Origin: Burkholderiales bacterium
GTDB taxonomy: Bacteria; Pseudomonadota; Gammaproteobacteria; Burkholderiales; Casimicrobiaceae
Direction of reading: 5' to 3'
Assembly (NCBI GenBank): GCA_025352105.1
Contig: JANXUB010000045.1
Coordinates: 1-64,000 of the forward strand
Length of the DNA stretch: 64,000 bases
Position numbers and translations under genes: made by a program. The stretch's first letter is position 1, and every line of letters begins with the position of its first letter. The notes below the pieces were generated by a model. It saw only the letters and a list, made by a program, of their open reading frames with translations. It ran no database searches and was not told the DNA's origin. This document shows positions 1 to 64,000 of this stretch, piece by piece.

Positions 1-1
1 T

Positions 2-124
2 TTGCTACAGCTGCTCTCGCTCACGCTGTTCGAGAAAACGACATTGCAAGACCTGCTGCAAGGGGCTACAACACGCGAAAACGACGCACTCTCGGCTAAC
101 CAATTGAATTTGTTCGAGTTTTAA
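2..124 (+). CDS. C-terminal fragment of a probable IS4-type transposase (5' end outside window)
   Basis: Frame 2 reads LLQLLSLTLFEKTTLQDLLQGATTRENDALSANQLNLFEF*. The '..LSLTLFEKT..' and terminal 'NQLNLFxF' pattern resembles IS4-family transposase C-termini as I remember them; only 40 codons visible. Confidence 0.5.
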   Translation: MLQLLSLTLFEKTTLQDLLQGATTRENDALSANQLNLFEF

Positions 125-149
125 CCGGACACTAGTGCCGAATCGATGC

Positions 150-216
150 AAAGTCGATAATTGCCATTTACCGCCTCTAGCCCCTTATCAAAGAGGGCTA
201 GGAAGAAAAGCTGTAT
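150..216 (+). repeat. Dispersed intergenic repeat family A, copy 1 (partial)
   Basis: GTCGATAATTGCCATTTACCGCCTCTAGCCCCTTATCAAAGAGGGCTAGGAAGAAAAGCTGTAT aligns with 52541-52605. Contains a CTAGCCC/GGGCTAG stem. Confidence 0.6.
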
Positions 217-242
217 CGCCCTGACGCAGCGCCTGCGTTCCA

Positions 243-842
243 TTGCAAAATGCAATGATGGCAGTCTCCTCCCCTACCCTTCTCGTTCAGCGCGCCGCCG
301 CCGGTGATTCCGATGCGATGCGCGCGCTTTTTTCGACGCTTTATCCCGACATCAAGCGCCTCGCGCGCAGCCGTCTTGCACAGGCCGGTGGCATCACTGG
401 ATTGAACGCAACGGCGCTGGTGCACGAGGGCTTCATGCGGATGGCCGAGCGCGAGGGCTTGCAAGGGCAAACGCGGCTGCAATTTTTCGCCTACATCGGC
501 AAAGTGTTGCGCTCGGTCGTGATCGACTACGTGCGCGAGCGCGACGCCGAGAAACGCGGCGGCGGGATGACGCTGATGACAATGTCGGCGGCCGACGCAA
601 CGCCTGCGCCGTGGATGGATGTCACCGATATGGTGGCGCTCGACGAGGCGCTGGATCAGCTGCAAAAGCTCGACCTACGGCTGTATCAGGTGATCGAGCT
701 GCATGTGTTTTCGGGCATGTCGCTGCAGGAGGTGGCCGACGAGCTGGGCGTCACGCTGCGCACGGTCAATCGCGACTTGCTGAAGGCGCGGGCGCTGTTG
801 TCGCGAACGCTGGGAGTGCCGACGCCGGATCCTGCAAATTGA
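243..842 (+). CDS. ECF-family RNA polymerase sigma factor (TIGR02999-like, partner of a Ser/Thr kinase)
   Basis: Sigma-70 region 2 (DSDAMRALFSTLYPDIKRLARSRL..FFAYIGKVLRSVVIDYVRERDAEKRGG) and region 4 HTH (MSLQEVADELGVTLRTVNRDLLKARALL). Confidence 0.9.
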   Translation: MQNAMMAVSSPTLLVQRAAAGDSDAMRALFSTLYPDIKRLARSRLAQAGGITGLNATALVHEGFMRMAEREGLQGQTRLQFFAYIGKVLRSVVIDYVRERDAEKRGGGMTLMTMSAADATPAPWMDVTDMVALDEALDQLQKLDLRLYQVIELHVFSGMSLQEVADELGVTLRTVNRDLLKARALLSRTLGVPTPDPAN

Positions 843-906
843 CGACAAGCTGTGTCCGTTCTGCGCTCATACATCGCCTCGGGCTTGCCATCATGTCTGA
901 ATTGAA

Positions 907-2541
907 ATGAGCGAACCGCTCGATTTAAAAACGATGGCGCAGGACACTTGGCAGCGGGTGTCGGACTTGTTCGACGAAGTCATCGAACTCGCCGAAGGTG
1001 ATCGCATCGCCTTCATTCGCAGACTGTGGGCAACAGAGCCACAAGTCGCGAGCGAGTTGGCCGCGCTTCTGGTCGCCGCCGCCAAAGTCGACAAGGCACC
1101 GACGCTTGCACAGGCTCCGTTTGATTCGATGCTGAGCGATGCGCTCGCCCGACAAAACGCTGCCAACGCAGCCTATCGCCCCGGTCAAAAATTCGGCGCG
1201 TGGACGCTCGAAGAGTGTATTGGTCAGGGCGGCATGGGTGAGGTCTGGCGGGCCAAGCGCAGCGATGGGCTGTACAAGGCCTCCGCTGCGTTAAAGCTCT
1301 TGCGTAGCGATCAATCGAGCGAAAAATTAAGCGCCCGCTTCCGTCGTGAACGGGTCGTTCTGGCGCGGCTCAACCACCCGAATATTGCTCGGCTGCTCGA
1401 TGCCGGCGTCGAACAACATCAAGCTTTCATCGTGCTTGAGTTGATCAACGGCATGCCGATGCTCGACTACGTGACGCAGCACACCAAAACCCTTGCCGAT
1501 CGTCTGCGCCTGATCCGCGATATCGCGCTCGCCGTGGAGCATGCGCATAGCCAACTGGTGCTGCATCGCGATCTGAAACCATCGAATGTTCTGGTCACGG
1601 CGGACGGCCAGATCAAGCTCCTGGATTTCGGCATTGCCGGTGTGCTCGATGACAGCGCCGACGAGCCGATGACCAAACTCACCCAGCTCACCGGACGCGG
1701 CCTGACGCTCGAATACGCCTCGCCCGAGCAAATTACCGGGGAGGCAACCGTCGCCGCGAGTGATGTTTATTCGCTCGGCGTGCTGCTGTTTCATCTGTGT
1801 ACTGGCAACCGTCCATTCGCCGCCAGCAGCACGCGCGCCGCGCTCGAATACGCGATGGTCAACACCGATCCGCCGCGCGCCTCCGCGAGCATCGCGACGA
1901 AAAATGCAGAACCGGCAAACCCCGCGCTCGCCGATCAAATTAATCCGCCGGTTGACGCCTATCGGCTGCGCGGCGATCTCGACGCCATCATCAGTCGTGC
2001 CATGCGTTTGACGCCCGCAGAGCGCTACCCCACTGCCGCAGCACTCGCCGCCGACCTCGATGCGTGGATGACACAGCGCCCGACCTCGATTCACGCTGGC
2101 GACCGCGCCCACGCCACGCGGCTTTGGTTCAAGCGACACTGGAAAATTGTCAGCGTCATCGCAGCGTCCGTTGTACTTGTTGTCGCTGCGCTCGGCGTCA
2201 GTTTGTGGCAAAGAAGCATCGCCATCGACAACGCTGAAGCAACAGCACGACAGCTTGACGGCGTGATGGCGCAACTGCCCGCGCTGGCCGCCATCGATGC
2301 CGAGACAACGATCGAAACCAAACGGCAATATTCAGCACTCTTGCTGCGCCTGAATCGGCCGACAGACGCGCTGACCGTGATTGATGACCTCGCGCCCGCA
2401 GTCGTCGCAAAATACGGCAAAGCAAGTCCGATTTACGCCAAGATTTTGCTTGGACGAAGCGCAGCTCTCGATGCACTTGGCCGCAACGATGAAGCCCTTG
2501 CCGCGCAACGTGAGGCTGCCCTCATCGTTCAAAGCCGATAA
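907..2541 (+). CDS. Eukaryotic-like serine/threonine protein kinase with one TM segment; C-terminal TPR region appears short
   Basis: IGQGGMGEVWRAKR (P-loop), HRDLKPSNVLV (catalytic loop), DFG, TM 'IVSVIAASVVLVVAALGVSLW'. Confidence 0.92.
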   Translation: MSEPLDLKTMAQDTWQRVSDLFDEVIELAEGDRIAFIRRLWATEPQVASELAALLVAAAKVDKAPTLAQAPFDSMLSDALARQNAANAAYRPGQKFGAWTLEECIGQGGMGEVWRAKRSDGLYKASAALKLLRSDQSSEKLSARFRRERVVLARLNHPNIARLLDAGVEQHQAFIVLELINGMPMLDYVTQHTKTLADRLRLIRDIALAVEHAHSQLVLHRDLKPSNVLVTADGQIKLLDFGIAGVLDDSADEPMTKLTQLTGRGLTLEYASPEQITGEATVAASDVYSLGVLLFHLCTGNRPFAASSTRAALEYAMVNTDPPRASASIATKNAEPANPALADQINPPVDAYRLRGDLDAIISRAMRLTPAERYPTAAALAADLDAWMTQRPTSIHAGDRAHATRLWFKRHWKIVSVIAASVVLVVAALGVSLWQRSIAIDNAEATARQLDGVMAQLPALAAIDAETTIETKRQYSALLLRLNRPTDALTVIDDLAPAVVAKYGKASPIYAKILLGRSAALDALGRNDEALAAQREAALIVQSR

Positions 2542-2600
2542 ACGGTTGATTTGCTGGAAACCGTTCCACTCGCCCAACACGCGACAGCGTTTATCGCGCC

Positions 2601-3515
2601 ATGATGGCTACACTTCCGCAGATGTTTGCCAATCACACACTCCACCGCATCAAAGCCAACGGTATCACGATCAACGTGCGCGTTGCAGATGACCGCAGCA
2701 AACCACCGCTCTTGTTGCTTCATGGTCATCCGCAAACGCATCTGATCTGGCACAAAGTCGAGCCTGAGCTAAGCAAGCACTTCAGCATCGTCGCCGCCGA
2801 TTTGCGCGGCTATGGTGACAGTGACAAACCAGCCTCTGATGCCAGCATGAATCACGCGCCGTACAGCAAGCGTGAGATGGCGAAGGACATGGTTGAGCTC
2901 ATGCGAGCGCTGGGCTTCGAGCGATTCAAAGTGCTCGCGCATGATCGTGGCGCGCGGGTAACGCATCGCATGCTGGTTGATCACGCTGACTCTGTCGAGC
3001 GCGCGACGCTGCTCGACATTGCACCGACGCTCGCGATGTATGAGCAGACTGACATGGAGTTTGCGCGAGCGTACTTTCACTGGTTTTTTTTGATTCAGCG
3101 CGAGCCAATGCCGGAGCGCATGATCGAGGCCGACCCGGAATTCTTCATCGAGAAAATGATGGGTAACAGGCATGCTGGCCTCTCGGCTTTCGCGCCCGAA
3201 GCGCTTGATGAGTACCGCCGTTGCATTCGCCTGCCCGGCATCAGTCACGCCATTTGTGAAGACTATCGCGCCGCGGCTACCATCGATCTAGATCACGACC
3301 GTGCTGATCGTGAAGCGGGGCGCAAGGTGACGCAGCCATTGCAAGTGCTTTGGGGCGCGAATGGCGTGATTGAAAAATGCTTCAAGCCGGTGGTCGAATG
3401 GCAGCGCGTCGCGATGAATGTGCGCGGTAGTTCGGTACCTTGCGGACACTACATTCCAGAAGAAGCGCCTGAAGCATTGATTGCAGCGGCGCTACCATTT
3501 TTGATCGACTCGTAG
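2601..3515 (+). CDS. Alpha/beta hydrolase, fluoroacetate/haloacetate dehalogenase-like
   Basis: HDRGARVTHR nucleophile elbow (Asp + two Arg spaced D-R-x-x-R), YFHWFF, EDYRAA, GHYIPEEAPE; overall haloacetate dehalogenase layout. Confidence 0.8.
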   Translation: MMATLPQMFANHTLHRIKANGITINVRVADDRSKPPLLLLHGHPQTHLIWHKVEPELSKHFSIVAADLRGYGDSDKPASDASMNHAPYSKREMAKDMVELMRALGFERFKVLAHDRGARVTHRMLVDHADSVERATLLDIAPTLAMYEQTDMEFARAYFHWFFLIQREPMPERMIEADPEFFIEKMMGNRHAGLSAFAPEALDEYRRCIRLPGISHAICEDYRAAATIDLDHDRADREAGRKVTQPLQVLWGANGVIEKCFKPVVEWQRVAMNVRGSSVPCGHYIPEEAPEALIAAALPFLIDS

Positions 3516-3645
3516 TCCAGTTGTTGGGTGGAGCTGTTGCATGCCAATCGCGTTCTTATAAAAAAATCGCGGTAGAACCGCTCCCACCAAAACACTCACT
3601 TGTTTTTCTTTTCCTTTCCCTTTTACTTGCGCGAAGAAAGTACAC

Positions 3646-4176
3646 ATGTCCGACGTCACAGAAATCCCGGAAGCAACTACCCCGTTCGAGCGCCGTGTTG
3701 CGGTCAGCATTGCGATTCTTGCAGCGGTGCTCGCGTTTGTTTCCATGCGCGGCGACAACGCCAAAACAGACTCGGGCTTGAAGACAACCGAAGCCGCAAA
3801 TCAGTGGGCGCTGTTTCAGGCAAAGGCAATTCGTGAGCACACGCTGAACGTGGAAATCAATATCCTGAATGCGATGAATCCATCGGCGCTCAACGTTGAG
3901 GTCGCCGACAAAACAAAGGCAACCGCAAAAGAAGAAATCGCACGCTACAAGACAGAACGTGACGGCATCAAAAAAGTGGCCGAAGGGCTTGTAAAAGAGG
4001 CAACCACTGCTTCCGCCATCAACGACCGTTGCGACCTCGGCGCGCTCTTCATGCAAATCGCAATCGTAATTCTGTCGGCGGCGATTTTGTCGCGACAGAA
4101 TTTGATGTTTTATGTCGGCGTAGCGATGGGCCTGGGTGGCGCATTGACGGGACTATCTTCACTCTTGATCTCTTAG
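3646..4176 (+). CDS. DUF4337-family membrane protein
   Basis: N-terminal TM, 'NQWALFQAKAIREHTLNVEINIL', two C-terminal TMs; typical DUF4337 architecture. Confidence 0.7.
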   Translation: MSDVTEIPEATTPFERRVAVSIAILAAVLAFVSMRGDNAKTDSGLKTTEAANQWALFQAKAIREHTLNVEINILNAMNPSALNVEVADKTKATAKEEIARYKTERDGIKKVAEGLVKEATTASAINDRCDLGALFMQIAIVILSAAILSRQNLMFYVGVAMGLGGALTGLSSLLIS

Positions 4177-4191
4177 TTTTTGGAACAAAAA

Positions 4192-5268
4192 ATGACACAC
4201 AGAATCGCAGTCATCGCCGGGGACGGTATAGGCAAAGAAACGATACCCGAAGGCATTCGCGTGCTCGAAGCCGCCGCCAAAAAATTCAACATCCCGTTGC
4301 AATTCGATCACTTCGACTTCGCGTCTTGGGACTACTACGAAAAGCACGGCCAGATGATGCCGGACGACTGGAAAGCGCAGATCGGCGGCCATGATGCGAT
4401 CTACTTCGGCGCGGTCGGCTGGCCGGAAAAAATCCCCGACCATGTGTCGCTCTGGGGCTCGCTGATTCTGTTCCGCCGCGAGTTTGATCAATACGTCAAT
4501 CTGCGCCCAGCGCGACTGATGCCCGGCGTGATCGCACCGGTCGTTAAGAAAGACGGCTCGCCGTATAAAGCCGGCGAGATTGATTTCTACATCGTGCGTG
4601 AAAACACCGAGGGCGAATATTCGAGCGTCGGTGGCCGCATGTTCCCCGGCACGGATCGCGAGTTCGTTTTGCAGGAGAGTGTGTTCACGCGCACCGGCGT
4701 TGACCGCATTCTGAAGTTCGCGTTTGACCTCGCTCAAAGCCGCCCGAAAAAGCACCTCACCAGCGCCACCAAGTCGAATGGCATTTCGATCTCGATGCCC
4801 TACTGGGACGAGCGCGTCGCCGAGATGACCAAAAATTATCCCGAACTCACTCAGGACAAATTTCACATCGATATCTTGTCCGCGCATTTCGTGCAACGCC
4901 CCGCTTTTTTTGACGTAGTGGTTGCAAGCAATTTGTTCGGCGACATTTTGAGCGATCTCGGCCCCGCCTGCACCGGCACCATCGGCATCGCGCCCAGCGC
5001 CAACATCAACCCCGAGCGTAAGTTCCCAAGCCTGTTCGAGCCCGTACACGGAAGCGCGCCCGACATTGCCGGGAAAGGCATTGCCAACCCCATCGGCCAG
5101 ATCTGGTGTGGCGCGATGATGCTCGAATGGCTCGGCTACAAGGCTGCACACGACGCCGTGCTGGCGGCTTGTGAAGCGAGCACGGCAAGCCGCTTAAAGA
5201 CCGGTGATCTCGGCGGAACCGCGACGACCGCCGACGTCGGCAAGTTCATCGCCGAGCAGCTTTCCTAA
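4192..5268 (+). CDS. ttuC: Tartrate dehydrogenase/decarboxylase (isopropylmalate dehydrogenase family)
   Basis: IAVIAGDGIGKETIPEG, AIYFGAVGWP, NTEGEYSSVGGR, NLFGDILSDLGPACTGTIGIAPSANINP, FEPVHGSAPDIAGKGIANP. Start taken at internal ATG 4192. Confidence 0.87.
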   Translation: MTHRIAVIAGDGIGKETIPEGIRVLEAAAKKFNIPLQFDHFDFASWDYYEKHGQMMPDDWKAQIGGHDAIYFGAVGWPEKIPDHVSLWGSLILFRREFDQYVNLRPARLMPGVIAPVVKKDGSPYKAGEIDFYIVRENTEGEYSSVGGRMFPGTDREFVLQESVFTRTGVDRILKFAFDLAQSRPKKHLTSATKSNGISISMPYWDERVAEMTKNYPELTQDKFHIDILSAHFVQRPAFFDVVVASNLFGDILSDLGPACTGTIGIAPSANINPERKFPSLFEPVHGSAPDIAGKGIANPIGQIWCGAMMLEWLGYKAAHDAVLAACEASTASRLKTGDLGGTATTADVGKFIAEQLS

Positions 5269-5357
5269 GGGAGCGCTAAACCAATTTCGCTTACGTCGAG
5301 CGTCCCGCCGAAAACGTTTCGTAAGTGAGCTGTGAGTCGATGCGAATCCGAGCGTTT

Positions 5358-5390
5358 GCAGGTCTGATCAACCTGCTTCCGGTTTTTTTT
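5358..5390 (+). terminator. Candidate intrinsic terminator downstream of ttuC
   Basis: GCAGGT-ctgatca-ACCTGC stem followed by ttccggTTTTTTTT. Confidence 0.5.
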
Positions 5391-5601
5391 GCGTGAAACA
5401 GCGCGGTTGTCGCCCGCCACTGACTTCATACCGTGCTCCGTGAGTCAGTCGCCGACCCGCTCAAACACTGCACGTCGCAGAGTGTGCGTTACCCCCCCAA
5501 GCAGATAACCGTTAACCGGGCGCTGGCGTCGGGAACGCACTCGTGTCGAAAACGAATCAGAGCGTGGGCGGCAGCGCAACAGCGCCGCCGCTAATCTACC
5601 A

Positions 5602-8600
5602 TCACGGAGGCTTCAACGTCTGGATGTAAGCCTCAATCTCGGAAAAGGACCGCGTGGCGCCAACGCCTAGCGCGCCTTGGGTGATCGCTGTTCCAGTCTG
5701 GCCCGCCAGTTTTCGCAGGATCATCAGGCCGTCAGTCATCGCGTCAACCTTGCCGTTACCGTCGACGTCAAGCAAGGGCAGGATGTCGAGCAGATAAGCG
5801 CTCATTGCCGGATCAGCAAACCGCGCTGCAGCAGCGCCCGTAGCGTTGCTCGTCAGCGACGTACCCGATAGCCCGAACAAGTAACGCAAGATCAGCAAAG
5901 CATCGTTCTCGGACATGTAGGAACCGTCGGCATCGATGTCTAGGATGCGAATCCCAATAGTTGAAAGTGCAAACGTCGCTCTGACCGTTGCAGCGCCGCC
6001 GATCGGAACCGTGCAGACACCCGTGCCGCTGCACGGGCCAAGCCAACCGGTAAACACCGAGCCAGCTACCGGTGTTGCCGATAGCACGACATTCGACCCG
6101 ACCACGTAGCTTGAGGTGCAGGTGGTACCGCAGGCAATCGCACCGTCCTGACTTGCGATTGTTCCTGTGCCGCTGCCGAACTTGTTCACCGTGAGTGAAC
6201 CGACCGTGCCGGTGACGATAGTGGTCGAGTCGGTGCCGAGGTTGTTAACAGCATTGCTCTCGGCTGCAACGGTGGTTACCGAGACTCGGTTGATTTGCGG
6301 TGAGCTTGCATTGGTCGCGACATTCACCGAAACGGTAACGGATGGATACGAAACCCCCGAGGCCAGCGCGTCACTACGAGTGCAGGTAGGCAAAACAGCG
6401 CAATTCCAGCCGTTGCCAGTCATCGCCGTAATGGTTAATCCGCTCGGTGCCGAATCGGACAATGTCACCAACGTTCCACCAGATTTGTCGCCACCACCCG
6501 AGTTAGACACGACGATGCTGTACTTCGCCCCAATCTGTCCGAGCGAAAAATTTCCGACGTGCGACTTGGCGACCGTCAGATCAGGCGCGGCGACGACCAC
6601 CGCTGCGTCAGTCGTCGTGTTGTTTCCTGTGTTGCTGTCGAAAGCGGCTCCGCTCACGGTGACACTGTTGACCAGCGGCGAACCTGCGTTGCCCGCTACG
6701 TTCGCGGTGATCGTGATCGCTGGGTAGCTAAAGCCGGCCGCCAGCAAATCAGAGCGCGTACAGGTCGGCAACGTTGTGCAGATCCAGCCAGTGCCGCCCA
6801 TGGCCGTGATGGCTAAGCCGGGGGGCGGCGTGTCAGTCAGCGTGACCAGACTGCCTGCGGGCTTGTCACCTGCGCCGACGTTGGTGACCAGCGCGGTAAA
6901 GCTCACGCCACTCTGTCCCTGCAAGAAGTTGCCCGCGTGCGATTTGGACACGGTCATATCCGATGGCACCACGATGATGGTGGAGTCGGCTGCGCTGTTA
7001 TTAGAGGCGTTGCTTTCGAGCGCCGTGGTGCTCACTGTCGCGCTGTTGACTTTGGGTGATGTCGCGTTGGCCGCCACCGACACGGTGACCGTGATCGGCG
7101 GATAGCTCGCGCCCGCAATCAGCACATCAGAGCGCGTGCAGATGGGTAGCGTCGTGCAGGTCCAGCCTCCACCACTCATCGCGGTGATGGTGAGCCCCGA
7201 AGGCGGCGTGTCTGCCACGGTCACTACGGCCGAGGCCAGTTTGTCGCCAAGTCCCGAGTTGCTCACGACAACAGAATACGTGGCACCGGTCTGACCTTGC
7301 GCGAAATTTCCGGCATGCGTTTTGGTAATGGTTAAATCGGGCGGAACCAATACGACGGTTGAATCAGAGGCACTGTTGTTGCCCGTATTGGTTTCAAGAG
7401 ACGCTGTCGTCACCGTGACACTGTTAGTTTGTGGCGATGTCGCATTTCCAGCCACCGTTACAGTGACGGTGACGGGCGGGTAACTTGAACCCGCAGCCAG
7501 CGCGTCGCTTCGCGTACAAGTCGGCAGTGTGGCGCAAGTCCAACCGCTACCGCTCATGGCGGTGACGGTTAATCCCGATGACGGCGAATCCACGAGCGAG
7601 ACTAGGCTTGCCGCCAGCTTGTCGCCTAGGCCTGAGTTGCTGACAACCACGCTGTAGGTAGCACCGACCTGCCCCTGCGAGAAGTCACCGACGTGCGATT
7701 TGGCCACCGTCAAATCGGGTGGCATCAGAATCACTGTCGAATCGGTTGCCGTATTGTTGGCTGTGTCCGCCTCGCCTGCGGTGGTGTTGACGGAAACGCT
7801 GTTGACTTGTGGCGACGTAGCACTGGTTGCAACCGTCACGGTAACCGTAATTGGCGGGTAGCTCGCGCCAGCGAGCAGCAAATCGGTGCGCGTACAGGAC
7901 GGCGGCGTGGTGCACGTCCAGCCAGCGCCGCTCATCGCAGTGATGGTCAGGCCGGATGGAGCCGTGTCAACGACGGTCACCAGCGCCGGGCTTGGCTTGT
8001 CCGACGCGCCTGAGTTGGTGACCGTGACTGTGTAGGTTGCGCCCACCTGACCCTGAGTAAAGCTGCCAGTGTGAGTTTTGGCGATGGTCAAATCAGCCAG
8101 CGGTGGCAAACCAATTTTCCACACACCGCGACCATGAGTGCCAATGCGCAATGTGCGCGAGGTGGGCTGAATGTCCATACCGAACACTGCGACTACCGGC
8201 AAATCTGTGCCGTACGGCGTCCAGGTCAAACCGCCATCGGTGGAGCCATAAACGCCGATGTCGGTCCCAGCAAACAGATTGTTGCCTTCGACTGGATCGA
8301 CCGCAAACGTGTTGATCGGCACGTCGGGAAGACCGCTATTAATGGCAGTGATAATCGGCGTCGTGTCTAGATTGGTGATTTTCCAGACATGCGACTGGCT
8401 CGCAGCAGTGCCGCCAAAGTAGCCCCCCAGTGCGATGTACGCGGTGTTTTTATTCGAAGGATCGAACTTGGCGCGGGCGACATATTTGGCGGGGATGCCA
8501 GCGGGCAACGCCGTCATCGGGTTGGCACCGGTGGTGGTGTAGAAAATTGTGCCGTTAACGCGGCCAAATATCCGGTAGTTATCATCCTGCGGAGACACTG

Positions 8601-10641
8601 AAATGGTGCTCACCGCCGAAGTGGACGACTGACTGACCGCTGGCATCGTTTCTCCTTTGTCAGTGGAGCGATAGACCGCACCTGCACCGAAGTAGACGGT
8701 GTTGGGATTGCCCGGCCCTAGCTCCATAGGTGCATAGAACAGCACGGCGTCAGTGAGCGCGATGCCGTTAAAAGTGTCGCTGCTGTCGCAATTCGGCGTG
8801 GTGTCAACCGTTCCGCCATACCGGCCCTTAAACGCCCAGTTCCCCTCACTTGCACAAGCAGAGCTCAGGATGCGTCCGAAGCCAATCAGATTGTTGGTTT
8901 GATTGAAGTACGTGTGGTAGAGCGTAATATTGGTTTCATCAGTGGCATTGCGGTCAATCAGCGCATAGCCACCATCGCCAAAATCGACGCGAAACCACGT
9001 GCCGTCGCCCTTGCGCATATTGGTGCCGTTATCCTGCGTGCCGCCGATGGCCCACTTCTCGATGGTGGGATGCACCGCGAGTCCGCTCATTTGCACCGTA
9101 TTGATCTGCGTGCTGTTTTTGCTAAGCCAAGTGGTGCCGCCGTCGGTGGATTTAAAGACACCGCCATCATTGCCGTGCCAAATAACGTTAGTGTCGTTCG
9201 GATCCATCCGAATGAAGTGCGTGTCGGCGTGCAATCCGGGGCTGGATTCAATGAACGTTGCAGCGCCATTGACAGACTTGCCGAATAACCGACTACCCAC
9301 AGGCAGCATGCCGGGGGTGTTGCCGCCAATAAGCACGATGTCATCGGTGGTCGCGGTGGTCGCACCCGGTCGTACGTCAAAGCCGATGTTGTAGAAACAT
9401 TGGCCGCCGCAGAAGCCGCCGCCACCCGCGAGTGCAGCTGACCAAGTGGCGCCGCCGTCCACGGATCGGCGGATGCGCCCATTGGTGGACTCGCCGGTGG
9501 CCACATAAATCACGGTCGGATTCGTGCCCTCTTTGTACCCGGCAAATTCGGCGCGGGCACCGGACGTAGCAGTGACGAGTTTTTGCGTAAAGGTCGGATT
9601 CGGCGACAGCGCGTCGGTCGACTGGAAGACACCGCCGTCGCCTGCTGCGGTACTGCCGTTAATCCAAACCGTTAACGTATTGGGATCGGCCGGATCCATG
9701 AACATGCTGTTGACGTTGCGGTTGCCGGTGTTCGGCAGATCAAATCCGCCGGGGAAGGAGGTGACCGCCAGCTTTTGTGCTACGACACTGGCAGCAGGCC
9801 CGGTAGATTGGGTCAGGCGAACCAAGCCGCGCATGCCAAGTGGTGGAATAGTGTTCCCGAACGGCACATCCCCACCAATGCCAATAACGCCCCCGGCGAT
9901 ACCTGCAAACACGATTGATGGATCGGTTGGATGCACGATGATGCTGGAGATGCTGCGCCCCTGAAACACCGGCGCGCTGACGGCGACGCTTGATGCGTTG
10001 TTGTAGTTGCGCACCGGATTGATCGGGCCGACAAGTGTGGCAGTGGTGTCGCAGTTGTCAACACGGTACATACCCACGCCAGCATAGCTGTCACCCGAAC
10101 CGTTGGCCTCGCCGGTTCCGATGTAGAGGATGGTTGGGTTCGAGGGGGCCAGCGCCACCGCACCGACAGCAGAACTCGCCCCGGTATCGAAAATAGGTGT
10201 CCAGTTGGTACCGCCATCTACGGATCGGTAGACGCCACCCTGAGCCGTGCCCAGATACACCTTGTTCGAGTTGGTGGGATCAATCGCGAACGAGGTCACG
10301 CGACCGCCAACCGCCTGTGACGGGGACACCTGACCATTGGGAATCGGGTTTGGACCGATCGAGTTCCATGAGCCGGGGTTGAACACGAGGGGGCCCGCCT
10401 GACTGGCCGCAGCGAGCTGTCGATTTCTGGTTTGCACGGCGGCATCGCGCAGGGCGGGGTCTGCAGGCAGGCCGCGCAGCAGGTTGACATAGCCGTCGCG
10501 CAGCTGGTGATACTGCTCGGGTGTGATGCCCTGCCGAAATTTCGGTGCGATGTCCGCATTGTCTTGAGCAAGCGCGAATGTGGCAAAGATGAGACTGCCT
10601 AGACTGCCTATCGCGGCGACCCACCATGAGACCAGCCGCAT
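5602..10641 (-). CDS. Large secreted protein: BNR/sortilin-like propeller repeats, five DUF11 repeats, InlB-like bacterial repeat, C-terminal dockerin-like Ca-binding repeats
   Basis: Signal peptide MRLVSWWVAAIGSLGSLIFATFALA (start moved to 10641); many 'STDGGTTW'/'SVDGGTNW' BNR motifs; five 'DLTVAKSHxGxF..' DUF11 units; 'DIDADGSYMSENDALLILRYLFG' and 'DVDGNGKVDAMTDGLMILRKLAG' C-terminal loops. Confidence 0.85.
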   Translation of the reverse strand: MRLVSWWVAAIGSLGSLIFATFALAQDNADIAPKFRQGITPEQYHQLRDGYVNLLRGLPADPALRDAAVQTRNRQLAAASQAGPLVFNPGSWNSIGPNPIPNGQVSPSQAVGGRVTSFAIDPTNSNKVYLGTAQGGVYRSVDGGTNWTPIFDTGASSAVGAVALAPSNPTILYIGTGEANGSGDSYAGVGMYRVDNCDTTATLVGPINPVRNYNNASSVAVSAPVFQGRSISSIIVHPTDPSIVFAGIAGGVIGIGGDVPFGNTIPPLGMRGLVRLTQSTGPAASVVAQKLAVTSFPGGFDLPNTGNRNVNSMFMDPADPNTLTVWINGSTAAGDGGVFQSTDALSPNPTFTQKLVTATSGARAEFAGYKEGTNPTVIYVATGESTNGRIRRSVDGGATWSAALAGGGGFCGGQCFYNIGFDVRPGATTATTDDIVLIGGNTPGMLPVGSRLFGKSVNGAATFIESSPGLHADTHFIRMDPNDTNVIWHGNDGGVFKSTDGGTTWLSKNSTQINTVQMSGLAVHPTIEKWAIGGTQDNGTNMRKGDGTWFRVDFGDGGYALIDRNATDETNITLYHTYFNQTNNLIGFGRILSSACASEGNWAFKGRYGGTVDTTPNCDSSDTFNGIALTDAVLFYAPMELGPGNPNTVYFGAGAVYRSTDKGETMPAVSQSSTSAVSTISVSPQDDNYRIFGRVNGTIFYTTTGANPMTALPAGIPAKYVARAKFDPSNKNTAYIALGGYFGGTAASQSHVWKITNLDTTPIITAINSGLPDVPINTFAVDPVEGNNLFAGTDIGVYGSTDGGLTWTPYGTDLPVVAVFGMDIQPTSRTLRIGTHGRGVWKIGLPPLADLTIAKTHTGSFTQGQVGATYTVTVTNSGASDKPSPALVTVVDTAPSGLTITAMSGAGWTCTTPPSCTRTDLLLAGASYPPITVTVTVATSATSPQVNSVSVNTTAGEADTANNTATDSTVILMPPDLTVAKSHVGDFSQGQVGATYSVVVSNSGLGDKLAASLVSLVDSPSSGLTVTAMSGSGWTCATLPTCTRSDALAAGSSYPPVTVTVTVAGNATSPQTNSVTVTTASLETNTGNNSASDSTVVLVPPDLTITKTHAGNFAQGQTGATYSVVVSNSGLGDKLASAVVTVADTPPSGLTITAMSGGGWTCTTLPICTRSDVLIAGASYPPITVTVSVAANATSPKVNSATVSTTALESNASNNSAADSTIIVVPSDMTVSKSHAGNFLQGQSGVSFTALVTNVGAGDKPAGSLVTLTDTPPPGLAITAMGGTGWICTTLPTCTRSDLLAAGFSYPAITITANVAGNAGSPLVNSVTVSGAAFDSNTGNNTTTDAAVVVAAPDLTVAKSHVGNFSLGQIGAKYSIVVSNSGGGDKSGGTLVTLSDSAPSGLTITAMTGNGWNCAVLPTCTRSDALASGVSYPSVTVSVNVATNASSPQINRVSVTTVAAESNAVNNLGTDSTTIVTGTVGSLTVNKFGSGTGTIASQDGAIACGTTCTSSYVVGSNVVLSATPVAGSVFTGWLGPCSGTGVCTVPIGGAATVRATFALSTIGIRILDIDADGSYMSENDALLILRYLFGLSGTSLTSNATGAAAARFADPAMSAYLLDILPLLDVDGNGKVDAMTDGLMILRKLAGQTGTAITQGALGVGATRSFSEIEAYIQTLKPP
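6197..8100 (-). repeat. Five tandem DUF11-coding repeats, 378-bp period
   Basis: Equivalent 'gtca/gtta' of the D-L-T motif lies at 6575, 6953, 7331, 7709 and 8087: spacing exactly 378 bp each. Confidence 0.9.
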
Positions 10642-11170
10642 TTTCGTAGTTGTCCTGCGGTAATTGCTCGTAAGTTGCGTATCGAAATTCACGGATATTC
10701 CCCCGAAAAAGTAAATAGGTCGGCTAGCTGGTGGCCAGTCAGACGGTTCCAACGCGGGATCAACCACGCCAGCATGCGCCTGCGACGAGTCTAGCCCCAA
10801 CAGAAGATTCCGACAACTGCATCGAGCATGCAACACCTTTTTTGCTCCATTCGAGGCGCGCCAAGCGTCCTTAAATTCGCCAACGCCTTACGCTGAAACC
10901 GTCATTTCATGAGCGCAAAATACAAAAAAACGAAGGTTGACTTCAGCGGAAATGCCAACTTCTGCTCGCTTGCCATCATCCCGTCCGCCACTTTCATGCT
11001 GATCCAAGCCGCAAGGCCATTGACTCGCGCACACTCAGCGCGCGCCCGAGAGCGTGTTTCCCGAGCGTTAGTTTCCAAGCTAAGGCACAACGTTGACAGG
11101 ATGAAGACGGTGCGCGAACTTTCCGCTACGCTTAGCTTTTCGCATCACCCTGACGGAGCCCAAGCCCATC

Positions 11171-12631
11171 ATGACCGCTCGCCCCGACACCTTCCCTTTC
11201 AATTCTGATCAGTCCTCCGCGCTGCTGCGTCGCGCGAGCAAGCAGTGGGACGCCGACATCCTGCCGCAGTTGATCGACTATGTGAAGCTCCCCGCGAAAT
11301 CGCCGTCGTTTGACGCGGAATGGAGGCGCGCAGGGCAGATTCAGCGCGCAATTGAGCAGGCGCAAAAGTTCGTCGCAACGCAGCCAGTGAAGAATATGAC
11401 GCTGGAAGTCATCACGCTGGAAGGTCGCACGCCAGTGATGTTTTTCGATATTCCAGGCACCGGCACCAAAGCGACTGGCAAGACCGTGCTGCTGTACGGT
11501 CACCTCGACAAACAGCCCGAAATGGCGGGTTGGCGCGACGATCTGGGGCCGTGGACGCCGCTGATTGAGGGTGGCAAACTTTATGGGCGTGGCAGCGCTG
11601 ATGATGGCTACGCGGTGTTTGCTGCGCTCGCGGCGATTGTCGCGCTCGATGCTGAGAACATTTCACGCCCTCGTTGCCTGGGGTTGATCGAAACCTGCGA
11701 AGAATCGGGCTCGTTTGATTTGCCACCCTACCTTGATGCGCTGGCTCCGCGTATGGGCGATGTGGGCCTCGTCGTTGCGCTGGATTCCGGTGCGGGCAAC
11801 TACGATCAGCTGTGGGCGACGACTTCGCTTCGCGGCATGGTGAGCGGCGTCATGACGGTGCGTATGTTGACCGAGGGCGTGCATTCAGGCGATGCAGGTG
11901 GCGTGGTGCCAAGCACCTTCCGTATCGCGCGGCAACTGCTGGATCGCATTGATGATTCGACTACCGGAATCACAAAATCCACCGTGTTCAACGCCCCGAT
12001 TCCCGAGGAGCGAATCGCACAGGCGAAGCAGGCCACAGAGATTCTGGGCGACAGCATGTGGAAGCGCTTCCCGTGGCAAAGCTGCGGCGGTGCGCACGAA
12101 TTCACGCTGCCCACCAGCAAAGACCCGGTCGAACTCATTTTGAATCGCACCTGGCGTGCGTCGCTGTCGATTGTCGGCGCCGACGGCCTTCCCTCGACCA
12201 AAGATGCGGGCAATGTGCTGCGCCCCTTCACGGCGCTGAAACTGTCGCTTCGCATCCCGCCGACAGTGGACGGCGCGGAAGCCGTCGCCGAGGTGAAACG
12301 TCTCGTCGAAAAAGATACGCCGTACAACGCGCAGGTGAGCTTCGTCGGCGGCGGCGCGACTGGCTGGAACGCGCCTCCGTTTGCTCCGTGGCTAACCGTT
12401 GCGCTTAACGCTGCGTCAATGCATTACTTCGGCAAACCCGCGGCCTACATGGGCGAAGGCGGCACCATCCCGTTCATGAGCATGCTCGGCGCGAAATTTC
12501 CCGACGCACAAATGCTCGTCACTGGCGTGCTCGGCCCGAAATCGAATGCACACGGGCCGAACGAGTTTCTGCAGATCGACTACGCCAAGAAGGTGACTGC
12601 GGCAACAGCGCTGGTGATTTCGGCGGTGTAG
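11171..12631 (+). CDS. M20-family metallopeptidase (dipeptidase-like)
   Basis: VLLYGHLDKQPE, YGRGSADDGYAVFAAL, IETCEESGS, HSGDAGGVVPS, MGEGGTIPFM. Confidence 0.92.
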   Translation: MTARPDTFPFNSDQSSALLRRASKQWDADILPQLIDYVKLPAKSPSFDAEWRRAGQIQRAIEQAQKFVATQPVKNMTLEVITLEGRTPVMFFDIPGTGTKATGKTVLLYGHLDKQPEMAGWRDDLGPWTPLIEGGKLYGRGSADDGYAVFAALAAIVALDAENISRPRCLGLIETCEESGSFDLPPYLDALAPRMGDVGLVVALDSGAGNYDQLWATTSLRGMVSGVMTVRMLTEGVHSGDAGGVVPSTFRIARQLLDRIDDSTTGITKSTVFNAPIPEERIAQAKQATEILGDSMWKRFPWQSCGGAHEFTLPTSKDPVELILNRTWRASLSIVGADGLPSTKDAGNVLRPFTALKLSLRIPPTVDGAEAVAEVKRLVEKDTPYNAQVSFVGGGATGWNAPPFAPWLTVALNAASMHYFGKPAAYMGEGGTIPFMSMLGAKFPDAQMLVTGVLGPKSNAHGPNEFLQIDYAKKVTAATALVISAV

Positions 12632-12662
12632 ACAATCCCGCGCAGCTGTCGCTGGACAGGCA

Positions 12663-13070
12663 TCACTCGCAGTTCACCATCCAGCTGACGCCAAATTTGT
12701 CGACCAGCATGCCGAAGCCTTTGGCCCAGAAGGTCGGGCCGAACGGCATGGTGATTTGACCGCCTGCGGCGAGGCTTTTGTGGATCGTCTCGCCGCTCGC
12801 CAGATCTTTGCCCGCGATGGACAGCGTAATGCCGCAGAAACCTGTCGGGCCGGGCATTCCAGGTGGACGATCACATGCCATGATGGATGCGCCTTCGGTC
12901 GTGAACGTGGCATGCATCACCTTCTGATGCCATTCGACGGGTACCTGGTCTTTCATCGGCGATTCGCCGTGACGCATGATGAACGTGATGTCGCCGCCGA
13001 GAACTGATTTGTAGAAATTGAGCGCTTCTTCGCAGTTGCCGGTGAAGGCGAGGTACGGCTGAATGACCAT
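12663..13070 (-). CDS. VOC/PhnB-like glyoxalase-superfamily protein
   Basis: IQPYLAFTGNCEEALNFYKSVLGGDITFIMRHGESPM ... FWAKGFGMLVDKFGVSWMVNCE. Start moved to ATG at 13070. Confidence 0.88.
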   Translation of the reverse strand: MVIQPYLAFTGNCEEALNFYKSVLGGDITFIMRHGESPMKDQVPVEWHQKVMHATFTTEGASIMACDRPPGMPGPTGFCGITLSIAGKDLASGETIHKSLAAGGQITMPFGPTFWAKGFGMLVDKFGVSWMVNCE

Positions 13071-13253
13071 GGTGAGCTCCCTGTGTTTTCGGAAAAACAT
13101 TGTACGAACCTGTCGCTGGTCGCAGCAACACTGGCTGTATGACTACACGCTGTCGCCCGAAACCGCATCTCGGTTAGCACCGTTTGCAGCCAATGCGTGA
13201 ATCAAGCCGCGTACGCAAATCCTGAACAGCTTTTTTTGATTTGTGTCTATTCA

Positions 13254-13328
13254 TGGCGGGATACATGCCAATTTTATTAAAAGTCGACTTTGCGATAAAT
13301 TAGGTACTGCATCGCTGCACCCCCAATG
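13254..13328 (-). repeat. Dispersed intergenic repeat family A, copy 2
   Basis: Reverse strand: CATTGGGGGTGCAGCGATGCAGTACCTAATTTATCGCAAAGTCGACTTTTAATAAAATTGGCATGTATCCCGCCATG; shares the ends and TCGACTTT core with other copies. Confidence 0.6.
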
Positions 13329-13516
13329 AAATGGTGCTTCAACAGAATTTAGTGGAATAGTTGTTGATTAAATTTCGCCAGGTTCCATGTCGGTAAAGCA
13401 CAAAAAGCGCATCAATTTAGCTATACCGACATGCAAACTAGCGACAATGTCACTGCGGGCACAGCGTTTGCTCTCATCGATCACAAAAACGGCCTAACCA
13501 TTTACTCGTCTGCCCT

Positions 13517-16500
13517 ATGACCATTCACGTCGCGCTCAATCACGTTACTCACTACCGCTACGACCGCCCGATCAATCTGGGGCCGCAGATCGTTCGTCTG
13601 CGCCCTGCGCCGCATTGCCGCACGCGAATCATTTCGTATAGCCAGAAGATCGAGCCCGCGGATCACTTCTGCAACTGGCAGCAGGATCCGTACGCGAACT
13701 ACATGGCGCGACTGGTGTTCGCCGAACGCACGCGGGAGTTCAAGGTCACGGTGGACGTCGTGGCCGAAATGTCGGTGCTAAATCCGTTCGATTTCTTTTT
13801 GGAGCCGTCGGCCGAGAAAGCGCCATTCACCTATTCGAACGAATTGAAGCTCGAACTTGCGCCTTATCTCGGCACGGTGCCGATGACGCCGATGGTGACC
13901 GAGTATCTGAAAAAAGTGGATGTCTCCAAGCGGCGCACGATTGACTTTTTAGTCGAGCTGAACGCGATGCTCTACAAGGACATTCGCTACCTGATCCGCA
14001 TGGAGCCCGGCGTGCAGACGCCAGAGCAAACGTTGACGCTCAAGTCCGGTTCGTGCCGCGATTCTGGTTGGTTGCTGGTGCAGTTGATGCGCCATCTAGG
14101 GCTGGCTGCGCGGTTCGTTTCGGGTTATTTGATTCAGCTGACGCCCGACGTGAAATCCATTGACGGCCCGAGTGGTCCTGCGGCTGACTTCACCGATTTG
14201 CATGCGTGGTGTGAGGTGTATTTGCCCGGCGCCGGCTGGGTGGGGCTTGACCCAACGTCGGGCCTCTTCGCGGGCGAAGGCCACATCCCGCTCGCCTGCA
14301 CACCCCAGCCCTCCTCTGCTGCGCCGATTGAAGGCGCGGTTGATAAGAGCGAGGTCGAGTTCGATCACCAGATGTCGGTCATGCGCGTTTACGAATCGCC
14401 GCGCGTGACGAAGCCCTACACCGAGGCCGCATGGGAAACCGTGCTCGATCTCGGCGAAAAAGTGGATCGCGATCTGATCGCGGGTGATGTGCGACTGACG
14501 ATGGGTGGCGAGCCGACCTTCGTTGCGGACAAGGATCGCGATGCGCCGGAGTGGAACATCGCGGCGCTCGGCCCGACCAAGCGCGGCTACGCCAATGCGT
14601 TGGTACAGAAACTTCGAGCGCAATACGGCGAAGGTGGCTTCTTGCATTTCGGACAGGGCAAGTGGTATCCCGGCGAGCAATTGCCGCGTTGGGCGCTGTC
14701 GATTTTCTGGCGCAAAGACGGCAAGAGCATCTGGCAGAACCCGGAGTTGTTTGCCGATGAGCGGAAAGCATCGAAATACACCAGCGCCGACGCGCTGCGC
14801 TTCACGAAGACGCTGACCGATAAGCTCGGCATTGGCGAGGCCACCATCACGCCGGGCTATGAGGATTCGTTCTATTACTGGTGGCGCGAACGCCGTTTGC
14901 CGGTGAATGTGGAAGCGCTGGACGCACGATTAGGCGATGAGCTGGAAGCGGCTCGTTTGCGCAAAGTGTTCGAGCAGGGATTGACCGCACCGGTGGGCTA
15001 CGTGTTGCCGTTGGTTCCGGTGAGCGAGGCACCAAACGCGGTGATGGGCATGACGCTCGACGGCCCGCGCTGGACAACGAACCCGTGGTTCTTCCGCGAC
15101 AACCGCATGTTCCTGATCCCCGGTGATTCCGCGATGGGCTACCGCCTGCCACTCGAATCGCTGCCGTGGGCGAAGGCGTCCGAAAAACCGCAAGTGCTTG
15201 ATCGCGACACGTTTGATCCGCGTGACGAGCTGCCTGAGCCGCGAACGTTCATTGAGCGCTATGGCGTGACGCGTGGCGCATTTGATGTCACGCCAATCAC
15301 GATGCAATCCCGCGTGCCGGGTGCGACGACTTCATCATCGGTGAAGGGTAACGCCACGCCGCTGTCGCCGGGCGCTTCTGCTCGTGACGTCGGTATGGGT
15401 GTCTTGCAACCGACACAAACCGCAGCAGGTAGTGACGCCCCCGCCCATGGCGACAGCGCAAAATCAGCGCTCGCCGCAAAGCCTTACGAGCCCGCCACGA
15501 CGACGCTCATGCCTGCGCGTTTCGAGTCCGCGCACTGGCTCTCACGCACTGCACTGTGCGTAGAAGCTCGGGGCGGCATCCTGTATGTGTTCATGCCTCC
15601 CGCAAAAATGCTGGAGGACTATCTCGACCTGTTGGCCGCGATTGAGGCGACCGCTGAAGAATGCGAAGTCAAGCTCGTGCTCGAAGGCTACCCGCCACCG
15701 CGCGACCCGCGTTTGAAGCTGTTGCAGGTGACGCCCGACCCCGGTGTGATTGAGGTGAATATTCATCCGGCGCACAACTGGAGCGAGCTCGTTGAGCACA
15801 CAGAATTTTTGTATCAGGCAGCATTCGAAGAGCACCTGTGCGCCGAAAAATTCGCACTCGACGGCAAACACACCGGCACCGGTGGCGGCAACCATTTCGT
15901 TATGGGCGGCGCGACGCCCGCCGATTCGCCCTTCCTGCGCAAGCCGGAATTGCTGGCCAGCCTCGTTGCCTATTGGCACAACCATCCGAGTCTGTCGTAC
16001 CTGTTCAGCGGCCTGTTCATTGGGCCGACGAGTCAAGCGCCGCGTATCGACGAAGCCCGCAACGACCAACTCTACGAACTCGAAATTGCGCTCGAACAAA
16101 TCGAGAAGAATCGCAAGATTCACGGCGAAGCCATGCCACCGTGGCTCGTTGACCGCACGTTGCGCAACATCCTCGTTGATGTGACTGGCAACACCCATCG
16201 CAGCGAGTTCTGCATCGACAAACTCTACTCACCCGACGGCCCGACCGGTCGCTTGGGGTTGCTCGAATTGCGCGCCTTCGAAATGCCGCCTCACGCGCGC
16301 ATGAGCATCGTGCAGCAGCTCCTGCTGCGCGCGCTGGTCGCCCGTTTCTGGAAGCAACCGAAGCATCACAAATTGACGCGTTGGGGCACGGCGTTGCATG
16401 ACCGTTTCATGCTGCCGACCTTCATCAAAATGGACTTCGAGGATGTGCTCGAAGACCTCTCGATGCCCGAGAACGGCGGCTATCAGTTCGACCCCGCGTG

Positions 16501-17065
16501 GTTCGCGCCGCACTTCGAGTTCCGCTTTCCGCTGTTCGGAGAAATTGCAATTTCCGGCATGGAAGTCGCCATTCGTGGCGCGCTGGAGCCGTGGCATGTC
16601 ATGGGCGAAGAAGGGGGCGCGGGCGGCATGGTGCGCTACGTAGACTCATCGCTGGAACGCCTCGAAGTCAGCGTGACCGGGCACGTCGATTCGCGCTACG
16701 TGATCACGGCCAACGGAATTGCGCTGCCCCTACAACCGACCGGCACGGTTGGCCATGCTGTCGCCAGCGTTCGCTACAAAGCTTGGAACCCGCCGTCCGC
16801 CCTGCACCCAAGCATTCAGCTTCATGCGCCCGTCACCTTTGACGTCGTTGATACGTGGATGGAGCGGAGCCTCGGCGGCTGCCAGTACCACGTCCAACAT
16901 CCGGGCGGTGGCAACCCCAGCACCTTTCCGATCAACGCCTACGAGGCCGAATCTCGCCGCCTGACACGCTTCACGCGCATGGGTCACACGCCGGGCCGTA
17001 TGCGTGTAGCACCCGCGAACATCAGCCCTGAGTTTCCGTTTACGCTGGATTTGCGGCGCGCGTAA
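13517..17065 (+). CDS. Large transglutaminase-like protein with C-terminal DUF2126
   Basis: N-terminal 'HVALNHVTHYRYDRPINLGPQIVRLRPAPH' (Bact_transglu_N), 'SGSCRDSGWLLVQLMRHLGLAARFVSGYLIQL..DLHAWCEVYLPGAGWVGLDPTSG' transglutaminase core, DUF2126-like C-terminus (MGGEPTFV..; HTGTGGGNHFVMGG). Confidence 0.92.
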   Translation: MTIHVALNHVTHYRYDRPINLGPQIVRLRPAPHCRTRIISYSQKIEPADHFCNWQQDPYANYMARLVFAERTREFKVTVDVVAEMSVLNPFDFFLEPSAEKAPFTYSNELKLELAPYLGTVPMTPMVTEYLKKVDVSKRRTIDFLVELNAMLYKDIRYLIRMEPGVQTPEQTLTLKSGSCRDSGWLLVQLMRHLGLAARFVSGYLIQLTPDVKSIDGPSGPAADFTDLHAWCEVYLPGAGWVGLDPTSGLFAGEGHIPLACTPQPSSAAPIEGAVDKSEVEFDHQMSVMRVYESPRVTKPYTEAAWETVLDLGEKVDRDLIAGDVRLTMGGEPTFVADKDRDAPEWNIAALGPTKRGYANALVQKLRAQYGEGGFLHFGQGKWYPGEQLPRWALSIFWRKDGKSIWQNPELFADERKASKYTSADALRFTKTLTDKLGIGEATITPGYEDSFYYWWRERRLPVNVEALDARLGDELEAARLRKVFEQGLTAPVGYVLPLVPVSEAPNAVMGMTLDGPRWTTNPWFFRDNRMFLIPGDSAMGYRLPLESLPWAKASEKPQVLDRDTFDPRDELPEPRTFIERYGVTRGAFDVTPITMQSRVPGATTSSSVKGNATPLSPGASARDVGMGVLQPTQTAAGSDAPAHGDSAKSALAAKPYEPATTTLMPARFESAHWLSRTALCVEARGGILYVFMPPAKMLEDYLDLLAAIEATAEECEVKLVLEGYPPPRDPRLKLLQVTPDPGVIEVNIHPAHNWSELVEHTEFLYQAAFEEHLCAEKFALDGKHTGTGGGNHFVMGGATPADSPFLRKPELLASLVAYWHNHPSLSYLFSGLFIGPTSQAPRIDEARNDQLYELEIALEQIEKNRKIHGEAMPPWLVDRTLRNILVDVTGNTHRSEFCIDKLYSPDGPTGRLGLLELRAFEMPPHARMSIVQQLLLRALVARFWKQPKHHKLTRWGTALHDRFMLPTFIKMDFEDVLEDLSMPENGGYQFDPAWFAPHFEFRFPLFGEIAISGMEVAIRGALEPWHVMGEEGGAGGMVRYVDSSLERLEVSVTGHVDSRYVITANGIALPLQPTGTVGHAVASVRYKAWNPPSALHPSIQLHAPVTFDVVDTWMERSLGGCQYHVQHPGGGNPSTFPINAYEAESRRLTRFTRMGHTPGRMRVAPANISPEFPFTLDLRRA

Positions 17066-17113
17066 ATGACGTGCAGACTGCAGCTTTATCGGACTTGGTA
17101 GCGCTGCCTTTGC

Positions 17114-17139
17114 GTAGGGTGGGCACCCCGTGCCCACCC
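17114..17139. repeat. GTGGGCAC hairpin repeat (single arm)
   Basis: GTAGGGTGGGCACCCCGTGCCCACCC, an inverted repeat; same sequence class as 23625-23717. Confidence 0.7.
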
Positions 17140-17235
17140 ATCGGCGGCACAACAACAAATTCTGCACAGCGACCCCATGGTGAGCAGAGGCCGCTCCCCC
17201 CTACGTGCTACGTGCCGCGCACTTCAAATGCGCGA

Positions 17236-17496
17236 TTAGTCCGAATAGTGCCCCCGACACTGCACAATGATCACGGCGTCGGGCTCCACGCGGTAAACAA
17301 TGCGATGCTCCGCATCAATCCGCCGCGACCAATAGCCTGAGAGATCAGCTTTGAGCGCCTCTGGCTTGCCGATCCCCTCGAACGGCGCGCGTTGAATATC
17401 ACGAATCAGCGTATTGAGCCGACGAAGCATCGACTTGTCGGTCGCCAGCCAATATTGGTAGTCCTGCCACGCATGCGCGTGGAACAGCAAATTCAT
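17236..17496 (-). CDS. yoeB: YoeB/Txe-family mRNA interferase toxin
   Basis: HAHAWQDYQYWLATDKSMLRRLNTLIRDIQRAPFEGIGKPEALK..LSGYWSRRIDAEHRIVYRV. Confidence 0.93.
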   Translation of the reverse strand: MNLLFHAHAWQDYQYWLATDKSMLRRLNTLIRDIQRAPFEGIGKPEALKADLSGYWSRRIDAEHRIVYRVEPDAVIIVQCRGHYSD

Positions 17497-17750
17497 TCGT
17501 CAGTCAGGGAATGAGCACGCACACGTTTGCGGCCCGCAGCCACATCATCTACCGCAGCCAAAAGGCGCTTTGCATTCCCGCGCCCCAGTAAGTGCAGCGT
17601 CTCCTGCCACTGCTCATACTCGCGCAGCGACATCAACACCGCTGGCGCACCGCGCTGACGCGTGATGATCGTAGCGTCTACGTCGTCCACTACCCTGTCG
17701 AGGTAGTGCGCGAGATTGTTGCGGGCTTCGGAGTAGGTGACTACGTCCAT
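17493..17750 (-). CDS. yefM: YefM/Phd-family antitoxin
   Basis: MDVVTYSEARNNLAHYLDRVVDDVDATIITRQRGAPAVLMSLREYEQWQETLHLL; 4-bp overlap with the toxin gene; start moved to 17750. Confidence 0.93.
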   Translation of the reverse strand: MDVVTYSEARNNLAHYLDRVVDDVDATIITRQRGAPAVLMSLREYEQWQETLHLLGRGNAKRLLAAVDDVAAGRKRVRAHSLTDE

Positions 17751-17838
17751 ACAATCATTGTACAAAAATTTGCCCAATAAGCAAGAGTAACGCGAGCTGC
17801 AACTAACGTCGACAGAGCGACTCGCGCTCACCGAACCA

Positions 17839-20800
17839 TCAGAAACCGCCTGCACATTTCGCGATCACATTGTCCTTGATCGCGGCAGCCGTAACGAACT
17901 GCGCGCCCGCAGGAATGGTGATGCCGTTGAGTAGCACAGTATCGCCGTAACCCAGCATCAAGCGCGTCATTAGCAAACCATCCACCGTCGCCGTCGGCGC
18001 AGGAGACGCGCGACCAACTAGATCAAACTGTGCAGCGTTGCCGAAGAACGCGGAAAGCAACGCATCCGTCTTGCGCGGCCCAGGGATAGTGAGCCCATTG
18101 GTCAACGCCGCGCCCCGGAAACCCAGCAGATAGCGCGTCAGCAGCACTCCATCAACCGCCGGGTCCACGCGATTGTCACCGTCAATGTCGAGCGCGCAAC
18201 TGAGCGGGAGTTTAAGTGGCGTGAGTAGAACGGTCACCGTTTGAGCGACGGCTGGAACCGCGGTGGCGGACGAAACTACCACGCTGAAGTCAGCGCGATC
18301 CGGCGCTTCCGGCAGATAAATTGAGCACAGCACGTTCACCTGCTCCGAGCCAGGAATCACCATGCTCGACGGATTGCACGTGAGCGTCGCCCCTGACGGC
18401 AGGGTACCCGGCGCAAAGCTCACTGTATCGTCGCCTCCGAGGTTTTTTAGGTTGAGTGCAAAGGCGTTGACGGTTCCGGCCCGCCACATACCCGCTGCGC
18501 CCATGCTCGCCACAACTCGTCCTGGAAGCGCGACCGGAGGGGCGACATTGCCCTGTCCGTGCACACGTGCAAACGCTGAGCCATCGGCCGCGAAGCCCCG
18601 TACTCGGAAACGATGCGCTTCCGTTGGTAGAGTCACTTCACCCTCAAAGAAATCCGTCGCTGTTCTAGCGAGCGGCACCGTACGAATGACGTCCCCGTTC
18701 AGTCGCAGTAAGTCCAACGTCATCGGGTCTTGCGCACCAAAAACGTGAGCTTTCAGCCACAATCGACCACTCTGACCGGGCTGATCCAATTGTGGCCGGT
18801 ACTCGTGCCCGGATCGCCCAATCTGGATTATCGACTTCTTCGCCAACACGTCAAAGTCGATCACCGCTGACGAGTACACACTGACAGCGTACTCGCCGGC
18901 ACCACTCAACGAGACCTGCCAAACCCCTTGCTCAGGCGCATCCACGCTGTATATCCGGCCATTCAGCGATTGCGACACCGTGACGCCAAGATTGCCGACG
19001 AGCGGCGCACCAGACGGTCGCGTAACGATCATTGCGATCTGAGAACCGTGTACAGCAATGGAAAGCCTTGCAGATCCAGATTCAACGGGAAACGCCACAG
19101 TTTTTTGACCAGTCAGCGTTGCCGCCTCCGTGTGCACCACTCGCGGAGTGGTTAGTGCACCGCTTGCCCGTAATATTGGCGCGAAGTCGTCGATTCCATG
19201 CTCAAGCAAAACGAGTGACCCGCCCGTATTGTGACTGCCAGCCTCGTAAGACGGGTCTAAAGGCGAGCAAGCACCGGAGATCAATTTCACGATCTTAATA
19301 CCCTTAGCTTGAGCAGCTGCCGTAACCGAGGGCTCGAGAGCACTGTCGCTGGCCGACGCGTCCGTGATAACAGTTAAGGTTGCCCCCGATGGGGTTCGAG
19401 CAACTGCGGCGCTAATGGCCGCCCAGGTCGGAGTTGCGCAGCCATCGCCTCCACGCCCGGACAACTGGGACAACCTGCTTCGCATATCCGCAGCCGAACC
19501 TGTGGTAACAGTGACATCCACACCGCTTGGAGCTCTAGCGTCGCCGAGGTAATCGACAAGAACAAATTGCATTCCATCCTCCAGCAGCGTTTCAATCGCT
19601 GCGACCAGTCCTGGCAAAACGTCAGCCATGGAACCTGATCTATCGATGACAAAAGCCTGACCAAATTGGGGGAACGTGCCACCGCCCCCAAAAAGTGCAT
19701 CTGCCAAACGTTCACCCTCTCCGGCGGTCAAGGCACGCTGTTGAAAAAAAGCCTGCAGTACGTCCAACGCCGCGCCCGTATGCAATGCTGCTTGGCGCGA
19801 CGCGCGCAAATAGAGCGGAGTGGCGTCGGCGGCAGCCTGCTGCTCCGAAGTCGTGGCCCAAGGCGGATAAGCTCTTGTGGCAGGTTCTTTAGAGTAGTCG
19901 TCCTCAATTGGACCATCGCGGCCAGTCACCCGTCCTGCTGCGCCAGGAGAGAGTGGCCAGCCAGGCATGTCTTTGGCTATGCCCGAGTAGTAGGCGTTTT
20001 CAAATAGCGCTTTTGCGGCAACTCCGTGGTCGCATCGCGAGCGCGCGAATTCATCTGAAGCAGGCGCGTGGTAGAGCAAACCGGACACCAAATTGACGGC
20101 TATCGCTTCGGTCGATTCCCACCAAGCCGCAGACGAGACACCGGTACGTGGAACCACCTCGTAGTTGCCTTCGTTTTCCTCCGGTGTGAGGCCACTTGCG
20201 GCGGCCAAAATGCTGCGGGAATTGCAGAAACTGCCAGACAGATTTCCCCCCTCGCTGGTAGTGGTTAGCTCTGATTTTGCAGGTTCTGCTCTGGCCAACT
20301 GATCTAACCGTAACAGTGACACGTCTGCGCTGGATGACGTCATAAAATCGTTAAGGCCAGTCCAAATCTCGTCATCAGTTCTAAAGTTCGCCCACGTGCT
20401 ATGCGCGTAAAAGTCCTGAATTGTGTGAATCGCCTTGCCGAGGGTGAGGCGAGCAGCAGCCAAAGTTTGCCGGGAAACGCTGGACGACTTGTCTTGCTCG
20501 CCATCCCAAATACGCATAAGGGCATGCGCGCGTACAAACAGTGCGCGAATTTGGCGGGCTGAACCTACAAAATTGTCGCTGTCAAAGTGCCCCGCCAAGT
20601 CACCGAGGTCAGCGGTAACACACGCGCGAACCGCGCCATACTCAGTATCAACGGTGTGAAGCCTCCCAGGCATGTTGACGTTTACGCCAGCAAAGTAAAC
20701 CGCAGATGCAACGTCGCATGAGTAGGTTTTGAAATTCGGATCTATCGGCAGGTGGTCTCGGGATTGCACTCCCAAGATGATCGCCTCGATTGCCATCTTG

Positions 20801-21048
20801 CTTACAAACCGGCGGGTGCCAGCTGCATCTAAATAGGAAAATCGTGCGATCGCCAAAGATGGAAATTCTGTGGCACCAAAACGGTAGCCGCCCAAGCCCA
20901 GTGTTGTACGAGCGATCATTGTGTGTCCATGTGCTTCGTACTCTGGCTTGAACGCTTGCACGTCACCACAGCTAAAACCCAGCAGCACGCCACAAAGTGC
21001 ACTAACTGGCACGCAAAACCGAACAGCAGCACGTCTCACTAATCGCAT
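17839..21048 (-). CDS. Secreted Het-C-like + VWA protein with C-terminal dockerin-like repeats
   Basis: Signal peptide MRLVRRAAVRFCVPVSALCGVLLGFS; 'GHTMIARTTLGL..GKAIHTIQDFYAHSTWANF' (Het-C-like); 'FVIDRSGSMADVLPGLVAAIETLL' (VWA MIDAS); 'LDIDGDNRVDPAVDGVLLTRYLLGFRG' C-terminus. Confidence 0.8.
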   Translation of the reverse strand: MRLVRRAAVRFCVPVSALCGVLLGFSCGDVQAFKPEYEAHGHTMIARTTLGLGGYRFGATEFPSLAIARFSYLDAAGTRRFVSKMAIEAIILGVQSRDHLPIDPNFKTYSCDVASAVYFAGVNVNMPGRLHTVDTEYGAVRACVTADLGDLAGHFDSDNFVGSARQIRALFVRAHALMRIWDGEQDKSSSVSRQTLAAARLTLGKAIHTIQDFYAHSTWANFRTDDEIWTGLNDFMTSSSADVSLLRLDQLARAEPAKSELTTTSEGGNLSGSFCNSRSILAAASGLTPEENEGNYEVVPRTGVSSAAWWESTEAIAVNLVSGLLYHAPASDEFARSRCDHGVAAKALFENAYYSGIAKDMPGWPLSPGAAGRVTGRDGPIEDDYSKEPATRAYPPWATTSEQQAAADATPLYLRASRQAALHTGAALDVLQAFFQQRALTAGEGERLADALFGGGGTFPQFGQAFVIDRSGSMADVLPGLVAAIETLLEDGMQFVLVDYLGDARAPSGVDVTVTTGSAADMRSRLSQLSGRGGDGCATPTWAAISAAVARTPSGATLTVITDASASDSALEPSVTAAAQAKGIKIVKLISGACSPLDPSYEAGSHNTGGSLVLLEHGIDDFAPILRASGALTTPRVVHTEAATLTGQKTVAFPVESGSARLSIAVHGSQIAMIVTRPSGAPLVGNLGVTVSQSLNGRIYSVDAPEQGVWQVSLSGAGEYAVSVYSSAVIDFDVLAKKSIIQIGRSGHEYRPQLDQPGQSGRLWLKAHVFGAQDPMTLDLLRLNGDVIRTVPLARTATDFFEGEVTLPTEAHRFRVRGFAADGSAFARVHGQGNVAPPVALPGRVVASMGAAGMWRAGTVNAFALNLKNLGGDDTVSFAPGTLPSGATLTCNPSSMVIPGSEQVNVLCSIYLPEAPDRADFSVVVSSATAVPAVAQTVTVLLTPLKLPLSCALDIDGDNRVDPAVDGVLLTRYLLGFRGAALTNGLTIPGPRKTDALLSAFFGNAAQFDLVGRASPAPTATVDGLLMTRLMLGYGDTVLLNGITIPAGAQFVTAAAIKDNVIAKCAGGF

Positions 21049-22430
21049 ACCCACCTCGCCAAGGGACCAAACATCGCATCGACCAGCATGGCGGTTTGAT
21101 TGGTTCGAATAGCCCAAACGCCTGAAACAGTTGCTGCCGTAACCATTGGCTGCGCATTTTTTTGTACAGATTTCGTTGCGCACGACGACTGCACAAGCGC
21201 ATATGCATTCCCGCCGACGACACCGTTTACGACGTTCGGCAAGCGCACAACACCAAATCGACCATTAGCGCACGTCACGTTAAATGTGCTACGCAGCACC
21301 CCATCAGCGAACGCGCGCGCAAAATCCTCAGTCATCTTGTTCGAAAGATCAACTAACTGCACCGTCGCCACCGTAGAAGAAGTACACGCCGCATCCACCG
21401 CATTCCGAGCACTCCCCCGCAACGACAAATTCCCCGCCGCGTCCTCTGCGACGATGTAGAAGTCGTAGACCGTGTTCGCGTTGAGGCCGGTGACTGTGAA
21501 TGTTTTCGGCGTATTGGCTGTCATCGCGCCTGTGCCGCGGGCGAGCACGCCAGCCGCGCCGTTGATCGCGTATGTTTTCACTTGCGCGGCGGTCGGGGCT
21601 GCCGTGCCGGTAGCAAGCGCGATCCAGTAGCCTGTTGCGGCTTCGTTACTCGTGGCGGTTAGCGTGCTTGTGGTCACGGAGATTGCGCTTAACACTGGCG
21701 GCGTGACATCAAGCAAGGGGGCGGAGCACGTTGCAGGCGTGCCGCCGTTGACGCCCAAACAAGTCCACGCCCAGCCCCCACTTGAGCCGGTCACTGCCCC
21801 AGCTGACCCAGACGTACACAATGCTGGGCCAGAGGGTGCCGACACGCTCGCGACGCCGTTGGCGCTGCCACATTGCCCGTTAACAAAACCGCCAAACGAC
21901 TGGCCGCCACGCACCAAGCGCACTGCTTTGACGGCGGTACGAGAGTCGTAGCTGGCGTTGCCATCGTTGAACAGAACCAACCAAGCCCGATCACCATAAA
22001 CAACGTGAGGAGAGGCAGACCAAGTACTCGAGTTTGACGTGCTCGGGAAAATCGTATCGTTAATACTTGGAGAAAACCGACACTCCTCGACCAAGCCACG
22101 TAATTCTTTTATGTTGGGTAGCCGCCAATCCCCATAGTTTGCGAAAGTTGAAGCCTCTGCCGCAGACAACGCTGCCGCCCATGTCATCGCAGAACTCTCC
22201 GACGTTTGCTTCCACATCAGGCCAGTTCGAGCGTCGGTTACCGTGCCATCGCCATGCACCAAATATGCGCTGTCAGGGTTGCTCGCCACAAGATTTTGTT
22301 GGCAGGTGCCCGCCAACACTGAGGCAGAGGCAATCGCACCGATGCACGTCAAAAGGTATACCAGTGGCGCTCCAGAATTACCGACTACAAATCCAATACT
22401 ATTTATTGCGCGCAATAAGCAATTGGTCAC
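21039..22430 (-). CDS. DUF1566-domain secreted protein with Fn3-like segment
   Basis: 'DARTGLMWKQTSESSAMTWAAALSAAEASTFANYGDWRLPNIKELRGLVE..AVRLVRGG' DUF1566; GTG start. Confidence 0.8.
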   Translation of the reverse strand: MTNCLLRAINSIGFVVGNSGAPLVYLLTCIGAIASASVLAGTCQQNLVASNPDSAYLVHGDGTVTDARTGLMWKQTSESSAMTWAAALSAAEASTFANYGDWRLPNIKELRGLVEECRFSPSINDTIFPSTSNSSTWSASPHVVYGDRAWLVLFNDGNASYDSRTAVKAVRLVRGGQSFGGFVNGQCGSANGVASVSAPSGPALCTSGSAGAVTGSSGGWAWTCLGVNGGTPATCSAPLLDVTPPVLSAISVTTSTLTATSNEAATGYWIALATGTAAPTAAQVKTYAINGAAGVLARGTGAMTANTPKTFTVTGLNANTVYDFYIVAEDAAGNLSLRGSARNAVDAACTSSTVATVQLVDLSNKMTEDFARAFADGVLRSTFNVTCANGRFGVVRLPNVVNGVVGGNAYALVQSSCATKSVQKNAQPMVTAATVSGVWAIRTNQTAMLVDAMFGPLARWVCD

Positions 22431-23284
22431 TGGACACCTCGCACTACGCGGACAGAGTTTGCGGTATCTCGTGAAAAAGAACTGTTGCTCTGCCCGTCGC
22501 TAAATTGCACACTCCAAGCAAGGAAATTGGGTGGCACTGTTGCTGCCCACACTAGCGACGTTGGTGTGTTCGGGAAATAGATCGGATCGATGGCGGGATT
22601 CGCCCGGCCAAGGTCGGCGATGCCTTCAAGCTCCTTGATCGTCGGCATTCGCCAATCGCGGTAGCCACAAAGTGCAACTGGCAGATTGTTCACATCCTCA
22701 ACATATTTCTCGGTATCGCATCGTCCAATTACTTCGCAGGACGCTCCGCTTGATGCGGTGCCGTTGTATCCGTCGAGGCTACCTGTTTTGTACCAACTGT
22801 ATTTGTGCGCCAAGGCTCGCAAACCAGATGCGCTTTTTATCTCCCAAATCAGACCTGAAACGTTGTCCCGCGTGCAAGCCCAGTCGGCAGCATTCGCGCC
22901 AAGCGTCGCCCCAGCAAGCAGCTCACTACCGTTATTCGCGATTTTGGTGAAGTCGAACCCGTTGCTTCCGCCGCTGCCGCCCACTTTGCTTAACGCGGCA
23001 GCGTCGCGGCCATAGTTTCTATCTTGCCCAACGGGGTCGCCCGCCAAACAGGGCGAGTTGTTGCCACTGGAAGCGCCACCGCAGAAGGTGATGCCAGTAT
23101 CGTTTAGAGGTTTCGTTTGGGCGATTGTTGCGACGCAAGTAAACGACCAAACCGTTAGCGAAATGGCACGAAGTGCTGCGCTTATTGCTTTGGCGAAGCG
23201 GCGTGGTGTTGAGGTCAGCATAGATTTGGACGGGGAGAAGGAAACTTCGACAGCGGCGGACACTGTCGGTGACGGTGCAAGCAC
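22427..23284 (-). CDS. DUF1566-domain protein
   Basis: 'NVSGLIWEIKS..YRDWRMPTIKELEGIADLGRANPAIDPIYFPNTPTSLVWAATV..ANSVRVVRG'; GTGA overlap with the next gene. Exact start uncertain. Confidence 0.78.
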   Translation of the reverse strand: MLAPSPTVSAAVEVSFSPSKSMLTSTPRRFAKAISAALRAISLTVWSFTCVATIAQTKPLNDTGITFCGGASSGNNSPCLAGDPVGQDRNYGRDAAALSKVGGSGGSNGFDFTKIANNGSELLAGATLGANAADWACTRDNVSGLIWEIKSASGLRALAHKYSWYKTGSLDGYNGTASSGASCEVIGRCDTEKYVEDVNNLPVALCGYRDWRMPTIKELEGIADLGRANPAIDPIYFPNTPTSLVWAATVPPNFLAWSVQFSDGQSNSSFSRDTANSVRVVRGVQ

Positions 23285-23440
23285 GGCTTGGCGGCGGTTA
23301 GCGCAAGCGTACCAAATAAAATGTCGTATTCACTACACAACAACAAGGAAGCTGCCGTCCCACCAAAGCGGATGGGGCATACGGCATACAGATTCGGATT
23401 TCAATAGCGAAATGAAGACTAAGACAAAGCTGAGCGAGTA

Positions 23441-23878
23441 GTGAAAAATGATTTTGTGAAACTCCATCCGATCAGGCTTGCCGTTGAGACCGCGTGCACG
23501 CGGCGGGGGCTAACTTTGAGTGCGGTCGCAGGGGATGCGGGCGCTTCTCGTAAGACGCTTTGCCGCATCGTGCGTGGCGAGGGGAAACGGCGACAGCGGC
23601 CACCATCTGTGGCATCGCCAGTCGGTAGGGGTGGGCACCCCGTGCCCGCCTTCCCTCTGCGATTACCACGCTGGGTTCGTTCGCCGCCGCTTGGTGGGCA
23701 CAGGGTGCCCCCCCTACATGAACTCATAAGTCAACCCTCTCTATCCAACGTTACGTGCTTCGGCACTCTCTCCCTGGGGACGAGGGCGGCGGCACAGCCG
23801 ACAGGGCTTGCTTGTGACGGCGCTCTCGCCACCCCTCTGCCCAGGACGAAGGGGTACGCTAAACCGGCCTTATTTTGA
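23441..23878 (+). pseudogene. Short HTH-like ORF whose C-terminal half is translated from a hairpin repeat; probably degraded
   Basis: N-term 'LAVETACTRRGLTLSAVAGDAGASRKTLCRIVRGEGKR' looks HTH-like, then reads straight into the 23625-23717 repeat. Confidence 0.3.
23625..23717. repeat. Paired GTGGGCAC hairpin element
   Basis: Left GTAGGGGTGGGCACCCCGTGCCCGCC (23625-23650) and right TTGGTGGGCACAGGGTGCCCCCCCTAC (23691-23717) are inverted relative to each other. Confidence 0.7.
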
Positions 23879-24022
23879 TTACTGAGTACTCTGTTCAAGC
23901 AGAAGTCGGCGGTAGGTGTCGGTCGCGCTCGCGAACAACACCTGCGCGCCCTGCGGGGTGCAATTTGAGACGAAGCAGAAACCGATGCAGCTTTCTACGC
24001 GGTTGCCCGCTAAACTGTCTGG

Positions 24023-26719
24023 ATGTCCTCTTTTTTTGATACCGATGCTGCTGGCGGTGGCGACCGCGTTGCAGCGGTGATGAATGCGATGGCCTCGCTG
24101 GCAAAGCGCTCGCCCGCAGGGCATCTCGATGGCCTTCGGGTGGGCGGTGGCGACGCGTTGACGCCGTCGTGGCGGACATTTTTCGAAAAGGCGCTTGCGG
24201 CATTGCCGGCGAGTAAGCGCTCGGTAGAGGCGCTACTCGTTGACCTGGAACATTCTCAGGCCACGCTGACCCGCAAAATCGCCGACAACGGCATCACCTA
24301 CAACCTCTACTCTGATGCGATGGCCGGGCAGGCGCGTCCGTGGTCGCTCGACTTGCTGCCGATGATCATTGATCAGACGCAGTGGGCGCAGATTGAGCGC
24401 GGTGTTTCACAGCGCGCGGAGCTGCTCAACCACATTCTGGCCGACGTGTACGGCGAGCAAAAACTGGTGCGGGGAGGCATGTTGCCGACAGCCTTGGTGC
24501 AGGGACATCCTGCGTATTTGCGTCCTGCGCACGGTATTACGCCGCGCGGAAAGACTTTTCTGCACGTCGCTGCGTTTGATCTGGCGCGCGGGCCGGACGG
24601 CAACTGGTGGGTGATGTCGCAGCGCACGCAGGCTCCGTCGGGCTTGGGTTACGCGCTGGAAAATCGCATGATCGTGTCGCGGTTGTTCCCGGACGCATTT
24701 CGCACGTTGCACGTCGACAAGCTCGCGGAGAGCTACAAAACGCTGATCAGCAGTTTGATGGCGCACTCACCGGCAGGTGCCGATGCGCGGGTGGTGTTGC
24801 TGACGCCGGGGCCCTACAGCGAGACGTATTTTGAGCATGTTTATCTCGCGCGCTATCTCGGTATTGGGTTGGTCGAAGGCGGCTATCTGGTGGTGCGCGA
24901 TGAGCGCGTTTGGCTTAAGACGCTGAAAGGCCTTGAGCCCGTCGACGTGATCTTGCGCCGATTGGATGATGATTTTCTGGATCCATTGGAGTTGCGCGCT
25001 GATTCCGCGTTGGGGATCCCCGGTCTGCTTCAGGCGTATCGCGCGGGCAATGTCGTGCTGGCCAATGCGCCTGGCACGGGCTTTCTGGAGTCCGCAGCAA
25101 TCCTTGGTTTTTTGCCTAAAATTTGCAAAGCCGTCATGGGCCAGACGCTGGCGATTCCATCGATTGCGAGCTGGTGGTGTGGTGAGCGTAGCGCGCTGCG
25201 AACCTTAATGCCGCAGTTGAACGACTATGTGTTGAAGCCGACGTTTAATGATCGCGGTCGGCGCTTTGTTCCCGCGATTGGCAAGTCGCTCTCCGCGCGT
25301 GAACGCGAGCAGTGGACGGGCCGTATTGCGCTGCACCCTGAAGACTTTTCTGCGCAGGCGTTCTTGCCGCTTGCGCACAATCCGAGCTGGCAGGGCGTCC
25401 GCGCCGCGACGCCGACTTCAGCCGTCGGTTCACCCATCGCCAGCCGCGCCGCGATGGTTCGCGTGTTTGCGGTGTCGAATGGGCCTGGGCAATGGCATGT
25501 GATGCCTGGTGGGCTTGCGCGTATTGCGCCCGAGGGTCGGGACGTGGTGTCGATGTATCGGGGCGGCAGCTCGGCGGATATGTGGGTCATCACCGGACAC
25601 AGTACGGACGAAAGCGTCGCGCTGTCGCCCACGCTGACCCCAATTGCCACCCATCGTGCGATGTTGGGCATTGCCAGCCGGGCCGCTGAGAATCTGTTCT
25701 GGTTTGGCCGCTATACGGAGCGACTTGAGAATACGACACGCCTCGCCCGCGTGACCCTTGAGGCGCTGGCGAGCGAAGCCGAGGAGACGCCTGAGACGCT
25801 TGACTGGTTGCACCGTTTGGCATTGAGTAACGGCCTCGTCAGCAAGGCCGTTCCTTCGCCGAAAAAGTCGGCGATATTGTTCGAACGGGCGCTGATTGCA
25901 TCACTGGCTGATCGTACTGGCAAATTGGGCGCATACAGCGTTGCGGCGACGCTGGAATCGTTGCGGTTTTCTGCGTTCGCAGTGCGTGAGCGGCTGGCGC
26001 TGGAACAGTGGACGCTGGTGGCGGCGAGTGCAGTTGAGTTCGACGCGGCCATGGCGGGGGATGCTCAACATTCGGGTGAATCACGAGGTGCGCTGCCCTC
26101 ATCGAACGTAACGACGCAGCAGGCGCCGAACGTCACGACGCAGCAGGCACTGCGGGCACTAGAGCGCCTGACGACCAATGTGATGGCGATGACCGGCGCA
26201 CAGACTGATCGCATGACGCGCGACGACGGCTGGCGACTCCTGTCGATGGGGCGGCACATTGAACGCTTGAGTACGCTCGCGGAGGCACTGTCGGAGGCGT
26301 TTGATACCGGCGCGCTCAAGAGCGACATCGGCTTCTCGTTGGTGCTGGGATTTTTCGACAGCACGATCACTTATCGCTCGCGCTATCTGCAACAACGCGA
26401 CCCTCAGGCATTGGTTGAACTGCTGGCGCTGGATCGCGACAATCCACGATCACTGGCGTGGATATCGCAAACGCTGGCGAGCAGGATTGCAAAACTGAGC
26501 GAAACACCCAGCGGCTCCGTACCAGCGATGCTGGCGGCGTTAAATTTGCCACATCAATGGAAGAACGAAGAGGCGATGGCGCTGGCTGGCGCTGACGACG
26601 CTGCGGCGATTATCGAGATGCTGCGCGGCGCTCGTCTCGATGCGTTCTCGATTTCAGACGCGCTTTCGCAGCGCTATTTCAGCCATGCTGAAGCCGCAGA
26701 TACGGTGGTGGGCGCATGA
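24023..26719 (+). CDS. Circularly permuted type-2 ATP-grasp protein fused to alpha-E (DUF403) domain
   Basis: ITYNLYSDA..RPWSLDLLPMII..W..IERGVSQRAELLNHILADVYG; DVILRRLDDDFLDPLELRADSALGIPGLL; LKPTFNDRG; C-terminal ASRAAENLFWFGRYTERLENTTRLARV (alpha-E). Confidence 0.93.
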   Translation: MSSFFDTDAAGGGDRVAAVMNAMASLAKRSPAGHLDGLRVGGGDALTPSWRTFFEKALAALPASKRSVEALLVDLEHSQATLTRKIADNGITYNLYSDAMAGQARPWSLDLLPMIIDQTQWAQIERGVSQRAELLNHILADVYGEQKLVRGGMLPTALVQGHPAYLRPAHGITPRGKTFLHVAAFDLARGPDGNWWVMSQRTQAPSGLGYALENRMIVSRLFPDAFRTLHVDKLAESYKTLISSLMAHSPAGADARVVLLTPGPYSETYFEHVYLARYLGIGLVEGGYLVVRDERVWLKTLKGLEPVDVILRRLDDDFLDPLELRADSALGIPGLLQAYRAGNVVLANAPGTGFLESAAILGFLPKICKAVMGQTLAIPSIASWWCGERSALRTLMPQLNDYVLKPTFNDRGRRFVPAIGKSLSAREREQWTGRIALHPEDFSAQAFLPLAHNPSWQGVRAATPTSAVGSPIASRAAMVRVFAVSNGPGQWHVMPGGLARIAPEGRDVVSMYRGGSSADMWVITGHSTDESVALSPTLTPIATHRAMLGIASRAAENLFWFGRYTERLENTTRLARVTLEALASEAEETPETLDWLHRLALSNGLVSKAVPSPKKSAILFERALIASLADRTGKLGAYSVAATLESLRFSAFAVRERLALEQWTLVAASAVEFDAAMAGDAQHSGESRGALPSSNVTTQQAPNVTTQQALRALERLTTNVMAMTGAQTDRMTRDDGWRLLSMGRHIERLSTLAEALSEAFDTGALKSDIGFSLVLGFFDSTITYRSRYLQQRDPQALVELLALDRDNPRSLAWISQTLASRIAKLSETPSGSVPAMLAALNLPHQWKNEEAMALAGADDAAAIIEMLRGARLDAFSISDALSQRYFSHAEAADTVVGA

Positions 26720-26862
26720 GGGCACTTCTAAAAATGCATTTGTGCGGCGCATTGTGTCGTCGCGCGGTGCTCGCAATCCTCATGTACCAGGGCGTACATT
26801 GCGGTTGCTCCGCTCCGGGCTCCTAACACTGCATCCACAAAAATGAATTTTTAGAGGTGCCC
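26720..26862. repeat. 143-bp inverted-repeat element filling an intergenic gap
   Basis: Left arm GGGCACTTCTAAAAATGCATTTGTG (26720-26744), right arm CACAAAAATGAATTTTTAGAGGTGCCC (26836-26862). Element starts 1 nt after the upstream stop and ends 1 nt before the downstream ATG. Confidence 0.85.
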
Positions 26863-27831
26863 ATGAGACTGACTGTCGTTCACGAGACAAAATACGAATA
26901 CGAGCATGCCGTCGAGCAGGCGCATCACATCGCGCATTTGCGCCCGCTCGCTTCGCCATCGCAGCAGCTTGTTTCGCACGCATTGACGATTGAGCCGAAG
27001 CCAGAGTCGTTGGGCTACAGCCTCGATAGCTACGGCCAACAGCGCGTTTATTTCGAATTGGCGATGCCGCACGCTGAGCTGGTGGTGACCTCTCATTCTG
27101 AAGTCATCACGCACGCATTGCCCCCCGAGCTCACGGGCAAACTGGAACGCGTCGTGGTGCCGGACAGCTTGCCGTGGGAGGCTGTCGCCGAGCATATGCA
27201 ATATTTTGCGGGGCAGGATTTTGATGCGGCGCGCGAGTTTGCACAGCCCTCGCCGCTCGCCCCGATTCACGCAACGTTTGCCACCTACGCGTCGCTCGTG
27301 AGCACGAAGTCGCAACCGATTTATGAGTTGGCCAAAGCGTTGTGTCAGCGCATCCACACTGAGTTCAAATATTCGCCAGAGGCGACCGACGTGAGCACCG
27401 AGCCGCTTGAAGCGCTCAAGCTCAAAGAGGGCGTGTGTCAGGATTTCGCCCAGGTCATGATCGCCGGGCTGCGCTCGCTGGGGCTTGCTGCGCGCTATGT
27501 GAGCGGCTATCTGCTAACGCAGCCGCCGCCCGGAAAGCCGCGACTGATCGGGGCTGATGCGTCGCATGCGTGGGTGAGCGTGTATTGCCCGAAATCAGGC
27601 TGGCTGGACTTCGATCCAACCAACAATTGCCTTGCTGGCGAGAGCCACGTGAAGCTCGCCTACGGTCGCGATTACAGCGATGTGCCGCCTCTACGCGGCA
27701 TCATTCGCGGTGGCGGTTCGCATACGCTCGATGTGGCGGTTACGGTTTCACCTGTGAGTGACGCGTCGACACCAAACCCGGCACTCCCGCAGTCGCAGAG
27801 CCAGTCGCAGTCGCAGTCCCAGACCCAGTAG
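26863..27831 (+). CDS. Transglutaminase-like family protein
   Basis: MRLTVVHETKYEYEHAVEQAHHIAHLRPL; 'GVCQDFAQVMIAGLRSLGLAARYVSGYLLTQPPPG..DASHAWVSVYCPKSGWLDFDPTNN'; C-terminal QSQSQSQSQTQ tail. Confidence 0.93.
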   Translation: MRLTVVHETKYEYEHAVEQAHHIAHLRPLASPSQQLVSHALTIEPKPESLGYSLDSYGQQRVYFELAMPHAELVVTSHSEVITHALPPELTGKLERVVVPDSLPWEAVAEHMQYFAGQDFDAAREFAQPSPLAPIHATFATYASLVSTKSQPIYELAKALCQRIHTEFKYSPEATDVSTEPLEALKLKEGVCQDFAQVMIAGLRSLGLAARYVSGYLLTQPPPGKPRLIGADASHAWVSVYCPKSGWLDFDPTNNCLAGESHVKLAYGRDYSDVPPLRGIIRGGGSHTLDVAVTVSPVSDASTPNPALPQSQSQSQSQSQTQ

Positions 27832-29056
27832 CCGTCGCAGCGGCGTTTCTAGCTGACAGGGCAGTACCCGACGGAGCGACGAAAGAGTCGCCCAGTTTTA
27901 GTTCACATCCTGGCGTGTCAAACAGCGCCGACATACCGCACACCGAGTTGAACATGCGATCCGCATCATGCGCCACACCGGGCACTTCGACCCGCGTATG
28001 GTGCAAGTTCACGCCCTGAGCCTTCGCACGCTTTTGCACATGGGCAAAGTAGTTCACCCCGCGCTCAAGCCGGTTCGCGCCCTGCGTCTCGGCCATGCAG
28101 GTTTTATCCAGCGCGGCGTGATTAGGGTCTGCATCGTTGCCGCCCGCCATGTAGATCACACGCCGCGTGAGGTAGCGCTGTTCTAGCGCGTTGTTGTCGC
28201 CCCGAACGTACGCAACCGGAGCAACCAGGCCATAGCGCCAATGGTCAAATTCACCACACCGCTCCACTGACTTTGGGCGCGTTGAATCGAAATAAACGTA
28301 CGAGGATGGATTGGCCACCACGTAGCGCACGCGCATCACATTGGTCTTGCCTGCGGCCACTTCGCTGCCGTCGGCGTAAGGTTGCAACCCAGCGGCCGTG
28401 AGCACCTGATCAGCACGACCAACGACCGCGTAGCGCTGCACAAACTGCGCACCACCCGAGTGCGCCGCCACGACAATGCGCTCCAGATTGGGGAAGCGAG
28501 TGCGGTCAGACAACAGCGCGATGACGCCGTCCAGCACCTCAAACGAGCTGATTGCAAACGGTGCCTTACCAACGTCGCCTCCGAGCCACCCCTCGCTCGT
28601 CCAGCGCGCAACATTGGGCGCGAGATCATGCCGCGCCGTGTCAGCATTGATGAGCATTTGCGGCGCGATGACGAGCGTATCAGTGAGCGCGTTGCTCACC
28701 TTAGCCGCGCGCATGCTGAGATCAAAATATTTATCAGCGTCGCGCAGCCGCCCGTGAACAACGATCACAGCGCGCTTGATGTTTGACTGCACTTTGCTCA
28801 CATCACAACTGATGTAGGCGGGCACCAGCGCTTCGCCCAGCGCCGTTTTAATTTTCAGACGATCCGGCGCAACGACCTTTACGGGGCGGCGCTGCGGTGC
28901 GGTCTCGTCCATCGCGAGCGCCTGCCCGAACCACGAGGCGGCCAGCAGCGCCAATGCTGTTGAAAACGCGCGCGATTGCCATGAGCGCATCGAGCGCGTT
29001 GAGCGCATTGAGGGCATCGAGTGCCCCATTTGCATAGTCATTAGTCCAACCTCCAA
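27740..29056 (-). CDS. Secreted alpha/beta-hydrolase-like protein
   Basis: KRAVIVVHGRLRDADKYFD, IVVAAHSGGAQFVQRY (nucleophile elbow), VPGVAHDADRMF; likely signal sequence near N-terminus. Confidence 0.75.
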   Translation of the reverse strand: MEVGLMTMQMGHSMPSMRSTRSMRSWQSRAFSTALALLAASWFGQALAMDETAPQRRPVKVVAPDRLKIKTALGEALVPAYISCDVSKVQSNIKRAVIVVHGRLRDADKYFDLSMRAAKVSNALTDTLVIAPQMLINADTARHDLAPNVARWTSEGWLGGDVGKAPFAISSFEVLDGVIALLSDRTRFPNLERIVVAAHSGGAQFVQRYAVVGRADQVLTAAGLQPYADGSEVAAGKTNVMRVRYVVANPSSYVYFDSTRPKSVERCGEFDHWRYGLVAPVAYVRGDNNALEQRYLTRRVIYMAGGNDADPNHAALDKTCMAETQGANRLERGVNYFAHVQKRAKAQGVNLHHTRVEVPGVAHDADRMFNSVCGMSALFDTPGCELKLGDSFVAPSGTALSARNAAATATGSGTATATGSATAGVPGLVSTRHSQVKP

Positions 29057-29063
29057 AAATTTT

Positions 29064-29486
29064 CTACTTACCGAAAAACGCTGCGATCTCTGTCGGCAGT
29101 CGCGTGGGACGGCTATTACCGCGATCGAGCGGGCACCATTGGGTCACCGCGCTCGCCAGTACTTTTGTGGTACCCGATTCACTTATATGAATTATCTCCG
29201 TATGGCGCGGAAAACGCATGCCGCGTGCCGTTCCTGTCCATGTTCGCGCCATGATGGCGTCCCCGAAAACCGCCTCGGCCTTATAGTCAATCTCGTGCCG
29301 AAGCGCCACCCAGACGTACTTTTCGCGCTGCGCCGCCGTCGTCAAAAAATTCCAGTGCGCGATAGCAACGTCCTGCACCCACGACAGGTAGACGACGTTG
29401 TTGACGTGGCCCAACTCATCGATGTCCGACGCCTTGATCGTGATCGTCAACTCGAAGGGCGGGATCGGAGACTCGTGCGCGTGCAT
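29064..29486 (-). CDS. Acyl-CoA thioesterase (4HBT/YbgC-like)
   Basis: FELTITIKASDIDELGHVNNVVYLSWVQDVAIAHW hotdog signature; start moved to ATG 29486. Confidence 0.88.
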   Translation of the reverse strand: MHAHESPIPPFELTITIKASDIDELGHVNNVVYLSWVQDVAIAHWNFLTTAAQREKYVWVALRHEIDYKAEAVFGDAIMARTWTGTARGMRFPRHTEIIHISESGTTKVLASAVTQWCPLDRGNSRPTRLPTEIAAFFGK

Positions 29487-29557
29487 GAATGATATTTTGC
29501 CGGGGACATCATTTCTCACAATGGCTTCATCTCGTAATCACGGTTGATCGTGGGCTA

Positions 29558-29612
29558 GATGGGGGTTTTAGTCATAAGTCGACTTATTGCTTTTCTTCCG
29601 ATTAGCCCTTTA
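29558..29612 (+). repeat. Dispersed intergenic repeat family A, copy 3
   Basis: GATGGGGGTTTTAGTCATAAGTCGACTTATTGCTTTTCTTCCGATTAGCCCTTT; shares GCTTTTCTTCC...TAGCCCT with the reverse complement of copy 1. Confidence 0.55.
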
Positions 29613-29747
29613 CTAGCTTGCGCTAAACCAAACAAGCTGTTGTGTACTGGCGATCATGATTACTGCCCGATTTTCGGCCCGCCCAACCGATGCGGTGCAA
29701 TCGAAACGCTGTCAGTGACCTTCCGCCGCCTGAGATACCATCGTTTG

Positions 29748-30305
29748 ATGCAAGACTCTGCCGTGGCGACGCCGTTCGTTCCCTCCCGCCGCGCCCTCTT
29801 CCTAGCGTTTCTGCAAATCGGTGTCAGCGCGTTCGGTGGCGCGCTGCCGTGGGGACGGCGCATTCTGGTGGAGGATCGCGAGTGGCTCGATGAGCGCGAA
29901 TTTGCCGAGATCGTCACGGTGTGTCAGGCCATTCCGGGTCCGAACATGGTCAACATGGCAGTGTTCGTCGGCACGCGCTATCACGGCATCCTCGGCGCAC
30001 TGATCGCGTTCGTCGGCATCGTCGGCGTGCCGCTGATCATGCTGCTGCTCCTCAACAGCGTCTATCACGCGTTTGCGCACCTGCCGCAAGTGCAATCGGG
30101 CATGCATGGCATGGCGGCCGTGGCGACTGCTTACATGCTCTACATGTCGATCAAAATGGGCGGGCCGTTCTGGAAACGACCGTGGGGGCTTATCTTGTGC
30201 GCTGCCTCAGCGGCGCTGGCGATATTTGCGCACTGGCATATGGCGCTTGTTCTCTTGACGTGCGGCGCGGCGGGCGTGGTGCTCTCGAAACGAGGTGATT
30301 TGTGA
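29748..30305 (+). CDS. chrA: Chromate transporter, short-chain CHR subunit 1
   Basis: ALFLAFLQIGVSAFGGALPWGRRILVEDREWLDEREFAEIVTVCQAIPGPNMVNMAVFVG. Confidence 0.88.
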   Translation: MQDSAVATPFVPSRRALFLAFLQIGVSAFGGALPWGRRILVEDREWLDEREFAEIVTVCQAIPGPNMVNMAVFVGTRYHGILGALIAFVGIVGVPLIMLLLLNSVYHAFAHLPQVQSGMHGMAAVATAYMLYMSIKMGGPFWKRPWGLILCAASAALAIFAHWHMALVLLTCGAAGVVLSKRGDL

Positions 30306-30829
30306 AAGGGAGTGATCAGCTCGTCGACATGGCGCTGCTCTACTTCTCGCTGTCGTTCCTCTGCATCGGCGGCACCATTCCGCTGGTGCCCGACATGCAC
30401 CGATTCTTCGTCGACACACGTGGCCTGATGACCACCACCGAGTTTGCGGGCTACATCGCCCTGGCGCAAGTCGCACCAGGGCCAAACATCCTCTACATCG
30501 CACTCTTCGGCTACCACGTCGCCGGGATCGCAGGCGCGCTCACAGCACTCACCGCCATCAGCTTCGCCCCGTTCGTCATGATGGTGATCACCACGCGCAT
30601 GTTCACCCGCCTGCAGCAGAACCCGTGGAGAGAAGTCGTGTTGCGCGGGCTTGCACCGGTGACGGTGGGTCTCATGTTCGCAGGCTGTATGGTGCTCACA
30701 CGCGGGTTCGCCGATTGGCGCGCCTGGGCGCTTGCGGGCGTAGCGTTCACGGTGTTCATGACGACCAAGCTGCATCCACTCTGGATGATTGGCGCGGGCG
30801 CGGTCGTCGGGGTTCTATTCGGGATGTAG
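30302..30829 (+). CDS. chrA: Chromate transporter, short-chain CHR subunit 2
   Basis: FLCIGGTIPLVPDMHRFFVDTRGLMTTTEFAGYIALAQVAPGPNILYIALFGYHVAG; GTG start overlapping the previous stop (GTGA). Confidence 0.88.
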   Translation: MKGSDQLVDMALLYFSLSFLCIGGTIPLVPDMHRFFVDTRGLMTTTEFAGYIALAQVAPGPNILYIALFGYHVAGIAGALTALTAISFAPFVMMVITTRMFTRLQQNPWREVVLRGLAPVTVGLMFAGCMVLTRGFADWRAWALAGVAFTVFMTTKLHPLWMIGAGAVVGVLFGM

Positions 30830-30873
30830 GGTGCCGACTGGGCGACAAGCGTGTCGAACCTAACGCAGCTTGA

Positions 30874-31689
30874 TCAATACCCCAACGAAGCCGCAATCAC
30901 CAACCCAGCTTCCAGCGTGAACTTGCCTGCCGCGACACCCGCCATCATCGACTCACGCGACACCTTGGCGAAGCGCTCGACTTCACCATCTTTATTCTCC
31001 GGCACGCAGTTGGTTGGAACCGTTGCCCGATACCAGTCGATACGCTCGCGAATAAACGCACCCGACGCGTAACCTCCGCCAAGATCTTCAGCTGGGCGAT
31101 GAATCTGCACCAGACCGCCATGTGTGAGACCGAAAAGCGTTTGAAGCTGCAAACCCGCCTCTTCATACGTCTCGCGCTCCAGCGCGGTTTCCACGGTGTC
31201 CACAGCGCTCACCATGCCGCCCATCAGCGTGTCCCATAGCCCCGGCTCGTTTGACTTGGTCAGCGCACGTTGCTGAATCCAGAATTGCCCGTCGGAAGTC
31301 TCGCCGACCAGATGCACTGCGCGCGTCGAGAACCCCAGAGGACGAACGGCGGCACGCTCCATCGTCCCGAGTGCGCCTCCGCGATTATCGAGCACAGATA
31401 ATTGCTCATTTCGCCAGACGTGCGTGAGCTTCAGGTCGCGCATGACCAGCGCGATGCGGGCGAGGCTCTCGGTCAGATTGCCGTCGATGCGCCAACCGTT
31501 GGCGTGCGGCTCTTTCCGCAAAACGGTCGCCCGCTGATACGAAAACGCACGTTCAATCTGTTGCAATACCAAAGGTTCTGCATCGCCAATTTCAATACCG
31601 CCCCAAGTCAACGGAACGCGTTCTCGCAACGGCGGTTGATCGGACAAAGCGCGAAGGCGAAGAACCCAGTCGGGTGTGTTTTGCATCAT
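30874..31689 (-). CDS. NUDIX hydrolase with DUF4743-type N-terminus
   Basis: NUDIX box GGMVSAVDTVETALERETYEEAGLQ. Confidence 0.88.
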   Translation of the reverse strand: MMQNTPDWVLRLRALSDQPPLRERVPLTWGGIEIGDAEPLVLQQIERAFSYQRATVLRKEPHANGWRIDGNLTESLARIALVMRDLKLTHVWRNEQLSVLDNRGGALGTMERAAVRPLGFSTRAVHLVGETSDGQFWIQQRALTKSNEPGLWDTLMGGMVSAVDTVETALERETYEEAGLQLQTLFGLTHGGLVQIHRPAEDLGGGYASGAFIRERIDWYRATVPTNCVPENKDGEVERFAKVSRESMMAGVAAGKFTLEAGLVIAASLGY

Positions 31690-31701
31690 GACGGTAAAGC
31701 C

Positions 31702-34125
31702 TCAGTGCGGTCGTTTCGGCCATTGATCATAAAGCTTCACCGGCACCGCGTCACCCCACAATTCGATCTCTGCCAACGTGCCATCATGCGCAACATTCGC
31801 ATCCGCACCGCGAACGTATCCCAGCGCAACGCAGGCATTGGCGAGTGGGCTCCAGCCGACCGACGAGATCTCCCCGACAGTTTCGCTGTTGAGCACGATG
31901 GCTTCGCCACCCCATGCGTAGGGTTCCTGAGAATCAAACACAAGCGTCACCAATTTCTTGCGCAACGGCTTGCCCTGCGTTTTGATCAACGCCGCTTTGC
32001 CGATGAATTCAGATGGTTTTTCGAGCTTCACCGAATAGCTCAAACCCGCCTCCCAAGGCGTTTCATCTGGCCCGAGCTCCGCCCCCCAGGCGCGGCGCCC
32101 TTGCTCGATGCGCAACGCGTCGAGCGCGTAGTAGCCCGCATCGCGAATGCCCATATCGGCGCCCGCCTGCATCAGCGCGAGATAAACGTGACGCGTCATT
32201 TCAACCGGCACGTACAGCTCGTAGCCCGGCCCGCCGACGTAGCTCATGCGGGCCGCGCGAACACGCGCGAAGCCAACGTCAATTTCGCGCGTTGATGAAA
32301 ATTTAAGCGCATCCGGCGACAAGTCGTCCGGGCTCACGCGGGCCATCAGCTCGCGTGATTTCGGGCCCATCACTGAGAGCACGCAGAGTTGCGCCGTGAT
32401 GTCGGTCAGTACAGCGTGCTCATCAGGCGCGATGTTGCGATTGATCCAATCGGCATCGCGAACAGTCTGCGCGGAACCGGTGACGATCATGAAATTTTCA
32501 GGGGCCAATCGGATGATGGTGAGATCGCTCTCAAAGCCACCACGCGCGTTGAGCATCGCGGTATAGACCATCTTGTCGACACCCACATCAATCTCGTTGG
32601 CGCATAGACGTTGCAGCACCTTGAGGGCATCGCGCCCTTTCAACAGTAGCTTCGAGAGGGAGGTCTGGTCGTACAGCGCGACCGCCTCACGCGTCGCGCG
32701 TTGCTCCTCAATGACCCAGAGCAGCCAGCCTGGTTTGTCGAGGCCAAACTCTGGGCGCAGGGCACTTTTTGGTTTGAAGTAATTCGCGCGTTCCCAGCCA
32801 TTCTTGCTGCCGAACTCGGCATTCTTTGCAGCGAGCAAGTCGTACAACGGTGACGTCCGTAGCGGACGCGCTGTCTCCAGTTCCTGCCTCGGCCAGCGCA
32901 TCGCGTAATGCAGCCCCAGCGTCTCTGCCGTACGATCAAACAGCGCTCTCCGATTGCCGGTAAAGCCGCCGAATCGACGAATGTCCACATCCCACAAATC
33001 ACTCGGCGCTTCACCGCCCACGATCCATTCCGCCATCAATCGGCCCGCCCCGCCCGAGTTCGCGATCCCCGCTGAATTGAATCCCGCGCAGACAAAATAA
33101 TTGCGCAGCTCAGGCGCTTCGCCAAGAATAAAATTACCGTCCGGCGTGAAACTCTCCGGCCCGTTCAACAGCATCTTGATTTCAGCGGTTTCAAGGCAGG
33201 GCGTGCGATGAATCGCGTTGGTCATCAACGGCTCAAACTGATCCCAATCTTCACCGAGGAGTTCAAACTGAAACGTGGATGGAATCGGATCGACTTTCCA
33301 CGGCTTTGCCTTGGGCTCGAAGCCGCCCATCACAAGCCCACCGACCTCTTCCTTGTAATAAATAAATCCGTCCGGGTCGCGCATGACGGGCAGCATCGGA
33401 TGCACGCCGTCAATCTTGCCTGTAACGATATAAAAATGCTCGGCTGAATACAGCGGCACATTCACACCAGCAAGCTTGCCAAACTGCCGCGCCCATTGCC
33501 CGGCGCAGTTCACCACGACCTCGCAACGCACGTCACCTTGCGCGGTGCGCACGCCGACGGCGCGACCATTTTCGGTGATCACGCCCGTCACCTCAACGTC
33601 CTCGATCATGCGCACACCGTTGTTGCGTGCACCTTTCGCCAGCGACATCGCGAGGTCAGCCGGATTTGCCTTGCCGTCACCGGGAATCCAGATCGCGCCC
33701 TGCAAATCGTCGGTACGCATCACCGGGTAGAGTTCACCCGCCTGCTGCGGCGAAATCTCCTCAACATCGACGCCAAAACTCTTCGCCAGCGCGACCTGCT
33801 TGCGCAGCACTTTCATGCGCTCTTTTGTCGCCGCCACATTCACGCTGCCGCACTGCTTCCATCCCGTCGCGAGCCCTGTTTCGGCCTCCAGCGTTGAGTA
33901 GAGCTCGATACCGTACTTGCTCATGCTCGTCATGTTGCGGTTGGGCCGCATCTGGCCTACGAGCCCTGCTGCATGCCACGTGGTGCCGCAGGTGAGTTTG
34001 CCTTGCTCCAGCAACAGCACGTCGCGCTTGCCCATTTTTGCGAGGTGGTACGCGGTCGAGCAGCCAACGATGCCGCCGCCGACGATGATGATTTCTGCGT
34101 GAGTTGGAAGATTCATTTCAGCCAT
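31702..34125 (-). CDS. FAD-dependent dimethylglycine/sarcosine dehydrogenase-like protein with GcvT C-terminal domains
   Basis: EIIIVGGGIVGCSTAYHLAKMGKRDVLLLEQ (FAD), C-terminal GcvT-like 'YDQTSLSKLLLKGRDALKVLQRLCANEID..GYELYVPVEM..GRRAWGAELGPDETPWEAGL'. Confidence 0.9.
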   Translation of the reverse strand: MAEMNLPTHAEIIIVGGGIVGCSTAYHLAKMGKRDVLLLEQGKLTCGTTWHAAGLVGQMRPNRNMTSMSKYGIELYSTLEAETGLATGWKQCGSVNVAATKERMKVLRKQVALAKSFGVDVEEISPQQAGELYPVMRTDDLQGAIWIPGDGKANPADLAMSLAKGARNNGVRMIEDVEVTGVITENGRAVGVRTAQGDVRCEVVVNCAGQWARQFGKLAGVNVPLYSAEHFYIVTGKIDGVHPMLPVMRDPDGFIYYKEEVGGLVMGGFEPKAKPWKVDPIPSTFQFELLGEDWDQFEPLMTNAIHRTPCLETAEIKMLLNGPESFTPDGNFILGEAPELRNYFVCAGFNSAGIANSGGAGRLMAEWIVGGEAPSDLWDVDIRRFGGFTGNRRALFDRTAETLGLHYAMRWPRQELETARPLRTSPLYDLLAAKNAEFGSKNGWERANYFKPKSALRPEFGLDKPGWLLWVIEEQRATREAVALYDQTSLSKLLLKGRDALKVLQRLCANEIDVGVDKMVYTAMLNARGGFESDLTIIRLAPENFMIVTGSAQTVRDADWINRNIAPDEHAVLTDITAQLCVLSVMGPKSRELMARVSPDDLSPDALKFSSTREIDVGFARVRAARMSYVGGPGYELYVPVEMTRHVYLALMQAGADMGIRDAGYYALDALRIEQGRRAWGAELGPDETPWEAGLSYSVKLEKPSEFIGKAALIKTQGKPLRKKLVTLVFDSQEPYAWGGEAIVLNSETVGEISSVGWSPLANACVALGYVRGADANVAHDGTLAEIELWGDAVPVKLYDQWPKRPH

Positions 34126-34250
34126 TTTTCCGTCTGGTGCGCATCAGATTGCGCGCCGTGGTTACGCCCAAACCACCGTCGATATTGGAAGCGCTTGGTG
34201 CGCACTTTGGTACACACCCTCCTTGTCAGCTTTTCGCTGTAACGCTTATT

Positions 34251-34318
34251 GCAATGGGGGTGCATGACTAAATCAGTATTTATCGACTTTTAGAAAAAAT
34301 TGCGCCGACCCCAAATGC
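34251..34318 (+). repeat. Dispersed intergenic repeat family A, copy 4
   Basis: GCAATGGGGGTGCATGACTAAATCAGTATTTATCGACTTTTAGAAAAAATTGCGCCGACCCCAAATGC; ends are inverted repeats. Confidence 0.65.
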
Positions 34319-34351
34319 AGACGCGCTTTCAGCGCAAAGCTACCTCTCCAT

Positions 34352-35194
34352 TCATCCCAACCGCAACGCCATCACGCCGCCCACAATCACACAGGTTCCA
34401 AGCGCTCGTCTCGGCGTAAATTTTTCTTTCAGCAACCAGCTTCCGAGCAATGCTGCGAACAAGACAGAAGCTTCGCGTAACGCTGCAACGGTCGCCACAG
34501 GCGCGCGGGTCATCGCCCACAGTGCGATGCCGTAGGAGCCGAGCGAGGCCAACGCGCCGCCCGCTGCAATCGGCCACCGCGCCTTCGCATACGGCCATGC
34601 GGCGCGACCACGTCGCGCCAGCACAATCGCCGCAAACGGCCAGCCGTCCAGCACAAACAGAGCCACAACGTATTGCAAAGCGTTGCCGGACACCCGCGCG
34701 CCCAACGCGTCCACCACCGTGTAAATCGCGATTACCACGGCATTGGCCAGCGCGAACAACGTCGCCCGCCGATTGTCGAGCGCATGACGACTGAGACCGA
34801 GCACGAGCACGCCAGCGCAGACGCCGAGCACGCCAGCCCACGCAAACGACGATAAGTGTTCGTTGACCGTGAACGCTGCCGAGACCGCCACGAGCAACGG
34901 CGCAACGCCACGCATCAACGGGTAGGTCAAGCCCATATCGCCGTACTTGTACGCACCTGACAATGCGATGTAGTACGCAATATGAATGATGACGGAGCTC
35001 AAGATGTACGGCCACGCAGCAGCGGACGGCCAGCCGACGATGAGCACCAACGGCAGCGCGATCAGCGAGCCGAGCAGATGAATGAGCGCGGTGTCAAGTG
35101 CCTTGTCGGTGCTCGATTTCACCACCACGTTCCAGCTTGCGTGCAGCAACGCACCGAACAAAACCAACGCCACGATGGGCCAGGTCAATGTCAC
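34352..35194 (-). CDS. DMT/EamA-family transporter
   Basis: Ten hydrophobic segments, 'LRGVAPLLVAVSAAFTVNEHL', 'LREASVLFAALLGSWLLKEKFTPRRALGTCVIVGGVMAL'. Confidence 0.88.
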   Translation of the reverse strand: MTLTWPIVALVLFGALLHASWNVVVKSSTDKALDTALIHLLGSLIALPLVLIVGWPSAAAWPYILSSVIIHIAYYIALSGAYKYGDMGLTYPLMRGVAPLLVAVSAAFTVNEHLSSFAWAGVLGVCAGVLVLGLSRHALDNRRATLFALANAVVIAIYTVVDALGARVSGNALQYVVALFVLDGWPFAAIVLARRGRAAWPYAKARWPIAAGGALASLGSYGIALWAMTRAPVATVAALREASVLFAALLGSWLLKEKFTPRRALGTCVIVGGVMALRLG

Positions 35195-35198
35195 CCGG

Positions 35199-35747
35199 TT
35201 ACACCTTCAACGCGCATCGTTCGGCACGCCGCATGAAGTGATTGAGCGGAGGTGTGACGAGGCCCGCAGTCTTCGCCAGATCGTCCCAGATGCGCAGACG
35301 AACCGCTGCTGCGGCGCCCGTCTGCGCAATGAAGTTTTCCGCCTCGTCCGCATTGAATATGCCGCCCTGCAGGACAAGGCTTCGCTTCGAATCTTCCGAG
35401 AGAGCAGCGTGATAATCGGAGCGCGTTGCGCAGAGATAACGCTTGGCATCCACGTGAAATTTGATTGCGTTCAACACTTCATCGGGGAACAAGCCGCGCA
35501 AAAAAGGCAGCGCGCGATATTGGTGAACATCGTCGACACCGCGCAGCGACGGCGTCTCACCAAAGTCATGCAGCAAATGCCCAAGATCATGCAGCAATGC
35601 TGCCGTCACCAGCGCGTCGTCTGCGCCCTCAGTCTCAGCCTGATGCGCCGTTTGCAGCGCGTGTTCAAGCTGCGTCACGGGTTCGCCAGAATATTGCTCG
35701 CCACCGCGTTCGGCGAACAATTGCTCAATGTCTGCGAGCGTCAGCAT
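35199..35747 (-). CDS. PhnZ-like HD-domain (diiron oxygenase family) phosphonate-associated protein
   Basis: YSGEPVTQLEHALQTAHQAETEGADDALVTAALLHDLGHLLHDFGE...KFHVDAKRYL; matches the phosphonate-operon HD family (TIGR03276-like); gene neighbours support. Confidence 0.85.
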   Translation of the reverse strand: MLTLADIEQLFAERGGEQYSGEPVTQLEHALQTAHQAETEGADDALVTAALLHDLGHLLHDFGETPSLRGVDDVHQYRALPFLRGLFPDEVLNAIKFHVDAKRYLCATRSDYHAALSEDSKRSLVLQGGIFNADEAENFIAQTGAAAAVRLRIWDDLAKTAGLVTPPLNHFMRRAERCALKV

Positions 35748-35760
35748 CGTGTGGTTTCAG

Positions 35761-37218
35761 TCAAACCCACGGCAGCGAATAGGTCTTGATGTTGGTGAAG
35801 CTCTTGATCGCCTCCTGCACGCCTTCCTTGTAGCCAAGGCCGGAGTCTTTGATGCCGCCAAACGGTGTGAGTTCAAGGCGATAGCCCGGTACTTCACGAA
35901 CATTCACGCTGCCCACATCCAGTTCACTGACAAAGCGCGTGATGTAGTCGAGACGATTGGTACAAACAGCACTCGACAGGCCATATGCTGTGCCGTTGGA
36001 AATGCGAATCGCTTCATCTATATTTTTAAAGCGGATGATGGGCGAAACAGGGCCGAAAGTCTCCTGCATCGCCACTGTCATTTCCGGTCGTACCTGATCA
36101 AGCACGGTCGGCGAATACAACGCGCCGCGCCGCACATTGCCCACGAGCAATTTCGCACCCTGCGCAATCGCTTCATTAACGCGGGATTCAAAGAGCATCG
36201 CGGCAGGCTCATCAATCACGGTGCCCATATCCATCTTTGGATCGGAAGGATCACCGTATTTCCATGCACGCGTCTTCTCGACGACTTGTTCAACAAACTG
36301 ATCAGCTACCGATTCTTGCACGAGCATGCGCTTGATCGCGGTGCAGCGCTGCCCGGAATTTTTGTACGAGCCCTGCACAGCGAGCGTCGACGCTTCATCG
36401 ATGTCCGCGTCTTCCATCACGATAATCGGATCGTTGCCGCCTAGCTCTAGCACCATACGACGATAGCCCGCCTTGTGCGCTATGTATTTGCCGATGGAAA
36501 CGCCGCCCGTGAAGGTCACGAGATCAACATGTTTGTTGGTTAAAAGCTCGTCCGCAATCTCGCCCGGATCGCCCGTGATCACGGACAACATCTCTGGCGG
36601 TAGCCCCGCTTCGTACAAAAAGTCTGCCAGCAGAATCGCTGAAAACGGCACCTTCTCCGACGGCTTTAGCACCATACGATTGTTGGTCGCAACACTTGGA
36701 ACCACCTTGTGTGCCACCTGATTCATCGGATGGTTAAACGGCGTGATCGCAGTGATGACACCGAGCAGCGGAGAGCGCTGCGTGTACACGCGACGCTTCT
36801 TGCCGTGATGCGTCAGATCGCAACTGAAAATCTGTCCGTCGTCCTTGAGGACTTCATTCGCACCAAACAGGAAGACATCGCTGACGCGACCCGCCTCATA
36901 CACCGCGTCCTTCATGCACAGGCCCGCTTCGGCGGAGATGAGTTTTGCTACTTCATCCTGACGTCGTTTGGCAATGTCGGCTGCCCGATTGAGAATCGCA
37001 GCGCGCTCGTAGCGAGTTAGCGTGGGACGATAGGTGTGCGCTGTTGCATACACTTGTCGCACCTCCTCCAGCGTCGCTTTTGGCACCGTGCCGATCTGCT
37101 GTTCGGTATACGGGTTGTAAACGGCGATTGCGCGATTCCCCGTTCGATCTGCACCGACCTTGCGACCCGCAATTCGCATCGCATTGAGCTGGTTGTCGAG
37201 TATGAATTGATTAATCAT
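35761..37218 (-). CDS. phnY: Phosphonoacetaldehyde dehydrogenase (ALDH superfamily)
   Basis: FNHPMNQVAHKVVPSVATNNRMVLKPSEKVP, LELGGNDPIIVMEDADIDEA, NSGQRCTAIKR; adjacent phnA. Confidence 0.88.
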   Translation of the reverse strand: MINQFILDNQLNAMRIAGRKVGADRTGNRAIAVYNPYTEQQIGTVPKATLEEVRQVYATAHTYRPTLTRYERAAILNRAADIAKRRQDEVAKLISAEAGLCMKDAVYEAGRVSDVFLFGANEVLKDDGQIFSCDLTHHGKKRRVYTQRSPLLGVITAITPFNHPMNQVAHKVVPSVATNNRMVLKPSEKVPFSAILLADFLYEAGLPPEMLSVITGDPGEIADELLTNKHVDLVTFTGGVSIGKYIAHKAGYRRMVLELGGNDPIIVMEDADIDEASTLAVQGSYKNSGQRCTAIKRMLVQESVADQFVEQVVEKTRAWKYGDPSDPKMDMGTVIDEPAAMLFESRVNEAIAQGAKLLVGNVRRGALYSPTVLDQVRPEMTVAMQETFGPVSPIIRFKNIDEAIRISNGTAYGLSSAVCTNRLDYITRFVSELDVGSVNVREVPGYRLELTPFGGIKDSGLGYKEGVQEAIKSFTNIKTYSLPWV

Positions 37219-37248
37219 CTTGTACGCTATTCGTATCGGGGAGAGATG

Positions 37249-39291
<2,043 letters not shown>

Positions 39292-39292
<1 letters not shown>

Positions 39293-39346
39293 ATTGTCAA
39301 CAATCTACAAAAAACAATTGACAAAGATTGGACTGGAACGTTAAAA
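39292..39346 (+). promoter_or_regulatory. Candidate GntR operator and phnS promoter
   Basis: ATTGTCAACAAT near-palindrome; TTGTCAA-N17-TTGACAA dyad; TTGACA-N17-TTAAAA promoter-like pair. Confidence 0.4.
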
Positions 39347-39537
39347 CGAAGTTAAGCAACAATAAAAAGTTGCGTCCATCATCAAGCTTGGACAAACAGA
39401 CCGGAGTGCATTGACCCGTTGATTGCAAAAACTGCAATACAGAGCATTGCGACGACGACTGAATATTCGGGCTCGACAGATAGACGTCACGACGTTGTCA
39501 CGGTTTGGGTACACCATTGCAATTTTTGTGAAGGAGC

Positions 39538-40590
39538 ATGTTTATGCGTCTGTCCTCCCTGTTTCGCTTTTCTGCATTTGCAGGCCTGACTCTGGCTGCA
39601 ACGCTATCGTCGGTATCGTTTGCGCAAAAGGCGCAGTTGCTCGTCTACACAGCGCTTGAGACCGATCAACTGAAGGCCTATCAAGAAGGCTTCAACAAGA
39701 CCTATCCTGACATCGAAATCAAATGGGTACGCGACTCGACGGGCGTCATCACCGCAAAGCTGCTCGCCGAGAAAGGCAACCCTCAGGCCGATGCCGTGAT
39801 GGGTGTTGCTGCGTCGAGTCTTGCGCTGCTCGACAAACAGGGCATGCTGGAGCCTTACGCGCCGTCCGGTCTTGCGGCGATTGCGCCCCAGTATCGAGAC
39901 AAAAAAGCTGTGCCCGCGTGGTTCGGCATGGACGTGTGGGGAGCGACCGTTTGCTTCAACACGGTTGAAGCGGCCAAGAAGAACATTCCGAAGCCCGAGA
40001 CGTGGAAAGACCTCACCAAGCCAATCTACAAGGGCCAGATCGTTATGCCTAACCCGGCATCAAGCGGCACTGGCTTCTTTGACGTCACGGCATGGCTCAC
40101 GCTGTTCGGTGACGACGGCGGCAAAGGCGGAGGCTGGACGTTTATGAACGGCCTGCACGAGAACATTGCACAGTACACCCACTCGGGCTCCAAGCCCTGC
40201 AACATGGCAGGCTCAGGTGAGTTTATCGTCGGAATATCGTTTGAATACCGCGCCAACAGCAACAAGGCCAAGGGCGCGCCGATTGACCTCGTATTCCCGA
40301 AAGAGGGCTTGGGCTGGGATCTCGAAGCCTTCGGCATACATAAAGGTACGAAGAAACTTGAGGCGGTCAAAAAACTTGCGGATTGGGCGTCAAGCAAAGA
40401 TGCGATGGCGCTGTATGGCAAGAACTTCGCAATCACCGCCGTTCCCGGCATTGCATCGCCTTTGCCGAATGTACCTGCTGACTACGAGGCGCGCCTCGTA
40501 AAAATGGACTTCGCCTGGGCAGCAGAAAATCGCGAGCGCATCCTCGCTGAATGGACGAAGCGTTACGACTCGAAGAGCGAGAAGAAATAG
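39538..40590 (+). CDS. phnS: 2-aminoethylphosphonate ABC transporter substrate-binding protein
   Basis: Signal peptide; 'LLVYTALETDQLKAYQEGFNKTYPDIEIKWVRDSTGVITAKLLAEKGNPQADAVMGVAASSL' (Fbp-like SBP of the AEP type); adjacency to phnT/phnW. Confidence 0.9.
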   Translation: MFMRLSSLFRFSAFAGLTLAATLSSVSFAQKAQLLVYTALETDQLKAYQEGFNKTYPDIEIKWVRDSTGVITAKLLAEKGNPQADAVMGVAASSLALLDKQGMLEPYAPSGLAAIAPQYRDKKAVPAWFGMDVWGATVCFNTVEAAKKNIPKPETWKDLTKPIYKGQIVMPNPASSGTGFFDVTAWLTLFGDDGGKGGGWTFMNGLHENIAQYTHSGSKPCNMAGSGEFIVGISFEYRANSNKAKGAPIDLVFPKEGLGWDLEAFGIHKGTKKLEAVKKLADWASSKDAMALYGKNFAITAVPGIASPLPNVPADYEARLVKMDFAWAAENRERILAEWTKRYDSKSEKK

Positions 40591-40775
40591 GCGACCGCCT
40601 AGCGTGCCTCGCTTGCGCGCCGAAATCCGGTGACCTGATCAGGCGACGCTTCGTCCCGTGGTTCCGTGTTGCCGTCTCAAATTGTGCTCCCGTCCCGGCG
40701 GGAACAAAACCTATTTATGCAGCAGCGCAGATCTCAGTAATTGACCGCATTCGTACTATCGAGCCGCGTAGCCCA

Positions 40776-41867
40776 ATGACCGACCAGCCTTACCTGAGAC
40801 TTCGCGGCATCCGCAAAGAATTCGGCACGTTTGCCGCCTTGTCGAATATTGATCTCGACATCGCAAAGGGCGAGTTTGTCTGCTTTCTCGGACCATCTGG
40901 ATGCGGCAAAACTACGCTGCTGCGGATCATTGCTGGCCTTGAAGTCCCGACCTCGGGAACCATCACGCAAGCTGGCAGCGACATAACGCGAAGGCCGCCC
41001 GCCGAGCGCGACTACGGTATCGTTTTTCAGAGTTACGCGCTGTTCCCGAACCTGAGTGTGGCTGACAACGTCGCATACGGACTTGTGAATCGGCGGGTGC
41101 CGAAAACACAAATCAACGAGCGCGTTCGGGAACTGGTGAAGCTTGTCGGTCTGCCCGGAAGCGAACGCAAATTTCCTGCCCAACTTTCGGGGGGACAACA
41201 GCAGCGAATTGCGCTGGCTCGAGCGCTTGCAACTTCGCCCGGCCTGTTGCTGCTCGACGAGCCCCTGTCTGCGCTCGACGCGCTTGAACGAGTGCGCTTG
41301 CGGCAAGAAATCCGTGCCTTACAACAGAAGCTCGGTGTCACCACCATCATGGTTACCCATGATCAGGAAGAAGCACTCTCGCTTGCGGATCGTATCGTCG
41401 TCATGAACCACGGCGTAATCGAGCAAATCGGCTCCGCGATGGATATTTATCGTGAACCCGCCTCTCCGTTCGTCGCGGATTTCGTCGGCAAAGTCAATGT
41501 GTTGCCTGGTCGTCTTGACGGCTCAAAGCTTGACGTGGGTTCTTTCTCACTCTCGCCGCCACAGCTTTCAAGGCACGCTGCGCCAGCGAAAGACGTGAAG
41601 GTGTACCTGCGCCCCGAAGATGTGCTTGCGCGCTCGGTCGGCGGCGGTGGCGCAGGTTTCCCGCCAGACGACCCGCATGTGTTTGACGCGGTCATCGAGA
41701 AAATCGAATTCCTTGGTTCGTTCTGTCATGTACATGTGAACGCGTCCGCCTTTGCGCCGCACAAGCTGACGGTGTATCTCTCGCTTAACTTTTTGACCGA
41801 GCAGTCGCTGACTGTGAATTCATCTCTGCGCCTGAAGCTGCTGCCCGAGCGCTTGCGCATTTTCTAG
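40776..41867 (+). CDS. phnT: 2-aminoethylphosphonate ABC transporter ATP-binding protein
   Basis: GPSGCGKTTLLRIIAGL, LSGGQQQRIALARAL, LLLDEPLSALDA, TMVTHDQEEA-like; start moved to 40776. Confidence 0.92.
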   Translation: MTDQPYLRLRGIRKEFGTFAALSNIDLDIAKGEFVCFLGPSGCGKTTLLRIIAGLEVPTSGTITQAGSDITRRPPAERDYGIVFQSYALFPNLSVADNVAYGLVNRRVPKTQINERVRELVKLVGLPGSERKFPAQLSGGQQQRIALARALATSPGLLLLDEPLSALDALERVRLRQEIRALQQKLGVTTIMVTHDQEEALSLADRIVVMNHGVIEQIGSAMDIYREPASPFVADFVGKVNVLPGRLDGSKLDVGSFSLSPPQLSRHAAPAKDVKVYLRPEDVLARSVGGGGAGFPPDDPHVFDAVIEKIEFLGSFCHVHVNASAFAPHKLTVYLSLNFLTEQSLTVNSSLRLKLLPERLRIF

Positions 41868-41869
41868 CG

Positions 41870-43597
41870 ATGGCCGTAGCCGTACACACCAACGCGCTTA
41901 CGGCGATATCGGCACCCGTGCGTCAGACCACGCACTGGACAGATCGTCTTGCGCATCTCGGCATTCTGCTCACCGCCGTCGTTCTGATTGCATTCCTTGC
42001 CATGCCGCTGGCAGCGATCCTGTTGCAATCGTTTGAGGGCAAGAACGGTGAGTTCGCGGGACTTACCAACTTTGTCGCATATGCCAAAACGCCCGCACTG
42101 CTAACGAGTCTTTGGAACAGCATCTGGGTCTCGGTCGCGGTGACACTGATCGCTGTGCCGCTTGCGTTTGTTTTTGCCTATGCGCTGACACGCTCCTGCA
42201 TGCGGTTCAAAGCACTGTTTCGCGGCATCAGTTTGATCCCCATCCTCGCGCCTTCTCTGTTGTCGGCCATCTCGCTCATTTACTGGTTTGGCAATCAGGG
42301 CGTTCTCAAAGGCGCGATGCAAGGCGTTGGCATCACACAAATATATGGTGCGCCCGGCATCGTGATCGCAGAGTGTTTCGCCGTTTTTCCGCACGCGCTG
42401 ATGATCTTGATCACTGCCTTGACGCTGGCTGATGCTCGACTATACGAAGCAGCGGCAGCCATGGGAACAAGCGCCTCGCGAAAGTTTTTTACGATTACGC
42501 TACCCGGTGCAAAGTATGGATTGCTTTCCGCCGCGCTGGTGACGTTTACGCTGGTGATGACCGACTTTGGAATACCCAAAGTCATTGGCGGCAATTTCAA
42601 CGTGCTTGCCACAGACGTGTTCAAGCTCGTGATCGGTCAACAGGACTTTGCAAAAGGTGCCGTGGTGGCGATCCTCTTGTTGCTGCCCGCCGTGCTGACG
42701 TTTGCCGTCGATCATTACGTGAGCCGCAAACAGACGGCAATGCTCACTGCGCGTGCCGTGCCGTACAAAGCCACGCCCGCTCGCGGATATGACCGTGCAA
42801 TGATGGCTTATTGCGTGGTGATTTCGCTCTTGATGCTACTGATGCTTGGCATGGCGATCTTCGCGTCGTTCGTGAGTTTCTGGCCATACAACCTGACGCC
42901 AAGTACGCGTCACTATGTGCTTGGTCTCGTCGATGGCGAGGTCGCAGAAGGTCTCGTCAACAGCCTGAAAATGGCGGCAGGCACAGCGTTCGTCGGCACG
43001 GCGCTCGTCTTCTTCTCGGCCTACCTGCTTGAAAAAACCAAAGGCGCAAACTGGCTGCGCGCTCCGGTACGTATGCTGGCCATGTTGCCGATGGCCGTGC
43101 CGGGTCTGGTGCTCGGTCTCGGCTACATCTTTTTCTTCAACGCGGCGGCCAATCCGCTCAATGCGCTGTATCACACGACAGCGCTCTTGACACTATGTAC
43201 CATCGTTCACTTCTACACGACAGGACACCTCACGGCGGTGACGGCGCTCAAGAGTCTTGACGGAGAATTCGAGGCGGTCAGCGCCTCGCTCAAAGTACCG
43301 TGGTACAAAACATTCTGGCGCGTCACGCTGCCGATTTGCACGCCAGCTTTGGTGGACATTGCACGCTACTTTTTTATCAACGCGATGACGACGATTTCGG
43401 CCGTGGTATTCCTGTATTCACCCGAGACCAAAGTGGCGTCAATCGCTATCCTCAATCTCGACGAAGCCGGGGAAATCGGCGCAGCAGCGGCAATGGCGGT
43501 AATGATCGCTGGCATCTCTGCCGTCGCCACGGGACTGTTCATGCTGCTCGCGCGCTGGGTGGATCGCCGTACTCAGGCGTGGCGCGGACCAAGGTAG
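41870..43597 (+). CDS. phnU: 2-aminoethylphosphonate ABC transporter permease (two fused permease halves)
   Basis: Two binding-protein-dependent permease EAA regions ('[20 protein letters not shown]' and '[21 protein letters not shown]'). Confidence 0.88.
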
Positions 43598-43605
43598 ACA
43601 AACCA

Positions 43606-44730
43606 ATGGCAAATGACCGAATACTGTTGACCCCAGGCCCACTTACCACCAGCCTGCAAACCAAGCTGGCGATGCTCCGCGACTGGGGTTCGTGGGATGT
43701 TGAATTCAACGATGTCACGGCGCGTGTTCGCAAGAGTCTGCTCAAGATTCTCCACGGCGAAGACAGCCACGTTGTCGTCCCCCTGCAGGGCAGTGGCACA
43801 TTCAGTATTGAAGCCGCTGTCGCGACACTGGTGCCCGCCAACGGTCACGTGCTAGTCCTCGACAATGGGGCTTACTGCAAACGCGCGGCGAAGCTCACAA
43901 CGCTCATGGGGCGACGCTGCACGCTGATGCCGTTTTCTGATGACGAGGCTGTTTCGCCTGCCGCTTTGCGTGAAAAGCTCATTGCGGATTCTTCAATCAG
44001 CGATGTTGTGCTCATACACTGCGAAACGGGCGCAGGTGTTTTGAATCCGCTTCAGGCAATTGCGGACATTTGTGCCGAGTTCAACAAGGGCCTCATTGTT
44101 GATGCGATGAGCTCGTTCGCCGCCATCGAAATTGATGCGCGAAAAACACGTTTTGATGCCCTGATCGCGGCGAGTGGAAAGTGCCTCGAAGGCGCACCGG
44201 GCATGGGCTTTGTGTTTATTCGCAAAGCGGTGCTCGACGGTTGTGCGGGCCGAAGCCAGTCGCTGGCGATGGACTTGCACGATCAATACGTTTACATGGA
44301 AAAGACCGGGCAGTGGCGCTTCACGCCGCCTACCCACGTTGTCGTCGCGCTGGCCGAAGCGATTTCGCAGTTCGAAGCTGAAGGCGGACAGCCTGCGCGA
44401 CTCGCCCGCTACACCAGCAACTATGAAACTCTGGTTCGTGGCATGACGGCGCTCGGTTTCAAGCCTTTCCTTGATCCGACAATTCAGGCTCCGATCATTG
44501 TCACGTTTCATGCGCCCGCGCATCCGAACTACGACTTCAAGCGTTTTTACGAGGCGGCGAAAGCGCGCGGGTTTATTCTCTATCCAGGCAAATTGACGCA
44601 GGTAGAAACGTTCCGGGTTGGCTGTATCGGGGCGATCACATCGGTTGAAATTGAGCAGGCAGTACACGCGGTTTCGCTCGCGCTGCAAGACCTGGGCATG
44701 CCGTCTGGCTCGCCAGCGGCTCCCGCCTAG
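43606..44730 (+). CDS. phnW: 2-aminoethylphosphonate-pyruvate transaminase
   Basis: [75 protein letters not shown]-track start 43300 moved to ATG 43606. Confidence 0.95.
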
Positions 44731-44757
44731 CACCTAACGTCACGCGGAGAAATTGTT

Positions 44758-46137
44758 ATGGCATCAAAGTCGGGTACAGAACACGCAGCGGTAGCGGCCA
44801 TCCGCAAATCCAGTGCAAGCAAGGTCAAAGTCGCCGTCAGCGATATCGACGGCGTGTTGCGTGGCAAGTATCTACACAAGGATAAATTCCTCGGCGCGGC
44901 GCAGGCACACCCCAATGGCGGCTTCGGGTTCTGCGACGTCGTATTTGGCTGGGACTCGCAGGACGTTTGCTACGACAACACGACCGTCACCGGCTGGCAG
45001 CATGGCTTCCCGGATGCGCTGGCGCGCCTCGATCTGGGCACGCACCGCAAAGTGCCGTGGGACAACAACGTTGACTTCTTTCTGGGTGATTTCGTTAACC
45101 CGGATGGTTCACCTTCGCCGATCTGCCCACGACAAATTTTGAAGCGCGTGCTCAAGCGCGCCGAAAAACTCGGTGTACAGCCTATGGCGGGTATGGAGTT
45201 CGAGTGGTTCAACTTTCTTGAAACGCCGCAAACCTGGGCGGAAAAAAAGGGCGTCGGGCCGACCAATTTGACGCCTGGTATGTTCGGTTATTCGCTGTTG
45301 CGCATGGCGGACAACCGTGAATTTTTCAACGCACTGATGGACGACATGCTCGCGTTCGGCGTGCCGATTGAAGGTCTGCATACGGAGACCGGCCCCGGGG
45401 TGTATGAAGTCGCGATTGCATTCGGCTCGGCGCTTGAGCAAGCGGATCGAGCGATTCTTTTCAAGACCGGCGCGCGCGAAATCGGCAAGCGCTACGGGAT
45501 CATGCCAAGCTTCATGGCGAAGTGGAGTCAGCAGCTACCGGGCTGTAGCGGCCACATTCATCAGAGCCTGTCTGACGGCAAGAAAAATCTTTTCTTTGAC
45601 GCGAAAAATTCGCGCTCAATGAGCAAAGTCTTCGAGAGCTATCTCGCCGGACAGATTGCGTCTCTGATGGAATTTGCACCGATGTTCTGGCCCACGATCA
45701 ACAGCTACAAACGTCTCGTTGACGGCTTCTGGGCCCCCGTGAAACCAACGTGGGGCCTGGACAATCGCACCGCCAGCTTCCGCGTCATCGCGGGCTCGCC
45801 CAAGGCCACCCGCCTCGAAACACGCTGCCCCGGCGCTGACGTAAATCCGTACCTCGCGATGGCGGCAGTCATTGCCGCAGGTCTGCATGGCGTCGAGAAA
45901 AACTTGAAGCTGACAGCACCTCCAATCACTGGAACCAATCAGGGCGCAGAGAACATTCCCCGTGCACCGCGAACCCTACTTGAAACCACAACCAATTTTC
46001 GCGTCTCCGACATCGCTCGCGACTGGCTGGGCGACACCTTCGTTGACCACTTCGCAGCAACACGCGATTGGGAGTCGCGGCAATGGCAAGACGCGGTCAC
46101 CGATTGGGAATTGAAACGTTACTTTGAAATTATTTAG
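44758..46137 (+). CDS. Glutamine synthetase-family ligase (PuuA/GlnA3-like gamma-glutamylamine synthetase type)
   Basis: GMEFEWFNF, ETGPGVYEVAI, PGCSGHIHQSL, NRTASFRVIAGSPKATRLETRCPGADVNPYLAMAAVIAAGLHG. Confidence 0.9.
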   Translation: MASKSGTEHAAVAAIRKSSASKVKVAVSDIDGVLRGKYLHKDKFLGAAQAHPNGGFGFCDVVFGWDSQDVCYDNTTVTGWQHGFPDALARLDLGTHRKVPWDNNVDFFLGDFVNPDGSPSPICPRQILKRVLKRAEKLGVQPMAGMEFEWFNFLETPQTWAEKKGVGPTNLTPGMFGYSLLRMADNREFFNALMDDMLAFGVPIEGLHTETGPGVYEVAIAFGSALEQADRAILFKTGAREIGKRYGIMPSFMAKWSQQLPGCSGHIHQSLSDGKKNLFFDAKNSRSMSKVFESYLAGQIASLMEFAPMFWPTINSYKRLVDGFWAPVKPTWGLDNRTASFRVIAGSPKATRLETRCPGADVNPYLAMAAVIAAGLHGVEKNLKLTAPPITGTNQGAENIPRAPRTLLETTTNFRVSDIARDWLGDTFVDHFAATRDWESRQWQDAVTDWELKRYFEII

Positions 46138-46140
46138 ACC

Positions 46141-47274
46141 ATGACTATTACCTCTTTTTCATTTCCCACCGCGATCAAGTTTGGCGTCGGTGCACGCAGG
46201 CTGGTCGCCGATCATTTGCGCGAGCAAGGATGCAGGCGTCCACTCATCGTGACGGACAAAGCGCTGGGTGCGTTGCCTGTACTGGCTGAATTTCGCTCAC
46301 TTTTGAGCGGCCTTGACGTCGCTGTGTATTCGGGCGTGTTTGGTAATCCCACCTGTTCGCAGGTGATGGATGGCGCGGCAGCATTCAAATCGCACAACGC
46401 CGACTGCGTGATCGGCTTTGGCGGTGGTGCCGCGCTAGACGTTGCCAAGATCGTAGGCGTCGCGGCAACGCACGAAGGCGACATTCTCGAATACGTCTGG
46501 GATCATCTGCAGGTTCGTCCCATTGCGAATGCGTTGCCCTACTTCGTCGCGCTGCCCACCACATCCGGCACAGGCTCTGAGGTGGGTCGCTCGTCAGTGG
46601 TCAGTGAAAACGACACGCACTTGAAGCGCGTGGTGTTCAGCCCGAAAATCCTCGCCAAATGCGTGTTTGCTGACCCTGAACTCACCGTTGGATTGCCGCC
46701 CTCGGTAACAGCGGCCACAGGCATGGATGCGTTGACGCACAACATCGAAAGCTATCTCTCGCCCGCCTACCACCCGCTGTGTGATGGCATCGCGCTGGAG
46801 GGTACGCGAATCGCCGCAGCCGCGCTAGTCACAGCAGTTAATGAGCCGGGCAACCTGCAAGCCCGCAGCGACATGATGATGGCCTCGATGATGGGAGCCA
46901 TCGCATTTCAGAAAGATTTGGGCGCGGTTCACTCGTGCGCGCACGCGCTGGGGGCGGTGCGCGATCTGCATCACGGCCTCGCAAATGCGTTGATGATCGA
47001 CACCGTTTTGGCGTGGAACTTTGAGGTAGTCCCGGAAAAATTCGACGAGCTAGCGCATGTGTGCAAAGTACCGGGCGGTGGCAGCGCATTTGTGCCGTGG
47101 CTTAAATCGCTCAAAGCCAAAGTCGGCATTGAAGGCGGCCTTGCAGTACGCGGCGTGACGTCGGCCGATTTGCCGCGTCTCGTAGACATAGCGACGAAGG
47201 ACATCTGCCATCAAACTAACCCGCGTCCTTGCACAAGTGCGGATTTCGAGCGCCTGTTTTTGGCGGCAATGTGA
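46141..47274 (+). CDS. Iron-containing (group III) alcohol dehydrogenase
   Basis: FGVGARRLVADHLREQGCRRPLIVTD, DCVIGFGGGAALDVAKIVGV, LPTTSGTGSEVGRSSVV, GMDALTHNIESYLS, HSCAHALGAVRDLHHGLANAL. Confidence 0.92.
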   Translation: MTITSFSFPTAIKFGVGARRLVADHLREQGCRRPLIVTDKALGALPVLAEFRSLLSGLDVAVYSGVFGNPTCSQVMDGAAAFKSHNADCVIGFGGGAALDVAKIVGVAATHEGDILEYVWDHLQVRPIANALPYFVALPTTSGTGSEVGRSSVVSENDTHLKRVVFSPKILAKCVFADPELTVGLPPSVTAATGMDALTHNIESYLSPAYHPLCDGIALEGTRIAAAALVTAVNEPGNLQARSDMMMASMMGAIAFQKDLGAVHSCAHALGAVRDLHHGLANALMIDTVLAWNFEVVPEKFDELAHVCKVPGGGSAFVPWLKSLKAKVGIEGGLAVRGVTSADLPRLVDIATKDICHQTNPRPCTSADFERLFLAAM

Positions 47275-48650
47275 TGATGAATTCCCTGACTATCTTCAAT
47301 CCCGCGACCGGTGCGCCAATAACCGACGTCCCGTGTGACGATGGCACAACAGTAGCCTCAAAATCGCTGCGGGCACGCGCCGCACAGCCCGGCTGGCACT
47401 CAGTCGCACTCGCCAACCGCAAAGCCTGTATTGAGCGATTCCGCGCGTTCGTCGTGCGCGATCTTGAATCCCTTGCCCGCACATTGACGCAGGAAACCGG
47501 TAAACCGATCAAGCAGTCGAGAAATGAATTGAATGGCCTGCTTGGGCGTATTGATTTTTTCCTCGGCGCAGTCGACTGCGTAGCCCAGACCACAACGGTT
47601 TTCAACGAAGGAGGCATGTGCGAACAAATCGAGCAGATGCCGCTCGGTGTTATCGCCAACATTTCAGCATGGAACTATCCGTGGTTTGTTGGCGGCAATG
47701 TGTTTGTTCCCGCTCTGCTGACGGGCAATTCGGTGCTCTACAAACCATCCGAATTTGCCACGATGACGGGGCTCGCGATTGCGCGCCTGCTGCACGAAGC
47801 GGGCGTCCCGGACGATGTGTTCGTTACGCTGGTTGGCAAGGGCGATGTCGGCGATGCACTACTAGGCGAGCGTATCGACGGTCTCTTTTTCACTGGCTCG
47901 TACTCCACCGGCGCAAGCATTGCGCGTGCCGTCGGCCCGCGAATGATCAAGCTGCAACTGGAGTTGGGCGGCAAAGACCCGACCTACGTTTGCCCTGACG
48001 CAAATGTCAAAAATGCAGCGCTTTCGCTCGCTGACGGCGCGATGTATAACGCAGGACAAAGCTGCTGCTCAGTCGAGCGCATCTATGTTCACGAGTCGAT
48101 TCATGATGAGTTTTTGCAGCACTTTGTTGATGAAGTAAAGACCTTCAAAGTCGGCGATCCCATGAGCGAGGACACTTACATCGGTGCCATGACGAGATCG
48201 GCGCAACTTGACGTTCTCGACGCCCAGGTCAACGACGCCAAAAGCAAAGGCGCGACACTTCACATCGGCGGTCATCGCCTGCCGACGCCGGGCAACTGGT
48301 ACACGCCAACGGTGTTCTCCAACGTTAATCACACGATGGAATTGATGCGTGAGGAGAGCTTCGGCCCCATCATCGGCATTCAGAAAGTTAGTTCCGACGA
48401 TGAGGCCGTCACGCTGATGAACGACACGCGTTACGGCTTGACCGCAGGCGTGTTCACGCCCGACGAGGCGCATGCACGAAGCTTGTTATCGCGTGTGAAC
48501 GCCGGTAGCGTGTACTGGAACTGCTGCGACCGCGTGAGCCCGCGCTTGCCTTGGAGCGGATACGGCGATTCCGGCATTGGCTTGACGCTGTCGACCTACG
48601 GCGTCCAGACGTTTTGCCGTCCGAAGGCTTGGCATTTGCGGAGCGCATGA
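47274..48650 (+). CDS. Aldehyde dehydrogenase family protein
   Basis: ISAWNYPWFVGGNVFVPALLTGNSVLYKPSEFA, LELGGKDPTYVCPDANVKNA, NAGQSCCSVERIYV; start at 47274 overlapping the previous stop. Confidence 0.92.
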   Translation: MMNSLTIFNPATGAPITDVPCDDGTTVASKSLRARAAQPGWHSVALANRKACIERFRAFVVRDLESLARTLTQETGKPIKQSRNELNGLLGRIDFFLGAVDCVAQTTTVFNEGGMCEQIEQMPLGVIANISAWNYPWFVGGNVFVPALLTGNSVLYKPSEFATMTGLAIARLLHEAGVPDDVFVTLVGKGDVGDALLGERIDGLFFTGSYSTGASIARAVGPRMIKLQLELGGKDPTYVCPDANVKNAALSLADGAMYNAGQSCCSVERIYVHESIHDEFLQHFVDEVKTFKVGDPMSEDTYIGAMTRSAQLDVLDAQVNDAKSKGATLHIGGHRLPTPGNWYTPTVFSNVNHTMELMREESFGPIIGIQKVSSDDEAVTLMNDTRYGLTAGVFTPDEAHARSLLSRVNAGSVYWNCCDRVSPRLPWSGYGDSGIGLTLSTYGVQTFCRPKAWHLRSA

Positions 48651-49327
48651 CGGCGATGGGCGTACGACCCAAGCTCACGCTGTTCGATCTCGACAACACG
48701 CTGATGAGTGGTGACAGCGATGTGTTGTGGTGCAACTTCCTGATTCAGCGCCGCGTGCTCGACAGTGATTCGTTTTCAGCGAGAAACGCAGAAATGGATG
48801 CGCGCTACCGGGCGGGAACCGTATCCGCGCAGGCGTTTAGTGAGTTCTACGTGAGCACGCTTGCAGGATGTACTCCTGACGCCTGGGAGTCGTTGCGACA
48901 AGACTTTCTTGCCAGCGAAATCATCCCGCGCGTCCCGTTTGTAGCGCAAGCACTCGTGCAGCACCACCTCAAGCAAGGCGATCTGGTCGTCATGACGACC
49001 GCCACCAATCGTTTCATCACCGAACTGACGGCACGCCACATCAACATTGAACATTTGATCGCAACCGAGCCCGAACTGCTCGACGGAATATTCACCGGAC
49101 GTACGCAAGGCACGCTCAACATGCGCGAAGGCAAGGTGATTCGACTCCACGCATGGCTCGCGGCCCGCGGCGCGCTGCTGACGGACTACATGAGCACCGC
49201 CTATAGCGATTCCATCAACGATCTACCGTTGTTACAGGCAGTCAACACGCCGGTGGTGGTCGATCCCGACTACCAGCTCGCGGCATGGGCCAGCGAGCAC
49301 GGACACCTGAGTCTGTCGCTGCGCTAG
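48647..49327 (+). CDS. HAD-IB family hydrolase (phosphoserine-phosphatase-like)
   Basis: LTLFDLDNTLMSGDSDVLW, VVMTTATNRFITE, AYSDSINDLPLL; ATGA overlap with the ALDH gene. Confidence 0.88.
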   Translation: MTAMGVRPKLTLFDLDNTLMSGDSDVLWCNFLIQRRVLDSDSFSARNAEMDARYRAGTVSAQAFSEFYVSTLAGCTPDAWESLRQDFLASEIIPRVPFVAQALVQHHLKQGDLVVMTTATNRFITELTARHINIEHLIATEPELLDGIFTGRTQGTLNMREGKVIRLHAWLAARGALLTDYMSTAYSDSINDLPLLQAVNTPVVVDPDYQLAAWASEHGHLSLSLR

Positions 49328-49447
49328 CAAACACCGAGAACCGGGAAAGCCGCTTCGGGACTTCGCGACGCAAAGGCAAAAAGAAGGAAAATCCGGACAC
49401 TGCAGAATCACTTTGCAAACACTGCGAAGACAAAGTACCGGATATCA

Positions 49448-51187
49448 ATGGATCCCAGCGAATCGCTGATCGCCGCCGAGCTTGATCGTGCGCTCGAGAG
49501 CCGCACCTTTGCCCGCTCTGCGCGCGCTCGTGATTTGCTTCGCTACCTGATCGACAGCAAACGCTCCGGTCACGCCGGGCGGCTCAAGGAAAGCGCCATT
49601 GCGCTCGACGTATTCAACCGAGACGCTGCGACCTATGACTCGGCCATCGACGGTATCGTGCGCGTCTCGGTAAATCGCTTGCGCGAATTGCTTGATCGGT
49701 ACTACGCCGACGAAGGCCGCAACAGTGGACTTCGATTTGAGATTCAGCGTGGTGGCTACACGCCGATCATCCGGCGATCAACGCCAGCGGGCCTGCCCGA
49801 TCTTCCGCGAATTGCCGTGCTGCCACTCGCCAATTTCACGGGCGATGCCAACAACGAAGCGCTGTGCGACGGCTTGACCGAAGACGTCATCGATGCGATG
49901 ACGCGGGTGCCGGACGTTCGCGTGATTGCACGCACCTCCAGTTTTCGCTTCAAAGGCGTGGCTCTGGATGTGCGCCATATCGCGAGCGAGCTGTCGGTTG
50001 ATGCGCTGCTTGAAGGCAGCGTACAAATTGTTGCTGATCGGCTTCGGGTGACGGCGCAGCTCATTCTCGGTAGCGATGGCACGCACCTGTGGAGCCACGC
50101 GTTCACGTTCGCGAGCAGCGAGCGTCGTGAATTGCAGGATGCGCTGATCGACATCATGCTGCGCTCGCTAAAGCCCGGTGTGCCAGTACTGGCCGCCGTC
50201 CCCACGTCGGCACCGTCAATCAGCCCGCAAGCGCAAAGCCTCATCGATCAGGCGCGCGGCCTCAACGTTACGCAGATGCCGGAAAATTTGACCTACGCTG
50301 AAACGCTGGCGCAACGTGCGACGGAGCTCGCCCCGGAGCATGCCGACGCGTGGTTCGTGCTGGCGATGGTGCGCTATTCGCGTCGCTCTGCGTTTACCAG
50401 CGTGGCAGCGCATGAAGGTGCTAGCTCGGCTACCAACGCACTGCAACTCGCGCTCGCGCTTGACCCTGACAATGCGCAGGCGATATCGCTCTCTGCATAC
50501 CTGCTCATCACCGAGTCGCTGCAATGGACTGAGGCGTTGCAGCGTGCTCAAAGAGCCGTTTCGTTGGCTCCAAATCATGCGGGCGTGAATGGTCGGCTGG
50601 CGTTTATACAGCTCTGTTTTGGTCAGTTTGCTGCATCCGTGCAAACCTACGCTCATGTTTTTTCGCTGGATCCGCTGGCACCGCCCGCGCGTTACCACTA
50701 CGCGCTGGCGCTAGCAGCTTCCGGGCGCACCGTTGATGCGCTACGTTGCATTGAAGACGGACGGAAACTGCTCGGTGATTCGCCGTTGCTTCAGGAAACG
50801 CTCTGCTCGATTCTGGAAATGTCGGGGGACATCAACGCCGCTGCAAGCGTTGCTCAAAAGTCCTTGTTGCAGTATCCGGCCTCGATCAGCATCATGATGC
50901 ACGCCGCGTATGCGTTGGCTGCGCGAGGTGCGCTGGACGAGGCACGCTTGATGTGCGCCCGCTATTCGGCAGCACCGACAGCGACACTCGCTCCGCAGCA
51001 TGACGTTCGCATGTATGTCGAAAGTGGTGGGCCAGACTCGGACGCTTTTTTTTCGCATGCGATGGCCGTAGCGAGCGATCATGAGCCACAAGTCATGTTG
51101 CTGCCCGCTTTGCCTATCTTTAAAAAGTATCATCGTGACGCGCGCTGGCAAGCTTTGCTTGAAAAGCTCAAGTTCCCGCGACCCTAG
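49448..51187 (+). CDS. TolB/FlgO-like N-terminal domain plus TPR protein
   Basis: 'RIAVLPLANFTGDANNEALCDGLTEDVIDAMTRVPDVRVIARTSSFRFKG' and several TPR-like helices. Confidence 0.75.
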   Translation: MDPSESLIAAELDRALESRTFARSARARDLLRYLIDSKRSGHAGRLKESAIALDVFNRDAATYDSAIDGIVRVSVNRLRELLDRYYADEGRNSGLRFEIQRGGYTPIIRRSTPAGLPDLPRIAVLPLANFTGDANNEALCDGLTEDVIDAMTRVPDVRVIARTSSFRFKGVALDVRHIASELSVDALLEGSVQIVADRLRVTAQLILGSDGTHLWSHAFTFASSERRELQDALIDIMLRSLKPGVPVLAAVPTSAPSISPQAQSLIDQARGLNVTQMPENLTYAETLAQRATELAPEHADAWFVLAMVRYSRRSAFTSVAAHEGASSATNALQLALALDPDNAQAISLSAYLLITESLQWTEALQRAQRAVSLAPNHAGVNGRLAFIQLCFGQFAASVQTYAHVFSLDPLAPPARYHYALALAASGRTVDALRCIEDGRKLLGDSPLLQETLCSILEMSGDINAAASVAQKSLLQYPASISIMMHAAYALAARGALDEARLMCARYSAAPTATLAPQHDVRMYVESGGPDSDAFFSHAMAVASDHEPQVMLLPALPIFKKYHRDARWQALLEKLKFPRP

Positions 51188-51218
51188 CGCGCCACTTACC
51201 GTCATCACGTATCGCCCT

Positions 51219-52370
51219 ATGCTCGCCAACCGCCTCGCTCACATCGAACCCTTCCACGTCATGGAGATCGCCTCGCATGCGCGTGCGCTTGAGGCGCAGG
51301 GCCGCGACATCATTCATATGGAAATCGGCGAGCCGGACTTTCCGACGCCGCAGCCAGTCATCGATGCCGCGCAGGCGATGCTCGCCAGCGGACAGATTTA
51401 CTACACCAGCGCGCTGGGCATTCGCCCGCTGCGTGAGGCGATCAGCGGGCACTACAAACGCATTCACGGGCTCGACATCGCGCCGGAGCGCATCATCGTG
51501 ACAGCGGGTGGATCGGCGGCGCTGCTGCTGACCTGTGCGCTGATCGTCAATCGCGATGACGAGATTCTGCTGACCGATCCATCGTACCCTTGCAATCGCC
51601 ATTTTGTGCGCGTGATGGAAGGTGTGCCGAAGACGATTGCGTCGGGACCCAACGAGCGGTATCAGTTCACAGCGGAACAGATCGATCACGCATGGGGTGC
51701 GAAGACCAAAGGTGTACTGGTTGCAAGCCCGTCCAACCCGACGGGCACCAGCTTGCGTGAAGGCGAGCTCAAACGCATCGTCGATTGCGTCGCGGCGCAT
51801 GGTGGCGCGCTGATTTCGGACGAAACGTATTCCGGTCTGAACTACGGTCGGAAACCAGAAACAGTTCTGGCCCACACCGAAGACGCGTTCTCGGTGAACA
51901 GTTTTTCCAAATATTTCAACATGACCGGCTGGCGACTCGGCTGGCTGGTCGCGCCAGAGCGCCACGTCCGCGATCTCGAAAAACTGGCGCAGAACCTCTA
52001 CATTTCGCCTGCGGCGTTGTCGCAGCATGCGGCCCTCGCCTGTTTCACTGACGTCGGCTATGCGATTGCCGAAGCGCGCCGAGCTGAATTTGAAGCACGC
52101 CGAAATTATTTCGCCCATGCGTTAACGAGCATGGGCTTCAAAATTCCGATCCTACCCGACGGTGGATTTTTCGTCTATGCCGACGTGAGTTCGTTCACGA
52201 CGGACAGCGAGGCGTTCGCCAACGAAATCCTCGACAAAACCGGTGTCGCCTTCGCGCCCGGCATCGATTTCGGCGAATACCGTTCACGCGAACATGTGCG
52301 CATGGCCTATGCCGTGAATATGGCGAAATTGCAGGAAGGCGTGCGGCGGCTGGCTGCGGTGCTTGCGTAG
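51219..52370 (+). CDS. Pyridoxal-phosphate aminotransferase, class I/II
   Basis: HMEIGEPDFPTPQPVIDAA, ASPSNPTGTSL, SFSKYFNMTGWRLGWLVAP; start moved to 51219. Confidence 0.92.
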   Translation: MLANRLAHIEPFHVMEIASHARALEAQGRDIIHMEIGEPDFPTPQPVIDAAQAMLASGQIYYTSALGIRPLREAISGHYKRIHGLDIAPERIIVTAGGSAALLLTCALIVNRDDEILLTDPSYPCNRHFVRVMEGVPKTIASGPNERYQFTAEQIDHAWGAKTKGVLVASPSNPTGTSLREGELKRIVDCVAAHGGALISDETYSGLNYGRKPETVLAHTEDAFSVNSFSKYFNMTGWRLGWLVAPERHVRDLEKLAQNLYISPAALSQHAALACFTDVGYAIAEARRAEFEARRNYFAHALTSMGFKIPILPDGGFFVYADVSSFTTDSEAFANEILDKTGVAFAPGIDFGEYRSREHVRMAYAVNMAKLQEGVRRLAAVLA

Positions 52371-52510
52371 CCGCGATGAAGCGCAGCGAAATCGCGGAAC
52401 CGGCGCACGTTGGAGAGGAGAGCCCTCGATTCCGCTGCGCTGCATCGAGGCTACGCGGCGAAACTGCATCACGCAAATTTGGATACAGCTTTGTCATAAG
52501 ACAACCATTT

Positions 52511-52605
52511 CAATTGGGGTAGCCGCTGAAAAATACAATTCTCGACTTTCGCCATTTCACGAGCCTATCCCAATTGCAAAAGGGCTACTACGAAAAAGCT
52601 GTATT
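52511..52605 (+). repeat. Dispersed intergenic repeat family A, copy 5 (most complete)
   Basis: CAATTGGGGTAG...CTCGACTTT...CTATCCCAATTG (12-bp ends, 1 mismatch) followed by AAAAGGGCTACTACGAAAAAGCTGTATT as in copy 1. Confidence 0.75.
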
Positions 52606-52617
52606 CCAGAAATCAAC

Positions 52618-52647
52618 AAAAAAGCGGCCCGAAAGCCGCTTTTTTTG
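52618..52647 (-). terminator. Intrinsic (possibly bidirectional) terminator of the DUF3501 gene
   Basis: AAAAAAGCGGC-ccgaaa-GCCGCTTTTTTT. Confidence 0.85.
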
Positions 52648-52661
52648 CGCCTGAAAGCGAC

Positions 52662-53273
52662 TTACTTCAGATCCGCCACCAACGCATTACGCACGGTCTG
52701 CGGAATCGGATTGATCGCCGCCTTGTAGCGCGGATGATCCACGCCGACTGCGAGACCCACGCCGTACTTAAGCGCCGCCTTCATTTCCTTGGTCAGTTCG
52801 AAGCGCAGGAAGTGAACCGACGACGTTTTGTAATCGTTTTCGCGATCCTGATCTTCGTCGGCGATTGAATACAGCTTGGAGCTGCCTTCGACCTGAATCC
52901 AGATGCGGTCTTCGATGCCGATCAACTGCGCCAGTTGCCGCTTGCGCTCGACCTCGTCGGTGTATTCGAGCATCATCGTGGCTTTGAGGTTGCTTCCGTC
53001 CGGGATCAACGGCAAATATGCGTCGAGCTCGTTTTGCACGTTATCGCCAGCGTCAGCGCCTTCGACTTCGCTGTCTTCACGAAGCATTTCCTGAATCTGA
53101 TAGCGAACCGTCATTTCGTCTTCGAATTGCAGCGCAAGATGATTGCCCAGATGAACTGTGCGATTTTTTTTGTGCGCCATCACCTCTGGTCGAAAGGTGG
53201 GACGACGCTTTGTATATTCTTCAAGCGACCAAAGATTAGCCCGTGTCAGTACAGGCGTTGACTTCTTAGCCAT
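52662..53273 (-). CDS. DUF3501 family protein
   Basis: SLEEYTKRRPTFRPEVMAHKKNRTVHLGNHLALQFEDEMTVRYQIQEMLR..LIPDGSNLKATMMLEYTDEVERKRQLAQLIGIED; start moved to 53273. Confidence 0.85.
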   Translation of the reverse strand: MAKKSTPVLTRANLWSLEEYTKRRPTFRPEVMAHKKNRTVHLGNHLALQFEDEMTVRYQIQEMLREDSEVEGADAGDNVQNELDAYLPLIPDGSNLKATMMLEYTDEVERKRQLAQLIGIEDRIWIQVEGSSKLYSIADEDQDRENDYKTSSVHFLRFELTKEMKAALKYGVGLAVGVDHPRYKAAINPIPQTVRNALVADLK

Positions 53274-53615
53274 AATCCAATCCGTAGGTAGTCGATACAT
53301 CTCAATCGGCGGGCGATTTCTGGTGGCACCCTGCGCGAAATACCGAATCCGATGCTGCGCGATGCTTGGAAACCTAATTAAATTAAGCCTCGGCACCCTT
53401 TCTCCTGCGCGCACCGTTATGTACGGTAGACCATGATTTTAGGTCGGCGGTTCCAAAAAAGCCAGTGCTCCAAGTCGGAGAAACTCAGTAAATCGCTCTA
53501 ATGCGGATCATTCCCGACGAGTTTGCACCAAATTTGAGCGCAAAAAAAACGGTCCCAGTAAGCAAGCGCTCACCGGGGAAACCCTAACAGCAGGGGACGT
53601 ACGACGTCGAGGCCG

Positions 53616-55202
53616 TTAAATCTCTTCGTACAACGGCAAGGTCAAAAATTCTTCAAAAGAATCTTTGGTCGCCATATCGGCAAAGATCACCGCCGCGCGA
53701 TCAAATTTGCCGTCGAAGCCGCCCGCCTTGATCTTGGCAAGCTCCTCCGGAACCATCGCCTTGACCATGTCGGCGGTTACCTTGCGACCATCGTCGAGCA
53801 CGCCTTTGGGCGTACGAATCCATTGCCACACCTGCGAGCGCGAGATTTCGGCAGTTGCCGCGTCTTCCATCAGATTGTGAATCGGCACGCAACCGTTGCC
53901 CGCAAGCCAGGCACCAAGGTAGTGAATACCAACGTTGATATTCATGCGCAAACCGAATTCCGTAATCGGCGCTTCCGGCTTGAAGTCGAGCAGGTTTGCG
54001 GCTGTGACCTTGACATCCGGACGCTGTTTTTCCCACTGGTTCGGCTTGTCGCCCAGCACATCCACAAACTCTTTCATCGACGCCTCGACGAGGCCCGGAT
54101 GCGCGACCCAGCCGCCATCGTAGCCATCGGTCGCGTCGCGCTTCTTGTCGGCAATGATGCCGCCCATGGCGATGGCGTTTTTCTCGGGATCGTTCTTGAT
54201 AGGAATCAGCGCGCTCATGCCACCAATGGCTGGCGCACCGCGACGATGGCAGGTTTCCAGCAGCAGCAATGCGTACGAACGCATGAACGGCGCGGTCATC
54301 GTGACCTTGGCGCGATCGGCAAGGCAGAAGCTCTTGTCCAGCTTGAATTTCTTGATGCACGAGAAGATGTAATCCCAACGACCGGCGTTCAAACCCGCGC
54401 TGTGCTCGCGCAATTCGTAAAGCATCTCTTCCATCTCAAACGCGGCGTTGATCGTCTCGACCAGCACCGTCGCCTTGATCGTGCCCTGAGGCAAGCCCAG
54501 CTCGTTCTGCGTCATCACAAAGACGTCGTTCCACAAGCGCGCTTCAAGGTGCGACTCAAGCTTCGGCAGATAGAAGAACGGGCCGTAGCCGCGCGCGATT
54601 TGTTCTTTCGCGTTGTGAAACATAAACAGGGCGAAATCGAAGATGCCGCCGTGAACGCGCTTGCCATCAATCAGCACATGCTTCTCTTCAAGGTGCCAAC
54701 CGCGCGGACGTACTTGCAGCGTGGCGATCTTGTCGTTCAACTTGTAGAGCTTGCCTTTTTGCTCGAGCGTGAGCGTGCGGCGAATCGCCTTGCCGAGGTT
54801 GATCTGGCCCTGAATCTGGTTATCCCACGATGGCGAATTCGAATCTTCGAAATCGGTCATGTAGCTGTCCGCGCCGGAATTGAACGCGTTGATCACCATC
54901 TTGGCGTCGACCGGTCCGGTGATTTCCACGCGGCGGCATTCGAGCGCTTTTGGAAGCGGCGCGATTTTCCATGACGCGTCGTCGCGAATGTGTTTCGTCT
55001 CGGCGAGAAAATCGAGCTTTTCACCCGCGTCCAGACGCTTGGCCAGCACGACACGCGCCGCCAGCAGTTTCTGACGACGCGGCTCAAATGCGCGATGCAG
55101 CTTGGCGACCAGCTCCATCGCTTCTGGCGTCAGGATGGTGGCGAAGTCAGCGGAAATGGGGGCATTGATCTCGATGCCGGGGCCGTAGATAGGAGTTGTC
55201 AT
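53616..55202 (-). CDS. aceB: Malate synthase A
   Basis: DFEDSNSPSWDNQIQGQINL, GPFFYLPKLESHLEARLWNDVF, GRWDYIFSCIKKF, DGGWVAHPGLVE. Confidence 0.96.
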   Translation of the reverse strand: MTTPIYGPGIEINAPISADFATILTPEAMELVAKLHRAFEPRRQKLLAARVVLAKRLDAGEKLDFLAETKHIRDDASWKIAPLPKALECRRVEITGPVDAKMVINAFNSGADSYMTDFEDSNSPSWDNQIQGQINLGKAIRRTLTLEQKGKLYKLNDKIATLQVRPRGWHLEEKHVLIDGKRVHGGIFDFALFMFHNAKEQIARGYGPFFYLPKLESHLEARLWNDVFVMTQNELGLPQGTIKATVLVETINAAFEMEEMLYELREHSAGLNAGRWDYIFSCIKKFKLDKSFCLADRAKVTMTAPFMRSYALLLLETCHRRGAPAIGGMSALIPIKNDPEKNAIAMGGIIADKKRDATDGYDGGWVAHPGLVEASMKEFVDVLGDKPNQWEKQRPDVKVTAANLLDFKPEAPITEFGLRMNINVGIHYLGAWLAGNGCVPIHNLMEDAATAEISRSQVWQWIRTPKGVLDDGRKVTADMVKAMVPEELAKIKAGGFDGKFDRAAVIFADMATKDSFEEFLTLPLYEEI

Positions 55203-55408
55203 AGTTGCAGGATAGTTTTGAGCTGTGGTTTATGTGTGTACCGGCAGCAAGGGCGATGCCAAAGTGGCGAGTGCCAATGCTGTCGGGTAGCAGGAAAATG
55301 GTTTTGCGGGGAAAGTCTGCTGCCGAGCGTCGGATCGCGACGTCGGGACTGGATCAGCTTCTATTGCGGTGCACAAATTTTAGCGCGCCGCGGATTTGCA
55401 GGGCCTAC

Positions 55409-56308
55409 CTACTCCGGCGTCGCAGCCACTTCATCGGCGCGGGCGCGCGCAGCCGTACGTCGGCCTTCGTTGAGCACGTAAAGCCCGCTGGCCAGAATTA
55501 CCAGCATGCCCAAAAGCGTAAATCCATCGGGTAAATTGTCGTAAACCAGCCAGCCGTAAAACGTGGCGATCAGCAGCTGCACGTACATAAAAGGGGCCAG
55601 CGTCGAGGCGTCGGCGATGGAGTAGGCCTTGATCATGCACCAATGTCCGAACATGCCAAAAAGACCCAGAAACGGCAGGATGAGCCATTCGGACACATTG
55701 ATAGGCATTCGTGCCACCGTCGGCGCGACGACCGTTAGCGCCAACGCTCCAATCGCGTTGGCGTGAAACAAAAGCACCAACGAATCGGCCTCGTCCGCCA
55801 CCTTGCGCGTCAACACGAGATACAGCGAATAAAAAGCAGCCGAGCTGAGCGCCGCAATCGCGCCAATGCCCGTGTGCGTCAACCCGGGACGCAAGGCGAT
55901 GAGCACGCCAATAAAGCCGATGCCGAGCGCGATCCAGTGCGTGCGCTGCGGCTTTTCTCCGAGCAGAAACGCAGAAAAAACCACGACCATCGTCGGTCCG
56001 ATGAAGGACACCGTAGCGGCCTCCACCAAGGGCAAATGGGACAGCGCGGTCCAGAAGCAGAGCGTACTGACCACGAGCGTAATGCCGCGCAAAATCTGGA
56101 TGCCAGGGCGCGGCGCGTGGGCGAATTTGAAGCCTTTAGTGACCACCAGATACCCGCCGACCAGAAGTGTCGGCACTAGATAACGCAGCCAGACGGCGGC
56201 GGTCAAAGGATAGGTGCGTGCGACCCATTTCGCCGCCGCGTCCATCGTTGCAAACAGCGTGATGCCTGCGAACAGCCAATACAGGGCGGCACGTTGACTA
56301 GGTTGCAA
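55409..56308 (-). CDS. DMT/EamA-family transporter
   Basis: Ten TM segments, 'ILRGITLVVSTLCFWTALSHLPLVEAATVSFIGPTMVVVFSAFLLGE'. Confidence 0.9.
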   Translation of the reverse strand: MQPSQRAALYWLFAGITLFATMDAAAKWVARTYPLTAAVWLRYLVPTLLVGGYLVVTKGFKFAHAPRPGIQILRGITLVVSTLCFWTALSHLPLVEAATVSFIGPTMVVVFSAFLLGEKPQRTHWIALGIGFIGVLIALRPGLTHTGIGAIAALSSAAFYSLYLVLTRKVADEADSLVLLFHANAIGALALTVVAPTVARMPINVSEWLILPFLGLFGMFGHWCMIKAYSIADASTLAPFMYVQLLIATFYGWLVYDNLPDGFTLLGMLVILASGLYVLNEGRRTAARARADEVAATPE

Positions 56309-57032
56309 GCGGCGCTTCCGGTAAATCGGGGTGTGGCTTCAACTGCCATTCTCCCAGCGTCTGTAAATGGCCTTGCGTGAGATGGAGCACGCGATCACAG
56401 CGTGCGGCCAAATCGCGGTCATGCGTGACGAGCACGAGCGACGCGTTGCGGCTGCGCGTCGCGTCCAGCAGCATCGCAAACACGCGATCACCGTTTTCCT
56501 GATCAAGGTTGCCAGTCGGCTCGTCGGCGAGCACACAGGCGGGCTCAGTAACGAGTGCGCGTGCAATGGCGACGCGCTGACGTTCGCCGCCCGAGAGCTC
56601 CGACGGCAAATGTTGCAGGCGATGCGACAGACCCACAGAGGCCAAAAGCTCGGTGGCCTTTGCATCGGCAATCGCGACCGGCGTGCGCCGAATTCGCAGC
56701 GCGAGCGCGACATTTTGCACTGCGGTCAACTCGGCCAGCAAATGATGAAATTGATAAACAAATCCTAGCGCACGGTTGCGCAGATCACCGCGCGCCGCGT
56801 CGGACATATTTGCCAGCGGATTACCCAGCAGGCTCACGCTTCCCTTGCTCGGCGAATCGAGTCCTCCGAGTAAGTGCAACAGCGTGCTCTTGCCGGAACC
56901 GGACGATCCGACGATGGCCACTGATTCGCCGCCCGTCACTGCGAACGACACATCGGTCAACACTTGGGTCGATGCCGGGCCGCTCTCATAGCGCTTGCCG
57001 AGCCCGATTGCCTCAACAATTGGCCTATTCAT
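56298..57032 (-). CDS. lolD: Lipoprotein-releasing ABC transporter ATP-binding protein
   Basis: GSSGSGKSTLLHLLGGLDSPSKGSV, LSGGERQRVAIARALVTEPACVLADEPTGNLD. Confidence 0.93.
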   Translation of the reverse strand: MNRPIVEAIGLGKRYESGPASTQVLTDVSFAVTGGESVAIVGSSGSGKSTLLHLLGGLDSPSKGSVSLLGNPLANMSDAARGDLRNRALGFVYQFHHLLAELTAVQNVALALRIRRTPVAIADAKATELLASVGLSHRLQHLPSELSGGERQRVAIARALVTEPACVLADEPTGNLDQENGDRVFAMLLDATRSRNASLVLVTHDRDLAARCDRVLHLTQGHLQTLGEWQLKPHPDLPEAPLAT

Positions 57033-58278
57033 AGCGCAGCGCCTCCGCCGGATTCACGCGGCTCGCGTGCCAGCTTGGATACAGCGTCGCGAGCAGGGAG
57101 AGACCCAGACTCATGAGCGTGATGGTTGTCACATCGCTCGTCAAAACTTTCGACGGCAACTCGGTGATCAGGTACACCGTTTTATCGATGAAGGTCACGC
57201 CAAACAACCGTTCAATCGCGCCCACGACATGATCGAGATTGAACGAAACCAAGAGCCCAAGCACGAGCCCGATCAAAGTGCCGATCACGCCAATAATGCT
57301 GCCCTGAACGATGAAAATCTGCATGATGCCGAGCGGCCTTGCGCCGAGCGTGCGCAGAATCGCAATGTCGGACTGCTTGTCGGTGACCACCATCACCAGC
57401 GTGCTGACGAGATTGAACGCTGCGACGGCCACGATCAGCGTCAGGATGATGAACATCACGCGTTTTTCCATCTGCACGGCTTTGAAAAAACTCGCATTCA
57501 TGCGCGTCCACGGCACCACTTCAATCCCCGCAGGCAGCGATTTCAGCCACTGTCCGGTCACTGCATCGGCCTGCATCAAGTCGCGCAGTTTCACGCGAAT
57601 GCCGGTGACAGTTTCGCCAAATTGATAGAGCCGCTGCGCATCAGACATGTGCACCAGCGCCACGCGGCTATCGGCCTCGATCCAGCCGATTTCGAACAAA
57701 CCGACCACAGTGAAATTTTTCAAACGCGGCACTGAACCCGCAGGCGTCACGGTCGTTTGCGTGGAGACGAGCGCCACTTTTTCACCCACACGAACCCCGA
57801 GATTTCGCGCCAGATCCACACCGAGAATCACGCCCCAGGTGCCCGGCTGCAACGAATCGAGCGTGCCGACCTTCATGTGCTTCTGGATCGTCGCAATTTG
57901 GGTTTCGTTGGCTGGATCGATGCCGCGAACGAGGGACGGCTTGCTGATTTCACCGTTGAGCCACATGCCTTCGCCCTGCACATAGGGCGCGACTGCTTCG
58001 ACCTCGGGATTGGTTTTAAGCGTCGCGGCAACGCCCTGCCAGTCGCCAAGCGGCGAATCAAAGCCCTTGACTTCCACATGCGCGGTCGCCGCCAGCATGC
58101 GCTCGCGGAGTTCGCTCTGAAACCCGTTCATCACCGAAATCACGATGATCAACGCAGCCACGCCCAGCGCAATGCCGAGCATCGAAATGAGCGAAATAAA
58201 GGAGATGAAACTGTTGCGACGCTTGGCACGTACATATCGCACGCCAAGCTCCAACTCGTAGCGGGAAAGGAGGGACAT
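57025..58278 (-). CDS. lolC: Lipoprotein-releasing ABC transporter permease
   Basis: ELELGVRYVRAKRRNSFISFISLISMLGIALGVAALIIVISVMNGFQSELRERML; 8-bp overlap with lolD. Confidence 0.93.
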   Translation of the reverse strand: MSLLSRYELELGVRYVRAKRRNSFISFISLISMLGIALGVAALIIVISVMNGFQSELRERMLAATAHVEVKGFDSPLGDWQGVAATLKTNPEVEAVAPYVQGEGMWLNGEISKPSLVRGIDPANETQIATIQKHMKVGTLDSLQPGTWGVILGVDLARNLGVRVGEKVALVSTQTTVTPAGSVPRLKNFTVVGLFEIGWIEADSRVALVHMSDAQRLYQFGETVTGIRVKLRDLMQADAVTGQWLKSLPAGIEVVPWTRMNASFFKAVQMEKRVMFIILTLIVAVAAFNLVSTLVMVVTDKQSDIAILRTLGARPLGIMQIFIVQGSIIGVIGTLIGLVLGLLVSFNLDHVVGAIERLFGVTFIDKTVYLITELPSKVLTSDVTTITLMSLGLSLLATLYPSWHASRVNPAEALRYE

Positions 58279-58575
58279 TAAATTGAATTCTACGCGTCGG
58301 AAGCAGTGCAGACTGCGCACGTTGTCGCTTTGTTCCGCCGACCAAAGCAATTCCGGCTGAACAACAATGTGGTGTCACCCCGTTGAACAAACCTTCATGC
58401 TTTCGCTGGCAAAGCCTGCGCCGTTTTGCAATCAACACGCCGCTTACAGGCATTCGCCACGAGGAGCACAACTCCGGGATTCGCGCTTTATGGTTCGCGT
58501 GCTTGACGACGTCGCCCTCACTGCATTCGCACTTTTAGGTGCTACCGATTGGCTTTTCTGATAAACGGCTTGTTT

Positions 58576-58640
58576 GTTAGGGCTAGCGCCTGATTTTACT
58601 GATTCTCGACTTTGAGCGTAAATGGCGATTAGCCCTCGTT
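58576..58640 (+). repeat. Dispersed intergenic repeat family A, copy 6
   Basis: GTTAGGGCTAGCGCCTGATTTTACTGATTCTCGACTTTGAGCGTAAATGGCGATTAGCCCTCGTT; strong match to copy 5 left half; inverted-repeat ends. Confidence 0.7.
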
Positions 58641-58789
58641 ATTAAGCCGTCTCGACGCTAAGTTGTTGAAAAAGCGAATCGCGCTCATGCAGAAACCATC
58701 GTTAGCTGAACAAAGCAAAGACAGCGGCACACGGTTTGCTTACTATTGCACCAAGATCGCGCCTTTGCGAACACCACCGTACCCTGACT

Positions 58790-60376
58790 ATGCAAGCCAT
58801 CACGCCACCTCCCGTATCGCATTTCGACGAAATGCTCACTTGGTCGGGTGCGAGCCCCAGTCATTTGCAGAGCCAGTTTCAGACGCAGCTTCAGCATTTT
58901 GGCGGGGCAACGCTGGACGCCCCGCCTGCAGGTCAGTCGCAATCACAGTCACAGTCACAAACATTAGGGCCGCGCGAGCACTACGTGCCGTACGGCAACT
59001 GGCTCGCGGATACGCCGTCGGCATCGCTCACGCAGCGGCGGGCACAGGCCGATTTGCTGTTCCGGCGCATCGGCATTACGTTCACTGTGTATGGCGAAGA
59101 AGGCGGCACTGAGCGACTGATTCCGTCGGACGTCATTCCGCGCATCATCACGGCAGACGAATGGGCGTACCTGGAGCGAGGACTGACGCAGCGGGTGACG
59201 GCGATCAACAAGTTTCTCGCCGACATTTATCACGATCAGGCGATCCTGAAAGCCGGTTTGATTCCGCGCGAACAGATCGAAGGCAACTCGCAATTCCAGA
59301 CCAAGATGGTCGGCGTCAAGGTGCCACACGGTACGTATGCGTCGATCACGGGTGTGGACATCGTTCGCAACAACGACGGCAAATATTACGTGCTGGAAGA
59401 CAACTTGCGCGTTCCCTCGGGCGTGAGCTACATGCTCATGAACCGCAAGATGATGATGCGGCTTTTCCCTGAGCTTTTCCTGCGGCAAACCGTGCGCCCG
59501 GTGGAGCATTATCCGGCCCTGTTGTTGCAGACGCTTCGCGAATCGACCGACATCGACAATCCGACGGTCGTGCTGTTGACACCCGGGCGTTTCAATAGCG
59601 CGTATTTCGAGCACACGTTTCTCGCGCAGCAAATGGGCGTTGAGCTGGTTGAAGGGCAAGACCTGTTCGTTAAAGATGATCGCGTTTACATGCGCACGAC
59701 GAGCGGCTCGCAGCGCGTAGATGTGATGTATCGCCGGCTCGATGACACCTTCCTTGATCCGCTTGCGTTTAACCCGGACTCTGCGCTCGGTGTGCCCGGC
59801 CTGTTCCAAGCCTATGCCAAGGGCAACATCGTAATTTGCAACGCGATTGGCACCGGTGTGGCGGACGACAAATCGATCTATCCCTACGTGCCGGACATGA
59901 TCAAGTTCTACCTCAATGAAGAGCCGATTTTGAACAACGTGCAGACGTATCAATGCAGGAAGCCAGCTGATCTGTCCTACGTGCTCGCGAACATGAAAGA
60001 TCTGGTGGTGAAAGAGGTTCATGGCGCCGGTGGTTACGGGATGCTAGTGGGGCCAGCGTCGACCGCAAAAGAGGTTGAAGATTTCGCCGCGATTGTGAAA
60101 GCGAACCCCAGCAATTACATCGCGCAACCGACGTTATCGCTGTCGAGCTGCCCGACGTTTGTGGAATCTGGCATCGCGCCGCGACACATAGATTTGCGAC
60201 CGTTCGTGTTGACCGGTCGTGAGGTGCGCATGGTTCCGGGCGGGCTCACTCGCGTGGCGCTACGCGAAGGCTCGCTCGTGGTGAACTCGTCACAAGGCGG
60301 CGGCACCAAGGACACTTGGGTGCTCGGTGACAGTGGCGAAACACTCGCAGCCAGTCCGGCCAAGGAGGGCAAGTAG
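58790..60376 (+). CDS. Circularly permuted type-2 ATP-grasp protein (peptide-ligase-like)
   Basis: GITFTVYGEEGGTERLIPSDVIPRIITADEWAYLERGLTQRVTAINKFLADIYHDQAILKAG; VDVMYRRLDDTFLDPLAFNPDSALGVPGLFQAYAKGNIVICNAIGTGVADDKSIYPYVPDMI. Confidence 0.95.
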   Translation: MQAITPPPVSHFDEMLTWSGASPSHLQSQFQTQLQHFGGATLDAPPAGQSQSQSQSQTLGPREHYVPYGNWLADTPSASLTQRRAQADLLFRRIGITFTVYGEEGGTERLIPSDVIPRIITADEWAYLERGLTQRVTAINKFLADIYHDQAILKAGLIPREQIEGNSQFQTKMVGVKVPHGTYASITGVDIVRNNDGKYYVLEDNLRVPSGVSYMLMNRKMMMRLFPELFLRQTVRPVEHYPALLLQTLRESTDIDNPTVVLLTPGRFNSAYFEHTFLAQQMGVELVEGQDLFVKDDRVYMRTTSGSQRVDVMYRRLDDTFLDPLAFNPDSALGVPGLFQAYAKGNIVICNAIGTGVADDKSIYPYVPDMIKFYLNEEPILNNVQTYQCRKPADLSYVLANMKDLVVKEVHGAGGYGMLVGPASTAKEVEDFAAIVKANPSNYIAQPTLSLSSCPTFVESGIAPRHIDLRPFVLTGREVRMVPGGLTRVALREGSLVVNSSQGGGTKDTWVLGDSGETLAASPAKEGK

Positions 60377-60378
60377 TC

Positions 60379-61323
60379 ATGCTGAGCCGCGTTGCCTCCC
60401 ACCTCTACTGGATGAGTCGTTATCTTGAGCGTGCCGAAAACATGGCGCGTATTCTCGATGTTACGCAATCGCTTGCCATGCTGGATCGCTCGGCCGATTC
60501 GGGCGGCGCGATGACCCCCATTGTCATAACCGAAGCGCAAACAGAATTCGCCGAAACGAAGTTGCCCGCGACTTACGCCAACGTGATCGCGTTCCTCGCG
60601 TGGGATAAAAAGCACCCCTCCTCCATCCGCAATTGCTTCGAGGCAACGCGCGAAAATGCGCGCGCTGTGCGTGGCTCGATCACCAGCGAGATGTGGGAAA
60701 ACATCAACGACACCTGGCTTGCAATGCAGGACAAAATGCAAATGATTGACCCGCTGATGACGGGTAACGAATTTTTTGAATGGGTGAAAGAGCGATCCCA
60801 TCTCTTCCGTGGCGTGACCTTTGCCACCGCGCGCCGTGATCAGCCGTATCACTTCACACGACTCGGCACCTTCATCGAACGCGCCGACAACACCGCACGC
60901 ATCCTGAACGTGAAATACGCCGAAGAGTCACCCGACACGTTCGACGAAACGGAGGAAGACAAAGAGACGGATTACTACCGCCTATCAGCCGTGTTGCGCT
61001 CGGTCTCCGCGCTTGAGGCGTATCGCGACACCTATCGGGACGTGATCGACGCCAGACGCGTCGCAGAAATCATGATCTTCGACGACAAACTGCCGCGCTC
61101 ATTGCGCTACTGTCTCGATGAGGCCACCAAGTGCCTCGACGACTTGCCCAAAGACAGCGGCCGTATTCCACGCCGCATCGCCTCCGAAATCAACGCGAAG
61201 CTGCGTTACGGGACGGTAGACGAAGTATTCGACTATGGCCTGAAACGCTACCTTGCGGATTTTTTGGTGGATATGGAACGGCTGGGTACGGCGGTGAATA
61301 CGGCGTACATGGAGTTGCACTGA
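60379..61323 (+). CDS. Alpha-E (DUF403) domain protein
   Basis: MLSRVASHLYWMSRYLERAENMARILDVTQSL..HLFRGVTFATARRDQPYHFTRLGTFIERADNTARILNVKY. Confidence 0.95.
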   Translation: MLSRVASHLYWMSRYLERAENMARILDVTQSLAMLDRSADSGGAMTPIVITEAQTEFAETKLPATYANVIAFLAWDKKHPSSIRNCFEATRENARAVRGSITSEMWENINDTWLAMQDKMQMIDPLMTGNEFFEWVKERSHLFRGVTFATARRDQPYHFTRLGTFIERADNTARILNVKYAEESPDTFDETEEDKETDYYRLSAVLRSVSALEAYRDTYRDVIDARRVAEIMIFDDKLPRSLRYCLDEATKCLDDLPKDSGRIPRRIASEINAKLRYGTVDEVFDYGLKRYLADFLVDMERLGTAVNTAYMELH

Positions 61324-61482
61324 GGCGCTGCGCGCATTAGGGCGAAGTGAGGTCGAGCGAGGTGGAGCGAGGCGGGCAAAGGAAGCCCACCTCACAGAAC
61401 CCGGGCAGTTCATACCGAAATACTCGGCCCGATAAAATCGGCAGTTGTTTCTGCCTTCACTCGCGCTTTCGCGAGGTCAACC

Positions 61483-62226
61483 ATGACTTACTGTGTCGCC
61501 ATGTCCCTGCACGAGGGTATGCTTTTCGCCTCGGATTCCCGCACCAACGCAGGCGTCGACAATGTATCCACATTCTCAAAAATGCATGTCTTTGATGTGC
61601 CGGATGGTGAGCATCAACGCTGCATTGTCGCCGTGAACGCGGGCAACCTGGCGACAACGCAGGGTGTGGTCAGTCAGTTGCGGCGCAAGGCGCTGGTAGA
61701 CGAAGCACACATCCTGAACGCGCCCTCGATGTTTGATGTGGCGGAGCTGTTTGGGCAGGCGATCAAGGCTGCAATTTCGCACGCGGAGGAAAACCAGCTC
61801 ACGCAATCGTCAGTCGATTTCACCTGCACGTTTTTGGTCGGCGGGCAAATTCGTAACGAAGCGCCGCGCTTGTTCTTGATTTATCCGCAGGGTAATTTCA
61901 TCGAGGCGACGAGCGACACGCCGTATTTTCAGATTGGCGAAGGCAAATACGGCAAGCCGATCATTGATCGCGTTGTACGTCCTGAAACACCGATGGCTGA
62001 GGCACTCAAGTCCGCGATGGTGTCATTTGATTCGACGATGAAGTCGAACTTGTCGGTCGGTTTGCCGATCGATGTGTTGATTCTGAAGCGTGATCATTTA
62101 AAGCCGTCGCTGCGCTATCGGGTGACCGAAGACGACGCTTACTTTCAAAATATTCGCAAGGCTTGGGGACAAGGTTTGCGGCAAGTGTTTCAGAGCTTGC
62201 CGCAACCTGACTGGTTTCATCGTTGA
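61483..62226 (+). CDS. Proteasome-type protease Anbu (Ntn hydrolase, peptidase T1-like)
   Basis: M-T-Y-C-V.. (Thr2 as nucleophile), 'GMLFASDSRTNAGVDNVSTFSKMHVFDVP', 'GNLATTQGVVSQL'. Confidence 0.93.
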   Translation: MTYCVAMSLHEGMLFASDSRTNAGVDNVSTFSKMHVFDVPDGEHQRCIVAVNAGNLATTQGVVSQLRRKALVDEAHILNAPSMFDVAELFGQAIKAAISHAEENQLTQSSVDFTCTFLVGGQIRNEAPRLFLIYPQGNFIEATSDTPYFQIGEGKYGKPIIDRVVRPETPMAEALKSAMVSFDSTMKSNLSVGLPIDVLILKRDHLKPSLRYRVTEDDAYFQNIRKAWGQGLRQVFQSLPQPDWFHR

Positions 62227-63452
62227 GCGCCGCCTCAGGTGTCAGATCTGGCGGCTCTGACGCGAAGCGTGACCAGTCGCGCTACATCGTTCTGCTGGCG
62301 CTCTTGCTCGGTAGTCAACCGGTAGCGACCGATCTTTATCTGCCCGCGCTGCCGGCCATTGCTGCCGAACTGGGCAACCCGGCACTCACGCTGACCGGGC
62401 TGATGCTCGCCTTCGGTTTTGCGCAATTAATTCTCGGCCCGCTATCGGATCGCTACGGTCGGCGGCCCGTGCTGTTGGTCGGATGCGCTGCCTATGCGCT
62501 CACCTCGTTTGCGGGCGCTTGGGTGACTACTCTTTACTGGCTGGTCGTCTGCCGTTGCCTGCAGGGTGCGGCGATGGCGGCGCTCGTCGTCTGTGCGCGG
62601 GCGTCAGTGCGCGACCTCTATGCGCCGACTGAAGGCACGCGTGTGCTCTCACGTGGCCTCACTGGACTGGGCCTCGTCGCGCTTGCTTCGCCACTGACGG
62701 GCGCGATTACCGTGGCCTACTTTTCATGGCATGCAACGTTTATTGCATTGGGTGTTTACGGTGTAATTGCGTTTGCCTGGGTCTGGTCTTACTACGTGGA
62801 ATCACGGCCCGACGTCGTGCCCAAGGACGCCAACGCCGTCAGCAAGAGCGTGACGATTGCAGTACTCAAAGGCCCACGATTTCGTGCATGGACTGCGATG
62901 CTCATCGCCACGTACTGCACGCTGTTTTGCTTCCTGCTTTCATCAGGTTTTGTCTACATCAAAGTGTTTGCGTTTTCTCCGCTCGCCTGCGGCCTGACGC
63001 TGGCTGCGAACAGCGTCGCCTACATTGCCGGTACGTACTGGTGTCGCCACTTGTTAGCCAACCGGGGGCCAGACAAGGCGGTGCGATTGAGCGCGATGTT
63101 TGCTGTCGTGGGAGGAGTTTTCATGACTCTCACCGCGTTCGCAAGCGGCGCGCCGCAGCCGTGGGCGATGATTGTTGGGCAATGCCTGATCGCCATTTCA
63201 CATGGCGTGAATCAGCCCTGCGGACAGGCCGGTGCAATCGGAGATTTCCCGGAGCATGCAGGTCGCGCTGCGGCGCTCTCCGGATTCGCGATGATGGTGG
63301 CCGCGTTTATTTGCGGTCAGTTGATGGCGCCAAGCCTCGGTATCAGCGCCTGGCCGTTGGTTATATCGAACGTGGTCGGTAGCGCGGGGATCGCGTTTGT
63401 CGCATGGGTGATGGTGCCGTGTGCCTACGGACAAAGCACCGCAGACTCGTGA
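62223..63452 (+). CDS. Bcr/CflA-family MFS exporter
   Basis: QPVATDLYLPALPAIAAELG, LILGPLSDRYGRRPVLLVG, RCLQGAAMAALVVCARASVRDLY; TTG start overlapping the Anbu stop. Confidence 0.9.
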   Translation: MSAASGVRSGGSDAKRDQSRYIVLLALLLGSQPVATDLYLPALPAIAAELGNPALTLTGLMLAFGFAQLILGPLSDRYGRRPVLLVGCAAYALTSFAGAWVTTLYWLVVCRCLQGAAMAALVVCARASVRDLYAPTEGTRVLSRGLTGLGLVALASPLTGAITVAYFSWHATFIALGVYGVIAFAWVWSYYVESRPDVVPKDANAVSKSVTIAVLKGPRFRAWTAMLIATYCTLFCFLLSSGFVYIKVFAFSPLACGLTLAANSVAYIAGTYWCRHLLANRGPDKAVRLSAMFAVVGGVFMTLTAFASGAPQPWAMIVGQCLIAISHGVNQPCGQAGAIGDFPEHAGRAAALSGFAMMVAAFICGQLMAPSLGISAWPLVISNVVGSAGIAFVAWVMVPCAYGQSTADS

Positions 63453-63456
63453 CTGT

Positions 63457-64000
63457 TCACAACCCGTGCGTCGACAGCAGGCGCTCGGCGCGCAACAGTC
63501 CGTCAGGAGCGAGCTTCCCCAAACCGAGAAAGTGCTCCGATGGGCCGTACACACGGAGCAGCAATTCGTCGCCTTCGGATGACCTTGGCAACGCGTCAGT
63601 TCGATCGCAACTTACGAACTTGCCGTTTTGAATGTTTCTAGCGCCGAATTCGTTGAGCGTGACGCGCGGCAATTCCGCGACCAACGAGTCCGTTGGTAGA
63701 AGCCATGATGAGCGCGTGGCATCGTCGCATTCCATCCACGCGTCAAGCGACTGCGCAGCATTTAGGTCAAAACCCCCTGTACGCGTCCGCCGCAGTGAGG
63801 CCAGGTGCCCGACGGTTCCAAGCGCTAACGCAAGATCCTCCGCGAGCGTTCGGATGTAAGTGCCTTTGCTGCACACGACCGATATTTCGAACTCTTGCGC
63901 GGCGGCGTCGCACGACAACAAGTTAATAGCATGAATTTCAACGGTGCGCTTCGCCAGTTCAACAGCCTGACCGGCGCGAGCGTATTCGTACGCAGGTTTG
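63457..64000 (-). CDS. truB: tRNA pseudouridine(55) synthase, C-terminal part (5' end beyond window)
   Basis: Frame reads through to the window end: KPAYEYARAGQAVELAKRTVEIHAINLLSCDAAAQEFEISVVCSKGTYIRTLAEDLALALGTVGHLASLRRTRTGGF. Confidence 0.95.
   Translation of the reverse strand, partial: KPAYEYARAGQAVELAKRTVEIHAINLLSCDAAAQEFEISVVCSKGTYIRTLAEDLALALGTVGHLASLRRTRTGGFDLNAAQSLDAWMECDDATRSSWLLPTDSLVAELPRVTLNEFGARNIQNGKFVSCDRTDALPRSSEGDELLLRVYGPSEHFLGLGKLAPDGLLRAERLLSTHGL

Follow-up and report, generated by a model that had tools for sequence, protein, structure and literature searches.

Several hundred copies of a two-fold symmetric 117-bp DNA site, spaced about every 11 kb between genes in an uncultivated group of betaproteobacteria

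An uncultivated group of betaproteobacteria was found to carry several hundred copies per genome of a two-fold symmetric intergenic DNA site of ~117 bp, placed about once per 10 to 12 kb and preserved by selection across species, which looks like a previously unknown landmark for packing or untwisting the chromosome. The starting point was a 64,000-nucleotide stretch of a Burkholderiales bacterium genome (GCA_025352105.1, contig JANXUB010000045.1, positions 1 to 64,000; hereafter the window), in which a first-pass annotation had described six copies of an undescribed dispersed intergenic repeat of about 65 bp. This observation is confirmed, because all six copies are present, intergenic, statistically certain and members of one family, the core of which the annotation had found, although the unit is nearly twice as long and far more numerous than had been described.

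The sequence TCGACTTT occurred 10 times in the window against 1.9 in shuffled sequence, which was suggestive only. A pattern joining the core, the CCC block and AAAGC with free gaps gave 23 hits in the genome and none in the reversed control, and 22 of the 23 hits had exactly the same length although the gaps were free. Comparison of the wider flanks of 19 copies showed a site symmetric about TC|GA, with conserved blocks mirrored at about ±25 and ±54 bp. A sequence-only covariance model of 124 positions (R1) found all six window copies, at least 150 strong listings in the genome with both strands counted, and sites in named relatives, all of which are MAGs labelled Burkholderiales, Betaproteobacteria or Proteobacteria bacterium.

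The copy to which attention was first drawn (copy 5, 52484–52603, dyad at 52543/52544) scored 73.2 bits (E 7.8e-21) and is a full site between convergent genes (aminotransferase and DUF3501), with a separate intrinsic-terminator-like hairpin and T-run just outside it at about 52618–52650, and a site is found at the same place in the relative JANXNI (locus L068, 15728–15847). Copy 4 (34226–34342, dyad at 34284/34285; 71.6 bits, and a score of 94 with the position weight matrix described below) is a full site 9 bp from the 3′ end of the EamA-type gene 34352–35194. Copy 6 (58549–58667, dyad at 58607/58608; 56.9 bits for 58550–58667) is a full site between divergent lolC/E and ATP-grasp genes. Copy 2 (13225–13346, dyad at 13285/13286) is a full site with indels between divergent genes and scored 29.6 bits on the + strand (13226–13346) and 25.3 on the − strand, whereas copy 3 (29521–29641, dyad at 29580/29581; 25.4 bits, E 6e-6) is a full but weaker site between divergent thioesterase-like and chromate transporter-like genes. 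Copy 1 (138–215, + strand, dyad at 155/156; 39.4 bits, model positions 45–122) is the right half of a site only. Because the site is a dyad, its two strands are nearly equivalent, and the "reverse" orientation assigned to copy 2 in the first-pass annotation means little. Similarly, the 3′ extension AAAAAGCTGTAT that had been described as shared by copies 1 and 5 is the conserved outer block that most copies have on both sides. Elsewhere in the window, a cluster at 58790–62226 encodes a circularly permuted ATP-grasp protein (Pfam hit), an unassigned 314-aa protein and a 247-aa proteasome-beta-like protein (weak NCBIfam hit) and resembles Anbu-type bacterial proteasome clusters, and a transglutaminase/DUF2126 protein lies at 13517–17065.

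Iteration of a symmetrised position weight matrix (PWM) on 842 kb of the genome gave 66 ungapped sites, of which 63 scored ≥30, whereas none scored ≥8 in the reversed sequence. The full site reads CAGCTTTT…TGAAA…GGGCTA…A-tract…AAGTCGACTT…A-tract…TAGCCC…TTTCA…AAAAGCTG at fixed spacings. Each half-site consists, by distance in bp from the dyad, of GACTT (0.5–4.5), an A/T tract (11.5–14.5), GC (17.5–18.5), TAGCCC (22.5–27.5), T and A at 31.5 and 34.5, TTTCA (42.5–46.5) and AAAAGCTG (50.5–57.5), and the information is ~79 bits per site. AT- and GC-rich stretches alternate with a period of about 9.7 bp over the site, although this value comes from one averaged profile with a competing peak near 7.25 bp in the flanks. 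The tract at 11.5–14.5 bp is AAAA or TTTT about equally often, as expected if shape rather than base identity is read there.

If the arms paired with each other, changes in them would be compensatory. In 64 sites, the number of complementary partner pairs was 1894 against 1882 in shuffles, and in 151 sites it was 4673 against 4616 (sd 35). The strongest couplings were between neighbouring columns of one block, and mirror pairs made up 2 of the top 200, with 1.6 expected. Each half is therefore read independently as double-stranded DNA, and not as RNA or a hairpin.

In the closest relative (genome G015, with neighbouring proteins up to 98% identical), 10 of 12 sites of the window's genome for which both flanks were matched have a site at the same place. 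Columns of high information are 85% identical between orthologous sites, whereas spacers are 36% identical, close to the 30% average of unrelated copies (maximum 0.67, against 0.64 in column shuffles), and the spacing is kept with few exceptions. In a further comparison of intergenic regions, a site was present in 5 of 5 in G015 and in 4 of 6 in the more distant complete genome G004, where the two missing correspond to weaker sites of the window's genome. Sites were found in the lolC/E upstream region, that of copy 6, in G015, G011, G004, G005, G003 and, much diverged, G012, all of the same genus, and a site or variant lies just downstream of gyrA in most genomes of the genus. These results indicate purifying selection rather than a live or decaying MITE.

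Pooled over three genomes (2.4 Mb, 194 sites), 61 sites lie between convergent genes (27.5 expected by length) and 28 between divergent genes (56.7 expected), and 1 of 193 lies inside a predicted gene. The median distance is 22 bp to a gene 3′ end and 120 bp to a gene start, with gene calls taken from our own hexamer-based gene finder rather than a standard annotation. Relative to placement in random intergenic regions, the sites are over-dispersed. In G004, the gaps have a CV of 0.44 (null 0.89, minimum of 1000 nulls 0.64), and there is 1 gap <4 kb against 13.3 expected; the corresponding numbers of short gaps are 6 against 14.6 in the window's genome and 8 against 18.0 in G015, in both of which the spacing is only moderately regular (CV 0.67–0.70). 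Mean gaps are about 10.0, 10.2 and 12.0 kb. Extrapolation from 842 kb of the window's genome, 796 kb of G015 and 800 kb of G004 gives about 360, 410 and 325 copies, respectively.

The 123 best sites of G004 are uniform along its 4.47-Mb chromosome (KS p 0.88). The only very large gap in its first 640 kb, of 105 kb (G004 contig C1, 110–215 kb, loci L318 and L320), coincides with an island that would be expected to hold ~8 sites and has none. Its genes look like conjugative transfer (coupling-protein-like), SNF2 helicases, a large DNA methyltransferase and a PglZ-like protein, assigned by reading the sequences and not by profile search, and by appearance it is an integrative conjugative element with a BREX- or DISARM-like defence island. 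Without the island, the CV is 0.446 (p<5e-5). A search of viral contigs in IMG/VR gave nine pattern hits, none of which scores as a site, and so a viral source was rejected.

The window begins (1–137, + strand) with the 3′ end of a 1,352-bp IS4-type insertion sequence (DDE_Tnp_1 + DUF4372 transposase; terminal CACTAGTGTCCGGTTAAAAC) that has split copy 1. An identical terminus occurs at 17 places in the genome, and full copies are present in loci L021, which gave the 399-aa transposase, and L215. All 16 ends with flanking DNA lie in the 117-bp site. Positions 138–146 (+ strand) are the 9-bp target-site duplication CCGAATCGA, the other copy of which, with the left half of the site, is on contig C192 (locus L214, compared with the junction in L210). 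C192 continues the window's contig to the left across the insertion sequence, which also explains several contig breaks of this assembly. Matching the junctions by eye gave seven complete insertions with perfect 9-bp duplications (for example, CCGAATCGA for copy 1 with C192, and TCCGTTCAG for contigs C198 with C65), each centred 13.5 bp from the dyad, on the A-tract. This resembles the REP-targeting insertion sequences ISPsy8, ISPa11, ISPpu9/10 and ISRm22 (PMC1525189) and suggests that the A-tract is bent or exposed. In addition, at G000:C156:113905–114190 (locus L222), a left and a right half-site lie about 160 bp further apart than normal, as if a small insertion had split one site.

R1 found nothing in 6 other genera of the family or in the 273 other genomes among 274 examined from the class, and so, among the genomes searched, the site was found only in this genus. 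A first scan of relatives suggested absence from several members of the genus, but a loose scan of G006 gave about 48 listings with E<0.01, some of them the two strands of one site, and variants with different cores but recognisable GGGC/GCCC and outer blocks were read at loci in G001, G006 and G010. The consensus has thus diverged rather than vanished, although a joint alignment of these variants was too mixed to model. G004 mostly has one more base between the inner and outer blocks on one or both sides. Only G008 and G016, the two smallest genomes of the genus (2.5–2.6 Mb), look empty, with few first-look candidates, no site hits and no Y1_Tnp genes, which may reflect loss of the whole site system with genome reduction or an early-branching state.

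The best explanation, which we hold with moderate confidence, is that each copy is a double-stranded DNA site read by a two-fold symmetric protein complex that contacts the short blocks (core GACTT, TAGCCC, TTTCA and AAAAGCTG) and bends the DNA at the A-tracts in between, so that the site is wrapped or looped into one nucleoprotein particle. In this view, the particles would form a genome-wide series, about one per 10–12 kb of core chromosome, at gene ends outside promoters, where they would organise or regulate chromosome topology as a domain boundary, loop anchor or supercoil-handling station. The analysis itself establishes the family and its size, symmetry and fixed spacing, the independent double-stranded reading of the arms, purifying selection and positional conservation, the 3′-end and convergent placement, over-dispersion, absence from a conjugative island, restriction to one genus among those searched, and exclusive targeting by an insertion sequence at the A-tract. 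In contrast, that one protein complex binds the site, that the DNA is wrapped, and that the role is chromosomal architecture or topology are inferences from sequence alone, with a reader protein that is hypothetical. The differences in consensus between species (1-bp wider arms in G004 and a quite different core in G006) are unusual for a site read by an essential conserved protein, and selection could serve something local, such as transcript ends.

DNA gyrase is the best named candidate reader, in that each site could be a preferred wrapping and cleavage site with a 4-bp TCGA centre and arms wrapped on the GyrA C-terminal domains, spaced so that each ~11-kb domain has one and placed where converging transcription piles up positive supercoils. 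The E. coli gyrase motif is ~130 bp, symmetric about the 4-bp cleavage site with periodic GC in the arms, and cleavage sites are enriched downstream of transcription units and in BIME-2 (PMC6379681). The size, symmetry, AT/GC periodicity and placement of the present site fit, as they do in comparison with the Mu strong gyrase site. However, the E. coli motif is too degenerate for motif finders (PMC6379681), whereas the present site carries specific 6–8-bp blocks, and the observed period is ~9.7 rather than 10.75 bp, with the competing peak noted above. Furthermore, in a comparison excluding G011, GyrA is 91–94% identical in the C-terminal domain between species with the same and with very different consensus, and no GyrA change tracks the sites, so gyrase is unlikely to be what the consensus follows; we regard this reading as possible but disfavoured. 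A transcription-related site, such as a boundary, insulator or termination aid bound by a regulator with a large operator, would fit the proximity to gene 3′ ends and the enrichment between convergent genes. It appears still less likely, because the site is not an intrinsic terminator (there is no hairpin covariation, and copy 5 has a separate terminator next to it), 28 of 192 intergenic sites lie between divergent genes, and a transcription role does not predict over-dispersion.

The interpretation offered in the first-pass annotation, of an undescribed family that might be a MITE, a REP/BIME-like element or a regulatory or structured RNA site, is partly supported. That the family is undescribed is supported by the absence of an Rfam match in the window, of hits outside the genus in the class, and of a matching description in the papers searched. 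A structured RNA or single-stranded hairpin of REP or attC type, suggested by the inverted-repeat arms, is refuted for the main arms by the absence of covariation. A MITE is not supported, since no target-site duplication was found beyond chance (81 length and boundary combinations, best z 2.8), and there were few unpaired half-sites and none bounding a longer element in the 2.4 Mb examined, which leaves out most of each genome. It remains possible, though unlikely, that the site is a very old miniature element, two ~58-bp transposon ends back to back, spread long ago by a transposase with target immunity and now largely immobile. A site of this information content cannot arise de novo at hundreds of places, so copying must have happened once; the terminal symmetry, the hundreds of dispersed copies and promoter avoidance fit, and target immunity could give over-dispersion. 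Nevertheless, spacers are as different as unrelated DNA while blocks and their spacing stay intact, also at orthologous places, so that this explains a possible origin but little of the present function.

The REP/BIME-like reading holds for behaviour but not for anatomy. As with the BIME-2/REP elements of enterobacteria, there are hundreds of intergenic copies at gene 3′ ends that are specific targets of insertion sequences (PMC1525189), and BIME-2 are in vivo gyrase targets (PMC6379681). The present sites differ in the absence of hairpin covariation and of a GTAG-headed stem, in a single fixed 117-bp unit instead of mosaics, in blocks under purifying selection and in over-dispersed spacing, the last computed for the present sites alone. 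Several different Y1_Tnp (RAYT-like) genes per genome were found, in 15 of 17 genomes, so an ordinary REP family may coexist with these sites; the four Y1_Tnp genes in G004 lie >2 kb from the sites in a listing that did not include every site. MITEs such as Correia-type elements and TIMEs are likewise small and intergenic with terminal inverted repeats, but the present family lacks a target-site duplication and a related full transposon was not found in the 2.4 Mb examined, and its spacers are saturated while blocks are conserved at orthologous positions. The dispersed chromosome-organiser sites matS, parS and those of SlmA and Noc are short symmetric sites repeated on the chromosome and used to position an organising protein. 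As expected of such sites, the present ones lie on the core chromosome and not on foreign DNA, with none in the 105-kb conjugative/defence island and no viral pattern hit that scores as a site. Those are 13–20 bp and mostly concentrated near ori or ter, whereas the present sites are 117 bp, in hundreds of copies and uniform along the chromosome. No described family that we tested accommodates the site.

More tentatively, and less likely than not, the genus may have a chromosome-wide, quasi-regular series of several hundred nucleoprotein assembly sites, one per ~11-kb topological domain, read by a symmetric wrapping protein. This would be a sequence-encoded domain or loop anchor system, loosely comparable to insulator sites of eukaryotes, for which no bacterial precedent is known to us. 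Whether the ~10-kb topological domains of bacterial chromosomes are set by sequence is a long-standing question, and in E. coli they appear largely stochastic. Here is a lineage in which evolution has placed and kept a large, specific DNA site about every 11 kb, at gene ends, in hundreds of copies, so that if the reader is found, domain formation, supercoil handling or loop anchoring could be studied at defined sites. The family also records how a several-hundred-site DNA code drifts between species and shows an insertion sequence that uses it as its only seen target.
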